From NCBI GenBank assembly GCA_022563855.1, contig JADFMN010000003.1, forward strand, positions 124,001-188,000: a stretch of DNA of 64,000 nucleotides, given 5' to 3'. Positions 1-64,000 of this stretch are shown here, one piece after another (position 1 is the first letter of the stretch; each line of letters begins with the position of its first letter). Position numbers and translations under genes: made by a program. The notes beneath the pieces are model-generated. The model ran no database searches. It saw only the letters and a list, made by a program, of their open reading frames with translations, and was not told where the DNA came from. Origin of the DNA: Armatimonadota bacterium (GTDB lineage Bacteria; Armatimonadota; Fimbriimonadia; Fimbriimonadales; Fimbriimonadaceae).

Positions 1-235
1 CGCCTGTTTCAATCGCGAAGGTAACTTCTTCTCGTCGGAAAATCTCGACCGCCTCCTGCATTTTGGTCAGGGATTCGCTGTAGTGCCGCGTGCCGCGGGT
101 GTCGGCGTCGGCGTAGTGCGCGTCAGTCAGGATGCCGATCTTCAGCAGGCCAGGCCTTGAGACGCGCGCCAAAAGCGAAGGCGACAGAGCGAGCAGAGTC
201 GTGCCCGCCAAGAACTCACGTCGCGATACGGACAT
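1..235 (-). CDS. Tat-exported metallophosphoesterase, N-terminal part
   Basis: The reading frame runs off the left edge, leaving 78 N-terminal residues. They begin with a twin-arginine signal (SRREFLAG at residues 4-11, then a hydrophobic stretch ending near LLARVSRPG). The mature start KIGILTDAHYAD matches the first metal-binding motif (D-x-H) of calcineurin-like phosphoesterases. The product is therefore probably a periplasmic or secreted metal-dependent phosphohydrolase; the substrate cannot be told. The ATG is 7 nt downstream of a TATACT box (243-248 on this strand) and has no SD, so the message may be leaderless. The catalytic NHE and HxH motifs lie outside the window. Confidence 0.8.
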   Translation of the reverse strand, partial: MSVSRREFLAGTTLLALSPSLLARVSRPGLLKIGILTDAHYADADTRGTRHYSESLTKMQEAVEIFRREEVTFAIETG

Positions 236-273
236 GGCGCGCAGTATATCTTGCTGGAATTGGAAGGTGGCGT

Positions 274-498
274 GTCATCTTGAGCGGATCGAGTTGGCAG
301 GGAGCTAGCCCCAGACCCGTCATCCTGAGCGGATCGAAGGAGCAGGGAACTAGCCCCAGACCCGTCATCCTGAGCCGGCCGGCAGAGCATGGAGCCAGCC
401 CCAGACCCGTCATCCTGAGTCGGCCGGGAGAGCATGGAGCCAGCCCCAGACCCGTCATCCTGAGCGGATCGAAGGAGCGCGGGTCTGGGGCGGTCGCT
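274..498. repeat. 45-bp tandem repeat, five units
   Basis: Units begin with GTCATC at 274, 319, 364, 409 and 454, giving an exact 45-bp period. Each unit has GTCATCCTGAGC-GGATCGA or a diverged GGCCGG variant, followed by AGCCCCAGACCC. Because 45 is a multiple of 3, several frames stay open across it, but none looks like a protein. The CCTGAGC-GGATCGAAGGA part resembles dispersed intergenic repeats of other bacteria. It is not a CRISPR array: there are no variable spacers. Confidence 0.85.
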
Positions 499-503
499 TC
501 TGG

Positions 504-629
504 GCGAGCCTGTCCTGAGCGGATCGAAGGAGCACGGGTCTGGGGCGGTCAGCTCGACTACGACTTTGTGGTGAGATCAGTAATCCTCCACCGCGCTCCT
601 TTCCTTCGATCCACTCAGGACAGGCTCGC
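504..629. repeat. Inverted repeat pair of the CCTGAGC-GGATCGAAGG element
   Basis: The left arm (504-533) reads GCGAGCCTGTCCTGAGCGGA and continues TCGAAGGAGC. The right arm (595-629) is its reverse complement with few differences (GCTCC..TCCTTCGATCC, ACTCAGGACAGGCTCGC). The arms are about 60 bp apart and could form a large hairpin. The sequence is the same family as the adjacent 45-bp tandem array, so the whole region 236-660 is built from one repeat family. From 630 to 859 I see no gene, only a short copy of the nuoI 3' end (GTCAACGAGTAG on the minus strand, 711-722). Confidence 0.75.
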
Positions 630-859
630 TCAGGATGACGGTGGGGGATTACTGAACTCCACTTCTCGACCCTCCGGACCGAAGACTCGGGACTTCCCAA
701 CGTCGCCGCGCTACTCGTTGACAGCGACCGGCTTGCGCTGAATCCGGGTCCCTCTCCCAGCCTGCAGGCTAACGACGATCGCTGCTGTTCGCGGCTGGGG
801 GAGGTTAGGACGGGGCCCAGTCGCCAGCGGGCAAACTCTGCAAGAAGAGGAATCGCCCG

Positions 860-912
860 CACGTGGACTGAGAGTCCACGTGCCTGGATGCGGACTAAGA
901 GTCCGCGCTCCG
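860..912 (-). repeat. Two hairpins downstream of nuoI, one REP-like
   Basis: Hairpin 1 is CACGTGGACT-GAG-AGTCCACGTG (860-882), a perfect 10-bp stem. Hairpin 2 is GCGGACT-AAG-AGTCCGC (890-906), a 7-bp stem followed by GCTCCG. On the minus strand hairpin 2 reads CGGAGCGC then a 13-nt dyad, which resembles the 27-bp GGAG-headed REP family found elsewhere in the window. Both lie just after the nuoI stop and may also help end that transcript, although no T-run follows. Confidence 0.6.
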
Positions 913-917
913 AGGCG

Positions 918-1418
918 CTATTCGTTGACGGCGACTGGCTCAGACGGTTCAGTTTCTGCAGCGACTGGGCGGACCGGCTCGAGGAGCATCTCCTTTGTAA
1001 AAATGAACTCGTCGCGGTCGTAGTTCGCCAGTTCGAAGTCCTTTCTCAGTACGATAGCTCCGGTTGGGCAGGCGTCTTCGCAATAGCCGCAGAAGATACA
1101 GCGCAGCATGTTGATCTCGTACCGCACGGCGTACCGCTCTCCGGGCGAGACGCGGTTCTCATCGGTGTTCTCCTCGGCTTCGACGTAGATGCACCGAGCG
1201 GGGCAGGCGCCCGCACAGAGCGAACACCCGATACACTTCTCCAGCCCGTCGTCGTACCGCGTCAGAACGTGCCGCCAGCGAGTGCGATCGAACTGCTCGC
1301 GCCGCTCTTCCGGATACGAGATCGTCACCTTTTTCCGCCAGAGACGACGGTATGTCAAGGCAAACCCCTTCGCGATCGGCTTGATGACGTCGCGGAAGAC
1401 TTCGAACCGCACGCTCAA
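918..1418 (-). CDS. nuoI: NADH-quinone oxidoreductase subunit I
   Basis: This is the peripheral-arm subunit of respiratory complex I that carries two [4Fe-4S] clusters (N6a and N6b) and passes electrons toward NuoB. Two ferredoxin motifs are clear: [12 protein letters not shown] and [12 protein letters not shown]. The product is 166 residues, close to the usual 160-180. The start chosen is TTG at 1418. It forms a TTGA overlap with the nuoB stop and has GGAGGG 9 nt upstream; GTG at 1412 is the alternative. The C-terminus has a Pro/Glu-rich tail ([12 protein letters not shown]). It is cotranscribed with nuoB, with no nuoC-nuoH between them. Confidence 0.95.
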
Positions 1419-2011
1419 GAGCTTCTGCCCTCCAGAACTTCGTCGTCGTGCAGGGTTCTTGCTTTCCCCTCCAAAACCTTCAGCTCTTTCCACGTCGTCT
1501 TGCCGCCAGCCTTGATCTTCTGCTGCAGCTTCATGATGCCGTAGATCAGCGCGTCCGGCGACGGCGGGCAGCCCGGCACGTAGACGTCGACCGGGATGAT
1601 CTGATCGACGCCCTGCACGATCGCGTAGTTGTTGTAGACGCCGCCGCTGCTCGCGCACGCGCCCATGCTGATGACCCACTTGGGCTCCGGCATCTGGTCG
1701 TAGATCTGCCGCAGCACCGGGGCCATCTTCTTGCTGACGCGCCCGGCGATGATCATGAGGTCGGCCTGGCGCGGGGTAGCCCTGAAGGCCTCTGAGCCGA
1801 ACCTAGCGAGATCAAACCGGCTGGCGACCGAAGACATCATCTCGATCGCGCAGCAGGCGAGGCCGAACGTCAGCGGCCACAAAGAGTGCGCGCGGGCCTG
1901 GCTGACGGCCCAATCGACGGTCGTCAAGATCACGTTGCCGCCCGTCTGCACATCCCCTATGACAGGGGTCGCGCTGTCGTGTGCTACTACCGTCTCGATG
2001 CGTTTCGGCAT
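1415..2011 (-). CDS. nuoB: NADH-quinone oxidoreductase subunit B
   Basis: This complex I subunit binds cluster N2, the last Fe-S centre before quinone. The N2 ligands are visible: the tandem cysteines in [11 protein letters not shown], the Cys of MGACASSGG and the Cys of [13 protein letters not shown]. The length of 198 residues is normal, with a slightly extended hydrophilic C-terminus ([10 protein letters not shown]). The ATG at 2011 lies 11 nt after a TACAAT box with no SD. It is followed directly by nuoI through a 4-bp TTGA overlap. The usual nuoC, D, E, F, G, H genes are absent from this spot, so the complex I genes are probably split in this genome. Confidence 0.96.
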
Positions 2012-2022
2012 GGTTCGACTCT

Positions 2023-2028
2023 ATTGTA
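2023..2028 (-). promoter_or_regulatory. -10 box of nuoB, probably leaderless
   Basis: The minus strand has TACAAT ending 11 nt before the nuoB ATG, and there is no SD sequence. If transcription starts 6-8 nt after the box, the mRNA would begin within a few bases of the ATG. No good -35 box is seen. The same arrangement recurs at mfd, sucC, trxB, the cyclophilins and others. Confidence 0.55.
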
Positions 2029-2166
2029 CTCCGGCGTCAAGATTGCCAGCGCCGATGGAGGGTCGTCTCTCTATGTGTCGCCTGCTTCGCGTCGCCTCGT
2101 GGTCGCCTAGTCGTCGCCGGATAGGGAGGGCGAGCGTCCCCGCGAGCCGAGGCAGGAATCAGAGCC

Positions 2167-2475
2167 CTAGGGATTCTTGATGAGCAAGCTATATACGCGG
2201 ACAGGCTCATCGTCATCGAGCCGCGGCTTGCCAGCCCCAGGCATATAGGGGATTGGATCGCCCCGTTTGTACAAATTCGGAATGTAGGGAACCACTATCT
2301 CAACACCGTGCAAATCCAATCTCGCCATTCCGGTGCGTTTTTCATATTGCTCGATAAGCACCTGCAATTTCGCAGCTGGAAGCTTATCCACTAAATAACG
2401 CTCACTAAGCTCCGCTAGTGCTGGATGCACCGCCTGACTGCCGGTGATGGCGATGGCACAAATCACTGTCAGCAT
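2167..2475 (-). CDS. Small secreted protein of unknown function
   Basis: The product has 102 residues. The start MLTVICAIAITGSQAVHPA resembles a short signal sequence. The mature part is polar (AELSERYLVDKLPAAKLQVL, then PYIPNLYKRGDPIPYMPGAG) and ends with DDDEPVRVYSLLIKNP. I recognise no family. A longer frame reaches 2565. I chose 2475 because a TATCAT box lies exactly 6 nt upstream, the leaderless layout seen at many genes here, and because the residues before it look random. It has its own promoter and lies upstream of nuoB on the same strand. It is divergent from mfd. Confidence 0.6.
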   Translation of the reverse strand: MLTVICAIAITGSQAVHPALAELSERYLVDKLPAAKLQVLIEQYEKRTGMARLDLHGVEIVVPYIPNLYKRGDPIPYMPGAGKPRLDDDEPVRVYSLLIKNP

Positions 2476-2542
2476 GCATTTATGATACGGCAGATTACTC
2501 TCGTTGGCAAGAAATATTGGCGGCGACGTGTCGGCGGTAGCT

Positions 2543-2569
2543 AAAGCGGCGATGAATCGCCGCACTCCA
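2543..2569 (-). repeat. REP hairpin, copy E
   Basis: On the minus strand this is TGGAGTGC, then the 14-nt self-complementary core GGCGATTCATCGCC, then GCTTT. It shares the constant flanks and 27-bp length of the copies at 36429, 37085, 57507 and 57590 but has a different core palindrome. It sits between the divergent genes at 2475 and 2625. Confidence 0.8.
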
Positions 2570-2606
2570 ACACCGAACTAACCCGAACAAATCCGAACTC
2601 CTCCGG

Positions 2607-2612
2607 TACAAT
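2607..2612 (+). promoter_or_regulatory. -10 box of mfd, short or no leader
   Basis: TACAAT ends 12 nt before the mfd ATG and no SD is present. A transcript starting 6-8 nt downstream of the box would have a leader of only about 5 nt. No clear -35 box is seen. Confidence 0.5.
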
Positions 2613-2624
2613 CTGCACCCGGGC

Positions 2625-5600
2625 ATGCGCCTGTCAGATCTAGCGCGGCAGATCGCCGAGCATCCGCCGCTACATACCACCCTCGCCGACCGCGACCGGA
2701 CCAGGACATGGGAGTCCATCTGTGTCGAGGCGCGCCCCCTATTGCTTGCCGCTTCTTGGCATCTCCATCCCCGAACCGTGCTCGTGGTGACGAACAACTA
2801 CGATCGCGCGCTGCGCTGGCAGGCGAGGCTGGGGCTGGCGGGCGTACCAGAGGATCAGATCAGACTGCTCCCGAGCGGTCTCAGCGTCCTGTTCGAGGAT
2901 GCCGCGCCGGAGACCGTCGCGCTCAGCGACCGCATCGGCGCGCTCAAGTTCTTGATCGGCGGGACGCCGGGGTTCGTCATCGCGACGCCGCAAGCCGCGC
3001 TCGAACGAACCCTGCCAAGAGACGTGCTCGCCGACGCGTTCATCGAGATCGATCAAGGCGACCAACTGTCGCAGGAGGAGTTGTTGGACCGGCTTGTTCG
3101 GCTCGGATACGAGCGGCAGGAGCCGGTTCGGCTTCCAGGCACGTTCTCCCAAAGAGGCGGCATCGTCGACCTCTTCCCGATGGGTTTCGAGCGGCCGATC
3201 AGACTGGAGTTCTGGGGAGACGAGGTCGAGAGCCTGCGCGAGTTCGACGCCAACTCGCAGCGCTCGATCCAGAAGATCGACTCGCTCTCGATCGCGCCGA
3301 GCCGCGAGACGATGCTTCCGACAGACGGCGGCGAATTCCGAGAGATGCTTGAGCGGTCGGTTCTTGTCGAGGGCTCGCGACTGTCCAAGGAGGCGAGCCA
3401 GCGGCTTGACGAGGAGATTGGAGCAGATGCAGACGCCTTGGAGCACCGGCAGTTCTTCGATCGACTCGACCTGTACCGCCCGCTCATCCACCCCGAATCG
3501 AGCTGCGCGATGGATCTGCTCGGTGAAGCCGGGGATCTGGTTCTGGATGAACCGCTCGAGCTGGAGGCGACCATCGCCAGGCAAGAGGAGGAGTTTGGTA
3601 TGTCGCTAGCCGCGCGACACGAGCGCGGCGAGATTCTGAGCGCGACGGTCGGCGACTACATACTTCCGCCGGAGCACTTTGGCGGCGCTGAGCGGTGTCT
3701 CAAACTAACCTCGATGAACGCCCTGCCTGCGTGGCTGCCCGCAGGCTCGACTGCGGACCTGGGCTGCGAATCGCTTTCCTCGTATCACGGCCAGCCGCAA
3801 GCGATGACGGAAGCGCTGAAGGGGTGGTTGAAGTCCGGCGTTTTCGTCGGGATCGCGACCGATCAGCCGACGCGGGCCGCCGCCGTGCTGTCTCAGGTCG
3901 AGGTCTTCCCCGGCATTCATGAAGGGACGAAGCTTGAAGCAGGCGCCTACTTCGTAGAAGGCAATCCAGCAGGCGGATTCATCGCGCCGGGAGCGAAGAT
4001 CGCGCTGCTGACCGACCACGAGCTGTTCGGGGTCGGACGGCTCAAGCTGCCGCAGCGGAAGTTCCGGGACGGGATTCCGATCGCGACGGTGCTCGACCTG
4101 ACTCCGGGCGATTTCATCGTCCACATCAACTTTGGGATCGGCGTGTATCGCGGACTCATCAAGCGCGAGCAGAACGGCATCGAACGCGAGTACCTGTTCA
4201 TCGAGTACCGCCAGCCGGACAAGCTGTACGTGCCTGCGGACCAACTGGATCGCGTCCAGAAGTACCTCGCCGCAGAGGACAAGCCGCCCAAGATCAATCG
4301 TCTGAGCGGCGCGGACTGGCACAAGACCGTCGCGCGAGCAAGGGAAGAGGCGAGGGATTTTGCGCGAGAGCTGATCGCTTTGTACGCAAAGCGCAAGGAG
4401 TCGAGGAGGCCTGCCTGCGGGCCCGACACACCGTGGCAGAGCGAGATGGAGGCGACGTTCCCCTGGTCGGAGACCGTTAGCCAGCACGAAGCGATCGTCG
4501 ATACCAAGCGCGACCTGGAGGGCGAGTTCCCGATGGACCGCCTGGTGTGCGGAGACGTCGGATTCGGCAAGACCGAGGTCGCGATCAGGGCGGCGTTCAA
4601 AGTCGTGCAGGAGAATCGGCAAGTCGCGGTTCTCTGCCCGACGACGATCCTCAGCGAGCAGCATTTTCGGACGTTCAACGAGCGTCTGGCGGCGTTCCCG
4701 ACGCGCATCGACCTGCTGAACCGCTTTCGATCTACGGCTGAAAGGCGAGAAACCCTGCGGGGGCTGGCCGACGGCTCCGTCGATATCGTGATCGGGACGC
4801 ACGCGCTGCTGTCGAGCGACGTGAAGTTCAAGAAGCTCGGCATGGCGGTCATCGACGAGGAGCAGAAGTTCGGCGTGAAGCACAAGGAGTTGCTGATGCG
4901 AATGCGCGTCGACGTCGACGTGCTGAGCCTCTCCGCGACGCCGATCCCGCGAACGCTTAGCATGGCGCTGATGCACATTCGGCAGATGAGCGTCATCAAC
5001 GATCCGCCGCCTGGGAGGCTGCCGATTAGAACGTTCGTCCGGCCTTTCGCAACCGAGGTCATAAGAGAAGCGATCTTGCGCGAACTGGCGAGGGGCGGAC
5101 AGGTGTACTACGTCTACAACAGAGTGCAAGGGATACAGCACGTCGCCCAGAAGCTCCGCAAGCTCATCCCGACCGCCAAGATCGCGGTCGGCCACGGACA
5201 GATGAGGGAGGGCGAGATCGAGCCGGTCATGCTCGGGTTCCTGTCCGGCGAGGTCGATATCCTCGTCAGCACGTCGATCGTCGAGAACGGCCTGGACATC
5301 TCCAACGCGAACACCTTGATCGTTGAAAACGCCGACGTGTTCGGCCTCTCGCAGCTTTACCAACTTCGCGGGAGGGTCGGTCGAAGCGACCGGCAGGCCT
5401 ACGCTTATATGCTGTACCAGGGCAACAAGACGATGTCCGAGAACGCCATGTCGAGGCTCCAGGCGCTGCAAGAGTTCAACCAGCTCGGCAGCGGATACTC
5501 GCTCGCGTTCCGGGATTTGCAAATCCGCGGTGCAGGCGAAATCCTTGGTGCCAAACAGAGCGGGCATATGTCGACCGTCGGCTTCGAACTGTACTCGCAA

Positions 5601-6158
5601 CTGATCGACAGCGAGGTGAAGTATCTGACGGCGGTCGCCGACGGCGAGCCGCCGCACACCATCAGCGACCCGCTCGAAGGCCTCGAGCCGCTTCCCACCG
5701 TCGACCTGCCGGTGACCGCGCTCATCCCAAGCTCGTATATCGAGGATGAAGGGCAGCGCCTCTATTATTACAAGCAGATCATGAGCGCGCGGAGCGTTGA
5801 TTCGCTAAGGGACGCCGGTCGTGAAATCGAGGATCGATACGGCCATGTTCCGAATCCGGTCAGCAACGCGCTCTCGATCACGCATCTGCGACTAGACTGC
5901 CGAAAGTTGAGGATCGATATGATCGCGGGAGATGACGAGAGGATCGTTGTGCACCTGGACTTGGAGGAGACCAGCGCGCCAAGGTTGATGTCGCTGATGC
6001 AAGATCGAAACTCGGCGGCGACACTCCACCTGGACCGCCTTGCCTGGCCGTACGAGGGCGACCCGCTCGACGCCTGCCGCAGCCTGCTGGATCACTTGGA
6101 CAGGGCGAGCCGACAGATTGAGAGGGAGCGGCTGGCAGCGAGCGAAATTACGGGCTAG
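2625..6158 (+). CDS. mfd: Transcription-repair coupling factor Mfd
   Basis: This ATP-dependent translocase removes RNA polymerase stalled at DNA lesions and recruits UvrA. The length of 1177 residues is typical. The N-terminal third is the UvrB-like module. At about 485-565 is the CarD-like RNA-polymerase interaction domain (TPGDFIVHINFGIGVYRGL). The RecG-like motor follows, with Walker A GFGKTE near residue 645, the DEEQ box of motif II near 745 and SATPIPRTL of motif III. The C-terminal TRCF domain closes the protein. The start is ATG at 2625, with a TACAAT box 12 nt upstream and no SD. It stands alone between a divergent small gene and a prepilin-like gene. Confidence 0.98.
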   Translation: MRLSDLARQIAEHPPLHTTLADRDRTRTWESICVEARPLLLAASWHLHPRTVLVVTNNYDRALRWQARLGLAGVPEDQIRLLPSGLSVLFEDAAPETVALSDRIGALKFLIGGTPGFVIATPQAALERTLPRDVLADAFIEIDQGDQLSQEELLDRLVRLGYERQEPVRLPGTFSQRGGIVDLFPMGFERPIRLEFWGDEVESLREFDANSQRSIQKIDSLSIAPSRETMLPTDGGEFREMLERSVLVEGSRLSKEASQRLDEEIGADADALEHRQFFDRLDLYRPLIHPESSCAMDLLGEAGDLVLDEPLELEATIARQEEEFGMSLAARHERGEILSATVGDYILPPEHFGGAERCLKLTSMNALPAWLPAGSTADLGCESLSSYHGQPQAMTEALKGWLKSGVFVGIATDQPTRAAAVLSQVEVFPGIHEGTKLEAGAYFVEGNPAGGFIAPGAKIALLTDHELFGVGRLKLPQRKFRDGIPIATVLDLTPGDFIVHINFGIGVYRGLIKREQNGIEREYLFIEYRQPDKLYVPADQLDRVQKYLAAEDKPPKINRLSGADWHKTVARAREEARDFARELIALYAKRKESRRPACGPDTPWQSEMEATFPWSETVSQHEAIVDTKRDLEGEFPMDRLVCGDVGFGKTEVAIRAAFKVVQENRQVAVLCPTTILSEQHFRTFNERLAAFPTRIDLLNRFRSTAERRETLRGLADGSVDIVIGTHALLSSDVKFKKLGMAVIDEEQKFGVKHKELLMRMRVDVDVLSLSATPIPRTLSMALMHIRQMSVINDPPPGRLPIRTFVRPFATEVIREAILRELARGGQVYYVYNRVQGIQHVAQKLRKLIPTAKIAVGHGQMREGEIEPVMLGFLSGEVDILVSTSIVENGLDISNANTLIVENADVFGLSQLYQLRGRVGRSDRQAYAYMLYQGNKTMSENAMSRLQALQEFNQLGSGYSLAFRDLQIRGAGEILGAKQSGHMSTVGFELYSQLIDSEVKYLTAVADGEPPHTISDPLEGLEPLPTVDLPVTALIPSSYIEDEGQRLYYYKQIMSARSVDSLRDAGREIEDRYGHVPNPVSNALSITHLRLDCRKLRIDMIAGDDERIVVHLDLEETSAPRLMSLMQDRNSAATLHLDRLAWPYEGDPLDACRSLLDHLDRASRQIERERLAASEITG

Positions 6159-6227
6159 CTGCCCGGGCCGAGATCGATCTTTTCACCAGTAATTGTGCTT
6201 GGGTGCCCTGCTGAGGTTTTTTTGCTC

Positions 6228-6233
6228 TACAAT
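6228..6233 (+). promoter_or_regulatory. -10 box of the prepilin-like gene
   Basis: TACAAT ends 11 nt before the ATG at 6245, again without an SD. It follows a T-run (TTTTTTT after GCTGAGG) that may end the mfd transcript, although I could not find a strong stem there. Confidence 0.45.
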
Positions 6234-6244
6234 AATGTATACCG

Positions 6245-7015
6245 ATGCGAGAGTCGTATGCCAGGAAGGTGAGCGCTTTCACGATCATCGAGCTTTTGGT
6301 CGTGATGGCGATCATCGCGATCCTGTACACGATGCTGACTCCCGTCATCCGGGCGGTCAAGGCGTCAGCGCACCAATCGGTTGCGTCGAGGGGCATGGCA
6401 CAGCTCCAGATGGCGACTACCCTCTATCTGATCGATCACGACGACCGGTACCCACAGGCGATGTATCTGACAAGGGAGGGTCGGCTGATGTCGTGGTTCG
6501 GCGAGTACACAGGCGACGGAAATTTCGATCTCGAAAGCGGCATCCTGTCCGCCTATCGCGGAGACACGATACTGACGGACAGCACACACACAGGACTTCC
6601 GTATCTCGGCGACATGTCCGGCTTCGGCTATAACTGGGGCTTCATCGGCAGCGACTTTCACATTACTCAGAACTACTCGCGGTGGCCGGTCTGCACCGGC
6701 ATGGCGAGCAGCAGCCAACTGGAGAATCCGAGCGGCACGGTCATTTACGCCACCAGTTCGTTCTACTACGCTTCTTGGCTTCCCGAAGGGGACGACGTCA
6801 CGTACGACTTCGGATTCGTCGATCCTCCCGACTTCTGGTATGGAAACCCGAACGTAGACTTTCGGCACGTTGGCCGCAGGAGGCCGGATCCCGAGAACGA
6901 AGTGGTGCCCTCCGACGGTAGGGCGATCTTCGTCTTCGCCGACGGCAGCGTGAAAACGATGACGGAAGAGATGGTGAAGCCAGAGCACTTTCGGCGCGGG
7001 ACTTACACTCGCTAG
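6245..7015 (+). CDS. Prepilin-like protein with type IV N-methylation motif
   Basis: The 256-residue product has a short basic leader (MRESYARKVSA) followed by FTIIELLVVMAIIAIL, the prepilin peptidase site and hydrophobic assembly helix with Glu at +5. The residue before the cut is Ala rather than Gly. The C-terminal half has a His followed after a longer spacer by the DG-x-A-x-F-x-F-x-DGS motif (near residue 230). This recalls the H-X9-DG pseudopilin family that is abundant in Armatimonadota and Planctomycetes. The role is probably in a type II secretion or pilus-like apparatus. No assembly genes are adjacent. Confidence 0.85.
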   Translation: MRESYARKVSAFTIIELLVVMAIIAILYTMLTPVIRAVKASAHQSVASRGMAQLQMATTLYLIDHDDRYPQAMYLTREGRLMSWFGEYTGDGNFDLESGILSAYRGDTILTDSTHTGLPYLGDMSGFGYNWGFIGSDFHITQNYSRWPVCTGMASSSQLENPSGTVIYATSSFYYASWLPEGDDVTYDFGFVDPPDFWYGNPNVDFRHVGRRRPDPENEVVPSDGRAIFVFADGSVKTMTEEMVKPEHFRRGTYTR

Positions 7016-7071
7016 AACCGAAAAAGCCGCACAGTTTTGCTGGCCTGCGTCGTCCGAAGGCGTGAGACCTT

Positions 7072-7377
7072 ATGGCCGACGCGACCTCAGACCAACCACC
7101 TGCAGAGCCGGTGAACGTTTACGCGATCATCATGCTGTGGCTAGATCAGATGGCCGCCATCGCCTGGCAGAAGATGGGCTTGCAGCCGGATTTGGCGACT
7201 GGCCAGATCGCAAAGGACCTCAAGCAGGCCAAGACCGCCATCGACGTCGCAGCGGGGCTTGCTGCGTTCCTCGAGCCCGAGCTGGATCAGAGCGACAAGC
7301 GGCGGATCCACAACTTGGTCACCGACCTCAGAATGAATTACGTTCAGCAGAGCGATTCGGGCGGTGACGACGCATGA
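7072..7377 (+). CDS. DUF1844 family protein
   Basis: The 101-residue protein contains the DUF1844 pattern: a hydrophobic N-terminal helix (VYAIIMLWLDQMAAIAWQKM), LATGQIAKDLKQAKTAID, a middle helix and a C-terminal NLVTDLRMNYVQQ. The family is small, widespread and of unknown function. The gene overlaps the next one by 4 bp (ATGA), so the two are translationally coupled. I infer no function. Confidence 0.8.
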   Translation: MADATSDQPPAEPVNVYAIIMLWLDQMAAIAWQKMGLQPDLATGQIAKDLKQAKTAIDVAAGLAAFLEPELDQSDKRRIHNLVTDLRMNYVQQSDSGGDDA

Positions 7378-7700
7378 GTTCCGCCGTCGTGCAGCCCGAA
7401 AGCGCTGCGGTTTTCAACGAACTCCTCAGGCGGTTGCGCTCAGTGATCGGCGAGGCTGACCGGTACGGCGCGTCGCCGAGACTTGAAGCCGAGTTCTCGG
7501 CCTTGCGATCCGGCGTCTTGAGAGTTCATGCGCAGCTCAGGAAAGACGTGAGGACTGAATTTGGCGGCAGCGACCTGGAGAACGCGCTCGCTACACACAG
7601 CCTCGAAGCGTTGCTGACGCGAAACGTTCGCCAGGTCTTAGAGCGGCTAGCGGCAGAGCGGCTGGCCCCGGATCAGGCACAGGCGTTGGGCTCTCCGTAG
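7374..7700 (+). CDS. Hypothetical helical protein coupled to DUF1844
   Basis: The 108-residue product is soluble, rich in Leu, Ala and Arg, and predicted by eye to be all helical (ELLRRLRSVIGEADRY, LRSGVLRVHAQLRKDVR, VRQVLERLAAERL). I recognise no domain. Its ATG overlaps the stop of the DUF1844 gene, so the two are likely made together. It ends 24 bp before sucC. Confidence 0.7.
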   Translation: MSSAVVQPESAAVFNELLRRLRSVIGEADRYGASPRLEAEFSALRSGVLRVHAQLRKDVRTEFGGSDLENALATHSLEALLTRNVRQVLERLAAERLAPDQAQALGSP

Positions 7701-7724
7701 GACGGGCGGTAAGATATCGCTCGC

Positions 7725-8876
7725 ATGAAGCTGCACGAGTACCAGTCGAAGGATCTGATGGCGAGCTACGGCGTGCCCGTACCGAAGGGTGAGGCCACTA
7801 GCGACTGGCAAGACGTACAACGCATCGCGGACGATCTGGGTGGGAAGGTCGTCGTCAAGGCGCAGGTTCTCATGGGGGGCCGCGGGAAGGCCGGGGGCGT
7901 CAAGCTGTTCGACAACTCCGGCGCCGCCGCAGCATTCGCAAAGGAGCTGATCGGCAAGAGGCTCGTCAGCGTCCAGAATCCGACCGGTCTGGTGGTCGAG
8001 CAGGTCCTTGTCGTCGAGCAGGTGGACATCGCCGAGGAGTACTACCTGAGCGTCCTGCTGGATCGATCAGAGCAGAAGCTGGTCGTCATGGTCAGCAAAG
8101 AGGGCGGGATGGACATCGAGGAGATCGCGGCGACGAAACCCGAGACGATCGTCAAGGTGCTTGTCGATCCGGCCTGGGGCGTGTTCGATTTCGAACTTCG
8201 CGCGGCGGTCAAGGCGGCCAACATCCCATCGAAAGCACACCGGCAACTAGTGCCGATGATCAAGGCGCTGGTGCGGCTGTACCAAGAGACCGACGCTGAC
8301 TTGGTTGAGATCAACCCCGTAGCGCTGACGACGGACGGAAAATTGTTGGCGGCTGACGCAAAGGTATCCATCGACGACAGCGCCCTATTTCGCCACGAGG
8401 GGTACAGCGAGCAGGCGGACGACGCTCTGGAAGACGAGCTAGAGGCCGAGGCGGCTCGCCGAGGCATCGCCTATGTGCGGCTCGGTGGGGACATCGGAGT
8501 CATCGGCAACGGCGCCGGGCTGGTGATGTGCTCGCTGGACGAAGTGACCGCGGCGGGCGGACGGCCCGCCAACTTCCTGGACGTCGGCGGTGGTGCGAAG
8601 GCAGAGCGCGTCAAGCAGTGCGTGGACCTCGTTCTAACCGACAAGAACGTGAAGGGGCTGTTGATCAACATCTTCGGCGGTATCACTCGGTGCGACGAAG
8701 TCGCGAAGGGGATCGTCTCAGCGTTCGACGGGCTGGACGTCACGATTCCCGTCGTCGCGCGGATCGAGGGGACCGCGGCGGAAGAGGGGCTGAAGATTCT
8801 TGAGGGCTCTCAGATCATTGCCGCGCAGACGATGCAGGAAGCTGCCGAGAAGGTCGTTGCGGCCTCGTATGCGTAG
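7725..8876 (+). CDS. sucC: Succinyl-CoA synthetase beta subunit
   Basis: This is the TCA-cycle ligase subunit with an N-terminal ATP-grasp fold and a C-terminal CoA-ligase domain. It couples succinyl-CoA cleavage to nucleoside triphosphate formation together with SucD. The family signatures are present: MKLHEYQSKDLMASYGVPVP at the start, VVKAQVLMGGRGKAGG, EINPVALTTDG, GNGAGLVMCSLDEV and FGGITRCDEVAKGIV. The length of 383 residues is normal. The ATG is 9 nt after a TAAGAT box and lacks an SD. sucD does not follow, because trxB is next, so the alpha subunit must be encoded elsewhere. Confidence 0.97.
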   Translation: MKLHEYQSKDLMASYGVPVPKGEATSDWQDVQRIADDLGGKVVVKAQVLMGGRGKAGGVKLFDNSGAAAAFAKELIGKRLVSVQNPTGLVVEQVLVVEQVDIAEEYYLSVLLDRSEQKLVVMVSKEGGMDIEEIAATKPETIVKVLVDPAWGVFDFELRAAVKAANIPSKAHRQLVPMIKALVRLYQETDADLVEINPVALTTDGKLLAADAKVSIDDSALFRHEGYSEQADDALEDELEAEAARRGIAYVRLGGDIGVIGNGAGLVMCSLDEVTAAGGRPANFLDVGGGAKAERVKQCVDLVLTDKNVKGLLINIFGGITRCDEVAKGIVSAFDGLDVTIPVVARIEGTAAEEGLKILEGSQIIAAQTMQEAAEKVVAASYA

Positions 8877-8982
8877 AAGTTGTGTTCAATGGCGGCTTGT
8901 GGCTGACGGTTGCCGGCAGTACGTCTGGCTACGGGGCTAGGTCCGCTGGAACCGCTGGATAGGTATCCTCCCTTCGGTTACC

Positions 8983-9915
8983 ATGGCACACAACGTCATC
9001 ATCATCGGGTCCGGCCCGGCTGGCTACACTGCGGCGCTCTACGCCTCACGGGCTGATCTCAAGCCTTTGCTCTTCACTGGAGAAGAGCCTGGCGGGCAAC
9101 TCATGATCACGACAGATGTCGAAAACTACCCGGGGTTTCCAGATGGTCTCTTGGGCCCGGAGATGATGGAGCTGTTCAAGAAGCAGGCGGAGCGGTTCGG
9201 GACCGATGTTCGGAACCAGCATGTTACAAAAGTGGATTTGAGCGAGAGGCCGTTCAAAGTTTGGGTTGGTGACGAAGTACACGAAGCCAAGACGATCATC
9301 ATTTCAACCGGTGCGAGCGCGAATTGGCTTGGGCTCGAGAGCGAGCAGGCGTTCGGTGGCTACGGAGTCAGCGCGTGCGCGACTTGCGACGGGTTCTTCT
9401 TTCGCGGCAAGGAAGTGATCGTGGTCGGCGGCGGCGATACCGCGATGGAAGAGGCCCACTATCTGACGAAGCACGCGAGCAAGGTCAGCGTCGTGCACCG
9501 GCGTGATCAGTTTCGTGCCAGCAAGATCATGCAGCAGCGCATATTCGACCATCCGCAGATCGACGTGCTCTGGAACACTGCTCTGGACGAGGTGCTTGGC
9601 GAGACAGAGCCGCACAAGAAGGTGACTGGGGTCAAGCTGCGCGATACGAAGAATGGAGGAGTCCGCGAAATGCCGATCGACGGCGTGTTCATCGCGATCG
9701 GGCACACTCCGAACAGCTCGCTATTCAAGGGTGTGCTCGACATGGACGCGCAGGGCTACCTCACCGTAGCGTCAGGATCGACGAAGACGAAGGTTGCAGG
9801 CGTGTTCGCTTCCGGCGACGTGACTGATCGAACGTACCGTCAGGCCGTAACGGCTGCCGGCACCGGCTGCATGGCCGCGATGGACGCAGAGCGGTTCCTT
9901 GAGTCTGCCGAATAA
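8983..9915 (+). CDS. trxB: Thioredoxin-disulfide reductase
   Basis: This FAD enzyme transfers electrons from NADPH to thioredoxin. It has the N-terminal FAD motif IIGSGPAGYTAALYASRA, the redox pair CATC at residues 132-135, the NADPH motif VVGGGDTAMEEA followed by HRRDQFRA, and the C-terminal FASGDVTDRTYRQAVTAAG. The 310-residue length is normal. A TATCCT box lies 13 nt before the ATG and there is no clear SD. It is a single gene between sucC and a secreted metalloprotease-like gene. Confidence 0.97.
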   Translation: MAHNVIIIGSGPAGYTAALYASRADLKPLLFTGEEPGGQLMITTDVENYPGFPDGLLGPEMMELFKKQAERFGTDVRNQHVTKVDLSERPFKVWVGDEVHEAKTIIISTGASANWLGLESEQAFGGYGVSACATCDGFFFRGKEVIVVGGGDTAMEEAHYLTKHASKVSVVHRRDQFRASKIMQQRIFDHPQIDVLWNTALDEVLGETEPHKKVTGVKLRDTKNGGVREMPIDGVFIAIGHTPNSSLFKGVLDMDAQGYLTVASGSTKTKVAGVFASGDVTDRTYRQAVTAAGTGCMAAMDAERFLESAE

Positions 9916-9951
9916 GGCCGAATTCGACTGTTAACGGTATTCAATCCGTCA

Positions 9952-9957
9952 TATAAT
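9952..9957 (+). promoter_or_regulatory. -10 box of the 9968 gene
   Basis: A perfect TATAAT ends 10 nt before the ATG at 9968. A possible but poor -35 (TGTTAA) lies 17 bp further upstream. The leader would be at most a few nucleotides. Confidence 0.5.
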
Positions 9958-9967
9958 AGGTAGAGAA

Positions 9968-11116
9968 ATGGTCGGGCAGCTCGTAATCGTAGCTTTCCTG
10001 GGTGCGTCGTCCCTGTCGCCGATGCAGACGTCGCGGCAGAAGTTGGAGGACTTTGGGCCGAAGTACTACCGTACCGACGACTTGTCGGGCGTAGGCGGCG
10101 GACCCGGAATTACAAGGATCAGGTCTCATCTTCACGAGGAGGAGCGTCCCAAGACGTCTCCCCTCCACGGATGGCAGTTCCCGTATCTTTCGGAGGGCTT
10201 TGCCAAGACCGCTCCGGGCGGCGAGTACGCGCTTCGATTTCGCGTCTTCAATCAGTTTAGGCCGACGGAAAACGACCCTACCGATAAGGTCTCGCGGATG
10301 CTGCTCCGGATGTGGGAGTTCGAGTACACGCGCCTGGAAATCGATCACGCGCTCCGATTTCGCGCAATCGATGTGTACCTCTGTGCAGGCGGCGAGGCAG
10401 GTGCAGAGCAACTGAAAATCGTCGACCAGCAGGAGCGAGACGGATTCGGCAATGCGTTGCGTCGCAGCAACATATACATTTATCAGCTCATGGATCCCCC
10501 AGGATCGTTTGAGTTCGCCAGGGAGCTCGCCCATGAATACGGCCACGCCACTCTGCCGACACCGGCCGGGTTCAAGGAGCCGGAGAGCTGGCCTGCCGGC
10601 GATCTCGGGGAACGTTTATTCCTGTCGTGGTTCCATCGTGCGATGCTCGATAACAAGCTCAAACCTAGCGACTGCATGGATACAGACACGTTTGACTTGG
10701 CAAAGTACTTGCGAGACGTTGCGCAACCGGATATCGAGCGCGTCGCTACGGAAGGGCCGGACCTGGAGTTGCTGGCTAAGAGGACGGAAGCGGCGTACAA
10801 CGAGTACCTGGGTCTGGCTACGTACTGCGCTGAGATCATGCCGCCGAAAGTATTCGGTCGAACCTTGGCGCTCACGACGACCCAAGACGCCGAGGACTAC
10901 GCGATCGTTGTGGTCGAAGTCGCCAGGGAGCCCAGGCGGTGGGACGTCACCATTCCGAACTACTTGAAGGGCAAGGCGATCTGGCTGCCATTGAAGGTCG
11001 GAAAGATTCACGGCGCGAAGGTGTTGAGGCGGAAGGGTGCCTGGGCGAAGGTGCAGCCCACGTCCGACAGCGTATACGTGACAAATCCACCGCTGGGCGA
11101 CGGCAGCCAACCCTGA
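9968..11116 (+). CDS. Secreted protein with HEYGH zinc-protease motif
   Basis: The 382-residue product starts with a short hydrophobic segment (MVGQLVIVAFLGASSLSPM) that may be a signal peptide. Near residue 185 is FARELAHEYGHATLP, an HExxH zinc site in helical context. A Glu 30 residues later (GDLGERLFLSWF) could be the third ligand of a gluzincin-like site. The C-terminal 70 residues (KGKAIWLPLKVGKIHGAKVL) look like a small beta domain. No family is recognised with certainty, and proteolysis is inference from the motif. It lies just upstream of the flagellar operon but has its own promoter. Confidence 0.7.
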   Translation: MVGQLVIVAFLGASSLSPMQTSRQKLEDFGPKYYRTDDLSGVGGGPGITRIRSHLHEEERPKTSPLHGWQFPYLSEGFAKTAPGGEYALRFRVFNQFRPTENDPTDKVSRMLLRMWEFEYTRLEIDHALRFRAIDVYLCAGGEAGAEQLKIVDQQERDGFGNALRRSNIYIYQLMDPPGSFEFARELAHEYGHATLPTPAGFKEPESWPAGDLGERLFLSWFHRAMLDNKLKPSDCMDTDTFDLAKYLRDVAQPDIERVATEGPDLELLAKRTEAAYNEYLGLATYCAEIMPPKVFGRTLALTTTQDAEDYAIVVVEVAREPRRWDVTIPNYLKGKAIWLPLKVGKIHGAKVLRRKGAWAKVQPTSDSVYVTNPPLGDGSQP

Positions 11117-11148
11117 AGTGGTTTGTGAGCTTTTTCAAGTTCAGACCC

Positions 11149-11175
11149 TGAAGAAAATACCGGGATTTCCGATAA
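11149..11175 (+). promoter_or_regulatory. Sigma-28-like promoter of the flagellar operon
   Basis: TGAA, a 15-nt spacer and TCCGATAA match the FliA/SigD pattern TAAA-N15-GCCGATAA at 10 of 12 positions with the exact spacer length. It lies 59 nt upstream of the fliM start, so unlike many genes here fliM would have a normal leader with an SD (GGAGG 8 nt before the TTG). Confidence 0.5.
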
Positions 11176-11234
11176 CAAACTGACAGCCGCAAATAGGCCT
11201 GGCAAACGGTCGGGCAAGGGCTGGAGGTCGCGTA

Positions 11235-12266
11235 TTGTCGGAAATCCTGTCGCAAGCAGAAATAGAAGCGTTGCTCACGTCGCTGAGCAGCGACGAGGAT
11301 GCCGCTGAACCGGGTGCTGCCCCGGCGGATTCCGGGACGCCAGCAGGGTCTGGGAAGAGTACTCCGTCAGTCGTTCTCAGCCCCAGCATCGCATCGATGA
11401 CCTACGAAGTCTACGACTTCCGTCGGCCGGACAAGTTCAGCAAGGAGCAGCTTCGCACATTGCAGATGCTGCATGAAACGTTCGGCAGGCTAGCAGGCAA
11501 CGGGCTTTCGTCATACTTGCGCGATACCGTCTTTATCGACTTGATCTCGCTTGAACAGGTGCCGTACGAGGAGTACCTGCGCAGCATCAATCAATCGGTG
11601 TTCACGATCACGTCCCTACCCCCGCTGTCCGGTCAGGCAGTGCTTGAGCTTGAGTTTTCGCTCGTGTTCTCGATGATCGACAAGCTGCTTGGCGGGCCTG
11701 GCAAGACGATAGATCGAAGCATCTTGACTGACATTGAAATCCCGCTCGTGCGACAGATCATTGAGCGGCTGTACGGAGCGCTGAAGACTGCTTGGGAAGG
11801 GGTCGTCATCGTAAACCCAGGAATCGAGGGGATTGAGACGAGCGCACAGTTCGTTCAGATCGCGCCACCGACCGACATCGTGGTATCCATCCTCTTCGAA
11901 GTACGCATTGGCGACATCCGGGGGGCGATGAGTCTGTGCATCCCGTACATGGTGCTCAAGCCGATCACGACGAAGCTGAGCGCTCAAAAGTGGTTTGCCA
12001 CAAGCCAGAAGCGATCTTCGAGCGGGCATAGGCGGCAGTTGCTTGGCCATGTCCGCCAGGCAACCGTGGAGTGCTCCATCGATTTGGGACATGCGGAACT
12101 GACGATCGCTGACCTCGTACGGCTGCGGCCTGGGGATGTCCTAAAGCTGAATCAAAAGAGTGAGCAGGACCTTAGTTTTCTAGTTAGCAACACGCCGAAG
12201 TTCGTCGGTAAACCGGCGCTCGAGGGCAAAAACGTTGTCTTCACGATCACGGGGGCACACGAGTAA
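11235..12266 (+). CDS. fliM: Flagellar motor switch protein FliM
   Basis: FliM forms the C-ring and binds phosphorylated CheY to reverse rotation. The N-terminus SEILSQAEIEALLTSL is the EIDALL-like CheY-binding segment. The middle CheC-like domain carries LLGGPGK, and the C-terminal SpoA domain includes ADLVRLRPGDVLKL. The length of 343 residues is normal. The start is TTG at 11235, supported by GGAGG 8 nt upstream and by family alignment. It heads the operon fliM-fliY-fliO-fliP-fliQ-fliR-flhB. Confidence 0.95.
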   Translation: MSEILSQAEIEALLTSLSSDEDAAEPGAAPADSGTPAGSGKSTPSVVLSPSIASMTYEVYDFRRPDKFSKEQLRTLQMLHETFGRLAGNGLSSYLRDTVFIDLISLEQVPYEEYLRSINQSVFTITSLPPLSGQAVLELEFSLVFSMIDKLLGGPGKTIDRSILTDIEIPLVRQIIERLYGALKTAWEGVVIVNPGIEGIETSAQFVQIAPPTDIVVSILFEVRIGDIRGAMSLCIPYMVLKPITTKLSAQKWFATSQKRSSSGHRRQLLGHVRQATVECSIDLGHAELTIADLVRLRPGDVLKLNQKSEQDLSFLVSNTPKFVGKPALEGKNVVFTITGAHE

Positions 12267-12278
12267 GAGACAAGAATC

Positions 12279-13169
12279 ATGTCAACTATTCCAAATGAAA
12301 TTATCGAAAGGCTGAACGGATTCCAAAATCAGATTTGGCAGACCGTATCACTGACCGCGAGCGAGGCGGCGAATACTGGACTGAACTTCAGTTCGCCAGA
12401 GACGTCCTGCGTCGCGGTTTCGGAATTGTACGGTCAGATTTCGGAAGCAGCCCTGGTCATCCAGTTCTCGTTTGCGAATATGCCGGAGAATCCGCAGATC
12501 GTTCTGATCAACGAGGAGACGTTCTCGCAGTTGGCGGGTGAGATCAGGGGCTCCAAGGTCACAGAGATTGACGACGCCCTGATCGATGAAATCCGGCCCG
12601 TGCTCGAATCGCTCGTGCAGGGGATCTGCGTGGCAATCGGCAACCTGCGAAACGACGCTTACGTTGCGAGCGGAATGTCGATTCGCTTCCAAATGTTCAG
12701 CTTCCCTCCGAGCATGCAGGAAGCCGGAGAGCTCGTCCTCACCGACCTCACGCTTGCATCGGACAAGTTCTCAGGCAAGGCCAGGTGGCTGATCGACGGC
12801 ACGACCGCCCATGCGATTCTCGGGATTGCCCTTGAGCCCGAAGGTGAGGATGAGGGCGACGTCGAATCGGCCGATGACGCGTCTGTTTCGGCCGTCGACG
12901 ACTCCAGCCTGGACATTCTGATGGACATACCGCTGCAGGTCAGCGTCGAACTCGGGCGCGTCAAGATGATCGTGAAGGACGTGATCGAACTTGGAGCGGG
13001 ATCGATCATTGAGATTGAAAAGTCCGCAGGCGAGGCAGTCGATGTGCTCGTCAACAATCGGCTCGTCGCAAGAGGCGAAGTCGTTGTGATCGAGGACAAC
13101 TTTGGAGTCCGCATCACTGAAATCCTGTCCCCCCATGACCGATTGTCCGCGATCAACGAGGTAGCGTAA
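12279..13169 (+). CDS. fliY: Flagellar switch protein FliY/FliN
   Basis: The 296-residue product has the FliY layout. An N-terminal CheC-like region (about 30-180) carries [20 protein letters not shown], an acidic linker follows ([16 protein letters not shown]), and a C-terminal SpoA/FliN domain (about 215-290) carries [17 protein letters not shown]. It forms the C-ring base with FliM and FliG. In Bacillus FliY also dephosphorylates CheY-P. Whether that activity is kept here depends on the E-x2-N motif of the CheC domain, and I see only part of the pattern. Its stop overlaps the fliO ATG. Confidence 0.9.
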
Positions 13170-13837
13170 TGAAAAAACTACTGACCGCTATAGGCGCCTT
13201 CGGCATCTCGATCCTGGCATTCGCTCAGGACGGTGCGTTGGAGACGACAAAGCCCGACATCCTGACAAAAGCGCAGCCATCGCCGACGCCAGTTTTCAAC
13301 GGGTTGGAGATGGCACAGATGTTCCTAGCTCTTGGGATGGTCTTCTTCCTGCTGAAGTGGGCTCTGCCGAGGATCGCGGCGAAGATGAACAAGAGGCTGG
13401 TGGCGAAATCAGGCGCGAACATAAAGCTGGAAGAGGCCGCATCGTTTGGCGCCGGAAGCCTGCAGGTTGTCGAAGTTCGATCCAAGGTGCTGTTGCTGGG
13501 CGTGATGCCGACGGGTATCTCGTTCCTGGCGGAGCTGACTGACGAGGCCACTGAGGCAGACGAACAGGCCTTCTTCGAAATGGTCGACGAGGCGAACGAG
13601 CGACCGACGGACGACCTGCGCGCTGTCGTCGTCATGCCGAACGACCGTACCGCTGAGGATGCCAGCAAGGTCGAGATAGTCGCCACACCAGGCACAACGA
13701 TCGGAGAGTCTGACTGCAGGGTTGACCCGTACGCAATTCGCTCGCGAAGACAGCAGAAGATCAGCGAGATATCCGAGCATCTGTCAGAGGACGAAGTGCA
13801 CGGTGTTCTGGAACGACTTGCTCGCTTGACCGGCTGA
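13169..13837 (+). CDS. fliO: Flagellar biosynthesis protein FliO
   Basis: The 222-residue product has an N-terminal signal-like segment ([20 protein letters not shown]), a single membrane helix (MAQMFLALGMVFFLLKWALPRI) and a cytoplasmic tail. The tail's LEEAASFGAGSLQVVEVRSK region matches FliO. FliO helps assemble the FliP pentamer of the export gate. The position between fliY and fliP and the 1-bp overlap with fliY support the call. The C-terminal tail is longer than in E. coli FliO. Confidence 0.85.
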   Translation: MKKLLTAIGAFGISILAFAQDGALETTKPDILTKAQPSPTPVFNGLEMAQMFLALGMVFFLLKWALPRIAAKMNKRLVAKSGANIKLEEAASFGAGSLQVVEVRSKVLLLGVMPTGISFLAELTDEATEADEQAFFEMVDEANERPTDDLRAVVVMPNDRTAEDASKVEIVATPGTTIGESDCRVDPYAIRSRRQQKISEISEHLSEDEVHGVLERLARLTG

Positions 13838-13842
13838 GACAG

Positions 13843-14667
13843 ATGAGCTGCGCCACTCCATCACAAAGCCGGGAATCCGAGCGGGCACAAACCTTAGAGC
13901 GATTTGTGAAGTTCGCTCGCGTCGGGCTTGTCGTCGCGCTTGCAGGACTGGCCGGATTAGCGCTCGGTCAGCAAGCCGGAGAGGCAATTCCTATTCCCAG
14001 CATCAATCTAGGAATAGATGGTGAGAGCAGCCAAGATCAGCTCAGCACTTCGCTGAAGATATTGGCCTTGATGACGGTGCTCAGCTTGGCGCCGGCGATT
14101 CTGATCCTGACTACGGCGTTCACAAGGATCGTCATCGTTCTCAGCTTCGTCCGCACGGCGCTCGGCACGCAGAGCATCCCTCCGAACCAAGTGATCGTCG
14201 GCCTCAGCCTGTTCTTGACGTTCTTCGTCATGGCGCCGACCTACGGCAGAATCCAGGAGGAGGCGATCCAGCCTTATCTGGCGGAGGAGAACCCGATTAC
14301 GTTCGACGAGGCCGTGGATCGCGCCGAGGTGCCGCTCCGCGAGTTCATGTTGAAGAACACGTATGAAAAGGACTTGGTGATGTTCCTGGATCTCAGAGGC
14401 GAGGAGCCCGAGACACGTGAAGACCTCAGCATCATGACGCTGATTCCGGCCTTCATCATCAGCGAGCTGAAGACCGCGTTCGTCATCGGGTTCTACATCT
14501 TCGTTCCGTTTGTCGTGATCGATCTCATCGTCGCCAGCCTGCTCATGGGTATGGGCATGATGATGATGCCGCCGGTGATCGTCTCGCTGCCGGCGAAGCT
14601 GCTCGTCTTCGTGCTCGCCGACGGTTGGTCGGTGCTCATTAAGGCGATCATGGCGGGGTACACCTAG
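13843..14667 (+). CDS. fliP: Flagellar export gate protein FliP
   Basis: FliP is the core of the flagellar type III export gate. The product has 274 residues. Signatures include LAPAILILTTAFTRIVIVLS, RTALGTQSIPPNQVIVGL, a long periplasmic loop, and LLMGMGMMMMPPVIVSLPAK. The N-terminal 40 residues before the signal-like segment (GLVVALAGLAGLALGQQAG) are polar and may be partly untranslated. The family often starts nearer the signal, but no better start with an SD is visible. It is separated from fliQ by 1 bp. Confidence 0.96.
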   Translation: MSCATPSQSRESERAQTLERFVKFARVGLVVALAGLAGLALGQQAGEAIPIPSINLGIDGESSQDQLSTSLKILALMTVLSLAPAILILTTAFTRIVIVLSFVRTALGTQSIPPNQVIVGLSLFLTFFVMAPTYGRIQEEAIQPYLAEENPITFDEAVDRAEVPLREFMLKNTYEKDLVMFLDLRGEEPETREDLSIMTLIPAFIISELKTAFVIGFYIFVPFVVIDLIVASLLMGMGMMMMPPVIVSLPAKLLVFVLADGWSVLIKAIMAGYT

Positions 14668-14668
14668 C

Positions 14669-14938
14669 ATGGACGAAGGCGTCGTCATGGACCTCGCCCA
14701 ACAGGGCGTCATGGTCGCGTTCATGGTGTCGATGCCGATACTGGCCGTCGCGCTCTTCTTCGGCCTTGCCGTCAGCGTCTTTCAAGCTGTGACCCAGGTG
14801 CAAGAGCTGACGCTGACGTTCGTTCCAAAGCTGATCGGCGCGGCTCTCGTTCTGCTGCTTCTCGGAGGCTGGATGTTGTCGACGCTCGTTGAGTTTGCTC
14901 ACACTTGCTTCGATCTTGCTTCGAGGATCGGCGGATGA
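14669..14938 (+). CDS. fliQ: Flagellar export gate protein FliQ
   Basis: This 89-residue protein has two membrane helices (VAFMVSMPILAVALFFGLAV and LIGAALVLLLLGGWMLS) around the conserved loop SVFQAVTQVQELTLTFVPK. FliQ packs around the FliP-FliR core of the export gate. A second in-frame ATG at 14687 gives the usual family start (MDLAQQGVMV). The stop overlaps the fliR ATG (ATGA). Confidence 0.95.
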   Translation: MDEGVVMDLAQQGVMVAFMVSMPILAVALFFGLAVSVFQAVTQVQELTLTFVPKLIGAALVLLLLGGWMLSTLVEFAHTCFDLASRIGG

Positions 14939-15693
14939 CGCTGGACAGCGGTTTCCTCATCGCCTTCCTCAGCGCTTTCGTGCGCTGCTCTGCGATGCTG
15001 TTGTCTTCGCCGATCTTCGGAAAAACCGTGCCGGTCAAGGTGCGCATCCTCTTCAGCTTGATGGTCTCCATGGCGCTGGTGCCTGTGATCCGCCCATACG
15101 TCGGAGAAGTTCCGCAGGACATGGTATCGCTCACGCTGCTGGTTGGACGCGACGTCTTCGTCGGCATCTTGATCGGCGGCATGATCCAGCTGCTGCTGGC
15201 GGCGTTCCAAATCGCCGGTGGGTTTCTAGACATACAGATCGGCATCGGAGCGGCTCAGATCTTCAACCCGCAGATGGGTGCGATGAGTACGCCGATAAGC
15301 CAGTTCAAATTTATGCTTGGGCTTGTTCTGCTGCTCCTATTAGATGGGCACCACATGATGTTCCGGGCGTTTGTCGCGAGCTATGAATTGGTCGGGCCGA
15401 CGGTTTCAAGGGTCGGAGAGATGCAAACGGCAATCATGGGCTTCATGGGGCATATCTCGCTGATGGCGGTGCAGATCGCTGCGCCTGTGGCGGCGGTCGC
15501 TGTGCTCATCGACGTAGTAGCAGGACTGATAAATAAGGGAGTTCCGCAAACGATGCCTTTCCTTCTTGCCATGCCTGCAAAGATGATCGCTGGCATGTTC
15601 GCTCTCGCAATTGGGCTTCCCGCCTTGGTCGTTGCCGCGAGGTCGGGGATCGACTTCACGTTCGACTACATGTCGCAAATGCTCGGAGGGTAG
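14935..15693 (+). CDS. fliR: Flagellar export gate protein FliR
   Basis: FliR completes the FliP5-FliR1 export gate. The 252-residue product is a multi-helix membrane protein with the family motifs PIFGKTVPVKVRILFSLMVS, FQIAGGFLDIQIGIGAAQIF, and GVPQTMPFLLAMPAKMIAG. I chose the ATG at 14935, which overlaps the fliQ stop. The open frame extends 10 codons further upstream but only inside fliQ. flhB follows after 3 bp. Confidence 0.95.
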   Translation: MTLDSGFLIAFLSAFVRCSAMLLSSPIFGKTVPVKVRILFSLMVSMALVPVIRPYVGEVPQDMVSLTLLVGRDVFVGILIGGMIQLLLAAFQIAGGFLDIQIGIGAAQIFNPQMGAMSTPISQFKFMLGLVLLLLLDGHHMMFRAFVASYELVGPTVSRVGEMQTAIMGFMGHISLMAVQIAAPVAAVAVLIDVVAGLINKGVPQTMPFLLAMPAKMIAGMFALAIGLPALVVAARSGIDFTFDYMSQMLGG

Positions 15694-15696
15694 CGC

Positions 15697-16776
15697 ATGG
15701 CGGAAAAGCCGAGCGGAGAGAAGACTGAAGACGCGACGCCGAGGCGTCGGCTTGAGGCTCGCAAGAAGGGGACCGTCGCGAAATCCACGGACTTGGCGGG
15801 CGCCATGACGCTGTTGGCGGCTACGCTCGTTCTTCCCTCAGCCATCGGCAAGCTCGGCAAAGTGCTTCTAGGAACCCTGAACCAGGTTCCGCTTACGATT
15901 TCGACCGATATCTCCTTCGGGCAGGTCGTTCAGTATCTCGCTGCCTTTGTCGTCCCATCGATCCTAGCTATCGCACCAGTGATCTTTGCAATCATGGCCG
16001 TGGGCGTTGCCACCAACTTCGCGCAGGTAGGTTTCGTCTTGAGTCTTGAAACGCTCAAGCCGACGTTTGAGAAGCTGAATCCGCTCAGCGGATTCAAACG
16101 GCTCTTCTCCGCTAGGACGCTCGTTGAAGGCTTGAAGGCCATCGCCAAACTCTTCCTTTTCGGCTACATCTCATACCGCACGATTGCCGGTGAATGGGAC
16201 AGCGTCGTCATGCTGTCGAGCCTTCCGACCCACCAGGCGGCAACGATCATCGGCGGCTTGATGCACAAGATCCTTTTGCGAATCGCTCTCGTATGGCTCG
16301 CGATCGGGATCGTCGACTACATCTTCCAGCGCAAGCAAGTCGAAAAGCAATTGAAGATGACTAAGGACGAATTGAAGCGGGAGATGAAACAACAGGAAGG
16401 CTCGCCAGAGATCAAGGCTGCGCTGTTTCAGCAAAGACGGAAACTGCTCAAGGGCAGCCTGGCGAAACGAATCATGGAAGCCGACGTCGTCCTGACGAAC
16501 CCGACTCACTTTGCTGTCGCGATCCAGTACAAGCGCAACGAGATGCACGCGCCAATGGTCATCGCCAAGGGCCAGGATTACCTGGCGCAGAAGATCAAAG
16601 AGATCGCGAGGACCGTTGAGATCCCGATCGTCGAAAACCCACCACTGACACGGGTCCTGTACAAGCACTGCGAGGTTGGAGACTTCGTGCCGCGTGAACA
16701 GTTCAAGGCTGTCGCAGAAGTCCTTGCGTACGTGCTCAAGAGCGTCAAGAAGGCGAAGAAGACTCGGGCCGCGTAG
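15697..16776 (+). CDS. flhB: Flagellar export switch protein FlhB
   Basis: FlhB switches the export apparatus from rod/hook to filament substrates by self-cleavage in its cytoplasmic domain. The 359-residue product begins with EKTEDATPRRRLEARKKGTV. It has four hydrophobic segments and contains the autocleavage site NPTH in VLTNPTHFAVAIQYKRNE (near residue 268). An SD (GGAGGG) lies 6 nt upstream. The operon ends here: flhA, flhF, flhG and fliA do not follow, and a pterin synthase family gene comes next. Confidence 0.96.
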   Translation: MAEKPSGEKTEDATPRRRLEARKKGTVAKSTDLAGAMTLLAATLVLPSAIGKLGKVLLGTLNQVPLTISTDISFGQVVQYLAAFVVPSILAIAPVIFAIMAVGVATNFAQVGFVLSLETLKPTFEKLNPLSGFKRLFSARTLVEGLKAIAKLFLFGYISYRTIAGEWDSVVMLSSLPTHQAATIIGGLMHKILLRIALVWLAIGIVDYIFQRKQVEKQLKMTKDELKREMKQQEGSPEIKAALFQQRRKLLKGSLAKRIMEADVVLTNPTHFAVAIQYKRNEMHAPMVIAKGQDYLAQKIKEIARTVEIPIVENPPLTRVLYKHCEVGDFVPREQFKAVAEVLAYVLKSVKKAKKTRAA

Positions 16777-16854
16777 AATACGGCGCAAGGCGACGTCGTT
16801 TAGGCGTAAACTGATGCTGGCGGCTTTGGCGGCGCCGTACAAACGCAATACCTG

Positions 16855-17682
16855 ATGAGCGACGTTCGACTATCTCGACGGATAACTTTCAGCAGCGGCC
16901 ATCGCTACTGGATGGACGACCTGTCGGCAGACGAGAACCGCGAGCTGTTCGGCGCTTGGGCGTCGCGGTTCAACCACGGTCACAACTACGTCTTGGCGGT
17001 CACGGCGATAGGGCCGGTCGACGAAGAGACGGGCATGGTCGTGAACATCAAGCTGATCGACGCAGTTCTGCAAGAGCGGATCGTAGCAAAGTTCGACCAA
17101 AGGAGCATCAACGATGAAATCCCGGAGTTTGCGTCGCGATCCACCAGCCTTGAGAGCCTCATCCTGTATTTTCGCGACGTGCTGCGGGACCTGCCGGGCG
17201 GAGCAACGCTGGACGGGTTGCGGCTATGGGAGTCACCGACGCTTTATGCGAATTGGAACCAGGAGGACGACTTAGTGACAATTACAAGAGTTTATGAATT
17301 TGCAGCGGCGCACAGGCTTCACATCGACGGGATGTCCGACGACGAGAACGCCAGACTGTTTGGCAAGTGCAACAACCCTAGCGGACACGGACACAACTAC
17401 GTACTTGAAGTGACCGTCGGTGGGCCGATGGATTCAGCGACGGGATTCGTGACCGATATCAGCAAGCTAGACGCGGTCGTTGCGGAGCGCGTCATCGATC
17501 GATACGATCACAAGCATCTGAACGACGACGTCGCTGAGCTGGCCGGGAAGAACCCGACCAGCGAAGTGGTCGCCATCGAGATCTTTCGCCAGCTGGAGGG
17601 CGCAGTTCCCGGAACGCTGGAATCGGTCCGGCTGAGAGAGACCGCCCGCAATATGTTCGAAGTTCGGCGTGGAGATGTTTAG
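16855..17682 (+). CDS. Double-domain 6-pyruvoyl tetrahydropterin synthase family protein
   Basis: The product has 275 residues and two PTPS/QueD domains in tandem. Domain 2 (about 141-270) keeps the full active site: Zn ligands H153, H178 and H180, catalytic C172 in GKCNNPSGHGHNY, and D218-H219 in DHKHLN. Domain 1 (1-135) keeps the zinc histidines (H16, H41, H43) but has no Cys at the catalytic place (GAWASRFNHGHNY) and reads DQRSIN instead of DHxxLN. Domain 1 therefore looks catalytically degenerate. Likely roles are queuosine precursor (CPH4) or pterin synthesis; no queC or queE is nearby to decide. A TACAAA box lies 11 nt before the ATG. It overlaps the next gene by 8 bp. Confidence 0.9.
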   Translation: MSDVRLSRRITFSSGHRYWMDDLSADENRELFGAWASRFNHGHNYVLAVTAIGPVDEETGMVVNIKLIDAVLQERIVAKFDQRSINDEIPEFASRSTSLESLILYFRDVLRDLPGGATLDGLRLWESPTLYANWNQEDDLVTITRVYEFAAAHRLHIDGMSDDENARLFGKCNNPSGHGHNYVLEVTVGGPMDSATGFVTDISKLDAVVAERVIDRYDHKHLNDDVAELAGKNPTSEVVAIEIFRQLEGAVPGTLESVRLRETARNMFEVRRGDV

Positions 17683-18382
17683 GTCGGTCGTCACCGGGGC
17701 GAGCAGCGGCATCGGAAGAGCCACCGCGCTCTTGATGGCAGCCGCCGGTCACGAGTTGGTGCTGATCTCTCGGCGCGAATCGATTTTAGAGGAGATAGCG
17801 CAAAGGTGCGAATCTCTGGGCAGCCCGTCTGCGACGGTAGTGGCCGGCGACGTATCGGATCCGGAGACTGCAGAACGTGTCAAGCAGGCAGTCGGAAAAT
17901 CAGATGACAGTGAAATCGTGCTGATCAACAACGCGGCGTCCGCCGCGTTCGGTCCGTTTCACGAGCTGCCTGTGGAGGGCGCGTGCGACATGATCGACGT
18001 CGGGATGAAGGGCGGTTTCTTGATGACCCACGCACTGCTTCCGGCGATGTTGGACCAGGGGCGCGGAACCGTCATCAACGTGTTGAGCATCGCAGCCACG
18101 CAACCGATTCCCGGCGCGGCCGCATACTGCGCGATGAAGGCCGGGATGCTGGCGTTTTCGCGCACGCTGGCGCTCGAGTACCGTCGAAAGGGCGTCCGCG
18201 TCGGTTCGATACTGCCGGGGTCGACCGATACTGCGATCTGGGACGGGATGTCAGACCATCCCCCGCGAGAGGACATGCTCCAGCCTGAAGCGGTTGCCGA
18301 GATGATTCTGCAGATGGTCAGCGCGCCGCGGGATCGCTCGTTGGACGAGGTCGTACTGACCCCGCCCAAGGGCTTCTTATAG
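17675..18382 (+). CDS. Short-chain dehydrogenase/reductase
   Basis: This is a classical SDR of 235 residues. It has the Rossmann motif TGASSGIG, the INNAAS motif (NNAG equivalent), the catalytic Ser in VLSIAA, and the Tyr-x3-Lys pair in AYCAMKAG. After PG comes STDTAIWDG, typical of the cofactor lid. The substrate cannot be told; neighbours to the left suggest pterin metabolism (sepiapterin reductase-like), but that is a guess from position. The ATG at 17675 is chosen because it gives the family start MFRSVVTGAS; it overlaps the end of the PTPS gene. Confidence 0.88.
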   Translation: MFRSVVTGASSGIGRATALLMAAAGHELVLISRRESILEEIAQRCESLGSPSATVVAGDVSDPETAERVKQAVGKSDDSEIVLINNAASAAFGPFHELPVEGACDMIDVGMKGGFLMTHALLPAMLDQGRGTVINVLSIAATQPIPGAAAYCAMKAGMLAFSRTLALEYRRKGVRVGSILPGSTDTAIWDGMSDHPPREDMLQPEAVAEMILQMVSAPRDRSLDEVVLTPPKGFL

Positions 18383-18385
18383 GAT

Positions 18386-18925
18386 TTAGTTCTTGACGTA
18401 TTGACCTACGAAGTCGTCGAATCGTGGTAGGTAGAGCACCCAGTCGTCTCTCCGCATCGCTTGGATGTACTTTTGCAGGGAGAGGAAGGGGATGTACCTT
18501 GGTCGCAAAGGACGCCGGTTCAAATTCATGTTCGCTTGCTTGAGCGTTCGATGGGCTTTCTTCAGGTTGCATTTGCGACAGCAAGCAACCAGGTTGTCCC
18601 AGGTCGTCCCGCCGCCGGCCCACTTTGGCTGTACGTGATCGATGGTCAGATCGCGACTCGATCCGCAGTATTGGCACGTGTGGCAGTCTCGAGCGAACAC
18701 CGAATGCCTGGATAGTCGCAGTTGTGGTAGGGGCCGCTTCACCTGATACATCATCCGCAGAACCGAAGGCGCGTTGGACGAATGCTCGCTGGTCCGCATG
18801 ATCATTAGAGACTTTTCGATCACCTCGGCCTTGCCGACCATGATCAACGTGACGGCCCGACGCAGATTGCAGACGTTGAGAGGCTCGTAATTCGCGTTGA
18901 GCAACAGAACGTCGTAACTAGACAT
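18386..18925 (-). CDS. HNH endonuclease family protein
   Basis: The 179-residue product belongs to the stand-alone bacterial HNH family that starts VLLLNANYEPLNVCNLRRAV. The nuclease core is CQYCGSSRDLTIDHVQPKWAGG, then WDNLVACCRKCNLKKAHRT, giving two CxxC zinc pairs and the H-N-H residues. The family is common in chromosomes and is usually not mobile; its target is unknown. The start at 18925 is chosen by family and by an SD (GGAGG, 7 nt upstream). It converges with the SDR gene, with only 3 bp between stops. Confidence 0.88.
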   Translation of the reverse strand: MSSYDVLLLNANYEPLNVCNLRRAVTLIMVGKAEVIEKSLMIMRTSEHSSNAPSVLRMMYQVKRPLPQLRLSRHSVFARDCHTCQYCGSSRDLTIDHVQPKWAGGGTTWDNLVACCRKCNLKKAHRTLKQANMNLNRRPLRPRYIPFLSLQKYIQAMRRDDWVLYLPRFDDFVGQYVKN

Positions 18926-19235
18926 CACGGTCCTCCAGCGACGAAAATGGGTTCGAGCACAATAGTACGCGAACCCAAGATCCAACGGATTGGAACCTCG
19001 GTATCATGTCGTCCGCGGACAGTTCCGGACGGACTTCCTCCAACAGATGGTCGATCGTGACTTGCATCGTTTCTCGCTGACGACTGACCGCCACGGGCGC
19101 GTCGCAGACCCTATTGTAATGCGATTTGGGGCGATTTCGCAACGGAAAAGCGAGCTAGACGTGCATTTCGGTAGAATCTAAGCCGAAAATGAAGCGTCTG
19201 AGACTGCAGACAGTCCAGTCAATTCGGATGAATCT
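18926..19235. other. Intergenic region between divergent HNH and murA
   Basis: This 310-bp stretch holds no convincing gene. Short open frames on both strands lack SDs and family features. It should contain the murA-mreB promoter. A TAGAAT box at about 19171-19176 is a candidate -10, which would leave a leader of about 50 nt before the murA ATG. Confidence 0.5.
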
Positions 19236-20534
19236 ATGCAGATATTGAGGATTTCAGGCGGTCGCCAACTACGCGGAGAGGTCGATATCCCGGGCAGCAA
19301 GAACGCTGCCCTCGCGATCCTGTCGGCGGTTCCGCTAATCGACAAGCCGATCACGTTGCACGGCGTCCCTGACATCTCGGACGTCCGCATCAAAGTGGAC
19401 CTTTTGCGGGACTTCGGGGTCAAGATCGAGTGGATTGACGGGGCGCTTCACATCGATCCCTCGACGATCCGGTATCACGAGCCGAGCGCCGAGAGCGTCC
19501 GAGCGATTCGCACGTCCTTTTGTCTGCTCGGTCCGTTGCTGGCCAGGTTGGGGCGTGCGTATTTGCCGGTTCCGGGCGGCTGCTTGATCGGCGTGCGGCC
19601 GGTTGACTTTCATTTGAAGGGGCTGGCGATGCTCGGTGCCGACGTGCGTCTGGACAATGGCGTATACGTCGCTTCCACCGACGGTTTGACGGGTGCCGAA
19701 ATTTACTTGGATTTCCCAAGCGCCGGCGCGACGCATCACTTGATGACGGCTGCGACGCTGGCGACAGGCCAGACTGTCATCAGCAACGTCGCGGTTGAGC
19801 CCGAGGTGATTTCGCTTGCTCAGTTCCTCAACTCTTTGGGAGCGCGGATCGAGGGCGCAGGCACCAGCACGCTAACAATTCAAGGCGTAACCAGTCTTAC
19901 TGGCGGCCAATTCAGGATTCCAGCCGACCGGCTCCAGGCGTCGACGTATCTGATGGCGGGGGCGATCACATGCGGAGACGTCACGGTGCGGGGCGTCCTG
20001 CCCGAACAACAAGTTGCTACGCTCAACAAGCTCCGGGAGGCCGGCGCGCAATCCGACGAAGGGCCGGACTGGGTGCGGGTTTGGGCAACCGACCGCCTAC
20101 AGGGCATCAAGGTGAAAACGATGCCGTATCCAGGTTTTCCGACGGACATCCAGCAGCCGATGGCGGCTCTTCTGGCGACGGCCAGGCAGGGCTCCGTGGT
20201 CGAAGAGACGATTTATGAGAGCAGGATAGGCCATATTCCTGAGCTGAATCGGATGGGCGCGAAGATGACGATCGAGGGAAGGGCGACCCTGATCGAGGGC
20301 GTTGATCGCCTGAAAGGAACCGTGGTCCAGGCGTCGGATTTGAGGGCTGGCGCCGCAATCGTCCTGGCTGCGCTGGCCGCGAGCGGCGAGTCGATCATCA
20401 AGAACGTCCACTATATCGATCGCGGATATGACAAGTTTGAGAGCAGATTGCGGTCGCTCGGAGCAGATATAGAGCGCGTGGACCTGGTGGACTGGGAAAG
20501 AGATCGCTCCAGTCGAATACAATTAGCAGAGTGA
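19236..20534 (+). CDS. murA: UDP-N-acetylglucosamine 1-carboxyvinyltransferase
   Basis: MurA catalyses the first committed step of peptidoglycan synthesis, the transfer of enolpyruvate from PEP to UDP-GlcNAc, and is the fosfomycin target. The 432-residue product has PGSKNAALAILSA near the N-terminus, the catalytic loop PVPGGCLIGVRPVDFH with C116 in place, and FPTDIQQPMAALLA. Keeping Cys rather than Asp suggests fosfomycin sensitivity. The stop overlaps the GTG of mreB (GTGA), coupling wall precursor synthesis to shape control. Confidence 0.97.
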   Translation: MQILRISGGRQLRGEVDIPGSKNAALAILSAVPLIDKPITLHGVPDISDVRIKVDLLRDFGVKIEWIDGALHIDPSTIRYHEPSAESVRAIRTSFCLLGPLLARLGRAYLPVPGGCLIGVRPVDFHLKGLAMLGADVRLDNGVYVASTDGLTGAEIYLDFPSAGATHHLMTAATLATGQTVISNVAVEPEVISLAQFLNSLGARIEGAGTSTLTIQGVTSLTGGQFRIPADRLQASTYLMAGAITCGDVTVRGVLPEQQVATLNKLREAGAQSDEGPDWVRVWATDRLQGIKVKTMPYPGFPTDIQQPMAALLATARQGSVVEETIYESRIGHIPELNRMGAKMTIEGRATLIEGVDRLKGTVVQASDLRAGAAIVLAALAASGESIIKNVHYIDRGYDKFESRLRSLGADIERVDLVDWERDRSSRIQLAE

Positions 20535-21544
20535 GACTCGTCTCGGAACTGGCTATCGACCTCGGCACGGCCAACGTGGTCGTGTACCGTCGAGGCAAAG
20601 GCATCGTTCTGGAAGAGCCGACTGTCGTTGCCGTCAACACGGTCACCAACCGAATCCTCGCTTTTGGCAACGCAGCTCGCGAGATGCTAGGGCGGACCCC
20701 CAGCAATATCCAAGCCGTAAAACCGCTGAGGGACGGAGTGATCGCCGACTATACGACGACCCACATGATGCTGTCCGAGATTCGGCGTATGACGTTGAAG
20801 GGTCCTCAGATTCTGGCTCCGACGGTGCTCATTTGTGTGCCGAGCGGGGTGACGAACGTGGAGCGAAGAGCGGTGATCAAGGCCGCGCAGGCAGCCGGTT
20901 TCGGAAAGGCTATGACGATCGAAGAGCCGATGGCTGCGGCGATTGGCGCGGGCCTCCCGATCGACTCGCCGGGAGGAAACATGATTGTCGACATCGGTGG
21001 TGGGACCACCGATATCGCCGTCATCAGCCTGGGAGGCATCGTGATCTCGCAGAGCGTTCGCATCGCGGGCAACAAGCTGGACGAAGCCATCGTTCGCCAC
21101 ATCCGGAACGTTTACAGCCTGGCGATCGGAGAGCCTACATCAGAGCAGGTCAAGATCAGGATCGGCTCGGCGTTCCCTTTGGACCCAGAGCTCGCCATGC
21201 CGATTCGCGGGCGAGACATGATCGCCGGGCTGCCGAAAACGGTCGATGTCGGCAGCGAGGAGATTCGTCAGGCGCTCGCAGAGCCGGTTCGTATGATTGC
21301 GGAGAAGATCTGCGCAGTCCTCGAGAACACTCCGCCCGAGCTGTCGTCAGACATCATCGAGCGCGGAATCGTGCTCACAGGTGGGGGCGCCCTACTCCGC
21401 GGGCTGGACGAACTGTTATCGAAGGTAACGCAGATTCCGGTTCGTGTCGCCGACAACGCATTGCACTGTGTGGCCGTAGGAACTGGGAGAGCCCTCGAGC
21501 ACATCGACGAGATCGAGCAGAGCGGCGCTGTGACCAGGATGTAG
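20531..21544 (+). CDS. mreB: Rod-shape protein MreB/Mbl
   Basis: This bacterial actin directs lateral wall synthesis. The product is 337 residues. It has the phosphate-1 motif AIDLGTANVVVY, the phosphate-2 motif IVDIGGGTTDIAVISLGG, the adenosine motif VLTGGGALLRGLDELL, and PSGVTNVERRAV. The start is GTG at 20531, inside the murA stop. mreC and mreD do not follow. The murA-mreB pairing resembles the mbl context of Firmicutes more than an mreBCD operon. Confidence 0.95.
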   Translation: MRLVSELAIDLGTANVVVYRRGKGIVLEEPTVVAVNTVTNRILAFGNAAREMLGRTPSNIQAVKPLRDGVIADYTTTHMMLSEIRRMTLKGPQILAPTVLICVPSGVTNVERRAVIKAAQAAGFGKAMTIEEPMAAAIGAGLPIDSPGGNMIVDIGGGTTDIAVISLGGIVISQSVRIAGNKLDEAIVRHIRNVYSLAIGEPTSEQVKIRIGSAFPLDPELAMPIRGRDMIAGLPKTVDVGSEEIRQALAEPVRMIAEKICAVLENTPPELSSDIIERGIVLTGGGALLRGLDELLSKVTQIPVRVADNALHCVAVGTGRALEHIDEIEQSGAVTRM

Positions 21545-21565
21545 GCGCCGAGAGAGACTTATAGC

Positions 21566-22078
21566 ATGAAACTTCGATTCATTTCCTTCCTCACCTTGTT
21601 CGCAATCTCCGCTGGCGCGTTCGGGCAAGAGCCGTCCCCGGTCACAATCAGAGAAGCCGACATAGTGTTCAACCGGATCGAGACGGCAATGCGGACTGTG
21701 CTGAAGCTGCCAAAGCTCAAAGCGGAGGTTCGCCAAGTTCAGCGCCCGATCACGAGGAACGAGGTCATCTTGCGGTTGGACAAGATGTTCGAAGCGATCA
21801 AATCAAAATTTCAATACACGCCGCGACCTTTCAAAACCAACGAAAAGGTCCTGAATCGGTACAACTCTGACCCCGAGATCCGCAAGAAGCTGCTCAGGCT
21901 CGTGAAGTACGGCTGTGTCGCGCCGGTCGGCCCCCTTGTCGTCGGCTCCTCCGACGCGGTGAGCATGAAGGATTTTGGCGACGCTCTGGGCTACTTCATG
22001 AGCCAGATGGCGTTCTTGACGTACTACGCGGACCCCAAGTGGACGCCGAACCTGCAAAACAGCGGCGACGGCGCTTAA
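21566..22078 (+). CDS. Secreted protein with weak SLH resemblance
   Basis: The 170-residue product has a clear signal peptide (MKLRFISFLTLFAISAGAFGQ). The mature part includes ITRNEVILRLDKMFEAI and a region (KYGCVAPVGPLVVGSSDAVSMKDFGDALGYF) with the spacing of S-layer-homology repeats, though the TRAE and P-D motifs are degenerate. An envelope role beside murA-mreB is possible but not shown. It begins 21 bp after mreB on the same strand and is followed 21 bp later by the histidine kinase, so all may be one transcript. Confidence 0.7.
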   Translation: MKLRFISFLTLFAISAGAFGQEPSPVTIREADIVFNRIETAMRTVLKLPKLKAEVRQVQRPITRNEVILRLDKMFEAIKSKFQYTPRPFKTNEKVLNRYNSDPEIRKKLLRLVKYGCVAPVGPLVVGSSDAVSMKDFGDALGYFMSQMAFLTYYADPKWTPNLQNSGDGA

Positions 22079-22099
22079 TCTGCCGACAATAAGAGTGGG

Positions 22100-23620
22100 A
22101 TGAGTGCTGTCCCATCTTGGAACGATTCCAGCCTATGGAGCCTCTTTGGGCTCGAGTCGCTGGCTGAACACGGGCTCGACGCGTACTTGCAAGAGATTGC
22201 ACAGCAGTGCGCGTTGATTTTTAGCGCCTCTGGCTCCAGCATTTTCTTGGAAGGCGACTTGCCGGGAAGGTTCGAGGTGCGGGGAAGATCTGGGCATCAA
22301 AGCACGGTGCCGGCTGGCGCGGCGATCACGCTGGGGGACGGGGTCGCCGGACAGGTTGCGGCGACCGGCTCGTCGAGGCTGCTGGGGTTGTTGCACGACG
22401 TGCCCGAACTCGCTGACTTGCAATCGCTGAGCGCAAACAAGATCAAGTCGTCGATGGTCGTTCCGATCACCGAACCTCAAGGCGACGTCATTGGCGTGCT
22501 CAATCTGTCTCGCGGGTTCTCCGAACCGGCCTTCCAGTTTGAGGAGTTGGAGCAGGCGACAGCCCTCGGTACGCACGTCGGGTTGGCGGTTGCGAATGCG
22601 CGCCTTGTGGAGAGCCTGAGGCAAAACGTCCATGAGGCACAAGTCGCCCGCGAAAAGCTAAAGGCGGTGCTAGACGCAGTCGGCAGCGCCGTGATCGTGT
22701 TCGATGAGAACCGGCAGACGATCGAAATGAACCCGGCTGCTGAAGAGTACGTCTCTGGGGAAGGCCGTTCGTGGGACGAGGCTTCGGGCGTGATGCCGGT
22801 TCTGTCCTGGGCCGTGGCTCAGGTAATCGAGGCGGAAGATCCTGGATCGGTGCGGGCGCACGACCAAGAATCCGACCGAAGCTGGGTCGTGCAAGTTGTT
22901 CCGGTCGGCTCCGGGGGTTGCGTCGTCACAGTGCTCGAAGTGACCGAGTTCGAGCGTGCGCAGAAGGAGGCGGATCGGCTGGCCCGACTCGCCGAGATCG
23001 GACAGATGAGCGCCACGATCGCGCACGAGGTGCGAAATCCGCTGACCGGAATTCGCTCGGCGGCTCAGATGATCAGGCAAGACCCGGAGATGGGCAAAGA
23101 GTTTCTAGGCATCATCGAGGAAGAAGCCGTCAGATTGGACAAGCTCTGCGAAGGCTTCTTGTCGCTGGCGCGGCCAGTCAACTTGCAGCGCTCAAACGGA
23201 AACCTGGGCGAGGCGGTCAGCCGATCCGTGACCCTGCTTCAATCCATGTACGATGAGAAGGGAGTGACGCTGACAGCCGAACTCGGATCGTGTCCGAACA
23301 TGGACCTGGACTTCGACCGTGTCGGGCAAGTGGTCCACAACCTGCTGTTGAACGCCTTGCAAGCATGCGAGCAGGGCGGAACTGTCCGAGCATCCGTCGC
23401 TGGCGGCGCTCTAGTCGTCGAAGACGACGGAGCCGGCATGGACGGCGAGCTCGTCGCAAATATGTTTACGCCGTTCTTCACGACAAAGTCGCACGGTACC
23501 GGTCTGGGAATGTCGAACGTGCGGCGGATCGTCGAAGCGCACGGAGGCGATATCGACGTCAAATCTGAGCCGGAACGCGGAACAAGTATAAGGGTGATTT
23601 TCGATAGGAGCCAAGTTTGA
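22100..23620 (+). CDS. GAF-PAS sensor histidine kinase, NtrB-like
   Basis: The 506-residue soluble kinase has an N-terminal GAF domain (about 25-170), a PAS domain (about 185-290), and a HisKA helix IGQMSATIAHEVRNPLTGI with phospho-acceptor His309. The HATPase domain has the N-box LLLNALQACEQGG, VVEDDGAGM and FTTKSHGTGLGMSNVRRIVE. No membrane segment is seen, so it should sense a cytoplasmic signal. It overlaps the response regulator gene by a TTGA stop-start, so the two form a two-component pair. Confidence 0.93.
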   Translation: MSAVPSWNDSSLWSLFGLESLAEHGLDAYLQEIAQQCALIFSASGSSIFLEGDLPGRFEVRGRSGHQSTVPAGAAITLGDGVAGQVAATGSSRLLGLLHDVPELADLQSLSANKIKSSMVVPITEPQGDVIGVLNLSRGFSEPAFQFEELEQATALGTHVGLAVANARLVESLRQNVHEAQVAREKLKAVLDAVGSAVIVFDENRQTIEMNPAAEEYVSGEGRSWDEASGVMPVLSWAVAQVIEAEDPGSVRAHDQESDRSWVVQVVPVGSGGCVVTVLEVTEFERAQKEADRLARLAEIGQMSATIAHEVRNPLTGIRSAAQMIRQDPEMGKEFLGIIEEEAVRLDKLCEGFLSLARPVNLQRSNGNLGEAVSRSVTLLQSMYDEKGVTLTAELGSCPNMDLDFDRVGQVVHNLLLNALQACEQGGTVRASVAGGALVVEDDGAGMDGELVANMFTPFFTTKSHGTGLGMSNVRRIVEAHGGDIDVKSEPERGTSIRVIFDRSQV

Positions 23621-24795
23621 GCGAAAAGAAACGAATTCTCATTGTTGACGACGAGCAGAACATACGTCGAATCCTGCAAGCTTCGCTCGACAAGGCTGGC
23701 TTCTTCGCACTTGTTGCGGAGAGCGGGGAGCAGGCGCTGCAGATGCTGCAGGCCGAATCGGTCGAGTGCGTGCTGACCGATGTGGCGATGCCAGGCATGG
23801 ACGGCTACGAGCTGCAGGTGCGGATTAGCAAGCTGTGGCCAGATATCGCCGTCGTGATCATGACCGCCTACGGCACGATTCCGCAGGCGGTCCAAGCGAT
23901 TCGCGACGGCGCGTTCGAGTACATCACCAAGCCGTTCGATCTTGACGTCGTGAAGAGAATCATCAAGGCGGCCGTCAAGTCGCAGCCAGCGTCGAGCGCC
24001 CGCCGGCCATCGGGATCGGCCGAAGTATCGGGGCGCTTCATCGCTGAATCAAAGGAGATGCTGGGCGTTCTTGAGCTTGTGAAGCAGGTTGCGGATTCAC
24101 GGGCTACTGTGCTCATCACTGGCGAAAGCGGTACCGGAAAGGAAGTGGTAGCCAGGTTGATCCACGACCTGTCTCCTCGATTGACCGAGCCGTACGTCGC
24201 AGTGAGCTGCGCTGCGCTTCCCGAGTCGCTGCTTGAGAGCGAACTGTTCGGATACATGAAGGGTGCCTTTACCGGCGCAGATCATGACAAGCCGGGCCGG
24301 TTTGAGCTGGCGAACAAGGGCACGTTGTTCCTCGACGAGATCGGCGAGGTGCCCCTCCCCACACAGGTCAAGCTCTTGCGCGTCTTGCAGGAGCGCGTTC
24401 TGGAGAGGCTCGGATCCATAAGGCCGACTGAGATCGACGTCCGACTTGTATCAGCGTCCAACGTAGACTTGCGATCAGCAGTCGAAGAGGGCTTGTTCAG
24501 GCTGGACCTGCTGTACCGTCTGCAAGTCATCGAAGTGGAGCTGCCTCCCCTGCGAGATCGGCTTGACGATATCTATCCGCTTGCGATGCACTTCCTCGCC
24601 AAATACTCGGCCGAGAACGGCAGGGCGCTGGCCGATGTCTGCGATAAGGCGAGAAAGGCAATGCTAGAGCACGACTGGCCTGGCAACGTGCGCGAACTGG
24701 AGAACGTCATAGAGCGCGCGGTCGTACTTGCCAATCGCGAGGACACCGAGATGCTCGTCGAGCATTTGCCGAAGGCGCTGCAGTCCGCCGCCTGA
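23617..24795 (+). CDS. NtrC-family sigma-54 activator without DNA-binding domain
   Basis: The product has 392 residues. The receiver domain (1-120) has acidic residues at 11-12 (IVDDEQ), the phosphorylation site D55 in LTDVAMPGMDG, T84-like MTAYG and K in TKPFD. The AAA+ domain has Walker A GESGTGKE, GAFTGA at 216-221 (the sigma-54 contact), Walker B LFLDEIGEV and NVRELENVIERAVVLANRE. It then stops at LPKALQSAA: the usual C-terminal Fis-type helix-turn-helix (about 60 residues) is missing. No frameshift is apparent, because the stop is clean and followed by intergenic sequence. Such regulators (for example FlgR of Helicobacter) act from solution. The TTG start has GGAG 6 nt upstream. Confidence 0.93.
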   Translation: MSEKKRILIVDDEQNIRRILQASLDKAGFFALVAESGEQALQMLQAESVECVLTDVAMPGMDGYELQVRISKLWPDIAVVIMTAYGTIPQAVQAIRDGAFEYITKPFDLDVVKRIIKAAVKSQPASSARRPSGSAEVSGRFIAESKEMLGVLELVKQVADSRATVLITGESGTGKEVVARLIHDLSPRLTEPYVAVSCAALPESLLESELFGYMKGAFTGADHDKPGRFELANKGTLFLDEIGEVPLPTQVKLLRVLQERVLERLGSIRPTEIDVRLVSASNVDLRSAVEEGLFRLDLLYRLQVIEVELPPLRDRLDDIYPLAMHFLAKYSAENGRALADVCDKARKAMLEHDWPGNVRELENVIERAVVLANREDTEMLVEHLPKALQSAA

Positions 24796-25113
24796 GCCCT
24801 AGCCCGTCTAGCTTGGGGGAGATATCAGCCTGAAATCCAAAGAGCGTCGCTAGATTCGCACATACTTGAGCCCTAGAGTTGTAATCGTCATTTCTGGCAC
24901 ATTTGAACCTGGGCGCCGGCCACCGGCGGTCGAAACGTGCATACTTTCGTCAAGATATTGGCGAACCTCGCCTATCCTTGACACGTCTTATCAGTGAGGG
25001 AGGGAGAAGGATCGCGCACAGTGCGCGACCTAGGAACTCGGAACCCTTCCTGGTATCAAAGGGTTCTATTGGTACAGGGAGCCGACCGTAGCCCATTCAT
25101 GGAGGTAATTGGA
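24796..25113. other. Intergenic region upstream of the ECF sigma gene
   Basis: These 318 bp hold no convincing gene. The features are a TTGACA-like box near 24977 (CTTGACACG) without a good -10 partner, and two dyads described separately (25012-25028 and 25041-25066). Confidence 0.5.
25012..25066 (+). promoter_or_regulatory. Two dyads upstream of the sigma factor
   Basis: Dyad 1 is TCGCGCAC-A-GTGCGCGA (25012-25028), a perfect 17-bp operator-like palindrome. Dyad 2 is GAACCCTT-N10-AAGGGTTC (25041-25066), with perfect 8-bp arms. Its left edge reads CGGAACCC, like an ECF -35 box, so autoregulation is possible. Both lie within 105 bp of the start and could act on DNA or as RNA hairpins. Confidence 0.5.
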
Positions 25114-25704
25114 ATGCAAGCCGTAACACTGACGCCCGACAATCAGAGGCGATTTAACTCGCAGATGAATCGGACGTACAAGAAGGTCTTCAATCTGGCC
25201 TACCGTCTTGCTGGCAACCGGTCTGACGCAGAGGACCTCACGCAAGAGGCGTACTACCGAGCATTCCGTGGATTCGATCTGTACGAAGGCGACAAGCCTT
25301 TCGAGAACTGGATTTTCAGGATCGTCACCCGTCTTTTCCTCGATCTCAACCGCGCCCGGAGGCGGCGCGTCAAGACCGTGAGCTACGACAACCCGCTTCG
25401 GCCGGACGGCGCAACAGACTTCGTACGGTTCGAGACAGCCGATGATTCTCCCAACCCGGAGCAGGTGTTCGTCAATCGCTTCGTATCCGAGGACTTGGAG
25501 CGCTCGCTGTCGCAGCTCTCCGACGACCAGCAGACGCTCGTTTTGTTGGCGGACGTCGATGGCGTCTCGTACAAGGACATCGCGGAAATGCTGAAGGCGC
25601 CTGTCGGGACGATTCGCTCTCGGTTGCACCGAGCACACAAGCAGCTCCGAGCGTATCTCGAAAAGCTGCATACCGAGCGAACCGACCTTTGCACCAGCGG
25701 CTAG
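25114..25704 (+). CDS. ECF RNA polymerase sigma factor
   Basis: The product has 196 residues. Region 2 is YRLAGNRSDAEDLTQEAYYRAF with ENWIFRIVTRLFLDLNRARRR. Region 4 is LSDDQQTLVLLADVDGVSYKDIAEML followed by VGTIRSRLHRAHKQLRAYL. This is the RpoE/SigW-like extracytoplasmic-function class. I chose ATG at 25114, where GGAGG lies 8 nt upstream; the frame is open 40 codons earlier but without support. No anti-sigma gene follows, since the next gene is convergent and overlaps by 4 bp. Control by two dyads upstream is possible. Confidence 0.93.
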   Translation: MQAVTLTPDNQRRFNSQMNRTYKKVFNLAYRLAGNRSDAEDLTQEAYYRAFRGFDLYEGDKPFENWIFRIVTRLFLDLNRARRRRVKTVSYDNPLRPDGATDFVRFETADDSPNPEQVFVNRFVSEDLERSLSQLSDDQQTLVLLADVDGVSYKDIAEMLKAPVGTIRSRLHRAHKQLRAYLEKLHTERTDLCTSG

Positions 25705-26702
25705 CGCTCGTGCGCCGGCTTCTCAGCCTGCCCCGTTCGACTTGACTTTTCGGCGGCCTCGATTATGGCGATCGTCCTGCGGCTCTGCTCTGCAGTGACG
25801 TTGAGCGGCTCGTCGCCTCTCAGATAAGCGACTATGTTTTCGTAGTAGGCGGCCCAATCGTCTGCGGCACAGGGGATGTCAAAGCTGGCGATATGTCCCT
25901 CGTGATCAGCCTTGACGGTTATCGTCTTGCCCCAGTCTGCGGTGATGCCGCCCTTGGTGCCGAGAATGCGCCACTTTGGCTTTGGGACGCTGCTCAAAGA
26001 GCTCACCTGCAGGTCGGCGACGCACCCGTTCGCGAACCGCAGAATCGCCTGTGTATGGTCCTCGTTGGTCGCTTCCTTCCACACGTCCGACTTGAAGAAA
26101 CCGGTCACCGAATCCACCGGGCCGGGCACGAAGTTCAGTATCCAATCTAAGAAGTGGGCGCCCCAGTCGAACAGGTTTCCCCCGCTGAGCGACTTGTCGC
26201 TGCGCCACCCATCGCCAGGGCGTTCGAAGTTACCGAAGCTGCACTCGATGTGGAACACGTCGCCGATGAGCCCGTCGTCGATCGCCTTCTTGATCGCCAG
26301 GTAGTCGCCGTCGTGCCGCCTGTTGTGAAAGACCGAGAGCATCTTGCCGGCGGTAGTGGCCGCACCGATCATCTCGTCGGCTTCGGCTACGCTGAGGCAC
26401 ATCGGCTTTTCGACGATGACGTTCTTGCCAGCTTGAAGCGACGCTACGGTCACCTCCGCGTGGAGATTGTGCGGCAGAACTACTACGATCAGATCGATGT
26501 CGCTGCGTGCAAGCAGATCGGAGTAATCGAGATAAGTATCGATGGTGGGGAAGTCCGTTTTGGCGGCAGTACAGCGGCCCTCGTCAACGTCGCACACCGC
26601 GACGAACTGGATTCCCGCGCCCTCCATCCACGTGGCGTGATGTTTGCCCATATCGAACGAGGGGCCGTACCCTATCACCGCTCCGCTGATCGTCTTGCTC
26701 AT
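25701..26702 (-). CDS. Gfo/Idh/MocA family oxidoreductase
   Basis: The 333-residue NAD(P)-dependent sugar or inositol dehydrogenase-like protein has the N-terminal nucleotide motif VIGYGPSFDMGKHH, the EKP motif in VIVEKPMCLSVAEAD and the family second half with LFDWGAHFLDWIL. The nucleotide motif is a divergent GxGxS form. The substrate is unknown. The gene is alone on the minus strand, converging with the sigma gene through a 4-bp overlap of stops. Confidence 0.9.
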   Translation of the reverse strand: MSKTISGAVIGYGPSFDMGKHHATWMEGAGIQFVAVCDVDEGRCTAAKTDFPTIDTYLDYSDLLARSDIDLIVVVLPHNLHAEVTVASLQAGKNVIVEKPMCLSVAEADEMIGAATTAGKMLSVFHNRRHDGDYLAIKKAIDDGLIGDVFHIECSFGNFERPGDGWRSDKSLSGGNLFDWGAHFLDWILNFVPGPVDSVTGFFKSDVWKEATNEDHTQAILRFANGCVADLQVSSLSSVPKPKWRILGTKGGITADWGKTITVKADHEGHIASFDIPCAADDWAAYYENIVAYLRGDEPLNVTAEQSRRTIAIIEAAEKSSRTGQAEKPAHER

Positions 26703-26826
26703 CGCACGCCAGGTTATCCTATGCGGCTTGTCGTCGCTCTGAGAGCCCGATCAAGAAACCGGCATTAGCGTCCGGGCCTACAGGTCAGACGGTTAACTCG
26801 GCAACTGCGTCATACTTACGCTCAAC

Positions 26827-27855
26827 ATGCTCTGGGATGAGTTCATCGAACAGATGCCGAAGGTTGAGCTCCACGTTCATCTGGAGGGTTCGATCCGCCC
26901 AGAAACGCTTCTCAAGCTGGCACGGCGAAACGGTATCGAGCTTCCCGCAGACGATCTCGACGGGTTGAAGAAGTGGTACGCGTTCCGCGATTTCCCGCAT
27001 TTCGCTGAGATCTACTGGACTATCGGTCGATGCCTGAGAACAGCCGACGACATCGAACTCATCGCGCGGGAGTTCTTGGTCGGACAGAAGGCGCAGAACG
27101 TGTTGCACAGCGAGGTCACTTACACAGCGCTGACGCAGTTCAAGCAGTGCAACATCGCGTTTGACGATCAGCTGGCCGCTTTGAACCGTGCCCGCCGGTG
27201 GGGCGTGAGCGAGCTGGGGGCGTCGATGGCTGTCGTCATGGACATCCCGCGCGACAGGGCGACGGTAGAGGAGGGCGAGATGGTCGGCGCATGGGCCGCA
27301 GAGGGATTCGGGCAGGGGATCGACGCGATAGGGCTGGGTGGCTACGAAGTCGGGTATCCGCCCGAGATGTTCAAGTCCGGGTTTGATTTAGCGCGCAAAG
27401 CTGGTGTTCCAAGCGTTCCTCACGCTGGAGAGACCGAGGGGCCGTCGAGCATTTGGGGGGCGATCAACGAGTTGGGGGCGATTCGTCTGGGCCACGGCAT
27501 CCGGTGTCTCGAAGACCGAGAATTGGTCGATACCCTGCGCGAAAAAGGGATCACGCTCGAGGTCTGCCCGTCGAGCAATGTCTGTCTGAACGTTGTTCCT
27601 TCCTGGGAGGAGCACCCCCTGCCGCAGCTATTGAGCGAGGGGCTGCGTGTGACGATCAACTCAGACGACCCGCCGATGTTCAGCACAACGCTGACGGATG
27701 AGTGGAAGCAAGCGCAAAAAACGTTCGACCTCGACCGTGCGACGGTGGAGACCCTCACGCTGAACGCCGTCGACGCTTGTTTCCTGCCGCCAGATAAGAA
27801 GGCGGCTCTGCGAGAGACCGTTGTAGCGCAGCTGAGCGTGCTAGCGATCGCTTGA
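26827..27855 (+). CDS. Adenosine deaminase family protein
   Basis: The product has 342 residues and is a metal-dependent amidohydrolase of the adenosine/AMP deaminase family. Metal and catalytic motifs are present: HVHLEGS (16-22), the PHAGE equivalent VPHAGETEG, LGHGIRC, and NSDDPPMFSTTL near the end. The NSDDPPMF motif is shared by adenosine deaminases and aminodeoxyfutalosine deaminases of menaquinone synthesis. No mqn gene is near to decide. A CATACT box ends 10 nt before the ATG with no SD. Confidence 0.9.
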   Translation: MLWDEFIEQMPKVELHVHLEGSIRPETLLKLARRNGIELPADDLDGLKKWYAFRDFPHFAEIYWTIGRCLRTADDIELIAREFLVGQKAQNVLHSEVTYTALTQFKQCNIAFDDQLAALNRARRWGVSELGASMAVVMDIPRDRATVEEGEMVGAWAAEGFGQGIDAIGLGGYEVGYPPEMFKSGFDLARKAGVPSVPHAGETEGPSSIWGAINELGAIRLGHGIRCLEDRELVDTLREKGITLEVCPSSNVCLNVVPSWEEHPLPQLLSEGLRVTINSDDPPMFSTTLTDEWKQAQKTFDLDRATVETLTLNAVDACFLPPDKKAALRETVVAQLSVLAIA

Positions 27856-27863
27856 GGTAGCGC

Positions 27864-30326
27864 TCACTCGCGCCACGCGAAGTCGCCGTTCGCCACGGAC
27901 CAGTCCAGCCCGAAGAACCCGGCAAGCCGAACGCCTTTCGAGCCTTCGAGGTGAAGCGAGCTGTCGAACACCATCAGGTCCGGGTAATGAACCCCCGACA
28001 CGAAGTACGGGATGAAGTTGACCGACCGCATGCCGACAATTCCCGTCCCGGCAACGACTCCGACGCTGGCGACATCGCTGTCAGGACGCGGTCGGACCAT
28101 CATGATAGAAAGATCGTCGCCAGCCATCGCCCGTCCGCCGACCTGCACCAAGCCGCGCCCTACCTGTACGGGTGAATCGGCCAGCAATTGGTGCCAGGCG
28201 GAGTTGACGTCCGCGCTCCCGTAGATGATCACGCTTCGGTCTCGGTCGCCGCTCGCATCGAAGTCCCTGTCCGCGACGATCTCGGCACGACCGTTTCCGC
28301 GGTACCACCACGTGTCCGCGTCGTACCGGGCCTTGGCAAGCGACCAAGCGTTCTCTTCGGGCGTGCCCTGCGTGCCGTATACCAGAACGAAGCCGTGCCG
28401 AAACGCGTCCTTGAACGGGCCTGCGCGGGCCGGGTTCTTGTCACCGGCAGGCCACCCGGAAACCGCCGTCCACGATACGCCGTTGCGCTGGAGACGGAGC
28501 TTGTCATCGTCGGGCCACGAGAAGGACTGCTCTTCACCGTCCAAGTTGACCAGCACGTTATCGGCCGGAGCCATGTGCGCCAAATCGAGCTCCAGCCGCT
28601 CGACGTTGATCGTGCTGCCGACGAATCGTCGCCTGCCCATGTCGTTTCGCATGTTGACCGAACTCGGCTCGTACGGCACTTGCTGTGCGACGATGGTCGC
28701 CCACCGGCTGGTCGCGTTCAGTCCTGGGTGAGTCGTGAAGAACTCCAGCCCCCTGTGATCTGCGGCTGCAGGGATTCTGCGTCTGGCGAAGAAGTCGAAC
28801 ATCGGGCCGTAGTCGACGCAGTCCGTGCCGGGCTCATCGCTTGAGTCGTACCAGTGACCGCCGCCTGGATGTTCGTAGAAGTCGACGTCTCGATGAAACT
28901 CAGCAAGGTATTCGCGCATCTTGCGAGGCTGTTCGATCGGAACCGTCCTGTCTTCAGCGCCGTGAAGGACGAACACGCCCATGTGCTTGTAGTTGCGGAT
29001 GATCTTCGTTAAGTCGCTAGGGTTCGAAACCCTGACCAGAATTTCCTCGATCGGATCTGGATCCGGGTATGTAACCGCACCCCCGTATGTCCAGAAGCTG
29101 ATCCAGCCTGCGGCGGGGCCGATCGCGGCCCACTTGTCGGGATCGGTCGCCCCGAGGTACCACGCTCCGTGTCCGCCCATCGAGTGGCCGGTCAAGTACA
29201 CCTCGCTAGGGTCGGTGCCGAAAACGCGCATTGCTTCCTCACGGACCTCTAGCGCGTCAAGGCGTCCCCAGTCCTCCCAGTCGAACCCGAACGGGCGCCG
29301 GTTGGTCGCAGCTACGATGTTCGCCCAAGATTTGGACGAGTAGGCGGCGGCTTGGCCAGTCGCCTCGACGCCCGCGCCGTGCGCCGTCAACACGAGCGCG
29401 GACGCCGTATCGCTGGTTGCTGGCCGGACCGCGTAATACTGCACGCTGCCGTCGATTGCGCTGACGAACGTTCTTTTGTGCAAGTCTGACCGGCGCTTGA
29501 CCGCGAGGTTGAACTCTATCGAGCTATCGACTTTTTCCCGGGCGTGCCGCTGAATCAAGTTTAGTCGGAGAATATATTGGTCAGGCTCTGCGATGTTGAT
29601 CGCTGGGATCATGAATCGCACCTTCCTTGAGGTCAAGGGCGGCAAATCCTCAATGTCGGAGATTAGCGGCGCAGCATAGCCCCACTGCACAGAGACAGAC
29701 AGGTTCGTCTGCGTTTCTTCCGTGGCGTTCGTCACGATGACTCCACCAAGAAGCTCGACCGGTTCGCCGATGATCACGTCGGGAAGCGTCGCGTCGCGAG
29801 TCGTCAAGAATACCGGTCCGTCTGGCTTTTCAATTGAGACTCGCAGTCGTCCGCGCCCGACGCGGAACAGCAGATGGTTCGTGCCACGGTTCGCCTTGAA
29901 CGGTATGCGCACGATTCCAAGCCCGTACGGGTCTCCGCCGCGCGGCTGGCCGTTGATCAAAACCCAAGAGTGTCCTGCGACGTTGAGCATGACGACTTCG
30001 TCATTTGCAGACCGATAGAAAACGTAGGCGAATCCACCGCGTAGCGCACCGTCGGAAAACCAGCCGTCTTCGGCGGCCTGGATCGCTTTCCACTCTCGTG
30101 TACCGGCGGGCCGTGAACTGCCTCTCCACGCAGGGACTTCGACCTTGTCGCCTGCGTTTGGCGGGGTCCAGGTTCCTCGCACTATTTCCGATACGATGAC
30201 GTTCGTGCTGATCGGCACTCGACCACCGGTGCCCACCGAGCCGATAACCAGGGCCTCAGTTATTGCGCCGCTGGATTGGGCCGGAGAAAGCACGACTCCT
30301 GCGAAAATTGCCAAAGTTATCAACAT
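27864..30326 (-). CDS. Secreted alpha/beta hydrolase, prolyl-oligopeptidase/esterase type
   Basis: The 820-residue product starts with a signal peptide (MLITLAIFAGVVLSPAQSSG). Residues 25-290 form beta-rich modules. The hydrolase core follows: oxyanion AHGAG near 315, nucleophile S382 in LTGHSMGGHGAWYLG, acid in VLHGAEDRTVPIEQ, and His in PGGGHWYD. The remainder (about 500-820) is another beta-rich part containing NVLVNLDGEEQSF. It resembles large secreted peptidases or esterases of the polyhydroxybutyrate-depolymerase/POP group. The substrate is unknown. The stop lies 9 bp past the convergent deaminase gene. Confidence 0.85.
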   Translation of the reverse strand: MLITLAIFAGVVLSPAQSSGAITEALVIGSVGTGGRVPISTNVIVSEIVRGTWTPPNAGDKVEVPAWRGSSRPAGTREWKAIQAAEDGWFSDGALRGGFAYVFYRSANDEVVMLNVAGHSWVLINGQPRGGDPYGLGIVRIPFKANRGTNHLLFRVGRGRLRVSIEKPDGPVFLTTRDATLPDVIIGEPVELLGGVIVTNATEETQTNLSVSVQWGYAAPLISDIEDLPPLTSRKVRFMIPAINIAEPDQYILRLNLIQRHAREKVDSSIEFNLAVKRRSDLHKRTFVSAIDGSVQYYAVRPATSDTASALVLTAHGAGVEATGQAAAYSSKSWANIVAATNRRPFGFDWEDWGRLDALEVREEAMRVFGTDPSEVYLTGHSMGGHGAWYLGATDPDKWAAIGPAAGWISFWTYGGAVTYPDPDPIEEILVRVSNPSDLTKIIRNYKHMGVFVLHGAEDRTVPIEQPRKMREYLAEFHRDVDFYEHPGGGHWYDSSDEPGTDCVDYGPMFDFFARRRIPAAADHRGLEFFTTHPGLNATSRWATIVAQQVPYEPSSVNMRNDMGRRRFVGSTINVERLELDLAHMAPADNVLVNLDGEEQSFSWPDDDKLRLQRNGVSWTAVSGWPAGDKNPARAGPFKDAFRHGFVLVYGTQGTPEENAWSLAKARYDADTWWYRGNGRAEIVADRDFDASGDRDRSVIIYGSADVNSAWHQLLADSPVQVGRGLVQVGGRAMAGDDLSIMMVRPRPDSDVASVGVVAGTGIVGMRSVNFIPYFVSGVHYPDLMVFDSSLHLEGSKGVRLAGFFGLDWSVANGDFAWRE

Positions 30327-30447
30327 TCACGAATCCTTACGCTGACAGAACCGCTCGTCTAGGTAGAAACAGCGGGTTTCTGGTAACGATGTTAACGATA
30401 CCGGAGTTGAAATTATTAGGGTCTTTAGACCTATCAGTTGAAGTAAA

Positions 30448-31773
30448 ATGCGGGTCCTTGAGATGAAGAAAGATTCCAGGCTTTTGGACGCGGTGCACTT
30501 GGCAACGCGGAAGCTAGCGACGTTGGAGGACACCGAAATCGTCCTCCGCGATGTCTTGGAAATTTGCATCTCGGCCGTTGGAGCCGAGGGCGGGACGATC
30601 TACCTGCACGACCCGGCAACCCAGACCTTGACTTTCAGGCACGTGCTGCCGCAGGAAGTCGCCGATAAGCTGGAGCGAATGGACATTCCTGACGATTACG
30701 GCGTCGCGGGCAGGGTGTTTCGCACGGGCCTAGCTCGGCGCAGCGTATTCCAAGACGGCCCAGACGAGGCGCAACAGGAAATTCAGGACAGAAGCGGGGT
30801 TGTCGTCCGGACTATGATCACGGTTCCGCTTCAGATAGCCGGTATGCCGCCGATCGGCGTCGTGCAGCTCGTCAACAAACTGGACGGCGAGTTCAACGCC
30901 TCTGACGAGATGGTTCTGGACACCGTCTCCGACGTTTCAACGCTTGCGGTGATGCACAGCCGCCTTCTTGAGCATGGCGCGCAGATCGCGTCGCTTCAGG
31001 GGATGGGGCGCGCCGCGCACGATCTCGCTAACAAGGCAGGCGTCGTCATGACGTACCTTCCAGACTTCGAGCGAAATCTGGCCGGGCTGAGAGTTCAGCT
31101 TGGCGACTCGGCAGACGACGGAGCGGTCGGCATGTATCTGGAGGCGCTGGAAGACAACTTCAAAGACGTCTTGGTTCCGTACTCAGAGCGCGTTTACAGG
31201 TATGCAAAGCTCATCAGCGATTTGGCATCCGGGAAGGCTCTAGCGCCGATCAAGAAGGATCAGTCGTTCGCAAAGGCGGTCCGGGTCGCTGTGGAGTACC
31301 TTGAATCGCAGGCGAGGAGGAACCACGTGGCGCTCGAGTTCGATCTGCAGGAGGGCGCACCGACTTTCGAGTTCGACGACATGTTTGTGATGCGAATAGC
31401 GGAGAACTTGGTCGGCAACGCGGTGAAAGCGGTCGTCGAGACGATTCCAGACGATTGGCTGGCACAGAACGGCGGCGACATCGACGCGACGTTTGGGGCC
31501 GTCGTCATCCGGTATCGATACCTGGAAGATCACCACATTCTCGAGGTCGAGGATGAAGGGCCCGGAATGTCGACCGCGACGATTCGCCAGATTCTCACTG
31601 GCAAGGCTCGGTCTGCTTGGATTCGAAACACAGGATCCGGCCTCGGCACGAAGGCGGTGCTGGAGTTGGCCGCGACTCACGATGCCAGGGTCTCGATCGA
31701 CAGCAAGCTCGGCGAGGGCACGACATTCCGAGTCGATTTCCCTCAGGCGATGTCTGAGACCGGGGCTGCCTAG
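30448..31773 (+). CDS. GAF-domain histidine kinase-like ATPase
   Basis: The 441-residue protein has a GAF domain (about 15-170: AVGAEGGTIYLHDPATQTL, FRTGLARRSV, VVQLVNKLDGEF). A helix carries H191 in MGRAAHDLANKAGVVMTYL, in the position of the HisKA acceptor. The HATPase_c domain (about 300-435) has RIAENLVGNAVKAV, VEDEGPGMS and GSGLGTKAVLELA. The dimerisation helix is not a standard HisKA, and an insertion separates it from the ATPase domain. It converges with, and overlaps by 4 bp, a PP2C gene. An in-frame ATG at 30463 is an alternative start. No receiver is adjacent. Confidence 0.85.
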   Translation: MRVLEMKKDSRLLDAVHLATRKLATLEDTEIVLRDVLEICISAVGAEGGTIYLHDPATQTLTFRHVLPQEVADKLERMDIPDDYGVAGRVFRTGLARRSVFQDGPDEAQQEIQDRSGVVVRTMITVPLQIAGMPPIGVVQLVNKLDGEFNASDEMVLDTVSDVSTLAVMHSRLLEHGAQIASLQGMGRAAHDLANKAGVVMTYLPDFERNLAGLRVQLGDSADDGAVGMYLEALEDNFKDVLVPYSERVYRYAKLISDLASGKALAPIKKDQSFAKAVRVAVEYLESQARRNHVALEFDLQEGAPTFEFDDMFVMRIAENLVGNAVKAVVETIPDDWLAQNGGDIDATFGAVVIRYRYLEDHHILEVEDEGPGMSTATIRQILTGKARSAWIRNTGSGLGTKAVLELAATHDARVSIDSKLGEGTTFRVDFPQAMSETGAA

Positions 31774-32591
31774 TTCGCCTCTTCCAACGCGTCGACTCGG
31801 ACGACGACGGCGGTCGTGTTGTCGCTGCCTCCGTCCGCCAGTGCTAGATCGACCAAGTCCCACACCGCTTCCGACGGCCCCTTGAGCAACTGTTCGGCGA
31901 TGGTCTCGTTGCAGACGTGGTTCGTCAGGCCGTCTGAACAGAGCAGGTAGACGTCCCCTGGTTCGACGATCTCATCGAACACATCGGCTTTTACGTCTTG
32001 CTCAGTGCCTATGGCTCGTGTGAGCACGTGTCGGTAAGGGCTCTTTTCCGCTTCCTCACGGCTCATCATCTCGCTGGCCACCGTCTCTTCCACCCACGTG
32101 TGATCGGTCGTAATTTGAGATAGTTCGCCATCGCGCAAGCGATAAACGCGAGAGTCGCCGACCTGCGCGATGATCGCGCGATCTTGCACGATCATCAGAG
32201 CGCTGAGCGTGCAGCCCATGCCCTTCCGGCTGGGCACGGCGCGCGCCACGTCCAGCACGTAGCGGTTCGCGGCGTGTACGGCGGAGAGCGCCGCCTCGCT
32301 CGGGTCTTCGCTCGGGTGGTTGCGATAGACTTCGATGAACGTCTTGCACGCCATCTCGCTGGCTATCTGCCCGGCTTCGTGGCCGCCCATTCCGTCGCAG
32401 ACGATAAAGATCATGCCCCGCGCCGCAATTTCGTCGTCGGTCGACGGAATGAAGAAGTCGTGCTTGTCCTCGTTGTTCTCGCGCACTCGGCCAAGGTCGG
32501 TCCTGGCGGCCACGGTCAAGCAGGGCTTCACGCGCAGATCTACCCGGGGTACCAAGTCTTCTGTCGCAAATTCGGCAGTGATCTCTTCCAC
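31770..32591 (-). CDS. PP2C-type Ser/Thr protein phosphatase
   Basis: This 273-residue PPM phosphatase reverses Hanks-type kinase phosphorylation. Motifs in order are RTDLGRVRENNED, FIVCDGMGGHEAGQIAS (metal Asp), GCTLSALMI, AQVGDSRVYRLRDG, LTRAIGT, LLCSDGLTNHV and GGSDNTTAVVV. The start is GTG at 32591. It lies 3 bp after the FHA gene, so the two form an operon. The partner kinase is not in the window. Confidence 0.94.
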   Translation of the reverse strand: MEEITAEFATEDLVPRVDLRVKPCLTVAARTDLGRVRENNEDKHDFFIPSTDDEIAARGMIFIVCDGMGGHEAGQIASEMACKTFIEVYRNHPSEDPSEAALSAVHAANRYVLDVARAVPSRKGMGCTLSALMIVQDRAIIAQVGDSRVYRLRDGELSQITTDHTWVEETVASEMMSREEAEKSPYRHVLTRAIGTEQDVKADVFDEIVEPGDVYLLCSDGLTNHVCNETIAEQLLKGPSEAVWDLVDLALADGGSDNTTAVVVRVDALEEAN

Positions 32592-32594
32592 GCG

Positions 32595-33464
32595 CTAATC
32601 CCTAAACTTTATCGTCAACGTCTTGTCGCCGAGCTTCACGACGTCGTCGGCCTGCAGTTGCGTCTTCTGGTTTTCGACGAGCTTGGCGTCGTTGACGATG
32701 GTGCCGTTGGAGCTGCCGGTGTCGGTCAGGTAGACGCCCGTTTCATCGACCGTTATCGTGCCGTGGCGCCCGCTGACGTACGGGTCGCTGATGACGATGT
32801 CGTTGTCCGTGCGCCGCCCGAAGGTGTGCACCCCCGCCTCCAGCGGGATCTCCTCCGAGTCGTCGATGACCAGCCAAGCCAGCGCCGTTTGCACTGTCGG
32901 TGCAGATTGTAAGGAAGTCGTCTTTCCGCTCATCGCCATCTGCGTCTTGGAGGCTTCACCGGGCAGGCGGAAGGTCATCTCATATCCGCCCAGCGAGACG
33001 ACGTCTCCGCTTGTGATCTTGACCTTTTCTCCCTTTGCGAGCGGCTCGCCGCCGACCTTTGTGCCGTTCGTACTCCCAGAATCCTCAACCCAAGCTTCGT
33101 CGCCGTCCATCGTCAAGACAGCGTGCATGCGGGATACGCGCGTGTCCTCGATCAGGATATCGCCCTGTCGGCCGATGCTGTTCGCGCCCGGTCGGAGCTG
33201 ATGCTCGCGACCGCTCTCGTCGACCAACACTGGCAACTGCACTGCTGGCGCTCCGAAGGCGTCACCGTCGAGAGCCATCTCGAAGATCAGCCCGCAAGCG
33301 TTGCAGTACATGACGCCCGGCGGATTGGACTCCTTGCACACCGGGCATTGGACCGGTTTGATCGTGATCGTAGCGTTGATGCTGGGCGTTGTGCCCATGA
33401 CCGTCTTGTTGGGATCGACAGAGGGGGCCGCCCCCATCGCTCGCGTTCGGTTGTCGTCGGCCAT
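32595..33464 (-). CDS. Zinc-ribbon protein with two FHA domains
   Basis: The 289-residue product has a Thr-rich N-terminus (RTRAMG, NKTVMG, TTPS), which is a likely phosphorylation segment. A zinc ribbon follows (CPVCKESNPPGVMYCNACG, 39-57). Then come two FHA domains: the first with SIGRQGDILIEDTRVSRMHA and DSGSTNGTKV, the second with FGRRTDNDIVISDPYVSGRHG and SSNGTIVND. FHA domains bind phosphothreonine, so the N-terminal Thr motifs could be switched by kinase and phosphatase. It lies upstream of, and is cotranscribed with, the PP2C gene. Confidence 0.92.
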   Translation of the reverse strand: MADDNRTRAMGAAPSVDPNKTVMGTTPSINATITIKPVQCPVCKESNPPGVMYCNACGLIFEMALDGDAFGAPAVQLPVLVDESGREHQLRPGANSIGRQGDILIEDTRVSRMHAVLTMDGDEAWVEDSGSTNGTKVGGEPLAKGEKVKITSGDVVSLGGYEMTFRLPGEASKTQMAMSGKTTSLQSAPTVQTALAWLVIDDSEEIPLEAGVHTFGRRTDNDIVISDPYVSGRHGTITVDETGVYLTDTGSSNGTIVNDAKLVENQKTQLQADDVVKLGDKTLTIKFRD

Positions 33465-33495
33465 TAACCTTCATTGTGGCTCAAGTTCAAGGATC

Positions 33496-33696
33496 GTGCA
33501 TGGCGTTAGCGGCGGTATCTTTATGAGTATGGCGACGTCGATTGTGCTTGAGGTGCTGGGAGATACTCGTTTTGCGGACGTCGTGGCCTCAATGAGAATC
33601 ATGCAGATTCTTGAGGCGACTGCCCGAGATATCGACCCGCCGGGCAAGGACGCCAGCACGGGCGCGGGGCTGGTTCAAGCCTATGCGGGCGTATAG
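33496..33696 (+). pseudogene. Remnant of a subtilase (S8) C-terminus, copy 1
   Basis: The frame ends VSGGIFMSMATSIVLEV...MQILEATARDIDPPGKD...GAGLVQAYAGV. This aligns with the subtilase block that spans the catalytic Ser (SGTSMATPHV), QILExTARDLG.PGKD and GxGLVQAYAAV. The Ser motif is damaged (MSMATS, lacking GT and PHV), about 15 residues of the intervening helix are missing, and there is no upstream catalytic domain. It is read as a decayed 3' end, not a functional gene. The next gene starts 8 bp later. Confidence 0.65.
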
Positions 33697-33704
33697 GAAT
33701 TAGG

Positions 33705-34151
33705 ATGAAGAACCTTCCAAACGTACGCCTGTTCCTGCGGTTGATGGTCGATCCGGGTTGGGCTCCAGCAGGGGTGGCGGCGGCGTTCCTCGTGCTTGTT
33801 GCGACTGGGCTTGGGGGCCGATACGACTATGTGTTTCATGCTGCGGGCGGTGCGGCAGTCGCCTACTTCTTCTGGCGATGTGCGGCTCTTGTGCCAGCGC
33901 TCTCGCAGCGGGTACAGGGCGGGACGCGGCCTGTTTTCGCGCTTGCGGGGTCATGCGTTGTGGCGGTCCTTTGGGAGTTTGCAGAGTTCGGCGCCGATCG
34001 CTGGTTGGGATTCACGCTCCAGGGCGGGATCTTGGAGACTCTCCGTGACCTGGCTTTCGGAGCTCTCGGCGCGGCGGTGGTCTGTGTGCTTGTCGGCTTG
34101 ATCGGTCGGCGCAAGCAGAGTCAAGCCGCTGACGCGGCCCCAGATGATTAG
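33705..34151 (+). CDS. Membrane protein resembling DUF2238/YjdF
   Basis: The 148-residue product has four hydrophobic segments. Segment 1 is AGVAAAFLVLVATGLGG, then YVFHAAGGAAVAYFFW, then FALAGSCVVAVLWEFAEFGAD and a last one LAFGALGAAVVCVLVGLIG. The pattern FHxxG...WEFxEF..D...G..LQGGxxETLRDL resembles YjdF-type DUF2238 proteins with acidic and His residues in the membrane. Function is unknown. It sits exactly between the two subtilase remnants. Confidence 0.75.
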   Translation: MKNLPNVRLFLRLMVDPGWAPAGVAAAFLVLVATGLGGRYDYVFHAAGGAAVAYFFWRCAALVPALSQRVQGGTRPVFALAGSCVVAVLWEFAEFGADRWLGFTLQGGILETLRDLAFGALGAAVVCVLVGLIGRRKQSQAADAAPDD

Positions 34152-34173
34152 GGGCGGCCGACGAGAACTGGCC

Positions 34174-34266
34174 GTGATCGACCCGCCAGGCAAGGACAGT
34201 AGGACCGGTTCGGGTCTGGTTCAAGCCTATGCTGCGGTCAAGGCCGCCCTCGCGGTTCGTTCCTAG
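34174..34266 (+). pseudogene. Remnant of a subtilase C-terminus, copy 2
   Basis: Reading from 34174, the frame gives VIDPPGKDSRTGSGLVQAYA, then AVKAALAVRS and a stop. It is nearly the same as the end of copy 1 (DIDPPGKD..TGAGLVQAYAGV), and the DNA from 34177 matches the DNA from 33631 for about 60 bp with few changes. Only the last 30 residues of the protease are left. It is too short for a gene and has no start or SD. Confidence 0.6.
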
Positions 34267-34367
34267 GCCCGTATGGAACAGAAAGGACGTATCTCGGTTC
34301 TAACCCTGTACACGGGCTGTTCACTCGCTTGACCATAGATCGACCGGAACGGCCCTGGGAATCAACA

Positions 34368-36368
34368 ATGCTGACAACAACTATCGCTGTAGCCGCAATG
34401 GCATTATCAGCGAACGCTTACGACTCCACGCCTCCTCCCCGACCAGCCGGATCAATCCCTGCTGGCCACGGCATGAGCTTGCTGGACACGACGTTCAACC
34501 AGTCGCCCGAGCCGGTCCCCGATGACAGTCTCCCTGGCGGACGGCGCGCGACTCTTCGTTACGTGTGGTGGTCTGTATATGTTAAGGCTACCGGCAACGT
34601 GGAGATGCGCACCTCGCTCACTTGCACGCACCTCTGTGAGAACCCAGGCAATCACAAGCACGGGCCGCCGTGCAAGATCGGCGGTTGTGCTGCGGAGTGT
34701 CCGTACAACGACCATCAGACGACCCTTGAGGCGACGTCTTCTTCGAGAAGTTCCAGCACGATCAGTCAAGCTCTCACTCGAGCCCGCGAATCTGTCAGGT
34801 CGGTTACGGCGAGTGTCGGCGCCTCGGCATTCGGTGTGACGGCTGGTCTTTCTGGCACAGCATCCGAAAGCAGTTCGTCGAGCGTTACGCTCGGTTCGAG
34901 CATAAGTTCGGCCGTTGGCAGATCCGTCAGCGGCTCTGTTTCGATCAGTCTTGGGCACTTCAACAAGAAGCCTTGCACAAGCGAAACCTGGTACTTCGGA
35001 ACGAAGGAGTACGAAGTCAGGATGATCCTGCAAGTCTTCGAGCAGGACTACTACGCGGAGAGCTGGGTGTTTGGCGGAACGCACGGCGTTCTTCCCGGTT
35101 CAGGCCTGAAACTCGCTGGCGAAGCACGCTTCGTCGGCACTCCGCAAGACGTGCAACTTGGAACCTATCAGGTGCCGAGCAACGAGCCGATCGACAAGAA
35201 GTCTGACCTCGACTGCGGGTGCAAGCCGAAGCCAGTCATCACTCCGTCGCCTGGCGATCGCGAGCACAGCTCGCTGCCGAGCGGCACAAGCAAGTTCTAC
35301 GTAACCCCGGAAGAGGACGAGAAGATCTTCTTCACCAATCCGTTGGATGAAACGGTTCTCGTAACTTACGCGGGCATCGTCGTAGAGATTGAGCCCGGTG
35401 ACGAGAAGGAGATAGATCGTGGCGACCTCATTGGCGCGATTCCGATAGACGTTACAACGGTGGAAGGCGAGCGCGTGATGCGAGTCGTCTACGGGGCCGG
35501 ACTGGATGACGGCAAGAGCCAAGCAGAAACCTGGGAAGAGTCGTTTGCGACTTATGAAGCCGACATCGCCAGCAAGTCGAAGAGCAAAGGCAAAGTCGAA
35601 ACGACTTGGAAAGTGGGAAAGGGCGAAAAGAGCCTTCCTTTGCCGGAAGTGGCAGACGAAATCGTTGCGCCACAGGATCCGCCGCTAATAACTCTCATCG
35701 AGATGCTCATCGCCGCGGGACCGGCCACGACCGCTCTTCCAGTCATGAATGGCAAGACGCCGGTCATCGAAATCCGAGGCGACATCCCCGACGGCGCGAC
35801 CTTCCATATTGAGTCCGGCGATTCCCAGACCGCAGGCGACGTGTTCCTGAAGATCAAGGGCATCGACGGTGAGACAAGAGCCGTGTTCGTGAAGTTCGAT
35901 GGCGTGAGATTCGAGAAGTCCAGCGCCCGACTAGTCATGCGTAACTGTGACGGCGTACCGGTTAGCGATCAGGACATTTCGCTGCAGCAAGCGGCCATTC
36001 ACACTTCGATGACACCGACCAGCGGCCCGGCCGGTTCGTCAGCGACGCTCATCATCGACACGAGAGAGGTGATGGCCTTCATGGCGCAGAACAGCGGCGC
36101 GCACACGAACCAGTTCGACATCCTGCTCGACTTTTCGAGCGGTGGCGGTGCGACCGGTCCGGAGCGAATCGCGATGGATCCGAGCGGCATCACCCGAGTC
36201 CCCGTTCGCCGCGGATCGGTACCGGGTGGCTTCCAAGTTGCGATCCGCCTCGCCTACCGCCAGAACGGTGGCCACGAGCTGGGCCACATTCTCGGCGACG
36301 CGGGCGGCCTTCAAGCCCGCGACCAGGTGAAGAGCGACCCCGGAAAAGGGATCTTGAAAGGCGGATAG
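34368..36368 (+). CDS. Large secreted protein of unknown function
   Basis: The product has 666 residues. A signal peptide (MLTTTIAVAAMALSANA) supports this ATG over the TTG 13 codons upstream. Next comes a Cys-rich patch (TCTHLCENPGNHKHGPPCKI, then GGCAAECPYN), followed by a Ser-rich, low-complexity segment of about 80 residues (SSSRSSSTIS; SESSSSSVTLGSSISSAVG). The middle has DCGCKPKPVITPSPGD, a linker rich in Lys and Ser (SKSKSKGK), and beta-rich regions. The C-terminal tail contains GGHELGHILGDAGG, which looks like a zinc-protease motif but has only about 30 residues after it. No known family is recognised. A strong terminator follows. Confidence 0.75.
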   Translation: MLTTTIAVAAMALSANAYDSTPPPRPAGSIPAGHGMSLLDTTFNQSPEPVPDDSLPGGRRATLRYVWWSVYVKATGNVEMRTSLTCTHLCENPGNHKHGPPCKIGGCAAECPYNDHQTTLEATSSSRSSSTISQALTRARESVRSVTASVGASAFGVTAGLSGTASESSSSSVTLGSSISSAVGRSVSGSVSISLGHFNKKPCTSETWYFGTKEYEVRMILQVFEQDYYAESWVFGGTHGVLPGSGLKLAGEARFVGTPQDVQLGTYQVPSNEPIDKKSDLDCGCKPKPVITPSPGDREHSSLPSGTSKFYVTPEEDEKIFFTNPLDETVLVTYAGIVVEIEPGDEKEIDRGDLIGAIPIDVTTVEGERVMRVVYGAGLDDGKSQAETWEESFATYEADIASKSKSKGKVETTWKVGKGEKSLPLPEVADEIVAPQDPPLITLIEMLIAAGPATTALPVMNGKTPVIEIRGDIPDGATFHIESGDSQTAGDVFLKIKGIDGETRAVFVKFDGVRFEKSSARLVMRNCDGVPVSDQDISLQQAAIHTSMTPTSGPAGSSATLIIDTREVMAFMAQNSGAHTNQFDILLDFSSGGGATGPERIAMDPSGITRVPVRRGSVPGGFQVAIRLAYRQNGGHELGHILGDAGGLQARDQVKSDPGKGILKGG

Positions 36369-36389
36369 AACCGCCAGGCCCTCACCCGC

Positions 36390-36426
36390 AAACCCCTCTC
36401 CCTTAGCACACGGGAGAGGGGTTTTT
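36390..36426 (+). terminator. Strong intrinsic terminator
   Basis: AAACCCCTCTCCC, the loop TTAGCACAC, GGGAGAGGGGTTTTT. The 10-bp GC-rich stem is perfect and flanked by A and T runs, so it could work on both strands. It ends the transcript of the secreted protein gene. Confidence 0.92.
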
Positions 36427-36428
36427 GT

Positions 36429-36455
36429 CGGAGTGCGCGAACGTGTTCGCGCTTT
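36429..36455 (+). repeat. REP hairpin, copy A
   Basis: CGGAGTGC, core GCGAACGTGTTCGC, then GCTTT. It lies 67 bp upstream of the RAYT start. The GGAG head followed by a dyad is the hallmark of REP sequences tied to RAYT proteins. It is in opposite orientation to copy B on the other side of the gene. Confidence 0.85.
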
Positions 36456-36521
36456 CCCGAGCACCCAAGAGAGACTTCCGCACCCTTGACGAAGCCCTGC
36501 AAAAGCGACCAAGCTATTACC

Positions 36522-37052
36522 ATGCGCACATGGCCGCACGCACCTTCGAAGTGCGTCACGTCGCCAGGGACGTATATCGTCACCGCTGGCACCTACCATA
36601 AGGAGCCGCTGTTCAAGGATCCGGAGAAACTCGAGATCCTCTACAACCTGCTGTTAGAAACTGCAGACGAACAGGGGTGGGACTTGTTGGCGTGGGCCGT
36701 CTTCGCCAACCACTATCACATAATCGGAAACAGCCCGCAGATCACAAATCCAGTTGGCAAACTGTGTGGCAAGGTCCACATGAAAACAGCGAAGGCGATC
36801 AATTTGCTCGACGAAGCGCCCGGGCGAATGGTCTGGTACCGATCCTGGGATCGGCTGATCACTTACGAGAAGTCGGTGATGGCGCGCATCGCATACGTTC
36901 ATCACAACCCGGTCAAACACGGGCTCGTCGCTCGGGCCGAGGATTATCCTTGGTGTTCTGCGGCGTGGTTCCTGCGGGAGGGCGACCGGCCGTTCGTAGA
37001 GAGCGTGCTGTCGTTCAAGACCGATCGGGTTAGCGTCGACGATGACTTTTAG
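36522..37052 (+). CDS. REP-associated tyrosine transposase (RAYT)
   Basis: This 176-residue Y1 (IS200-like) transposase is of the RAYT group. It starts PHAPSKCVTSPGTYIVTAGT and has the HUH metal motif in VFANHYHIIGNSP and the catalytic Tyr in IAYVHHNPVKHGLV, followed by DYPWCSAAWF. RAYTs are domesticated single-copy enzymes that nick REP hairpins and are thought to spread REPs or REPINs. I chose ATG 36522 by family; a TTG 12 codons upstream is possible. It is flanked by inverted REP copies A and B, and three more copies lie elsewhere in the window. Confidence 0.92.
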   Translation: MRTWPHAPSKCVTSPGTYIVTAGTYHKEPLFKDPEKLEILYNLLLETADEQGWDLLAWAVFANHYHIIGNSPQITNPVGKLCGKVHMKTAKAINLLDEAPGRMVWYRSWDRLITYEKSVMARIAYVHHNPVKHGLVARAEDYPWCSAAWFLREGDRPFVESVLSFKTDRVSVDDDF

Positions 37053-37084
37053 TCGATGCGATATCCACTGGCGCGTTGCTGGGC

Positions 37085-37111
37085 AAAGCGCGAACGCGTT
37101 CGCGCACTCCG
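37085..37111 (-). repeat. REP hairpin, copy B
   Basis: On the minus strand: CGGAGTGC, core GCGAACGCGTTCGC, then GCTTT. It differs from copy A by one base in the loop and is inverted with respect to it. It lies 32 bp after the RAYT stop. Confidence 0.85.
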
Positions 37112-37127
37112 AAAAGGGGCGCCCTCC

Positions 37128-38813
37128 CTAGATAGTCACGCTTGTGCGGACGACGCCTGCGCGTTCGTGTCGTGCGACGAGGTCGTAGGTGCCGGAGCCG
37201 CGCACTACCCACTCGAACACCGCTTGGTCGTCGGTAGCGTCCGTGTGCCAGCCGAACCCTGCTACCGGAACGTGGCACCAGCCGACGAGCTGCCCGGCGT
37301 CCTCGCGGAGCTTGCCGCTGACGAGCCAGTCGGGGGTAGACGACCCCGCGCTACCGGCCTCCGATCCTTGTCTAGAAATCTCGCCGACAACGCCGCGCAC
37401 CATCTTCTTCTCCTCGGCCATCTTGCTGACGTTGGTCGAGAGCCAGCCCGTGTTCTGCACGATGAACCGTATCCGATGAGTATCGCCGTCACTGTCGATC
37501 TCGACATCTTTCAGCTCTAAACATGGCGTTACTCCTGCGAGCCAGATCGACCACTCCGCGAGCGGGGTGACCTCCGCCTCAAGGAACTGAGGCGGTGGAT
37601 TGCGGAACGCGTGGTGCGCGTCCCAGCCGCCGAGCTCGACCTTGCCGAGCTGGGGATGGTCGAAGTCGTACCATTCGACGTGCCCTTTTCCGTCGAGCTT
37701 TTCGTCGCTCCACTTGAGCAGCATTAGGTCATCTGAGTGCGGGTGGTCGCGGAACCAATCGATGTACTTGTAGTCGGTGATCCCGGCCTGTCTCTGCGGC
37801 GACCAGATTTCGACGGTCCACGCGTGGACGCCCCGGTGCTCGTACATCCAGTCGTCGAACACGCCAGAGATGCTTTCCTTCGGGTGGTATTTGAAATCGT
37901 GGAAGACAGAGATGCACGGGTAGCCGGTCATTTCGGTGCCGTACTTGCCCATCTCTTTGAGGAGCCACACGTCCTCGGGCGGCAGGTCCTCTTCCTTCAT
38001 GCGTCCGGGCGGCCGCAGGATAACGCCGCTGAACGTGTGATACGTCACGGCGCCGCAGATGTTCGGTCGCATTGAAATCGCATCGACCGCCGCGCGGATC
38101 TCTGGCTCGCTCGTCGGATACGGCCCGGAGCCTTTCTGGTCGGGTTCGATCCGCCACGCGCTGGGGAAGTTGCGGTTGAAGTCGAGCCCCTCTTTGATGT
38201 TTCGCGCGCGCATGGTGACGCCGTCGAAGTTGTGGAACAGCCCCTCGGGCAGGACGCGATAATAAGTGCCACCGGTTTCGCCGGGCGAGCGCTTCCTCAT
38301 TAGACGCGGCTCCTCTTCACTGATCTTCCACGGTCCGTTCGGGTCTTCGACGCGCATGTTGAGGATGCGTCCGTCGCCGTCCAGGTCTTGCCGCTCCAGG
38401 CCGTAGTAGTCCTCTTCGTCGAAGGGGTACGGACGCGTCGAGGAGCGGATGATGCGCGGCACGTCTTCGAGCGCCCACTCCGCGCCGTCTGGATTCAGAC
38501 GAGGCACCAAGTAGAACGCGCGCGTCTTCAGCACGTCCGGCTTCTCGGTGCAGAGGATGTTCAGCAGTTTGAGCATCGCCGTCGAGGCGCTGACCTCGCT
38601 CGCGTGGATGTTGCCGTCGGCCCAGAAGGCGGGCTTCTCAGAGGCGGGGCCGGTCGAGGCATCGGTGACCGTCATCATCCAGATGTCGCGGCTTTCGTGC
38701 GACTTGCCGATCGACTCCATCTGGACCAGCCCGGGGTTCTCAGACTCGAACTCCCGAAGCAGGGAAGTCAGCTCTTCGTACCGGTAGTAACGGTCAAATT
38801 CGACGCTGGGCAT
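37128..38813 (-). CDS. M14-family zinc carboxypeptidase
   Basis: The 561-residue product is a metallocarboxypeptidase-like enzyme. H70 and E73 lie in the first zinc motif (DGNIHASEVS), followed by RLNPDGAE, the DFNRNFP substrate-binding segment, the third zinc His in TYHTFSG and a candidate catalytic Glu in WTVEIWSPQ. The C-terminal 130 residues form a beta domain. No signal peptide is seen, so it may be cytoplasmic, unusual for this family. The ATG is 9 nt after a TATCCT box. The substrate is unknown. Confidence 0.9.
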   Translation of the reverse strand: MPSVEFDRYYRYEELTSLLREFESENPGLVQMESIGKSHESRDIWMMTVTDASTGPASEKPAFWADGNIHASEVSASTAMLKLLNILCTEKPDVLKTRAFYLVPRLNPDGAEWALEDVPRIIRSSTRPYPFDEEDYYGLERQDLDGDGRILNMRVEDPNGPWKISEEEPRLMRKRSPGETGGTYYRVLPEGLFHNFDGVTMRARNIKEGLDFNRNFPSAWRIEPDQKGSGPYPTSEPEIRAAVDAISMRPNICGAVTYHTFSGVILRPPGRMKEEDLPPEDVWLLKEMGKYGTEMTGYPCISVFHDFKYHPKESISGVFDDWMYEHRGVHAWTVEIWSPQRQAGITDYKYIDWFRDHPHSDDLMLLKWSDEKLDGKGHVEWYDFDHPQLGKVELGGWDAHHAFRNPPPQFLEAEVTPLAEWSIWLAGVTPCLELKDVEIDSDGDTHRIRFIVQNTGWLSTNVSKMAEEKKMVRGVVGEISRQGSEAGSAGSSTPDWLVSGKLREDAGQLVGWCHVPVAGFGWHTDATDDQAVFEWVVRGSGTYDLVARHERAGVVRTSVTI

Positions 38814-38857
38814 AGGGCAACGAGGATACCTCTGGGAACTGAAGTCGCTTCGAGTGA

Positions 38858-38863
38858 CATAAT
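38858..38863 (+). promoter_or_regulatory. -10-like box of the first cyclophilin gene
   Basis: CATAAT ends 10 nt before the ATG at 38874. The second cyclophilin has the same CATAAT 8 nt before its ATG (39643-39648). Neither has a convincing SD. Confidence 0.45.
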
Positions 38864-38873
38864 CTCATTCAGG

Positions 38874-39614
38874 ATGATGATCAGGAAACTCTGTTCTGCG
38901 GGCGTGATCGCCCTGCTCGCGCTCGCGTCGTTTGGTTGTGCCCCGGAAGAGGAGGAGGTCGCGAAAGACGACAAGACGGACGAAAGTACCGAGGTGGCTC
39001 CGACCGGGCCGATCTTGCTCGATGACTTTCAGCCGTCGGGCCTACCGATCAAGTTGGCTCCGGATGACGGCGACGAAGTCGCGATCATGACGACCGACAG
39101 GGGCGTCATCGTGCTGATGTTCCACCCTGAGGTCGCGCCGGACCACGTCGCCAACTTTAAGAACCTCTCGCGGATAGGCTTCTATGACGGCGTCAGGTTC
39201 CACCGCGTAATACCCGGGTTTATGATCCAGGGCGGAGACCCTAACAGCAAAGACCTAAATCTCGCAGCGACGTGGGGCATGGGCGACCATGTGAACGAGG
39301 ACGGTCGGCGAGTTATGGTCGCAGGGGAGTTCAGCGCTGTGAAGCACGAGCGCGGCATCCTGAGCATGGCGCGCGGTGACCTCCCCAACTCGGCGAGTTG
39401 CCAATTCTTTATCATGCACGGGGATGCGCCCTTTCTTGACGACCCGAATGGTCACTACTCAGTATTTGGGAGGGTCGTCACAGGAATGGACGTTGTCGAT
39501 GAGATCGTGATGATTCCAACTTATGATCCGAGGGCTGAGTCTGCGTACCCAGACCAGGCGGCTGTGATCGAGTCGATCGAGATCGTGGTCTGGCCGATAG
39601 AAGACTCCGACTAA
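38874..39614 (+). CDS. Lipoprotein cyclophilin-type peptidyl-prolyl isomerase
   Basis: The 246-residue product starts with a lipoprotein-like signal (CSAGVIALLALASFGC; the Cys would be lipidated). An acidic linker follows (PEEEEVAKDDKTDESTE), then the cyclophilin domain: GFYDGVRFHRVIPGFMIQGG, FSAVKHERGILSMARG, CQFFIMHGDAPFLD and YSVFGRVVTGMDVVDEI. The catalytic Arg of FHRV is kept. It should fold proteins outside the inner membrane. The frame is open far upstream inside the antisense peptidase gene; the ATG at 38874 is chosen by the signal sequence. A paralogue follows 42 bp later. Confidence 0.93.
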   Translation: MMIRKLCSAGVIALLALASFGCAPEEEEVAKDDKTDESTEVAPTGPILLDDFQPSGLPIKLAPDDGDEVAIMTTDRGVIVLMFHPEVAPDHVANFKNLSRIGFYDGVRFHRVIPGFMIQGGDPNSKDLNLAATWGMGDHVNEDGRRVMVAGEFSAVKHERGILSMARGDLPNSASCQFFIMHGDAPFLDDPNGHYSVFGRVVTGMDVVDEIVMIPTYDPRAESAYPDQAAVIESIEIVVWPIEDSD

Positions 39615-39656
39615 TGACGATTGCACCGAGACACGGCGGTGCCATAATTCGGGGCA

Positions 39657-40301
39657 ATGAATATCGCACCACTGGTCGCGGGCTCGATCGTCACTCTGAT
39701 CGGCTCTCTGGTTTTCGCTTCGATGAGCGGCGAGTCCGGCGACGCTGAAGAGCAGCAGGCGATGCCGAGCGAGGGCGACGAAGTCGCCGTCATGGAGACG
39801 AGCCAAGGACGGATCGTCCTGATGTTCTTCCGCGAGACGGCGCCGAGGCACGTCGACAACTTCAAGATTCTGGCCAAGCAGGGGTTCTACGACGGCACGC
39901 GGTTCCACCGCACGATCAAGGGCTTCATGATCCAGGCTGGCGATCCGAACTCCAAGGACCTCGGCAAGTCGGCGACTTGGGGCACAGGCGGTAACGCAGA
40001 CGAGGAGGGGAGGGAGATCAACATTCCGGCTGAGTTCAGCGACATCAAGCACGTCCGCGGAGTGCTGAGCATGGCCCGATCTTCGAATCCGGACTCGGCC
40101 AGCAGCCAGTTCTTCATCATGCATGCCGACTACCCGTCTTTGGACGGCCAGTACAGCGCTTTCGGTCGAGTCATCACAGGCATGGCGGTCGTCGATAAGA
40201 TCGCCGAGATGCCGACTGGCCCGAACGGTTCTGTTGGACCAGAGAAGGCCGTCGTGATCACGTCCGTGAAGATCGAGGCCTGGCCGCTAGCGGACGACTA
40301 G
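39657..40301 (+). CDS. Membrane-anchored cyclophilin-type isomerase
   Basis: The 214-residue paralogue of the preceding gene has a hydrophobic N-terminus (APLVAGSIVTLIGSLVFAS) without a lipobox Cys, so it is an anchor or a cleaved signal. The cyclophilin core has GFYDGTRFHRTIKGFMIQAG, FSDIKHVRGVLSMARS, SSQFFIMHADYPSLDG and YSAFGRVITGMAVVDKI. It probably arose by tandem duplication. It has its own CATAAT box 8 nt before the ATG. Confidence 0.93.
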   Translation: MNIAPLVAGSIVTLIGSLVFASMSGESGDAEEQQAMPSEGDEVAVMETSQGRIVLMFFRETAPRHVDNFKILAKQGFYDGTRFHRTIKGFMIQAGDPNSKDLGKSATWGTGGNADEEGREINIPAEFSDIKHVRGVLSMARSSNPDSASSQFFIMHADYPSLDGQYSAFGRVITGMAVVDKIAEMPTGPNGSVGPEKAVVITSVKIEAWPLADD

Positions 40302-40364
40302 GACTTTTTCGCGGAGTTGAACGAATCGGGGGTTCGCCGACACTGAGCTGGCGAGGTGTTTACA

Positions 40365-40541
40365 ATGAAGCTATATCTGACAGCTCTGATTCTCGGTACC
40401 TGCCTGGTCCTCGCCGGTTGTCCGGCGAAGGAGACCGTGGAAACGACTGAAACGACGGAAAATTCGGTCTCATCGACCGGCCCTGACAAGACAGATCCTG
40501 GTGCGTCGACAGACGTCAAAGAGGCTGACGAAGACAAATAG
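40365..40541 (+). CDS. Small lipoprotein, copy 1
   Basis: The 58-residue product has signal MKLYLTALILGTCLVLAGC with a good lipobox (LAGC). The mature peptide of about 40 residues is rich in Thr, Glu, Ser and Asp (KETVETTETTENSVSSTG), probably disordered. GAGGTG lies 6 nt before the ATG. Function is unknown. A near-identical signal is reused in copy 2. Confidence 0.75.
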   Translation: MKLYLTALILGTCLVLAGCPAKETVETTETTENSVSSTGPDKTDPGASTDVKEADEDK

Positions 40542-40651
40542 GAAACGAACGTGACCAAGGATGATGCCGATACGGTCGCCTGCTGAGAGGCGGACCTTGA
40601 ATCGCCAGCGTGGCGCGATCGGTTTTGACTGAACATGGACGAGAACGAAAC

Positions 40652-40689
40652 GGCCTGGGCAAGACCGCCCGGGCCAGATTACTTTTGAG
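40652..40689 (+). terminator. Terminator-like hairpin after lipoprotein copy 1
   Basis: GGCCTGGGC, loop AAGACC, GCCCGGGCC (9-bp stem with one G-T pair), then a weak T-rich tail (AGATTACTTTT). It is the counterpart of the hairpin after copy 2. Confidence 0.6.
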
Positions 40690-40779
40690 GAAAGATTACT
40701 GCTAGCGGGCGACTGGGGGCCTTATGCTGGATTGAACGAATTGGGGGATCGCCGACACTGATGTAGCGAGGTGTTTACA

Positions 40780-40950
40780 ATGAAGCTATATCTGACAGCT
40801 CTGATTCTCGGTACCTGCCTAGTCCTCGCCGGTTGTCCGGCGAAGGAGCCCGTGCTAACGACTGATGAGACGAAACAACCGCTCTCCGGTGGTATCAACA
40901 AGACTGGCTCTGAAGCGAAGACGGAGATTGCCGAGGCTCCCGAAGACTGA
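40780..40950 (+). CDS. Small lipoprotein, copy 2
   Basis: The 56-residue product begins with the same 22 residues as copy 1 (MKLYLTALILGTCLVLAGC, then PAK). It then diverges to a polar tail (EPVLTTDETKQPLSGG, ending AEAPED). The strongly conserved signal with a free tail suggests that only export and acylation plus an acidic, flexible tail are under selection. The same SD and leader are present. Confidence 0.72.
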   Translation: MKLYLTALILGTCLVLAGCPAKEPVLTTDETKQPLSGGINKTGSEAKTEIAEAPED

Positions 40951-41065
40951 TCTCAACACGACCTGAATCAATGCTGACGACGTAGTGATCGGCACTTGAG
41001 AGGCGGCCACCGTGCCGTGACGGTCGCACTTTTGGCCAGTGCCGAACCTGGTCAGCGACGAGCAT

Positions 41066-41099
41066 GCCTGGGCGTGACAGCCCGGGCCGGACTATTTTT
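41066..41099 (+). terminator. Terminator hairpin after lipoprotein copy 2
   Basis: GCCTGGGC, loop GTGACA, GCCCGGGC, then CGGACTATTTTT. The stem is 8 bp and the T-run is better than in copy 1. Confidence 0.65.
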
Positions 41100-41251
41100 G
41101 GGGAGAAATCGCCGCTGGCTTATGGAACTTTAGGAATCCGCTGTGCCGTCCGACTGGTTAGGGGCAGGGATTTGATCTTTCCTGCCCGGGATTGAACGGC
41201 TTGACGTCTGCCGGACACACAAGGTTGGCAGTTCGTTGCCAGGAGTGTGAA

Positions 41252-42286
41252 ATGAAAAGAGTATTTTTGACCCTCTCCGCACTAGCGGTCCTCCTGACCG
41301 GGTGCGGGAACGAGCAGATTTCAGAAGGGACGGTCGCATTGGAGTTGACGGGAGAGGTCATCGATATTGGCGAGACGTCCTACTTCCTCGGTGAGACGAT
41401 CAGTTACGAAAACGTCACGGTTGTGCCACTGATCTCCCAGGACTACGATCCAGAGCAGGACGCCGACTACATTACGCTAGCCGAGGCGACGAAGAACGAC
41501 TGGATCGAGATCATCGAGAAGCCGGGGGAAGAAGTTTACACGGAGCTGACCGTGCGGTATAGCGGGCCGAAGCCGCTCTTGTTGCTGGCTGGCGAGCTGC
41601 TGCTCGGCGGAAAGCAGGACAGGATCGTTGCGAAGGACACGGTTATCAAGCCAATGTCGACCGTGGTCGTCTCAGTCTTCTGCGTAGAGCCCGGCCGGTG
41701 GAGCGGGACTTCACTGAGCTTCAATTACCCGGGCGTCCAAGTGCCGATGAGCGTGAAGGAGCAGGCGATGTTGGGCAGTCAGGACGGGGTATGGGCTGAG
41801 ACGAAGGCATACAACGACAGGGCAGGATCAGCCGATCGGGGCCGCTCTACAGTCGATATGGGGATGAAGAGCGACGAAGTTGTCAAGTTCACGAAGGAAG
41901 GCAAAGCCCAACTGCTGGCCTTGCGAGACACCGACCGTCCTGTCGTCGGAGTCGTCTTCATCATCAACGGCAAGATCAGGTCGATGGAGATATTCGGCGC
42001 ACCGAGGCTGTTCTCGTCGGCTTACGAGTCGATTCTTGGAGGGGTTCTAGCCGAAGCGGCCATCGACCGATCGGACGACTTTGATTTGCCTTCGGCCGAG
42101 ACGTTACAGGCGTTCCTGGCAAAGGTGTCGAGCGCGCAGTCCTCGGCCTTTATGGCGGGCGTGCCTGCTTCTGGTGATCCGTACCTGATGGGTGCGGCGG
42201 CGGGCGTATCAGGAGCGATTCTGTTTGCAGAAGAAGAGGATGCTGCAGAGATAACTCACGGTACCTTCTACAACAAGGAGGATTGA
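41252..42286 (+). CDS. Lipoprotein with ARPP-1 (DUF6569)-like domain
   Basis: The 344-residue product has lipoprotein signal MKRVFLTLSALAVLLTGC. The body has the ARPP-1 features: ENVTVVPLI near the N-terminus, PLLLLAGELLLGGKQDRIV, then VVVSVFCVEPGRW, and a C-terminal half with VVGVVFIINGKIRSMEIFG. This family is known from bioinformatic studies of conflict or stress-linked genes and has no proven activity. AGGAG lies 7 nt before the ATG. It follows the duplicated small lipoproteins and shares a leader-like sequence with them, so these genes may be regulated alike. Confidence 0.75.
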   Translation: MKRVFLTLSALAVLLTGCGNEQISEGTVALELTGEVIDIGETSYFLGETISYENVTVVPLISQDYDPEQDADYITLAEATKNDWIEIIEKPGEEVYTELTVRYSGPKPLLLLAGELLLGGKQDRIVAKDTVIKPMSTVVVSVFCVEPGRWSGTSLSFNYPGVQVPMSVKEQAMLGSQDGVWAETKAYNDRAGSADRGRSTVDMGMKSDEVVKFTKEGKAQLLALRDTDRPVVGVVFIINGKIRSMEIFGAPRLFSSAYESILGGVLAEAAIDRSDDFDLPSAETLQAFLAKVSSAQSSAFMAGVPASGDPYLMGAAAGVSGAILFAEEEDAAEITHGTFYNKED

Positions 42287-42325
42287 GGCGCGAGTCCCCG
42301 GTCAGCGGTCGGCCATAATTGACTG

Positions 42326-42802
42326 ATGGCCGACCGCCCGAGCTGGGACACCTACTTTATTCAGATCGCCCACCTTGTCGCGACGCGCGCGACCTGCCCC
42401 CGGCGCTCCGTCGGGGCCGTCATCGTGCGCGACAAGCGAATCTTGGCGACCGGATACAACGGTGCGCCCGCTGGGCTGCCGCACTGCCCGCCGGAGGGCG
42501 ACGAGCACGACTGGCCGAGGGGGTGCATGATGGCTGGCCACTGTGTGCGCAGCCTGCACGCCGAGCAGAACTGCCTGCTGCAGGCTGCGAAGATCGGCGT
42601 CGCAAGCGACGGTGCGACGATGTACGTGACCTGCCAACCGTGCAACACTTGCGCGAAGATGATCATCAATGCGGGCGTGGCTCGCGTTATCTACGAAGGC
42701 GATTACCCAGACGACTTCTCGCTAGAGCTGTTCAGAAACTCTCAGATGGACGTGTTTCGGTACATTGACGGCGCTCTTGAAACGGTGGAGTTCGACGCTT
42801 GA
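42326..42802 (+). CDS. Deoxycytidylate deaminase family protein
   Basis: The 158-residue zinc deaminase has the CDA motifs: HAEQNCLLQA (zinc His and catalytic Glu) and CQPCNTCAKMIINAG (zinc cysteines). The family-typical start SWDTYFIQIAHLVATRATCP and GYNGAPAGLPHC identify the dCMP deaminase/ComEB group, which makes dUMP for thymidylate. The ATG is 6 nt after a CATAAT box. It overlaps the next gene by 4 bp (TTGA). Confidence 0.93.
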   Translation: MADRPSWDTYFIQIAHLVATRATCPRRSVGAVIVRDKRILATGYNGAPAGLPHCPPEGDEHDWPRGCMMAGHCVRSLHAEQNCLLQAAKIGVASDGATMYVTCQPCNTCAKMIINAGVARVIYEGDYPDDFSLELFRNSQMDVFRYIDGALETVEFDA

Positions 42803-43839
42803 CCCTCTCCGACTTGAAATCGATCTTTGGCGAGGGCAGCGTTCTCGATGGATTTGGCTTTCCGCTGCTCGTTGCCGGGATTGCTGCGGTCGTGACGTGG
42901 GGGATCACGCCGCTCGTGCGTCGGTTTGCGATCTCCAAAAACGCCGTCGACGACCCGACGGTGGATGATCGGCGCGTTCACACGGAGCCAACGCCGCGAT
43001 GGGGAGGGATTGCGATTTTCTCAGGGCTTCTGGTGTCGCTGCTGCTCGTGCTGCCGTTCGCCTATCCACAGTCCAATCCGTTCCCTGTCTACGTCATCGC
43101 GCTGTTCGTCATTGGCCTTGCGCTGGTCGTGATAGGGGCGCTCGACGACATACATCAATACAGAGCGCGAGTTCAGTTCGCCTATCTGTTGATCATCGGT
43201 TTCGGGATTCAGTTCCTGTTCGATAACGTCGGCAGAGTTCAGATTAGCGGTATGGAGCTTCCGCCGTTCTCGCCGGACAAGGCGTGGGTGGGCTTTGGTT
43301 GGCTGGCGCTCCCGATCACGGCGATCTACATCTTCGTAGTCACCAAGACCATGGACACGATCGACGGCGTCGACGGTCTTGCCGCAGGCGTCGCAGGGAT
43401 CGCAGGCGTCACTTTGGCGGTCATCGCTGTGATGACAGGGCAGCCGCGCGTAGCGTTGATCGCCGCCGCGATCGCTGGCGCCTCGCTGGGGTTCCTGCCG
43501 CACAACTACAACCCTGCGAAGATCTTCATGGGAACCGGCGGAGCCCAGATGCTCGGCTTCATGCTTGCAGTGCTCAGCATCGTCGGAGCGTTCAAGACTG
43601 CTGCGGCGTTCGTGCTGTTCTTACCGCTCCTCATATTCGGCGTCCCGATTTTCGACGCGGTGTTCGTCATCATCAAGCGAATTGTGAGCCGTCAGCCGAT
43701 CACCAAGGCGGATAAGCGCCATGTGCACCACACGCTTTTGAGCAAGGGCTTTTCACAGCGCCAGACCGTCTGGATACTGTATACGATCGCAGCGGCGCTT
43801 TCGCTTGTGCTGCTGATCCTCGTGAAGTCTTATGGGTAA
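42799..43839 (+). CDS. wecA: Undecaprenyl-phosphate GlcNAc-1-phosphate transferase
   Basis: This polytopic transferase of the WecA/TagO/MraY family (346 residues) links a sugar phosphate to undecaprenyl phosphate at the start of envelope polysaccharide synthesis. Motifs: DDRRVHTEPTPRWGGIAIF, the Asp pair in LDDIHQYRARVQF, MDTIDGVDGLAAGVAGIA and the C-terminal loop KRHVHHTLLSKGFSQRQT. The usual MGD-x-GS is FMGTGGAQMLGF, a variant seen in some phyla. The start is TTG at 42799 with GGTGGAG 8 nt upstream. It heads wecA-wecB-uppP, with overlaps. Confidence 0.93.
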   Translation: MTLSDLKSIFGEGSVLDGFGFPLLVAGIAAVVTWGITPLVRRFAISKNAVDDPTVDDRRVHTEPTPRWGGIAIFSGLLVSLLLVLPFAYPQSNPFPVYVIALFVIGLALVVIGALDDIHQYRARVQFAYLLIIGFGIQFLFDNVGRVQISGMELPPFSPDKAWVGFGWLALPITAIYIFVVTKTMDTIDGVDGLAAGVAGIAGVTLAVIAVMTGQPRVALIAAAIAGASLGFLPHNYNPAKIFMGTGGAQMLGFMLAVLSIVGAFKTAAAFVLFLPLLIFGVPIFDAVFVIIKRIVSRQPITKADKRHVHHTLLSKGFSQRQTVWILYTIAAALSLVLLILVKSYG

Positions 43840-44965
43840 GCCGCTGCTGCTGTTCGTGGTCGGAACGCGGCCCGATGCGATCAAGACCGCACCCGTCGTG
43901 CTCGAGTTCTCGCGTTTTCCCAAACTCGTTGACACGCTCCTCGTGTCGACCGGGCAGCACAGAGAGATGCTCCAGCAGGCGCTCGATGCGTTCGGGCTGA
44001 AGCCCGACGAGGACTTGGCGGTGATGAAGCACGGGCAGACGCTCGCTGAAGTAACGTCCAGGGCGCTGGAGCGATTGGACGCAGTGATCGAGGAACGCAG
44101 TCCGAGTTTGGTTTTCGGTCAAGGAGACACGACGTCCACGTTCGTCTCCGGCCTCGCCGCTTTCTACCGGCAAGTTCCGTTCGCGCACATCGAAGCCGGT
44201 TTGCGAACAGAAACGGTGTGGAATCCGTTTCCTGAGGAGTTCAACCGTCGGGCGGTTTCGCTGTTTGCAAAGCTGCACTTTGCGCCGACTGACTGGGCTG
44301 CGCAAAACCTGTTGAAGGAAGGTGTGGAGCGTGACGCCGTATTCGTGACCGGCAACACCGGCATCGACGCGGTGATGTCGGTCGCGGAGTCGCACGCGCG
44401 CGAGTGGTATGCGGAGCACTCAGGGCGCGTCGTGCTGCTCACGACGCACAGAAGGGAGAACTGGGGCGAGCCTCAAGCGGCCATCGCCCGCGCCGCGCTT
44501 CGAATCGTGGAGGAGTTCGACGACGTGCTCTTGGTCGTGCCGATGCACCGCAATCCGGCTGTCCGCGAGACGCTGCAGGCCGTGCTGGGAGACACGAGCC
44601 GCGTTGACATGATCGAGCCGCCCGACTACGCGGACTTCGTCAAGCTCATGCGGAGGAGCGATCTGATCCTGACGGATTCCGGCGGCGTGCAGGAGGAGGC
44701 GCCGTCGTTCGGAGTTCCGGTGCTCGTCCTGCGCGAAACCACAGAGCGTCCTGAGGGGATCGAGGCAGGCACAGCGAAACTAGTCGGTACCGATGAGTCT
44801 AAGATTTACGAGAAAAGTTATACGTTGCTTTCGTCAGAAAGTGCGTATAGCGAGATGGCGAAGGCGACGAGCCCTTACGGCGACGGTAGGGCGTCGGCGA
44901 GAATCCGGTACGCCGTCCTGCGCAGCCTTGGTCTGGATTCGCCGGAGGAACCGATGTGGATCTGA
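43832..44965 (+). CDS. wecB: UDP-GlcNAc 2-epimerase, non-hydrolysing
   Basis: The 377-residue enzyme interconverts UDP-GlcNAc and UDP-ManNAc for envelope polysaccharides. Motifs: VVGTRPDAIKTAPVV, LVSTGQHREMLQQ, VFGQGDTTSTFVSGLAAF, HIEAGLRTETVWNPFPEEFN, LLTTHRRENWGE and LTDSGGVQEEAPSFGVPVLV. It overlaps wecA by 8 bp and uppP by 10 bp, so it is one transcript with lipid-carrier genes on both sides. Confidence 0.96.
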   Translation: MGKPLLLFVVGTRPDAIKTAPVVLEFSRFPKLVDTLLVSTGQHREMLQQALDAFGLKPDEDLAVMKHGQTLAEVTSRALERLDAVIEERSPSLVFGQGDTTSTFVSGLAAFYRQVPFAHIEAGLRTETVWNPFPEEFNRRAVSLFAKLHFAPTDWAAQNLLKEGVERDAVFVTGNTGIDAVMSVAESHAREWYAEHSGRVVLLTTHRRENWGEPQAAIARAALRIVEEFDDVLLVVPMHRNPAVRETLQAVLGDTSRVDMIEPPDYADFVKLMRRSDLILTDSGGVQEEAPSFGVPVLVLRETTERPEGIEAGTAKLVGTDESKIYEKSYTLLSSESAYSEMAKATSPYGDGRASARIRYAVLRSLGLDSPEEPMWI

Positions 44966-45780
44966 TTCAGGCGATCGTTCTCGGCATCGTTCAAGGCGTA
45001 ACCGAGTTCCTACCGATCAGCAGCACCGGACACGTGCTTCTCGTACCCGTCTTATTCGGATGGGACGACCCCGGATCGGGGTTCTCCGCGGTCATCCAAC
45101 TGGGGACGATGGGCGCGGTCCTCGCATACTTCAGATCCGATCTGGCAAGGATCGCCAAGGCTTGGCTACGCGGCTTTCGCCAAAGACCTCACGACAGGGC
45201 GAAGGAGTGGACTCTCGGGTGGGCGATCATCGTCGGCACTTTGCCGGTCGTTGTCGCGGGACTGTTGTTGGAGGATTGGATCGACAACGAATCTCGCTCT
45301 GTGGCGCTGGTGGGGGCTATGCTGATCGGCGTCGGTCTGTTGATGGGGCTGGCAGAGCGGTGGGGAAGGGGCGCGCGGAGGATCGAGGATTCGACCGTGC
45401 AAGACGGGCTGGTCATCGGCTTCTGGCAATGTCTCGCGCTGGTGCCGGGAGCAAGCCGCAGCGGCAGCACCATTGCCGGAGGAATGTTGGCAGGTTTGGA
45501 CCGAGCGTCGGCGGCCCGTTTTTCCTTTCTGTTGTCGGTGCCGGCGGTGCTTGGATCGGGGGTCTACAAGATGGTGACCGAGGGCGAGTCGTTGGTATCC
45601 GAAGGGATCGGCCTGACAATCGTGGCGATCCTCGTCTCATTCGTAACAGGGTATTCGGCGGTCGCTTTCTTGATGTCGTATCTGCAACGCCGGTCTCTCG
45701 CTGTCTTCGTATGGTATAGGCTCGTGCTGGGCGGTACGATGCTCGGACTGCTGGCCGGTGGCGTCATCGCGCAGCCGTAG
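44956..45780 (+). CDS. uppP: Undecaprenyl-diphosphatase
   Basis: UppP (BacA) recycles undecaprenyl pyrophosphate to the monophosphate carrier. The product is a 274-residue membrane protein with the two active motifs QGVTEFLPISSTGHVLL and LVPGASRSGSTIAGG. The start is GTG at 44956 with GGAGGA 6 nt upstream. It is in one operon with wecA and wecB, which both use or make substrates for the same carrier. Confidence 0.96.
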   Translation: MDLIQAIVLGIVQGVTEFLPISSTGHVLLVPVLFGWDDPGSGFSAVIQLGTMGAVLAYFRSDLARIAKAWLRGFRQRPHDRAKEWTLGWAIIVGTLPVVVAGLLLEDWIDNESRSVALVGAMLIGVGLLMGLAERWGRGARRIEDSTVQDGLVIGFWQCLALVPGASRSGSTIAGGMLAGLDRASAARFSFLLSVPAVLGSGVYKMVTEGESLVSEGIGLTIVAILVSFVTGYSAVAFLMSYLQRRSLAVFVWYRLVLGGTMLGLLAGGVIAQP

Positions 45781-45789
45781 AAAAGATAG

Positions 45790-46389
45790 ATGTTCAGGCT
45801 TTTCCGCAAGAAAGATAAGTCGCGCCAGCCGCAGAAGATGATCGTCGGCTTAGGCAACCCTGGGAGCGAGTACTCGGGGACGCGCCACAACATCGGGTTC
45901 GTCGCTGTCGACAGCCTCGCAAAGGCCGCTGGAATCGGCCTGAAGACCTTCAAGCACAATGCTCGGTTCGGCCAAGGTGCGCTCGCTGGCGTAGACGTGT
46001 TGCTCGTGAAGCCGATGAACTTCATGAACAGGAGCGGGCTGCCGGTCAGAGATCTGGCCCACAAGTACGAGATCGCGCCAGAGGACATCCTTGTGGTCGC
46101 CGACGACCTCGACATTCCGGTCGGGGCCATCAAGATGAAGCCCGGAGGCGGAGCGGGCGGGCACAACGGGCACTTGTCGCTGATCGAATGCCTCGGGACC
46201 AGCGACTACCCCCGGTTGAAAATTGGGATCGGGCGACCGGAAGATGAGACCGTTGAGCACGTTCTCAGCCGGTTTGCCCAGGATGAGGAACCTCTGATCG
46301 ACAGTGCCGTGGAAAAGTCGTGGAAAACTTGTGAAATATGGGTAGCTCAGGGGTTGGACGCTGCCTTGAAATTCGCCAATACCGACTAG
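45790..46389 (+). CDS. pth: Peptidyl-tRNA hydrolase
   Basis: The 199-residue Pth frees tRNAs from stalled peptidyl-tRNA. Motifs: MIVGLGNPGSEYSGTRHNIG with catalytic His, KPMNFMNRSG, VVADDLDIPVG with the catalytic Asp, and GGGAGGHNGHLSLIE. An N-terminal basic extension (FRLFRKKDKSRQPQK) precedes the usual start. It converges with a small gene and overlaps it by 4 bp (CTAG). Confidence 0.96.
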   Translation: MFRLFRKKDKSRQPQKMIVGLGNPGSEYSGTRHNIGFVAVDSLAKAAGIGLKTFKHNARFGQGALAGVDVLLVKPMNFMNRSGLPVRDLAHKYEIAPEDILVVADDLDIPVGAIKMKPGGGAGGHNGHLSLIECLGTSDYPRLKIGIGRPEDETVEHVLSRFAQDEEPLIDSAVEKSWKTCEIWVAQGLDAALKFANTD

Positions 46390-46757
46390 ACCAGCGCTAC
46401 CGCCTTCGCTCGCTCGATATAGGTGTGCTGCGGGGAGAGCAGCTGTATCGGGCCTGGAATCCGCGCCCAGACCCCGGACGCGCGGTGCATGTATGAGTAG
46501 TAAGTGTTGTACCGGTCGTGCGTGCAGTTCCAGTGACCGACGCCTGAACACGTTCGCAGCAGCACGTACATGCTTGGCTGCACATCGACTTCGTCGCTGA
46601 ACACGTGCAGCAACTGGGCCAGTTCACCGCTGTCGGTAGCGTGTTGGGCCAGTAGTGCGTGGCCCTTCAATTCCACTCGCAGTGCGCCCTGGTTTTGGAG
46701 CAGTACGAACTCCTTGCAGGTTTCAATGTGCCGCTGGATGCCGACTATCCGAATCAT
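46386..46757 (-). CDS. Hypothetical protein
   Basis: The 123-residue product has no signal or membrane segment. It contains four Cys and several His (HIETCKEFVLL; LRTCSGVGHWNCTHDRYNTY), but there is no clear metal motif. I recognise no family. The ATG at 46757 is used; a TTG 2 codons upstream also exists. The 4-bp convergent overlap with pth and the near absence of rare codons support a real gene, but the evidence is modest. Confidence 0.55.
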   Translation of the reverse strand: MIRIVGIQRHIETCKEFVLLQNQGALRVELKGHALLAQHATDSGELAQLLHVFSDEVDVQPSMYVLLRTCSGVGHWNCTHDRYNTYYSYMHRASGVWARIPGPIQLLSPQHTYIERAKAVALV

Positions 46758-46802
46758 GGACAAGCGTTAGGACGCCGAATGAACGTTCAAAGAAGCGCGA
46801 TA

Positions 46803-46822
46803 TGTGGATAACTTGGGGATAA
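46803..46822. promoter_or_regulatory. Two DnaA-box-like 9-mers
   Basis: TGTGGATAA (46803-46811) is a perfect reverse of the DnaA box TTATCCACA. TGGGGATAA (46814-46822) has one mismatch. They are direct repeats spaced 11 bp, one helical turn. No AT-rich unwinding region or dnaA/dnaN gene is near, so an origin is not claimed. Confidence 0.35.
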
Positions 46823-46831
46823 CCTTGTACA

Positions 46832-47263
46832 TTAGCGCACTGAAGACTCAAAGTTTTCCGCAGCCTGATCTAGCAAGTGGGCTAGGTCGCGGCATGCTCT
46901 CTCAGATAGGCCACGGGTCATCACCGCGTCGGCCTCGGCTACCAACCTGCGAATGTCCACCATCAGCTGTTGCGATTTGGGGGTCAGCGTGAGAATCTTG
47001 ATACGTCTATCTTTCTTGCTCTGAACTTGTCTTAACAAGCCCTTGGCAACGTGCGTTTGCACGGATTCGCTCAAAGTTGGAGCTGTCACCCCAAGTCGCC
47101 TTGCGACCTCGGTCTGTGATGCGTTTTCGCCTGCGGCGGAGACGGTGAGCAAGAGCTGGAACGCCGTCCAACTGACACCGATCGCTTCTAGCCGCGGCTC
47201 GAGCCAGGCAGATTGAAGTTCATACAGGCTTGCGAGCCTGGCACCCACAGACGTCTTTCCCAC
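46832..47263 (-). CDS. MarR-family transcriptional regulator
   Basis: The 143-residue winged-helix regulator fits MarR. It has SWTAFQLLLTVSAAGENASQ, the recognition helix region QTEVARRLGVTAPTLSESVQ, and the wing KGLLRQVQSKKDRRIKILTLT. The start is GTG at 47263. No transporter or enzyme target is adjacent; the small gene at 47294-47521 lies upstream on the same strand. Confidence 0.88.
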   Translation of the reverse strand: MGKTSVGARLASLYELQSAWLEPRLEAIGVSWTAFQLLLTVSAAGENASQTEVARRLGVTAPTLSESVQTHVAKGLLRQVQSKKDRRIKILTLTPKSQQLMVDIRRLVAEADAVMTRGLSERACRDLAHLLDQAAENFESSVR

Positions 47264-47293
47264 TCGATAAGGTTACCAAATGATTCCGCGGCT

Positions 47294-47521
47294 TTACGCG
47301 AAAATGTCGAGCAGGCTACGATCCATCTCTTGAAGCAGTTGAAAGACCTTGACGCTGACGCCGTACTGAGTCTTTGCCAGGCTCATCTCCATCATGCCTT
47401 CGGCTATGTGGCCCTCATTCAGTATTAGAGCCGCGCCTCGCATCATGCCCTCCTCAGCACGCCGCATCCCCGCTAGCGCGATCTGGTACGCGTCCCCTGA
47501 TCCGACGTTGTTGATGTGCAT
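47294..47521 (-). CDS. Small protein resembling YjfB-type motility proteins
   Basis: The 75-residue product is helical and Met-rich in its second half (GHIAEGMMEMSLAKTQYGVS, then VKVFQLLQEMDRSLLDIF). That end resembles both the YjfB family and the C-terminal helix of flagellar rod and hook proteins, which would fit a flagellated cell. The similarity is short, so the call is tentative. It lies upstream of the marR-like gene on the same strand. Confidence 0.5.
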   Translation of the reverse strand: MHINNVGSGDAYQIALAGMRRAEEGMMRGAALILNEGHIAEGMMEMSLAKTQYGVSVKVFQLLQEMDRSLLDIFA

Positions 47522-47651
47522 TGTTTCGCGTATGGAGGTTGAAATGGGAGCAGCCGCAGCTATCGCGGCTTGCGCTCTAGGTTGGTTGTTCCACAGTGGC
47601 GACCGGACACACTACAACAATTGCCAGAACCGCATGAGGTGTGCCGCTGGG

Positions 47652-47681
47652 GGAAAAAAGACCCCGGCACAACACCGGGGC
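47652..47681 (-). terminator. Intrinsic terminator on the minus strand
   Basis: Read on the minus strand: CCCCGG, loop TGTTGTG, CCGGGG, then TCTTTTTT. It is a textbook terminator, but no protein gene on the minus strand ends just before it. This points to a non-coding transcript to its right (47682-48057). Confidence 0.8.
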
Positions 47682-48057
47682 CATACGTTTGAGTTTTATT
47701 GAGTGGTAATAGAAACTGCCTAGCCAAAGCGGTTCGACCACTACTCCGAACCGGCGAGCATCGTACATTGCTTGACCGGGAGAAGAAGGAGTACAGCGCC
47801 GGATCGCCATCAGTTCGCAGTCGCTACCCAACCCCGCGGCACACGACGCATTGCGTCGCAACCAAGAGGTTCGAGGAGGATTGCCTGCGCGAACGGTCCC
47901 TGTTAAAGAACCTATGTTCGCAGAACAGCGGCGTTGCGACTAGATGGCAAACAGGTCAGACCTGCACTGAAGCGACGGTCAAACGTTCCGCCGCATTCCT
48001 CTCCAAACAATCAAAGCGGTTCAAGACCCAACCAGGTGAGACGCCTAAGAACCAACT
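47682..48057 (-). ncRNA. Candidate structured non-coding RNA
   Basis: This stretch of about 375 nt ends in a strong intrinsic terminator (47652-47681). Upstream of it on the minus strand is an extended -10 box TGCTATCAT (48064-48072), placing the start near 48057. Inside are several stems: GGTTCG-N10-CGAACC (about 47729-47750), CAGGT-CTG-ACCTG (about 47951-47963) and GACGC-AT-GCGTC near 47850. No protein frame on the minus strand is convincing. I could not match it to tmRNA, RNase P RNA, SRP RNA or 6S RNA: their conserved cores are absent. The whole interval 47522-48154 contains no protein gene that I trust. Confidence 0.35.
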
Positions 48058-48154
48058 TGCTATATGATAGCAGAGAGCAGAGAGGATCGGGGGTGACTGA
48101 CGGAGAATTCAGCAATTCCCGGTATTAATTCTGAAGAGCGGTAGGCGCGGCGAC

Positions 48155-48919
48155 TCAGTTCTGTGCCGCGAGCGCGAGGTGCATGATCCGTTCCGTGTAC
48201 TCGCCGCTTGTTCCTGACGGCGGGAGGTTTGCTTGCACCAACTTGATCCGTCGCCGAATCGTCTTGCGCAGATCCTTGACGGCATTGACCTCGGGTTCTG
48301 TCGGTCGCAGGACCGGCTTGCCGCGCACTAGCGGTCCCATGAGGTCGCCGATCCGAGCCACGTCGGCCAGACCCAGGAGGTGGCCGAGCTCGTGCATGAC
48401 GACGTCGAGCGTCTCGGCTGGCGACAGGCGACCGCCTGGGGCAGCGCGGACGACCTGAATTGAGCCGGAGTACTTCACCTCGTGCTTCTGCGAGGACCAT
48501 CGATAGTTCTTGGTGACCTTGATGAGCCCGAGGCCGTGCGCGCCAGCGTCGGGAATCGAATCGACGAACCGGATGACCACATCGTAGTTCTCGCTGTCGC
48601 CGACGAGTTGTATCGGAAAATCTCCATCAAGCGATTCTGACCACGTCGAGAACGCCTGCCTGACGGCCTCTTCCTGATCGGTTCCGCGTGGGTCTAGCGA
48701 GTGGGCGTCGATGGCAACGCGGACGCCTGTCGTGTAGAGCGCCCCTTCGAGCAGCGCCATGGCCAAGTGGTGATCGCCGTCGGCGAGCGCGCGGTCGGCT
48801 TTTGCGAGGGTCTGCCTAAATTGGTCGGCGACGCGATCGGAGAGGTCGTCAGACGGCAGCGCAGGAGTGGCGAGCAGAAACAGGGCTATCGCGAGCCAGA
48901 CTCTCTGCGGCATTCTCAT
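48155..48919 (-). CDS. Secreted matrixin-like zinc metalloprotease
   Basis: The 254-residue product starts at ATG 48919 with signal MRMPQRVWLAIALFLLATPA. The protease motif is VVMHELGHLLGLADVARIGD followed by LMGPL: this is the HExxHxxGxxD zinc site of M10/M12-type metzincins and a Met-turn. An earlier segment, FSTWSESLDGDFPIQLVGD, matches the matrixin pattern before the strands. The N-terminal helical part (DQFRQTLAKADRALADGD) is a possible propeptide. The C-terminus is basic (RKTIRRRIKLV). Confidence 0.85.
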   Translation of the reverse strand: MRMPQRVWLAIALFLLATPALPSDDLSDRVADQFRQTLAKADRALADGDHHLAMALLEGALYTTGVRVAIDAHSLDPRGTDQEEAVRQAFSTWSESLDGDFPIQLVGDSENYDVVIRFVDSIPDAGAHGLGLIKVTKNYRWSSQKHEVKYSGSIQVVRAAPGGRLSPAETLDVVMHELGHLLGLADVARIGDLMGPLVRGKPVLRPTEPEVNAVKDLRKTIRRRIKLVQANLPPSGTSGEYTERIMHLALAAQN

Positions 48920-49004
48920 GGATACAGACCTCTTATTGGCGTATTCCGGAGTAAGCCACGTCGTATTTCCGTATCTTTGGCAGGTTATTGGGAACCTAGC
49001 GAAC

Positions 49005-49433
49005 CTACAGGTCGCCTCGATCTTGAGCATCCTGAACAGCTCGTTGCAGCGACTCTACGGGCAAGTCCCAGTCTCGGAAGCCAGTTCTGATGATCTCGAC
49101 GTACCCCTCGCGGGCACGTTTGTACCTGCGCGCGACCAGCTCGTAGAACGTGACCTCTTCATCTGCTTCGGCGATTCGCGCCGTGAATGAGCCCTTGGTG
49201 TAGCGCGTAGGGAAGCCTTCATATTCGTCGAGCGAGCGCTCGTCAGAATCGGTGATCGCGTAGATCGCACCTTGCACTTCCGCGCCTGCCTGCGGCTCGA
49301 TGTTCGCGACCCCACGCAGCACGAGCCGGTATCCGAACAGGCAGTGCGAGCGCACAGGCTTGGATCCCGGGCACCTGTCCTGCATCTGATCGAGGCAAAG
49401 GTTTGAGCCGTACGCAAAGTAGAATCGCGGCAC
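49005..49433 (-). CDS. Gamma-glutamylcyclotransferase-like protein
   Basis: The 142-residue GGCT/AIG2-fold protein starts VPRFYFAYGSNLCLDQMQDR (the YGSN motif binds the gamma-glutamyl substrate) and has the catalytic Glu region SLDEYEGFPTRYTKG. It cleaves gamma-glutamyl-amino acids or acts on related amides in known members. The start GTG at 49433 is chosen by family; the frame is open much further upstream but reads as antisense of the next gene. Confidence 0.85.
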   Translation of the reverse strand: MPRFYFAYGSNLCLDQMQDRCPGSKPVRSHCLFGYRLVLRGVANIEPQAGAEVQGAIYAITDSDERSLDEYEGFPTRYTKGSFTARIAEADEEVTFYELVARRYKRAREGYVEIIRTGFRDWDLPVESLQRAVQDAQDRGDL

Positions 49434-49526
49434 GAGAGCATTATGCTCTTGCTCGGCTCCGACGAATCGACTTCGCCCGTTATTCGTCCTTTGGTTGGTT
49501 ATGCGACGAAGCCGTGAGGTGTCATT

Positions 49527-50957
49527 GTGGAGACAGTAACACTCTACATGCCGTGGGCGGCGCTTCTTGCGTCTGCGCTGCTCCTTGTCTGGCGAGGCAA
49601 GGCAGACGAGGAAGCGAAGGACGCCGGTGTTGCCCTTCCCGTCGTCATCACTCTGTTTGTTCTGGCTGCGGCGCTTGGAGTTGTCAGCCGATACACGACA
49701 GTCGATTGGAGGCCGGTCGCCCAGTGGGCAGCCGTAGGACTGGCGCTGGGCGGTCTCTGCGCTCTGTTGAGCAGTTGGTTTCGCGCTGATCGTTCTGGCC
49801 GCTCGGCGATCGTTGCGGTATTGGCGTTGCTGGTCATCAGTTTCGATGCAGGCGGCTTCGCACTCAGTACCGCTCGCGAGCTGGCGAGTCTGATTCTGGG
49901 GCTTGGCGTCAGCGCATATTGGCTGGCGTTCGTTGACCGAGGAGGGTTGGCGCAGCAACTCACGATTTACCTGGCGGTCGCCGGATCCAGCTTGCAGCTA
50001 GCGCGATTGGGGCATACAGAAGCCGAATCGTACGCGGTTCTGTTGGCTCTCAGCTCCATCGCGGCTGTGATCGTGATCCGATGGGTTCTCGATACCGTCA
50101 TCACCACGGAAAACCGATCGCTGGTTCCGGTTTTGTCCACGGTCGTTCTTGCCGGAGCGCTCTGGCTAATCGCCGACCGGATCGTCGCGAATTCCGATCT
50201 CGGCGTAGTTCTGGCTGTCGCAGTCGGCGCGGCGCTCGTGTGTGCGTGGACCGTACGGCAAGAGCCCGACTCGGATCAAGTGCCTTCGGCATCGCTGGGT
50301 ATCGCGATGCTGATTTGGATCGGAGTCGCGACTTTTGCGTTCAGCATGTCGGTCGGATACGGTTTGGCGCTCGCCGGGCTCGCTGGGTTTGCAGGCATGG
50401 TCGTACTGGGGCGGAAAGACCTCTTCCCGACGCTCGCTCCGATCGCGCTGCTCGCTCTTTACCGCGTCTTCAGAGAGGTCGTCCCGAGCCTCGGTCGGGC
50501 TTTCGACATCGGGCAGCACTATTCGCTCGTGGGGCTGGTGATCGGGGTTGCGATCGTTGCGAGTCTGGGCCAGCACTGGCTTAGAAAGCGGGATTCCGCA
50601 TCAACACTTCAGAGCTTCCAGCCGCTTTGCATCGTGCTAGTAGCGTCGGTAGTGGTCGCGCTGTGCGTCATGTTGTTCGGCCCCAAGGGCGCCATCGGCC
50701 TGATGGTCGGTCTCGGAATCGCCCCAGCCCTGACAGCGCTCGGCCAAATCCGCGCCGCGAACGTGATGGCGATTGCGCTCGGGTTGAGCGGCCTCGTTTT
50801 GGCCGGGTACGACCCGCTCGCTCTACAGCGGGAGTTAGAGCGATCAGAAAAGATCACGGTGCTATGGCAGGGCGGAGCGGTGATCGCGGTGTTGGTCGCT
50901 CTCGCTTTCTGGCTCGGGACACTCCGAAAGAAGGAGAAGGCGAATGAAAGTCAATAG
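49527..50957 (+). CDS. Polytopic membrane protein of unknown function
   Basis: The 476-residue product is almost entirely hydrophobic, with roughly 14 membrane helices (for example VVITLFVLAAALGVVSRY, LGVVLAVAVGAALVCAWTV, LCIVLVASVVVALCVMLFG). It has a short basic end (LRKKEKANESQ). I recognise no family motif. The start is GTG with GAGGTG 5 nt upstream. It overlaps the alpha-2-macroglobulin gene by 14 bp, so the two are coupled and may cooperate in the envelope. Confidence 0.8.
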   Translation: METVTLYMPWAALLASALLLVWRGKADEEAKDAGVALPVVITLFVLAAALGVVSRYTTVDWRPVAQWAAVGLALGGLCALLSSWFRADRSGRSAIVAVLALLVISFDAGGFALSTARELASLILGLGVSAYWLAFVDRGGLAQQLTIYLAVAGSSLQLARLGHTEAESYAVLLALSSIAAVIVIRWVLDTVITTENRSLVPVLSTVVLAGALWLIADRIVANSDLGVVLAVAVGAALVCAWTVRQEPDSDQVPSASLGIAMLIWIGVATFAFSMSVGYGLALAGLAGFAGMVVLGRKDLFPTLAPIALLALYRVFREVVPSLGRAFDIGQHYSLVGLVIGVAIVASLGQHWLRKRDSASTLQSFQPLCIVLVASVVVALCVMLFGPKGAIGLMVGLGIAPALTALGQIRAANVMAIALGLSGLVLAGYDPLALQRELERSEKITVLWQGGAVIAVLVALAFWLGTLRKKEKANESQ

Positions 50958-53900
50958 AATTCTTAGTTCCGGCAGCGCGCTCAGCGTGGCTGTTGCTTGC
51001 GGCGCGCTTTGGGCGCTGACGGCTTTTGGCGTTACAGAGGAGGTACCTGTCGGGTCGGTCACAGGGATCGCAGTTGAAGAGGGAACCGATAACCCGATCG
51101 CCGGCGCAGAGGTCTGGCTTTCGCCTGCCTATTTCGAACTGGGTGCCGACCTTATCTCGCCAATTACGTTTCACACCAATGCTGACGGCAGCTTCCGATT
51201 TGCGAACGTTCCTGTCGGCGCGTATTCGCTGACTGTGATGTCGCCGGGCTATTTCAAGTCTGAGTGGGTTCTGGTCGAAGAGGATCGCGATGAGATCCTC
51301 ACGGTCCGCGCCCGCTGGACCGGCGATCAACTGTACGTTTCGGCCGGTCAGAGCGTCTACACGCCCGATGAATCTCCAGAGTTCATCATGAACGGCTTGA
51401 CGCGCCAGAACGACGTTTCCGTCACAGTTTCACGGTTGCCAAAGGACGAGATCGAAAAGAACGCCGACATCTACAGGCTGATTCGGCAGATCATTTATCA
51501 AAGATTCGATGAAGATGTCGCGGAGTCAGTGCCCGAGCTTGAGGAAGTCCAGAAACGGACATTCCACTTGACAACGAAGGATTTGCAGGGACGGTTTGCA
51601 GAAGTTCTCATGCTGGACGGGCTTCCGGAAGGGACGTACGTCGTCGCCATTTCCACGGACGATGCGATCGACTACACGTGGTTGACCGTTTCGACGATCG
51701 GGCTGATCACGAAGTCTTCGCCGGGTCGCGTCCTTGCGTTCGCCGTCGACATTGAGAGTGGAGAGCCGCTCGAGGGCGTAGAGATATCGCTCGTCTATCA
51801 GGGAAAGCGAACCAAACTCGGCAGAACGGACGAGTTCGGCGTTGTCGAGTCGGACTTGCCGAAGTCGTCAGGCGAGTACTTCGCTGTGATAGCCGAGCGC
51901 GGCGAATCGAGCGCGTTCGCGTGGTTCTACGATTACGGCGACTCCGGAACGGCCTTGGCGGCGTACATCCAGACGGACAGGCCGGTCTACCGCCCCGGCG
52001 ATAAAGTTCAGTACAAGGCAACGCTGCGAGAGCCGACCCAGAACGGTTACCGAGTGCCGTCTGGCCGCCAGGTCGAGGTCACGATTTACGATCCTGACGG
52101 TTCGGAGTTGGAGAAGCGAACTGCATCGCTGACGGCTTTCGGCGCAGTGGACGGCAGCTTCGACATACCTGAAGAAGGCTTGACCGGCAGCTACCGCATC
52201 GCCGTCGATCTTGGAAGTCGAGTTGAGAGCAAGTACGTTCCGGTCGCGTCGTACAGGAAGTCCGAGTTCCTGCTATCGGTGCAGCCCGGGAAGCCTTACT
52301 ACCTCGTTGGCGAGACGGTCGTATTCGTAGCGAAGGCCGAGTACTACACGGGAGAGCCGGTGGTCGGAGCAAAAGTGAACGCATCGATCTTCGATTCTGA
52401 GTTGTGGGATCGCTCTCCGTTTGAGGACGACTCATTCTACGACTGGGATCAGGAAGAGTGGTTCGGCGGTGCGTACCTTGGAGAGTTCAAAGCTGTGACG
52501 GATTCGAAGGGCGAGGCTAGGATTTCGTTCAAGCCTTCGAAAGATAGCAAGCACACGCCAGGCTCGACTTATCGACTCTCGGCTTCAGTCTCGGTGAGCG
52601 ATCCCTCTGGCCGGTACTTCTCTGCCAACGGCTCAGTGGTCGTCGCCCCCAGCGCGGTCAGTGTGAGAGCAGGCTTTGAACAGTACGTCGTGCAGCTGGG
52701 CGAGTCAGCCGTCTTGCGCGTGCAGGCCATAGATCGTGCAACGGGCAAGCCCAAGACCGGAAGCGAGGTCTTCGTGGAGTACGGCTACCGCCAGTGGCGC
52801 GGATCGAAGTACGAGCTTGTCGACACGCAGAAATTGAGCGCCAAAACCGATGCAGACGGTTCCGCGACGTTCGAGATCGATTTCGATCGTGGCGGCAGCG
52901 TCGAGGCGACGGTTTCAGTCGCGGACAGCAAAGGGCGAAAGACGGAAACAAGAGCGTATCTGTGGGTTTGGGAAAATGGAGCTAAGTTGTCTGGAAGCGT
53001 GCCGAGCCTGCAGATCGTTCTGGATCGAAAGGAGTATGAAACGGGTGACACGGCGAAGGCGATCATCCGCACTTCGCGCCCAGGCGGCAGTGCGCTCGTG
53101 ACCATTGAAGCTGACGGAATCCTTTTCTCGCGAGTCGTGCCTCTTGACAGCGAATCTGTGGAGGTCGAGTGGGAGTTGGACGAGAAGTACCGACCGAACG
53201 TTGAAGTTAACGTCGCCTATATTCGCGACAAATCGTTTTCACAAGCAAGCCGAAATATGCGAGTGGCCCACCCGGATGACGAGCTGCGAGTTACCGTCAC
53301 TGCGGACAAGGAGGTTGCTCGGCCGGGCGAGGTCGTTCGGTACACGGTCGAGACGCGCGACGTGGCGGGCCGGCCTGTCAGCTCCGACGTGTCGCTGACG
53401 GTCGTTGACGAGGCGATCTACGCCATTCGCGAAGACCGCGACGACCCGCTCCGTGCGTTCTATCCAAGCCGCTGGTCGAACGTTCGGACCAGCTATTCGT
53501 TCCCGGACGTCTACCTGGACGGCGACGACAAGGCGCCGGTCGACATGGAGGTTCGCCGCAACTTCAAGGACACCGCGTTCTGGCTCCCATCGGTTATCAC
53601 CGGCTCTGATGGCCGGGCGACGGTCGCGGTGAAGCTGCCGGACAACGTCACGAAATGGAGGGCGACGGCTACCGCCATCTCAGCCGATACGAGAGTCGGG
53701 AAGTCTCGAGAAACGATCGTTGCGAAGCTGCCGCTGATGGTGCGCTTGAGCCCGCCAGCGTTCTTCGTGCAGGACGACGTGCAGACGGTCGGCTCTGTGA
53801 TTACGAACGGCACTTCCCGAGCGTTCGATGTTTCTGTGCGCCTAGAGGTGGAGAACCTTGAGCTGCTGGACGAAGCCTCGCAGCGGATCAGGCTGAAGCC

Positions 53901-55626
53901 GGACGAGAGCAAGACCGTCTCTTGGCGGGTGAAGGCGGGCGATCCCGGCAGCGCGAAGTTTACGGTCCTTGCCTGGAACGACGAACTTCATCACCGCGAC
54001 GGCCTTGAGCGGCAGGTCACCGTCGCGGCGAACGGCCCGACTTTGCGGACTTACCGCTCTGGCAGCACGACTTCTTCGGCGTCAGCCTCGTTTGAGATCG
54101 AACAAGACGTCGTCGCAGGGAGCGTCAGTTTGACGATCGCTCCGTCGATTCTGAGTTCGCTCTTGAGTTCTATCGACGACTTGGTGAAGTATCCGTACGG
54201 GTGCGTCGAGCAGACGATGAACCGGTTCATGCCGGCGGTCGTCACGCTCAGCCTCTTGCGCGACACCGGGCAGAGCCGACCCGAACTGGAGGACCGAATT
54301 GCCGATGTCTCCAAGAAGAGCCTGGTGCGCCTGCGCAAGATGCAGCATTACGACGGCGGATGGGGCTGGTGGGAGACAGACTCCAGCGATGCGGGGATGA
54401 CGGCTCTCGTTCTCGACGGTCTCTATCGCGCGCGAGAGGCTGGATTGCCGATCGATCCGAACATGATGTCGTCTGGTATGAGTTGGGCGCAGGATTACTT
54501 TGATCAGGCTCGTTCACTGGCTTTCTTCGACGATGCCCTGCACCTCGCGCTGGTGCTGGCGCGCGAGAACGTTCTTCCGGGCATCGCGCTTGATCGTCTG
54601 CGCACCGAGCCGCTAAATGACAGGACATCGACGATCGCCTTGGCGAGAATCGCTCGCATCTATTGGCACCTGCGCGAGCAGCTCAGCGATGTCGATGCTG
54701 AGCGGATGTTGAGCGCGTACGACCTGCTGATTGATCGGGCGACTGAGACTGCGTCTGCAATGTCGTGGTCGGACGTCTGGTGGTACTCGCCGACAGGAGA
54801 GGCGCTGCTCGCCGTGCAGGCTTTGGAGCCATCTTCGGATCGTCCGCTGAAGATTCTGAAATACCTGATGCAGTCGCGGAGGGGCGGGTCCTGGACGAGC
54901 ACGCGCGACACGGCGGTCATCGTCATCGGCGCAAGTCAGTACGTTAGAGATCACGAGGAATTGCGTACTTCGTTCTCCGTCGACTTGCGGATGGACGGTG
55001 CAAACGTGCGGACGATCGCCTTTACGGCTGGCTCGATTCAGCCTGTCGAGCTTGAGCTGCCGATCAGCGGTTTGAATCCTGGCGAGCACCACGTGACGAT
55101 CGTCGTGCGGGGCGAGGGGCAGGCGTACTACACGCTCGATGCCTCGCGCACTATTTACCAGCCAAAAACGACATCTCGACCTGGACCCACCCTACGCATC
55201 ATCCGCGAGTACTTCGGCATGAAGGCGACGCGCCTTGAGGACGGCAGCACTCGGTTGCTGCGTTCAAAGCAGGCGCAGACGACGTTCAAGAGCGGCGAGG
55301 TGTTGCGATGCCGGCTGACCATCATCTCCGAGCAAGCGTACGAGTACGTCATGATCCGCGACCCGTCGCTGAGCAACTGCCGGATCGTCGAAGCAGACTC
55401 GGTCAATGTGTACTCGTGGCGCTCTTGGTACAGCAATCAGGACTTCTACGACGACCACGCCGCGTTCTTCATGCGTCGTTTGCCGAAAGGGAAGAGCGTC
55501 ATCGAGTACGCCGTACGGGCCGAGGCGATCGGCACGGCGTCTGCACTGCCGGCGGAGGTGTCGCTGATGTATATGCCAGAGATTCGAGCAAGCAGCGCAA
55601 CCTCCACGATCGAGGTGCGGAAGTGA
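50944..55626 (+). CDS. Alpha-2-macroglobulin family protein
   Basis: The 1560-residue product has a signal-like N-terminus (VAVACGALWALTAFG), a carboxypeptidase-regulatory-like beta domain (about 35-110) and a series of MG domains including TDRPVYRPGDKVQYKATL (A2M MG2 hallmark). A central A2M domain has AFWLPSVITGSDGRATVAVK. The thioester motif GCVEQ is at 1086-1090 in KYPYGCVEQTM, followed by the alpha-helical thioester domain (WGWWETDSSDAGMTALVLDG). Such proteins trap attacking proteases at the bacterial surface. No lipobox is seen, unlike E. coli YfaS. It is coupled to vanW by a GTGA overlap. Confidence 0.95.
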   Translation: MKVNRILSSGSALSVAVACGALWALTAFGVTEEVPVGSVTGIAVEEGTDNPIAGAEVWLSPAYFELGADLISPITFHTNADGSFRFANVPVGAYSLTVMSPGYFKSEWVLVEEDRDEILTVRARWTGDQLYVSAGQSVYTPDESPEFIMNGLTRQNDVSVTVSRLPKDEIEKNADIYRLIRQIIYQRFDEDVAESVPELEEVQKRTFHLTTKDLQGRFAEVLMLDGLPEGTYVVAISTDDAIDYTWLTVSTIGLITKSSPGRVLAFAVDIESGEPLEGVEISLVYQGKRTKLGRTDEFGVVESDLPKSSGEYFAVIAERGESSAFAWFYDYGDSGTALAAYIQTDRPVYRPGDKVQYKATLREPTQNGYRVPSGRQVEVTIYDPDGSELEKRTASLTAFGAVDGSFDIPEEGLTGSYRIAVDLGSRVESKYVPVASYRKSEFLLSVQPGKPYYLVGETVVFVAKAEYYTGEPVVGAKVNASIFDSELWDRSPFEDDSFYDWDQEEWFGGAYLGEFKAVTDSKGEARISFKPSKDSKHTPGSTYRLSASVSVSDPSGRYFSANGSVVVAPSAVSVRAGFEQYVVQLGESAVLRVQAIDRATGKPKTGSEVFVEYGYRQWRGSKYELVDTQKLSAKTDADGSATFEIDFDRGGSVEATVSVADSKGRKTETRAYLWVWENGAKLSGSVPSLQIVLDRKEYETGDTAKAIIRTSRPGGSALVTIEADGILFSRVVPLDSESVEVEWELDEKYRPNVEVNVAYIRDKSFSQASRNMRVAHPDDELRVTVTADKEVARPGEVVRYTVETRDVAGRPVSSDVSLTVVDEAIYAIREDRDDPLRAFYPSRWSNVRTSYSFPDVYLDGDDKAPVDMEVRRNFKDTAFWLPSVITGSDGRATVAVKLPDNVTKWRATATAISADTRVGKSRETIVAKLPLMVRLSPPAFFVQDDVQTVGSVITNGTSRAFDVSVRLEVENLELLDEASQRIRLKPDESKTVSWRVKAGDPGSAKFTVLAWNDELHHRDGLERQVTVAANGPTLRTYRSGSTTSSASASFEIEQDVVAGSVSLTIAPSILSSLLSSIDDLVKYPYGCVEQTMNRFMPAVVTLSLLRDTGQSRPELEDRIADVSKKSLVRLRKMQHYDGGWGWWETDSSDAGMTALVLDGLYRAREAGLPIDPNMMSSGMSWAQDYFDQARSLAFFDDALHLALVLARENVLPGIALDRLRTEPLNDRTSTIALARIARIYWHLREQLSDVDAERMLSAYDLLIDRATETASAMSWSDVWWYSPTGEALLAVQALEPSSDRPLKILKYLMQSRRGGSWTSTRDTAVIVIGASQYVRDHEELRTSFSVDLRMDGANVRTIAFTAGSIQPVELELPISGLNPGEHHVTIVVRGEGQAYYTLDASRTIYQPKTTSRPGPTLRIIREYFGMKATRLEDGSTRLLRSKQAQTTFKSGEVLRCRLTIISEQAYEYVMIRDPSLSNCRIVEADSVNVYSWRSWYSNQDFYDDHAAFFMRRLPKGKSVIEYAVRAEAIGTASALPAEVSLMYMPEIRASSATSTIEVRK

Positions 55627-56378
55627 GGCGACTGTGGGCAATCGTAGCGCTAGTCGCTGCGTGTTTTCTGATCGCGCTGCCGCTGTCGAACAAGCGTCAG
55701 GTCGACCGGCCGATCGCGAGCTACAGCACGCCGCTGGACGGCAGGATCGACAATCAGAGGCACAACGCGGTGCTCTGCATGCAGGAGATCGACGGCGTTG
55801 TGATCGAGCCCGGTGAGACGTTCTCCTTCAACGAGACGATCGGTGGTTGGACGCGGGACAAGGGGTACCGGCGGGCGCCGGTCAGCTTTGGCGGAATCTT
55901 GATCGACTCTTGGGGCGGCGGCGTCTGCCAGACGAGCACGACGCTCTACAACGCGGCGCTGCTCGCAGGGTTGGAAATAGTCGAGAGACACCGACACCAC
56001 TACGCGCCGACGTACGTCCAGCCGGGCCGGGACGCGGCGGTCGCGTATCCGAACATCGACCTGAAATTCCGCAATCCGTACGATTTCAAGATCACGATAG
56101 CGAGCCGCTTGACGTCCGCTGGAGTCGTGATCGAGATCCTCGCGCCGCAAGACCTTGAGCAAAGAGCGCAGATAGAGCAGCGAGTTTTGCGAGTGGTCCA
56201 GCCGCAAGAGTTCGTGCTTGGATCTGGTCGATTCGGGAGAGTACGAAACCCAGGCCACGCCGGGTACGAGGTCGAAACCTACCGGGTGATCGATGGGGTC
56301 AGGGAGCTCATATCGGTGGACAGCTATCCGGTGATGAACAAGGTGATCGAGTATTCGTCCCCCGCGCGCGGTTCGTAA
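55623..56378 (+). CDS. VanW family protein
   Basis: The 251-residue product has an N-terminal membrane anchor or signal (LWAIVALVAACFLIALPLSN) and the VanW core: IEPGETFSFNETIGGWTRDKGYRRAP, split here as FSFNETIGGWTRDKGYRRAP, then GGGVCQTSTTLYNAALLAGL, ERHRHHYAPTYVQPGRDAAV and LKFRNPYDFKI. The biochemical role of VanW proteins is not known. The start is GTG overlapping the A2M stop, with GAGGTG 6 nt upstream. Pairing with A2M suggests an envelope role. Confidence 0.92.
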   Translation: MRRLWAIVALVAACFLIALPLSNKRQVDRPIASYSTPLDGRIDNQRHNAVLCMQEIDGVVIEPGETFSFNETIGGWTRDKGYRRAPVSFGGILIDSWGGGVCQTSTTLYNAALLAGLEIVERHRHHYAPTYVQPGRDAAVAYPNIDLKFRNPYDFKITIASRLTSAGVVIEILAPQDLEQRAQIEQRVLRVVQPQEFVLGSGRFGRVRNPGHAGYEVETYRVIDGVRELISVDSYPVMNKVIEYSSPARGS

Positions 56379-56390
56379 TCGTGGTATCAC

Positions 56391-57491
56391 GTGGTAATCG
56401 TGTCTGACCGTGACGTCTCAAAAGAGCTGGCCGATCTGTTGATCGTCGGCGTTGAGGGAGGGGTGTTTCCTGGCGCGGGGTGCGCGGTCGGCACGGCGAA
56501 GGAGACTTTCTTCGCACACGCCGGTCGTCATATGTACTCCGAGGAGAGCGTTGCGATCGATGATCAAACGGTTTGGGATCTTGCAAGCCTGACGAAGATT
56601 GCAGCAACGACGAGCGTCGCGATGTTGCTGTATCAGGACGGCGTGTTAGATCTCGACTCGCACGTGCAAAGCGTGTTGCCGGGCTTCGTCGGCGACGGCA
56701 AGGACGAGGTCACCGTGCGCAATCTGCTGTTGCACGATTCGGGGCTGCCGCCGTACCGCCGGTTTGGTGACTTGACCGATCCGGACGACGTGCTGCAAGA
56801 GCTGCTGAAGACACCGCTCGACGCCGCGCCGGGTGAGAAAACGGCGTACAGCGATCTAGGTGCGGTTACGCTGATGGAGGTGATGCAGCGCCTGACCGGG
56901 CACACTCTGGACAAGCTGTTCCAAGACTTGGTCGCCGATCCGCTCGGGATGGAGAGTGCCGTTTACAACCCGATCCTTGAAGTGCGGTCTCTTTGTGCGC
57001 CGACCGAGAAGCTGGAGGAGTGGCGGCTGCTCATCGAGGATGAGCGCGAGTTTGTCCGTGTGCAGGATGACTACATCCAAGGCGGCGTTCATGATCCGAC
57101 CGCGTTTTTGCTTGGTGGGGTCAGCGGGAACGCGGGGCTCTTCAGCCGAACGGCGGATCTTGTACTTCTCGCTCGTGCATGGCTCGTCGGATCTGATCCG
57201 TTTTCACGCGAGGTCGCTGAGCTTTTTAGCAAGAAGCAAAGCGAGGAGTCTACACGGGCGTTGGGCTTCGATACGAGGGTCGAAGAGGGCTCATCCGCAG
57301 GCGAAAAGTTCTCTTCGTCTTCGTTCGGCCACACGGGTTATACGGGAACGACGATCTGGATCGACCCGGAGCAAGAACTGTTCGCGATCCTGCTGACGAA
57401 CCGCGTTCATCCGACGAGCGAGAACATCAAGATTAGAAAGTACCGACCGACGTTTCACGACCGAGTCGTCGAGCTGTTGGCGTCGAAGTAG
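56391..57491 (+). CDS. Serine hydrolase of the beta-lactamase/PBP class C fold
   Basis: The 366-residue product has the SxxK nucleophile motif in DLASLTKIAATT, the second motif YSDLG (YxN-like) and the third motif HTGYTGT, so it belongs to the class C beta-lactamase/DD-peptidase/esterase superfamily. No signal peptide is visible, which argues for a cytoplasmic esterase-like role or missed export. The start is GTG 56391; GTG 56400 is equally possible. It lies 12 bp after vanW and may be part of the same operon. Confidence 0.9.
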   Translation: MVIVSDRDVSKELADLLIVGVEGGVFPGAGCAVGTAKETFFAHAGRHMYSEESVAIDDQTVWDLASLTKIAATTSVAMLLYQDGVLDLDSHVQSVLPGFVGDGKDEVTVRNLLLHDSGLPPYRRFGDLTDPDDVLQELLKTPLDAAPGEKTAYSDLGAVTLMEVMQRLTGHTLDKLFQDLVADPLGMESAVYNPILEVRSLCAPTEKLEEWRLLIEDEREFVRVQDDYIQGGVHDPTAFLLGGVSGNAGLFSRTADLVLLARAWLVGSDPFSREVAELFSKKQSEESTRALGFDTRVEEGSSAGEKFSSSSFGHTGYTGTTIWIDPEQELFAILLTNRVHPTSENIKIRKYRPTFHDRVVELLASK

Positions 57492-57506
57492 GGGCGATCC
57501 TGGTTT

Positions 57507-57616
57507 CGGAGTGCGCGGACGCGTCCGCGCTTTTGACAGTGTTGGAAACCGGATTCCGTTCCAGCGGAACTGCTCTGCTAGCGCTATGGAAAGCTCCGAC
57601 TCGTCGGAGCACTCCG
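57507..57616. repeat. REPIN: REP copies C and D in inverted orientation
   Basis: Copy C (57507-57533, plus) is CGGAGTGC, core GCGGACGCGTCCGC, GCTTT. Copy D (57590-57616, minus) is CGGAGTGC, core TCCGACGAGTCGGA, GCTTT. Two REPs facing each other with a 56-bp spacer form a REPIN, the unit thought to be moved by RAYT enzymes. It lies 16 bp after the serine hydrolase gene and 56 bp before the IS1595 element. Confidence 0.8.
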
Positions 57617-57746
57617 AAAACTCTTTCGCGTCACCAGAATCTTCATCCCTCTCCCTTGCCCTCCCCCAAGGGGGCAATAATATACTTAGCACACGAAATC
57701 CTGGGTGTGGGGTAATGAGGGCGTCCGGCCAGACCGAGGCTAACTC

Positions 57747-58103
57747 GTGAGCGAACATCGCGTGATTCCCCTGAAGGTCAACGCCTGGATAGATGAGGGT
57801 GTGGCACCGCTGGTCGAAGCCCTCAACGAGATACCCGACATAGAAACCCTGGATAGCTGCGAAGACGACAGCGGGGCCGCTCGCGTCTACTTTCGCTTCC
57901 GGGGGCCAGACACGGCAGAGGTTACGATAGCGCGGACGAGCGAGTTGGCCCGGATGTTGAACGGGGCATTGGTCAGATACGAAGTCGATATTGAGTTCAG
58001 GGGCGACTACGATCCGATTGCTCGAATAGCAACCGCCCCGGACTCGGTTCAGGATTTAGCCGCGGCCATACGAGCGCGTGTTGTGGTGACACGTAGCGCA
58101 TAG
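57747..58103 (+). CDS. Hypothetical cargo protein
   Basis: The 118-residue product starts at GTG 57747, 60 bp inside the left repeat. It has PLKVNAWIDEGVAPLVEALN, then IPDIETLDSCEDDSGAARVY, and a mixed alpha/beta pattern. I recall similar WIDEGVAPLV...TLDSCE proteins from mobile elements, but I know no function. Its 3' end overlaps the opposite-strand HNH-like gene by 48 bp. Confidence 0.6.
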   Translation: MSEHRVIPLKVNAWIDEGVAPLVEALNEIPDIETLDSCEDDSGAARVYFRFRGPDTAEVTIARTSELARMLNGALVRYEVDIEFRGDYDPIARIATAPDSVQDLAAAIRARVVVTRSA

Positions 58104-58283
58104 GTGTTCGCAATTGCTTGCCGTACCTGGGCCGCCTTGGACTATGTGATGGAACTGGGAGGCTGCGTGTGTGCACCTCCCTGTATGGTGAGAGCAACTC
58201 GTGCGGGTGCACTCACATCGTCCGCCCGAACGTTTTCGGACGGCCCTCTTTACGTCATCAGGAAACTCGTTCCTTTCTGGCAT
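58056..58283 (-). CDS. Small HNH-like zinc protein
   Basis: The 75-residue product has CECTRTSCSHHTGRC, a Cys/His cluster, then FHHIVQGGPGTASNCEHLCA and TCHHNTRSYG. The order HH...N...CxxCH is that of HNH/HNHc nucleases, with a split zinc ribbon. The ATG at 58283 has GGAGG 8 nt upstream. It is convergent with, and overlaps, the gene at 57747. Nuclease activity is inferred from motif only; it could be a cargo effector or a help in transposition. Confidence 0.65.
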   Translation of the reverse strand: MPERNEFPDDVKRAVRKRSGGRCECTRTSCSHHTGRCTHAASQFHHIVQGGPGTASNCEHLCATCHHNTRSYGRG

Positions 58284-58706
58284 ATAATTATCCTCCCGAT
58301 CTCCCATCGGAGCCGCTAAGGTGCGGTTTGCCCCATGGGTGCTAAGCCATGGCGAGCGTAAATTCACGAGGCGTTTCGGGCTGTGCGTCCGTCCTTTTGA
58401 TCGGTTGCGCATCGCAAAACAAACTCGTCGGCGGATCGGCTGTTAGCAGCAGTCGGTTCGTCGCATCGTATAGGACGGAGAATAGGGTGAGAATGCGTCT
58501 CAAATTGGCACTCTCGGGCCAGTATTGCTAAACAGATTCACCCTGAGGACGGCCTAAGGTGGCACCGCAAGGCCATTCCGGGGCGTCTGTACGGTAGAAT
58601 GTGGAAAACTATGGGTATTAGTGCTCGAAAATACGGGTATTTTTAGCCACCTGCCGATAATTGAGTCTTAATGGTAGACACCAGTCTACTAGCGGGGGTA
58701 GTAGTT
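58284..58706. promoter_or_regulatory. Control region between HNH-like gene and antitoxin
   Basis: These 423 bp hold no gene that I trust (a 60-codon frame at 58349 lacks an SD). Two direct repeats TAYGGGTATT start at 58610 and 58632, 22 bp (two helical turns) apart. The second belongs to a hairpin AAAATA-CGGG-TATTTT. A perfect dyad GTAGAC-ACCA-GTCTAC (58674-58689) ends 17 bp before the antitoxin ATG. A GATAAT box near 58656 is a possible -10. The layout suits autoregulation of a toxin-antitoxin operon. Confidence 0.5.
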
Positions 58707-59228
58707 ATGGCGAAGATTGAATACAAGAAACCGAAGTTCAAGGAGCTGCTGGTGTACGTCTGTGAAAAGATGTACGACAGGCCGACATTCGGCGATGTCG
58801 TGCTGAACAAGGTTCTGGCAGAGATCGAATGGCGGGCCTATGAAACCTTGCAGTCGCCCGTGTCCGGACAGACGTTCAAGCGCAATGAGCACGGGCCGAC
58901 ATCCTATATGCTGTTGCCCGTTCGAAAAGAAATGGAGGGAACCGACCTGAGGACTGGCCCGAGGGACTTTCACGAGTATTCCCAAAGGGCGACAAAGGCC
59001 CTTCGGCCTGCTGACACAGCGTTGTTCTCAGAGGAGGAAATGGCCGTAATCGACTCTGTGATCGACGAGTATTCCAACCTCAACGGCCTGGAGGCCGAAA
59101 CAAAGATCAAGGCAGAGCGCAAGGGGTTCTTTTTGTGGGAGATCGGGGATGAAATCCCATACGCCGCCGTGTTCTTGGCGGGCCGCGAACCGACCCAGGC
59201 GGAAAAGGACTTCGCCCTAACACTGTAG
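58707..59228 (+). CDS. Panacea-domain (DUF4065-like) antitoxin
   Basis: The 173-residue product has a Panacea/SocA-like pattern: KFKELLVYVCEKMYDRPTFG, DVVLNKVLAEIEWRAYE, then PVSGQTFKRNEHGPTSYMLL, and a C-terminal region EEMAVIDSVIDEYSNL. The TG..F.R...GPTS block is the family core. Panacea proteins neutralise many unrelated toxins. The ATG at 58707 follows GGGGGTAGTAGTT; an earlier GTG-like start at 58671 would cut into the dyad. The next gene begins 20 bp later on the same strand. Confidence 0.75.
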   Translation: MAKIEYKKPKFKELLVYVCEKMYDRPTFGDVVLNKVLAEIEWRAYETLQSPVSGQTFKRNEHGPTSYMLLPVRKEMEGTDLRTGPRDFHEYSQRATKALRPADTALFSEEEMAVIDSVIDEYSNLNGLEAETKIKAERKGFFLWEIGDEIPYAAVFLAGREPTQAEKDFALTL

Positions 59229-59247
59229 GCCCGGTACAATCGTCCGC

Positions 59248-59553
59248 GTGCGTCAAAATGCACATCGTCAATTAGCACATGAAGACAGCTTCAATGACGA
59301 CTTAGCCAGAATAGCTGGCGGCACCCGGTCTGCGGACTTTGCGTTCAGGGAGATCATGCTGATGCTGGCGTTCCAGCCCGAGGTCGGCACACAGTCCTCT
59401 AAGGACGGCATTCTCTTGATAGTTGTCAAGCCCAAGGGCCTGCCTGAGTGCGTGCTCTTCTACAGGTACGACAAGTTCGTGGTCACGGCTATCAGGATGG
59501 TTGAGGCGGTGGAGATAGACGTTCAATCCCAGTCTGCCGCAGGGTTGAACTAG
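59248..59553 (+). CDS. RelE/ParE-like toxin candidate
   Basis: The 101-residue product starts at GTG 59248. It has an N-terminal helical part (DDLARIAGGTRSADFAFREI) and beta strands (GILLIVVKPKGLPECVLFYR; KFVVTAIRMVEAVEID) in the order seen in RelE/ParE-fold toxins, although the family's catalytic residues cannot be fixed by eye. Position right after a Panacea antitoxin is the main argument. It converges with the 59-codon gene, their stops sharing CTAG. Confidence 0.55.
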   Translation: MRQNAHRQLAHEDSFNDDLARIAGGTRSADFAFREIMLMLAFQPEVGTQSSKDGILLIVVKPKGLPECVLFYRYDKFVVTAIRMVEAVEIDVQSQSAAGLN

Positions 59554-59729
59554 GATCGTTCCGCCCGTGGGTTGGCGTCGTCGCCATTCTGTCCCCTCCG
59601 GCTTTTGGCGATCTTCCTGTCCAGTTCCTCCTTAGGAACCTTTAGGAGCTTTTTTGTCAGGTCTGACAGCGCGTCCATGCTTGGCGCGTCTTTTCGGGCC
59701 GCGTCGCGGCTTGAGGATTTGTCTGACAT
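59550..59729 (-). CDS. 59-residue accessory protein of the IS1595 element
   Basis: The product is MSDKSSSRDAARKDAPSM followed by DALSDLTKKLLKVPKEELDR, KIAKSRRGQNGDDANP and AERS. It is highly charged with one amphipathic helix (LLKVPKEELDRKIAK). It starts 22 bp after the transposase stop on the same strand, so it is cotranscribed with it. I recall short charged proteins with a KVPKEE-like motif beside IS1595 transposases, so it may be an accessory factor. Its function is unknown. Confidence 0.65.
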   Translation of the reverse strand: MSDKSSSRDAARKDAPSMDALSDLTKKLLKVPKEELDRKIAKSRRGQNGDDANPRAERS

Positions 59730-59751
59730 ATCTGTTCTTACGCTTGCCGAC

Positions 59752-60699
59752 TCACGCCTGCGCCACTGGGTTCGTCAGGTGCTTGCCCGTAAGATCATTG
59801 TACGTCAATCGCTTGCCGATTACGCCTGAAACTGTCTTATCGAACCGCTCAAAGTTCGTCCTTTCTCTGGCGTTGAAGCGGAACGCCTGTTCATCGAGGT
59901 AGCGATGTAGGTGGAACGGCTCGACCGAGACGTATGTGCCGTTGATCGTCCGCTTTAGAAGCGACCAGTAATTTTCCAGACCGTTGGTGTGTACGTTGCC
60001 CTCGACGTATGAAACCGCGTGGTCGATGACCATGCGCTGATAGAAGAACTCAAGGCCGTCGTATCCTTTGTGTGCGTCTGTGAACAGTGTCGAGTGGCCG
60101 TGGACGCGCCTCGTGATCTCTCGGTTCATGGTACGCCGGTCGTTCCGCATGATGATCGTCGTGGCGACCTTGCCGCCGCGCTCCAGCATTCCGAGAACGA
60201 TTGTCTTGCCCACGCCGCCGCCCTTTGAGTGGAGCCGTTGCCGCTCGCTCCGGTGCATATTGCGAGCCTTGCCGCCGATGTAAGTTTCGTCGGCCTCGAC
60301 GTGGCCTTTCAGGAGAAAGGAGCCGGACTGCATCGACAGGCGGATTCGATGGAGCATGAACCAGGCCGTCTTTTGAGTAACGCCCAAATCTCCTGCGAGT
60401 TCGTAGGAACTGATGCCGTTCTTGCAGTTGGCAATCAGCCACATGGCAGGGAGCCACTTGCCCAGCTTGATCGGAGAATCCTCAAAGATCGTACCGACCT
60501 TGACCGAGAACTGGCGGCGACAACCGTTGCACCGCCACACGGATCGAGTCTCGATCAGCTTGACCTTTTCAGAGCCACAGCGAGGGCATGAAACACCGTC
60601 GGGCCAACGCCTGTCACGGATGTACTCAAACGCCCTGCGCTCGTCCGCAAAGTACGAAACGACTTCTAGGAGCGTCTCGGGTTGCTTCGTCTTTGCCAT
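59752..60699 (-). CDS. IS1595-family (ISXO2-like) transposase
   Basis: The 315-residue transposase has an N-terminal zinc ribbon (CPRCGSEKVKLIETRSVWRC, with NGC after it), a helix-turn-helix region (ISSYELAGDLGVTQKTAWFM) and the DDE-type core: VEADETYIGGKARNM, STLFTDAHKGYDGL and VHTNGLENYWSLLKRTI. The start ATG at 60699 is chosen; a start 6 codons upstream would be less usual. It lies 30 bp from the right terminal repeat, as expected for this family. No stop or frameshift interrupts it, so it may be active. Confidence 0.95.
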   Translation of the reverse strand: MAKTKQPETLLEVVSYFADERRAFEYIRDRRWPDGVSCPRCGSEKVKLIETRSVWRCNGCRRQFSVKVGTIFEDSPIKLGKWLPAMWLIANCKNGISSYELAGDLGVTQKTAWFMLHRIRLSMQSGSFLLKGHVEADETYIGGKARNMHRSERQRLHSKGGGVGKTIVLGMLERGGKVATTIIMRNDRRTMNREITRRVHGHSTLFTDAHKGYDGLEFFYQRMVIDHAVSYVEGNVHTNGLENYWSLLKRTINGTYVSVEPFHLHRYLDEQAFRFNARERTNFERFDKTVSGVIGKRLTYNDLTGKHLTNPVAQA

Positions 60700-60766
60700 G
60701 ACCCCAGTATAGCACAATATCGTGAGTCAAGTATATTATTGCCCCCAAGGGGGAGGGGATTGGGGG

Positions 60767-61591
60767 TCAGACCTTCTCGGTCAGCTCTGGTACGGCGTCG
60801 AAGAGGTCGGCTACGAGGCCGAAGTCGGCGGATTCGAAGATCGGGGCGTCGGGGTCGGTGTTGATCGCAACGATGACTTTCGAGTCTTTGATGCCCGCCA
60901 TGTGCTGGGTCGAGCCGCTGATTCCCGCTGCGATGTAGAGGTCGGGCGCGACGATCTTTCCGGTCTGGCCGACCTGCAGTTCGTTGGCAGCGATGCCGCT
61001 ATCGACAGCAGCCCGCGTCGCGCCAACGGCGCCGCCGAGTTTATCGGCGAGCCCACCGATGATTCGCTCGAAAGTCTCGGCGTCCTTCAGCGGGCGTCCT
61101 CCGGAGACGACGACTTTCGCCTGTGTGAGATCGGGCCGCGATCCTCCGCCGCTCGATTCGCTGACTTTCACAGTCGCTCCGGGAGCGATGGACACGGTCT
61201 TCATCGAGGGGACATCGGCGGTAGGAAAGCCTGCGGGGCGGAACGTGATGACAACGGGTTCAGCAAGCACTTCGACCTTCGCAAGCACCGCGCCAGCGAC
61301 CATCGGTCGCACAAAAACGGTCGGCGTTTCGACGGCGACGGCGTCGGTGATCATCGCGGCGTCGAGCAGGCCTGCGAGCCGCGCGAGCACGTCTTTCGAA
61401 CGCATCGAGGAGACGGCGGCGATGTGCGTATACCCTTCGCATTGCTGCGTTAATCCGTCTGCAAAGGCGTCGGCAGGCGGCATTTCGCCTTCGAAACCCA
61501 GGACGTCGAACTCCATTCCCAGCGCGGAGGCGAAACCTGCGCACGCGCCCGCTTCAGAGGCGTCGAAAACGATCAGAAGAGCCTTGGCCAT
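60767..61591 (-). CDS. etfA: Electron transfer flavoprotein alpha subunit
   Basis: EtfA binds FAD and passes electrons from acyl-CoA dehydrogenases to the quinone pool. The 274-residue product has the C-terminal FAD domain: VVVSGGRPLKDAETFERIIG, VGATRAAVDSG, QVGQTGKIVAPDLYIAAGIS, GSTQHMAGIKDSKVIVAINT and FGLVADLFDAVPEL. It is shorter than the usual 310-320 residues, the N-terminal domain being compact. It overlaps etfB by 1 bp (TGATG). The IS1595 element is inserted just downstream. Confidence 0.95.
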   Translation of the reverse strand: MAKALLIVFDASEAGACAGFASALGMEFDVLGFEGEMPPADAFADGLTQQCEGYTHIAAVSSMRSKDVLARLAGLLDAAMITDAVAVETPTVFVRPMVAGAVLAKVEVLAEPVVITFRPAGFPTADVPSMKTVSIAPGATVKVSESSGGGSRPDLTQAKVVVSGGRPLKDAETFERIIGGLADKLGGAVGATRAAVDSGIAANELQVGQTGKIVAPDLYIAAGISGSTQHMAGIKDSKVIVAINTDPDAPIFESADFGLVADLFDAVPELTEKV

Positions 61592-62328
61592 CAGAGTGCG
61601 CCTCTCTCCCTCAGCGCGGCCACGAGTTCATCGACAGAGCCGACGATTCGGCCTGGGGGCCGTGGCGCCGGTGACGACATGCCTAGCACTCTGGTCTTCG
61701 GCTGAGCGTCGGTCGCGCGGGGTCTCTTGTCGAGCGGTTTTGTTCGCGCTTTGATGATGCCGGGAAGCGGGATGTAGCGCGGCTCGTTCAATCTTAGATC
61801 AGTCGTGATGACGCAGGGCAGAGGCAGCGAGAGGGTCTCCTCGCCCGCGTCGGTCTCGCGGGTGACGGTCGCCTTGCCGTCGGCGATATCGATCTTTGCG
61901 GCAAACGTCGCCTGCGGCCAGCCGAGCCGCGCGGCGAGCATCTGCCCGGCTTGGCCGCGATCTGTGTCGGTCGACTGTTTGCCCATCAGCACCATGTCGG
62001 GAGACATCTCCATCGCCAGCGTCTCCAGCTCCTTCGCCACGACGGTTGAGTCCATAGCGTCATCTGTCTCAATGAGAATCGCTTGGTCGGCACCCATCGC
62101 GAGCGCTTTGCGGAGCTGCTCTTCGCATTCGACCGAACCGATCGACACGACAACGATCTCGACCGAGGGGTCCGCTTGCTTCATGCGCACGGCCTCTTCG
62201 ATCGCGATCTCGTCGAACGGGTTGATGTCGAACTTGACCCCTGCGGTATCGAGGCCCGAGCCGTCGGCCAAGGGGCCGACTTTGGCGAACGGATCTACGA
62301 CACGTTTGACCGGACAGAGGATTCTCAC
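61591..62328 (-). CDS. etfB: Electron transfer flavoprotein beta subunit
   Basis: EtfB binds AMP and pairs with EtfA. The 245-residue product starts MRILCPVKRVVDPFAKVGPL with GTG and has FDINPFDEIAIEEAVRMK, VVSIGSVECEEQLRKALAMG, LMGKQSTDTDRGQAGQMLA and LPCVITTDLRLNEPRYIPLP, all typical. It lies 18 bp after the beta-oxidation gene and is followed by etfA, giving the order fadB-like, etfB, etfA. Confidence 0.96.
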   Translation of the reverse strand: MRILCPVKRVVDPFAKVGPLADGSGLDTAGVKFDINPFDEIAIEEAVRMKQADPSVEIVVVSIGSVECEEQLRKALAMGADQAILIETDDAMDSTVVAKELETLAMEMSPDMVLMGKQSTDTDRGQAGQMLAARLGWPQATFAAKIDIADGKATVTRETDAGEETLSLPLPCVITTDLRLNEPRYIPLPGIIKARTKPLDKRPRATDAQPKTRVLGMSSPAPRPPGRIVGSVDELVAALRERGAL

Positions 62329-62346
62329 GCGATGCTGTCCATTCGA

Positions 62347-64000
62347 TTAATTGCGGAGCGGCTTTCCTGTTTCAATCATGTGTCGAATCCGCGTCTGGGA
62401 CAGGCCTTCGGCGAGGAGCGAAATGAACCCAGTCCGTTCCTTTTCGAGTGCATCGTCAAACGACGTGGACTTTGCGAGCACGGCCTTGATCTTGTCGCTG
62501 ATGAGCCGGTCGTGTGCGCTCAATTCTCCGGACTTCAAGAGCTGCGCCTGAGCGCTCTCGATCATTCCGCTCAGCGGCCCGAGTACTGCGCTCCACTCCT
62601 GCTCTTTGCGCGGTTCCGCCTCAAGCGCCGCGATCTTGGCCTCGTGCAGCAGCCGATCGTCCAGGTAAACCGTTACGTCGTCCTCTCGCATAAACCCGAG
62701 CTTGCGTGCGTTGTCAGCTGAAGTCGAGAGCGTTCCGAGCGCGAGCAGCTTGGCGATCTCCGCCAACCGTTTCGCCGACGATTGATGCCTGAGGCGGAGC
62801 AGCGCCAACCCCCCGCCGGAAGGAAGCAGACCCACTCTCGACTCCGGAAATCCGAGTTTTGATTCTGCAGTCGCTACGACGCGAGAGCAGCTGATGGCCA
62901 TTTCACAACCGCCGCCGAGGCAAAACCCGAACACCGCCGCAGCAGACGGAATTTGTCCCAGCAATCTGCCGAGCTGCTGCAGCGCCTGCAGCCCGGCTTC
63001 GACAGCGTCAAGTTTGTCTTCTTCGATGCACTGCAAGAGGAAACCCAGGTCGAAGCCGGCAGAGAATATGCGCTCGTGGCTTGCCAAGACGACTCTTTGG
63101 GCGTCGCCGCTCTCAAGATATGCGATCATGTCGCCTATCGTGCTCGGCGAGAGAACGCCCATCTTGGCGGTCAGGCCCATGGCGTGCACTCCGTCTCCGA
63201 GATCGCGGACGTCGAAACCGTCGAACCGCTTGACGACCGGGAAATCCGTCAGCACCGCGTGCTCCGGCCTCTTAGGGATGTTCTCGTAGGCGCCGTTGAA
63301 AGCGAGCGCCGTGCCATCGACGTAGTACCGCTTTTTCTGTTGCCCTAGTTTCTCAGGGCCGATCATGTCGATCATTTCGAACGGCCCTGCCTCCCAACCA
63401 AAGCCGAACTTCATGACTTGATCGAAATCGACGACGGTGTGGCAGACCTCTTCCTTCAGATAATCGGCGTACTTCAGAGTCGGAACGAGGTACTCGCGCA
63501 AGAACTCGCCCACTGGGTCCCGCAGCTCCAGCGCCTGTAGCAGCCTTTCCGCCAGCGGCAGCCGCCCAAGCTTCTTCAACGAGGGGAAGTCGACGTCAAG
63601 GCTCATGCGGTATGCGGTCGTCTGAAAGTCCAGCGCAAGGAACTCGCGCCCCTCGCGCCGGTAGTACCCCTGTCCGGCCTTCCCGCCGATCCAGCCCTTA
63701 GACAGAAGGTGCTCGAGCGACGATGGGTTGTTCAGCCACTTGGTGTACGGATCGTCTGGACATCTCGCTTGAAGGTTGTCCGCGATGTCGCGCATGATGT
63801 CGAGCCCGACCATGTCGTTCAGCCGGAAGCTGCCGCTCTTCGGCCTGCCGATGAACCGTCCGGTGATCGCATCCGTCTCCTCGATCGTCAGCCCCAGCTT
63901 TTCGGCGACGTGGATAGCGAAGAACATCGACCACATCCCAAATCTGTTCGCGATGAATCCGGGCGTGTCCTTGGCGACCACGACTCGGCGGGCGATCCGA
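62347..64000 (-). CDS. 3-hydroxyacyl-CoA dehydrogenase/enoyl-CoA hydratase, partial
   Basis: The frame runs off the right edge: codons from 64000 read RIARRVVVAKDTPGFIANRFG, split as ARRVVVAKDTPGFIANRFG, the start of the 3-hydroxyacyl-CoA dehydrogenase C-terminal domain. Two copies of that domain are followed by a C-terminal enoyl-CoA hydratase domain with FGFCLGGGCEMAISC and GFPESRVGLLPSGGG. This dehydrogenase-first order is that of FadN (YusL), not FadB. It degrades fatty acids, and its electrons would go through EtfAB encoded downstream. The NAD-binding domain lies outside the window. Confidence 0.92.
   Translation of the reverse strand, partial: RIARRVVVAKDTPGFIANRFGMWSMFFAIHVAEKLGLTIEETDAITGRFIGRPKSGSFRLNDMVGLDIMRDIADNLQARCPDDPYTKWLNNPSSLEHLLSKGWIGGKAGQGYYRREGREFLALDFQTTAYRMSLDVDFPSLKKLGRLPLAERLLQALELRDPVGEFLREYLVPTLKYADYLKEEVCHTVVDFDQVMKFGFGWEAGPFEMIDMIGPEKLGQQKKRYYVDGTALAFNGAYENIPKRPEHAVLTDFPVVKRFDGFDVRDLGDGVHAMGLTAKMGVLSPSTIGDMIAYLESGDAQRVVLASHERIFSAGFDLGFLLQCIEEDKLDAVEAGLQALQQLGRLLGQIPSAAAVFGFCLGGGCEMAISCSRVVATAESKLGFPESRVGLLPSGGGLALLRLRHQSSAKRLAEIAKLLALGTLSTSADNARKLGFMREDDVTVYLDDRLLHEAKIAALEAEPRKEQEWSAVLGPLSGMIESAQAQLLKSGELSAHDRLISDKIKAVLAKSTSFDDALEKERTGFISLLAEGLSQTRIRHMIETGKPLRN

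Follow-up and report, generated by a model that had tools for sequence, protein, structure and literature searches.

A gene for a Y1 transposase that lies between two mutually inverted hairpins may be an insertion sequence with its two ends, a gene set by chance among terminators, or a RAYT (TnpA-REP) accompanied by its cognate REPs. Here, we ask which of these accounts for such a locus in a 64,000-nt stretch of Armatimonadota DNA (the window). The locus is very probably a REPtron, in which a host-resident Y1/HUH single-strand endonuclease sits between inverted cognate REPs and is predicted to bind and cleave them and to confer mobility on REPINs. The gene with its predicted fold and catalytic residues, the inverted REPs, the dispersed intergenic REPs and doublets, the compensatory stems and the co-occurrence of RAYT and repeats are directly supported by our data. 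The gene and the members of the repeat family in the window are as follows; the REPIN and the single REP are additions to the preliminary description.

36522–37052, + strand: RAYT (TnpA-REP) gene, 176 amino acids (NF047646 score, 4ER8 fold match and invariant residues)
36430–36455, + strand: upstream REP, GGAGTGCGCGAACGYGTTCGCGCTTT (family covariation and inspection of the locus)
37085–37110, − strand: downstream REP, inverted, with GGAG pointing outward (inspection of the locus)
57508–57615, unstranded: REPIN, an inverted doublet 108 bp long with outward heads and two different stems (GCGCGGAC and GCTCCGAC types); the genome has six such doublets
2543–2568, − strand: single REP GGAGTGCGGCGATTCATCGCCGCTTT of the same family, with four identical copies in the genome (family search)

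The upstream REP comprises a GGAG head, a T spacer, a stem (GCGCGAAC/GTTCGCGC) and a CTTT tail region; the stem has 8 bp and a 2-nt loop as aligned, and 7 bp and a 4-nt loop in the energy fold. Both hairpins are 26 nt long and inverted to each other with GGAG outermost, and their 18-nt cores differ by a single base. The preliminary description, which saw a RAYT framed by inverted REP hairpins with cores one base apart, in the classical arrangement, is thus borne out in positions, orientation and core sequence, and the properties of the locus match those of the RAYT/REP units of PMC2817692. The 200-bp flanks of the gene gave an inverted-repeat score of 27, compared with maxima of 14 in 500 shuffles and 13 among 500 random window pairs, and the expectation for the GGAG-plus-core pattern with three mismatches is 0.00 per window. 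Folding of the flanking hairpins as single-stranded DNA gives each a stem of 7 bp and an energy of −8.6 kcal/mol, with z-scores relative to shuffles of −3.2 for one and only −1.6 for the other; it is thus the repeat family with its covariation, and not the energy, that carries the case for REPs. The open reading frame spans 36486–37052, and its probable start is the ATG at 36522, since orthologs align from about residue 13 of the frame. A further hairpin, CCCCTCTCCC...GGGAGAGGGG, lies at window positions 36390–36424, just 5′ of the upstream REP, and palindromes resembling it are also present in the DNA flanking another REP (L033) and the RAYT of a relative (L132).

The encoded protein belongs to the RAYT family, scoring 90.7 bits against NCBIfam NF047646 (REP_Tyr_transpos; cut-off 80); its match to the IS200 family NF033573 reaches 12.6 bits (cut-off 55), and that to Pfam Y1_Tnp is sub-threshold. 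The AlphaFold model (pLDDT 88) aligns over 160 residues with E. coli RAYT bound to REP (4ER8; Z 17.6), pointing to a TnpA-REP fold, and IS608 TnpA is the second-best structural match (Z 11.6). The HUH motif is H64-Y-H66, within NHYH, and the single catalytic tyrosine is Y125, within YVHHNP; H64, H66 and Y125 are invariant across nine orthologs. Together with WY, these motifs (the last as YVHxNP) and a conserved N-terminal WPHAPxK characterize the protein. Searched by tBLASTn, plasmids yielded relatives at only 25–31% identity.

We searched the 3.2-Mb genome by patterns and with a covariance model. The genome-wide count that the preliminary description had proposed speaks against a pattern frequency no higher than expected: GGAGTGCNCNNNCGNGNNNGNGCTWT, with one mismatch allowed, has 24 matches in the genome versus one for the reversed control. 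The covariance model recovers 40 related hairpins (E ≤ 0.01). The intergenic bias asked for in the same place is equally evident, as 23 of 24 checked sites lie outside predicted genes (binomial 1.9e-21; 8e-16 when each doublet counts once) and 89% of the window is coding, according to a codon-usage caller written for the analysis and used without annotation cross-check. The genome thus holds dispersed, intergenic, palindromic REP copies beyond chance. They fall into several stem types: the A type (GCGCGAAC), with three copies, namely the two beside the RAYT gene and only one further copy, on contig 2; the G type (GCGCGGAC), with ten; the S type (GCTCCGAC), with eight; and others. Twelve of the repeats form six inverted doublets, each pairing one G with one S repeat and each spanning 108 bp, a constrained span that identifies them as REPINs; these abundant doublets therefore carry stems different from those flanking the gene. 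A 108-bp doublet with one S-type arm also occurs in G001, a genome from the same genus.

Some individual copies deserve mention. One G-type REP lies within a long predicted gene (L071, G000:C1:199514). The REP at L041 (G000:C5:229137) is broken after GGAGTGCGCGGACGC by a second palindromic repeat, GTCATCCTGAGCTCAG...CTGAGCTCAGGAGAATG. Degenerate tandem stretches resembling GGTTCGGGTT adjoin several REPs (flanks of L038, L098 and L099).

Alignment of 23 distinct repeats from several genomes revealed both-sided change in six of the eight stem pairs, with 94.6% of cells paired and a covariation score of 0.473, versus 0.148 for shuffles and at most 0.134 for slid controls. Invariant among the aligned repeats are the head (G1, G2, A3 and G4), the stem foot (G6 C7/G22 C23) and T24, of which the head, like part of the pairing, reflects selection, because repeats were collected by their GGAG head and paired stem. 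The both-sided changes deep in the stems of own-genome copies are not implied by this selection, as the search pattern left those positions free.

Gene and repeats also co-occur among relatives, and most of the repeats are in genomes that have the RAYT ortholog. Orthologs in G017, G012, G014, G029, G010, G013, G025 and G007 have oppositely oriented GGAGTGC hairpins (once GGAGCGC) whose stems are different but still paired; in G013 the gene lies at a contig end, with paired hairpin copies found on one side. Of six additional close orthologs in the phylum that came to light later and played no part in model building, five have GGAGTGC hairpins. A flanking GGAG REP pair was not detected at L059 (G016) or L133 (G084), where both RAYTs belong to the clade. 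The exact GGAGTGCGCGNACG type has almost no matches in relatives, because stems differ genome by genome, a problem that the covariance model overcame. In 41 genomes, all drafts or MAGs, at least five repeats occur in 7 of 10 with a RAYT ortholog versus 2 of the 31 that lack one (Fisher p 1.6e-4), an association that is not fully independent, since some of these genomes contributed to the repeat model and the cut at five repeats was chosen with the counts already known. The preliminary description had counted repeat-bearing relatives without a RAYT as evidence against it, and there are two: in G001 (68% complete) and G023 (94%) repeats are present and no RAYT of the clade was found, alignment search included, although the association over the 41 genomes is strong. 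G016 has a clade RAYT and lacks the repeats. REP-bearing genera surveyed in PMC3686654 likewise include strains without RAYTs. The clade itself is supported at 100/99, with the paralogs of this genome falling outside it. G014, assigned to the family of the present genome, has exactly the same RAYT as the MAG Chthonomonas sp. UBA2362 (NCBI phylum Armatimonadota), the closest named relative; this bears out the earlier suspicion of a lineage outside the gammaproteobacteria.

Described beforehand as single, the RAYT is so at the locus and as the one full gene of its clade, but not genome-wide: NF047646 has 12 matches in this genome at E ≤ 0.01 and 11 at 1e-6. Other Armatimonadota carry up to 9–10 RAYT-like genes, and G011, G013 and G038 have similar numbers; in a published survey of Pseudomonas and Stenotrophomonas strains, no genome had more than four RAYTs (PMC3686654). 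Several of the other RAYTs in the genome have their own, different inverted flanking hairpins, as does the one at G000:C6:166187-166633, flanked by CCCTCCACACTCGNAGTGTGGAGGG hairpins of a 37-copy family with no match in the reversed control. An alternative is that the REPs are mobilized by one of these 11 further RAYT-like genes, with the RAYT in the window only a passenger. The small number of A-type copies beside the gene, and the repeats of G001 and G023, would fit such an arrangement. We consider it improbable, however, because no GGAGTGC hairpins were found when the remaining 11 RAYT loci were scanned for inverted repeats and hairpins, and at least one of these RAYTs has a distinct repeat family of its own.

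Less probable still is an autonomous insertion sequence of the IS200/IS605 type, transposing as a whole with the hairpins as its left and right ends. Such elements encode enzymes of the same superfamily, in keeping with the second-ranking structural match to IS608 TnpA and the weak match to NF033573. That match, however, is far under its cut-off; IS200/IS605 elements are described as lacking terminal inverted repeats (PMC2817692), whereas the hairpins here are mutually inverted; and the RAYT clade has one full gene copy in the genome, yet hairpins and doublets without a gene occur dozens of times. We rejected this candidate, as neither a family score above the cut-off nor a multi-copy, near-identical unit was found. 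Equally remote, and also rejected, is the idea that ordinary transcription terminators or mRNA-stabilizing elements flank the gene by chance: the repeats are intergenic, GC-rich hairpins followed by TTT, and REPs may have such side effects, but terminators need no GGAG head (invariant in the aligned repeats, a weak point alone given that the head was used to pick them), and the idea is also countered by the 40 dispersed family copies with doublets of constant span and by the presence of that head, with different stems, on both sides of orthologous RAYTs.

For the REPtron, a mechanism can be proposed. The RAYT would most likely bind folded, single-stranded REP DNA at its 5′ GGAG head and at the foot of its stem, and attack by Y125 would cleave at a CT dinucleotide, leaving a 3′-OH and a 5′-phosphotyrosine. 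According to the published guide model, cleavage at CT is specified by A3G4; as GGAG retains both bases, the same cleavage is predicted here. The enzyme may then copy or move REP doublets (REPINs) into intergenic sites, while its own gene stays single copy. Because the A-type stems differ from those of the doublets, we infer mobilization of the doublets by this RAYT from their shared head, foot and tail.

The head itself departs from precedent. The preliminary description regarded GGAG as typical of RAYT-linked REPs; published heads are GTAG or GT(A/G)G (PMC2817692 among the sources), and a word-start search of the RAYT/REP papers examined returned no match for a GGAG head. The repeats thus stand outside the GTAG superfamily, defined by 5′ GTAG or GTGG, and GGAG looks like a clade-specific variant. 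In E. coli RAYT, no change of the tag is tolerated, and tag contacts include Q95, position 100 and R104. In sequence alignments of the GGAG clade, R104 corresponds to T, D or G and Q95 to Y, F, H or W. The nearest GTAG-flanked relative (L135), more distant and just outside the clade, has GTAG hairpins and keeps R at the R104 position, as do the paralogs L026, L027 and L028 of this genome, which have GT[AG]G heads; this comparison covers paralogs with a confident head, and thus not L021, L022 and L024. Since L135 also has Y at Q95, that position alone does not track the head. Replacement of the R104 equivalent together with the GGAG head suggests a testable specificity switch, although the two changes represent one evolutionary event and are thus a correlation only. 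We tentatively propose, as a possibility somewhat short of even, that this Armatimonadota RAYT clade switched its tag from GTAG to GGAG and R104 to Thr, Asp or Gly, making the lineage orthogonal to the co-resident GT[AG]G systems.

These results place REP/RAYT and REPIN biology in the Armatimonadota, a little-studied phylum, for which we found no earlier report in the literature searched; judging from titles and abstracts, the articles retrieved for Armatimonadetes survey communities and do not deal with RAYTs. They also indicate that a tag said to be immutable for E. coli RAYT differs in a natural clade, and the roughly one dozen RAYT-like genes in this one genome, several with their own hairpins, offer a natural set for tests of self versus non-self repeat discrimination. 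The locus resembles the REPtrons and RAYTs of Stenotrophomonas, Pseudomonas and E. coli (PMC2817692, PMC8266576) in its HUH-Y1 enzyme, its two inverted flanking REPs, the dispersal of REPs between genes, the several REP classes per genome and the compensatory stem changes, and it differs from them in its GGAG rather than GTAG or GTGG head, in the replaced R104 equivalent, in its host phylum and in copy number (about 40, versus tens to hundreds or more). The doublets are similar to the REPINs of Pseudomonas fluorescens SBW25 (PMC3116915) in being inverted, intergenic and constrained in span; in contrast to those, there are only six here, and every one combines two different stem types. Compared by the published motif table only, the protein is also similar to TnpA-Y1 subclass 2.8 of Cyanobacteria (PMC6006769), which shares NHYH, W[YH] and Y[VI]HxNP and is described as proline-rich at the N terminus, where the RAYT in the window has WPHAPxK; the heads in that subclass are GT[AG]G, whereas those of the REPtron described here are GGAG.
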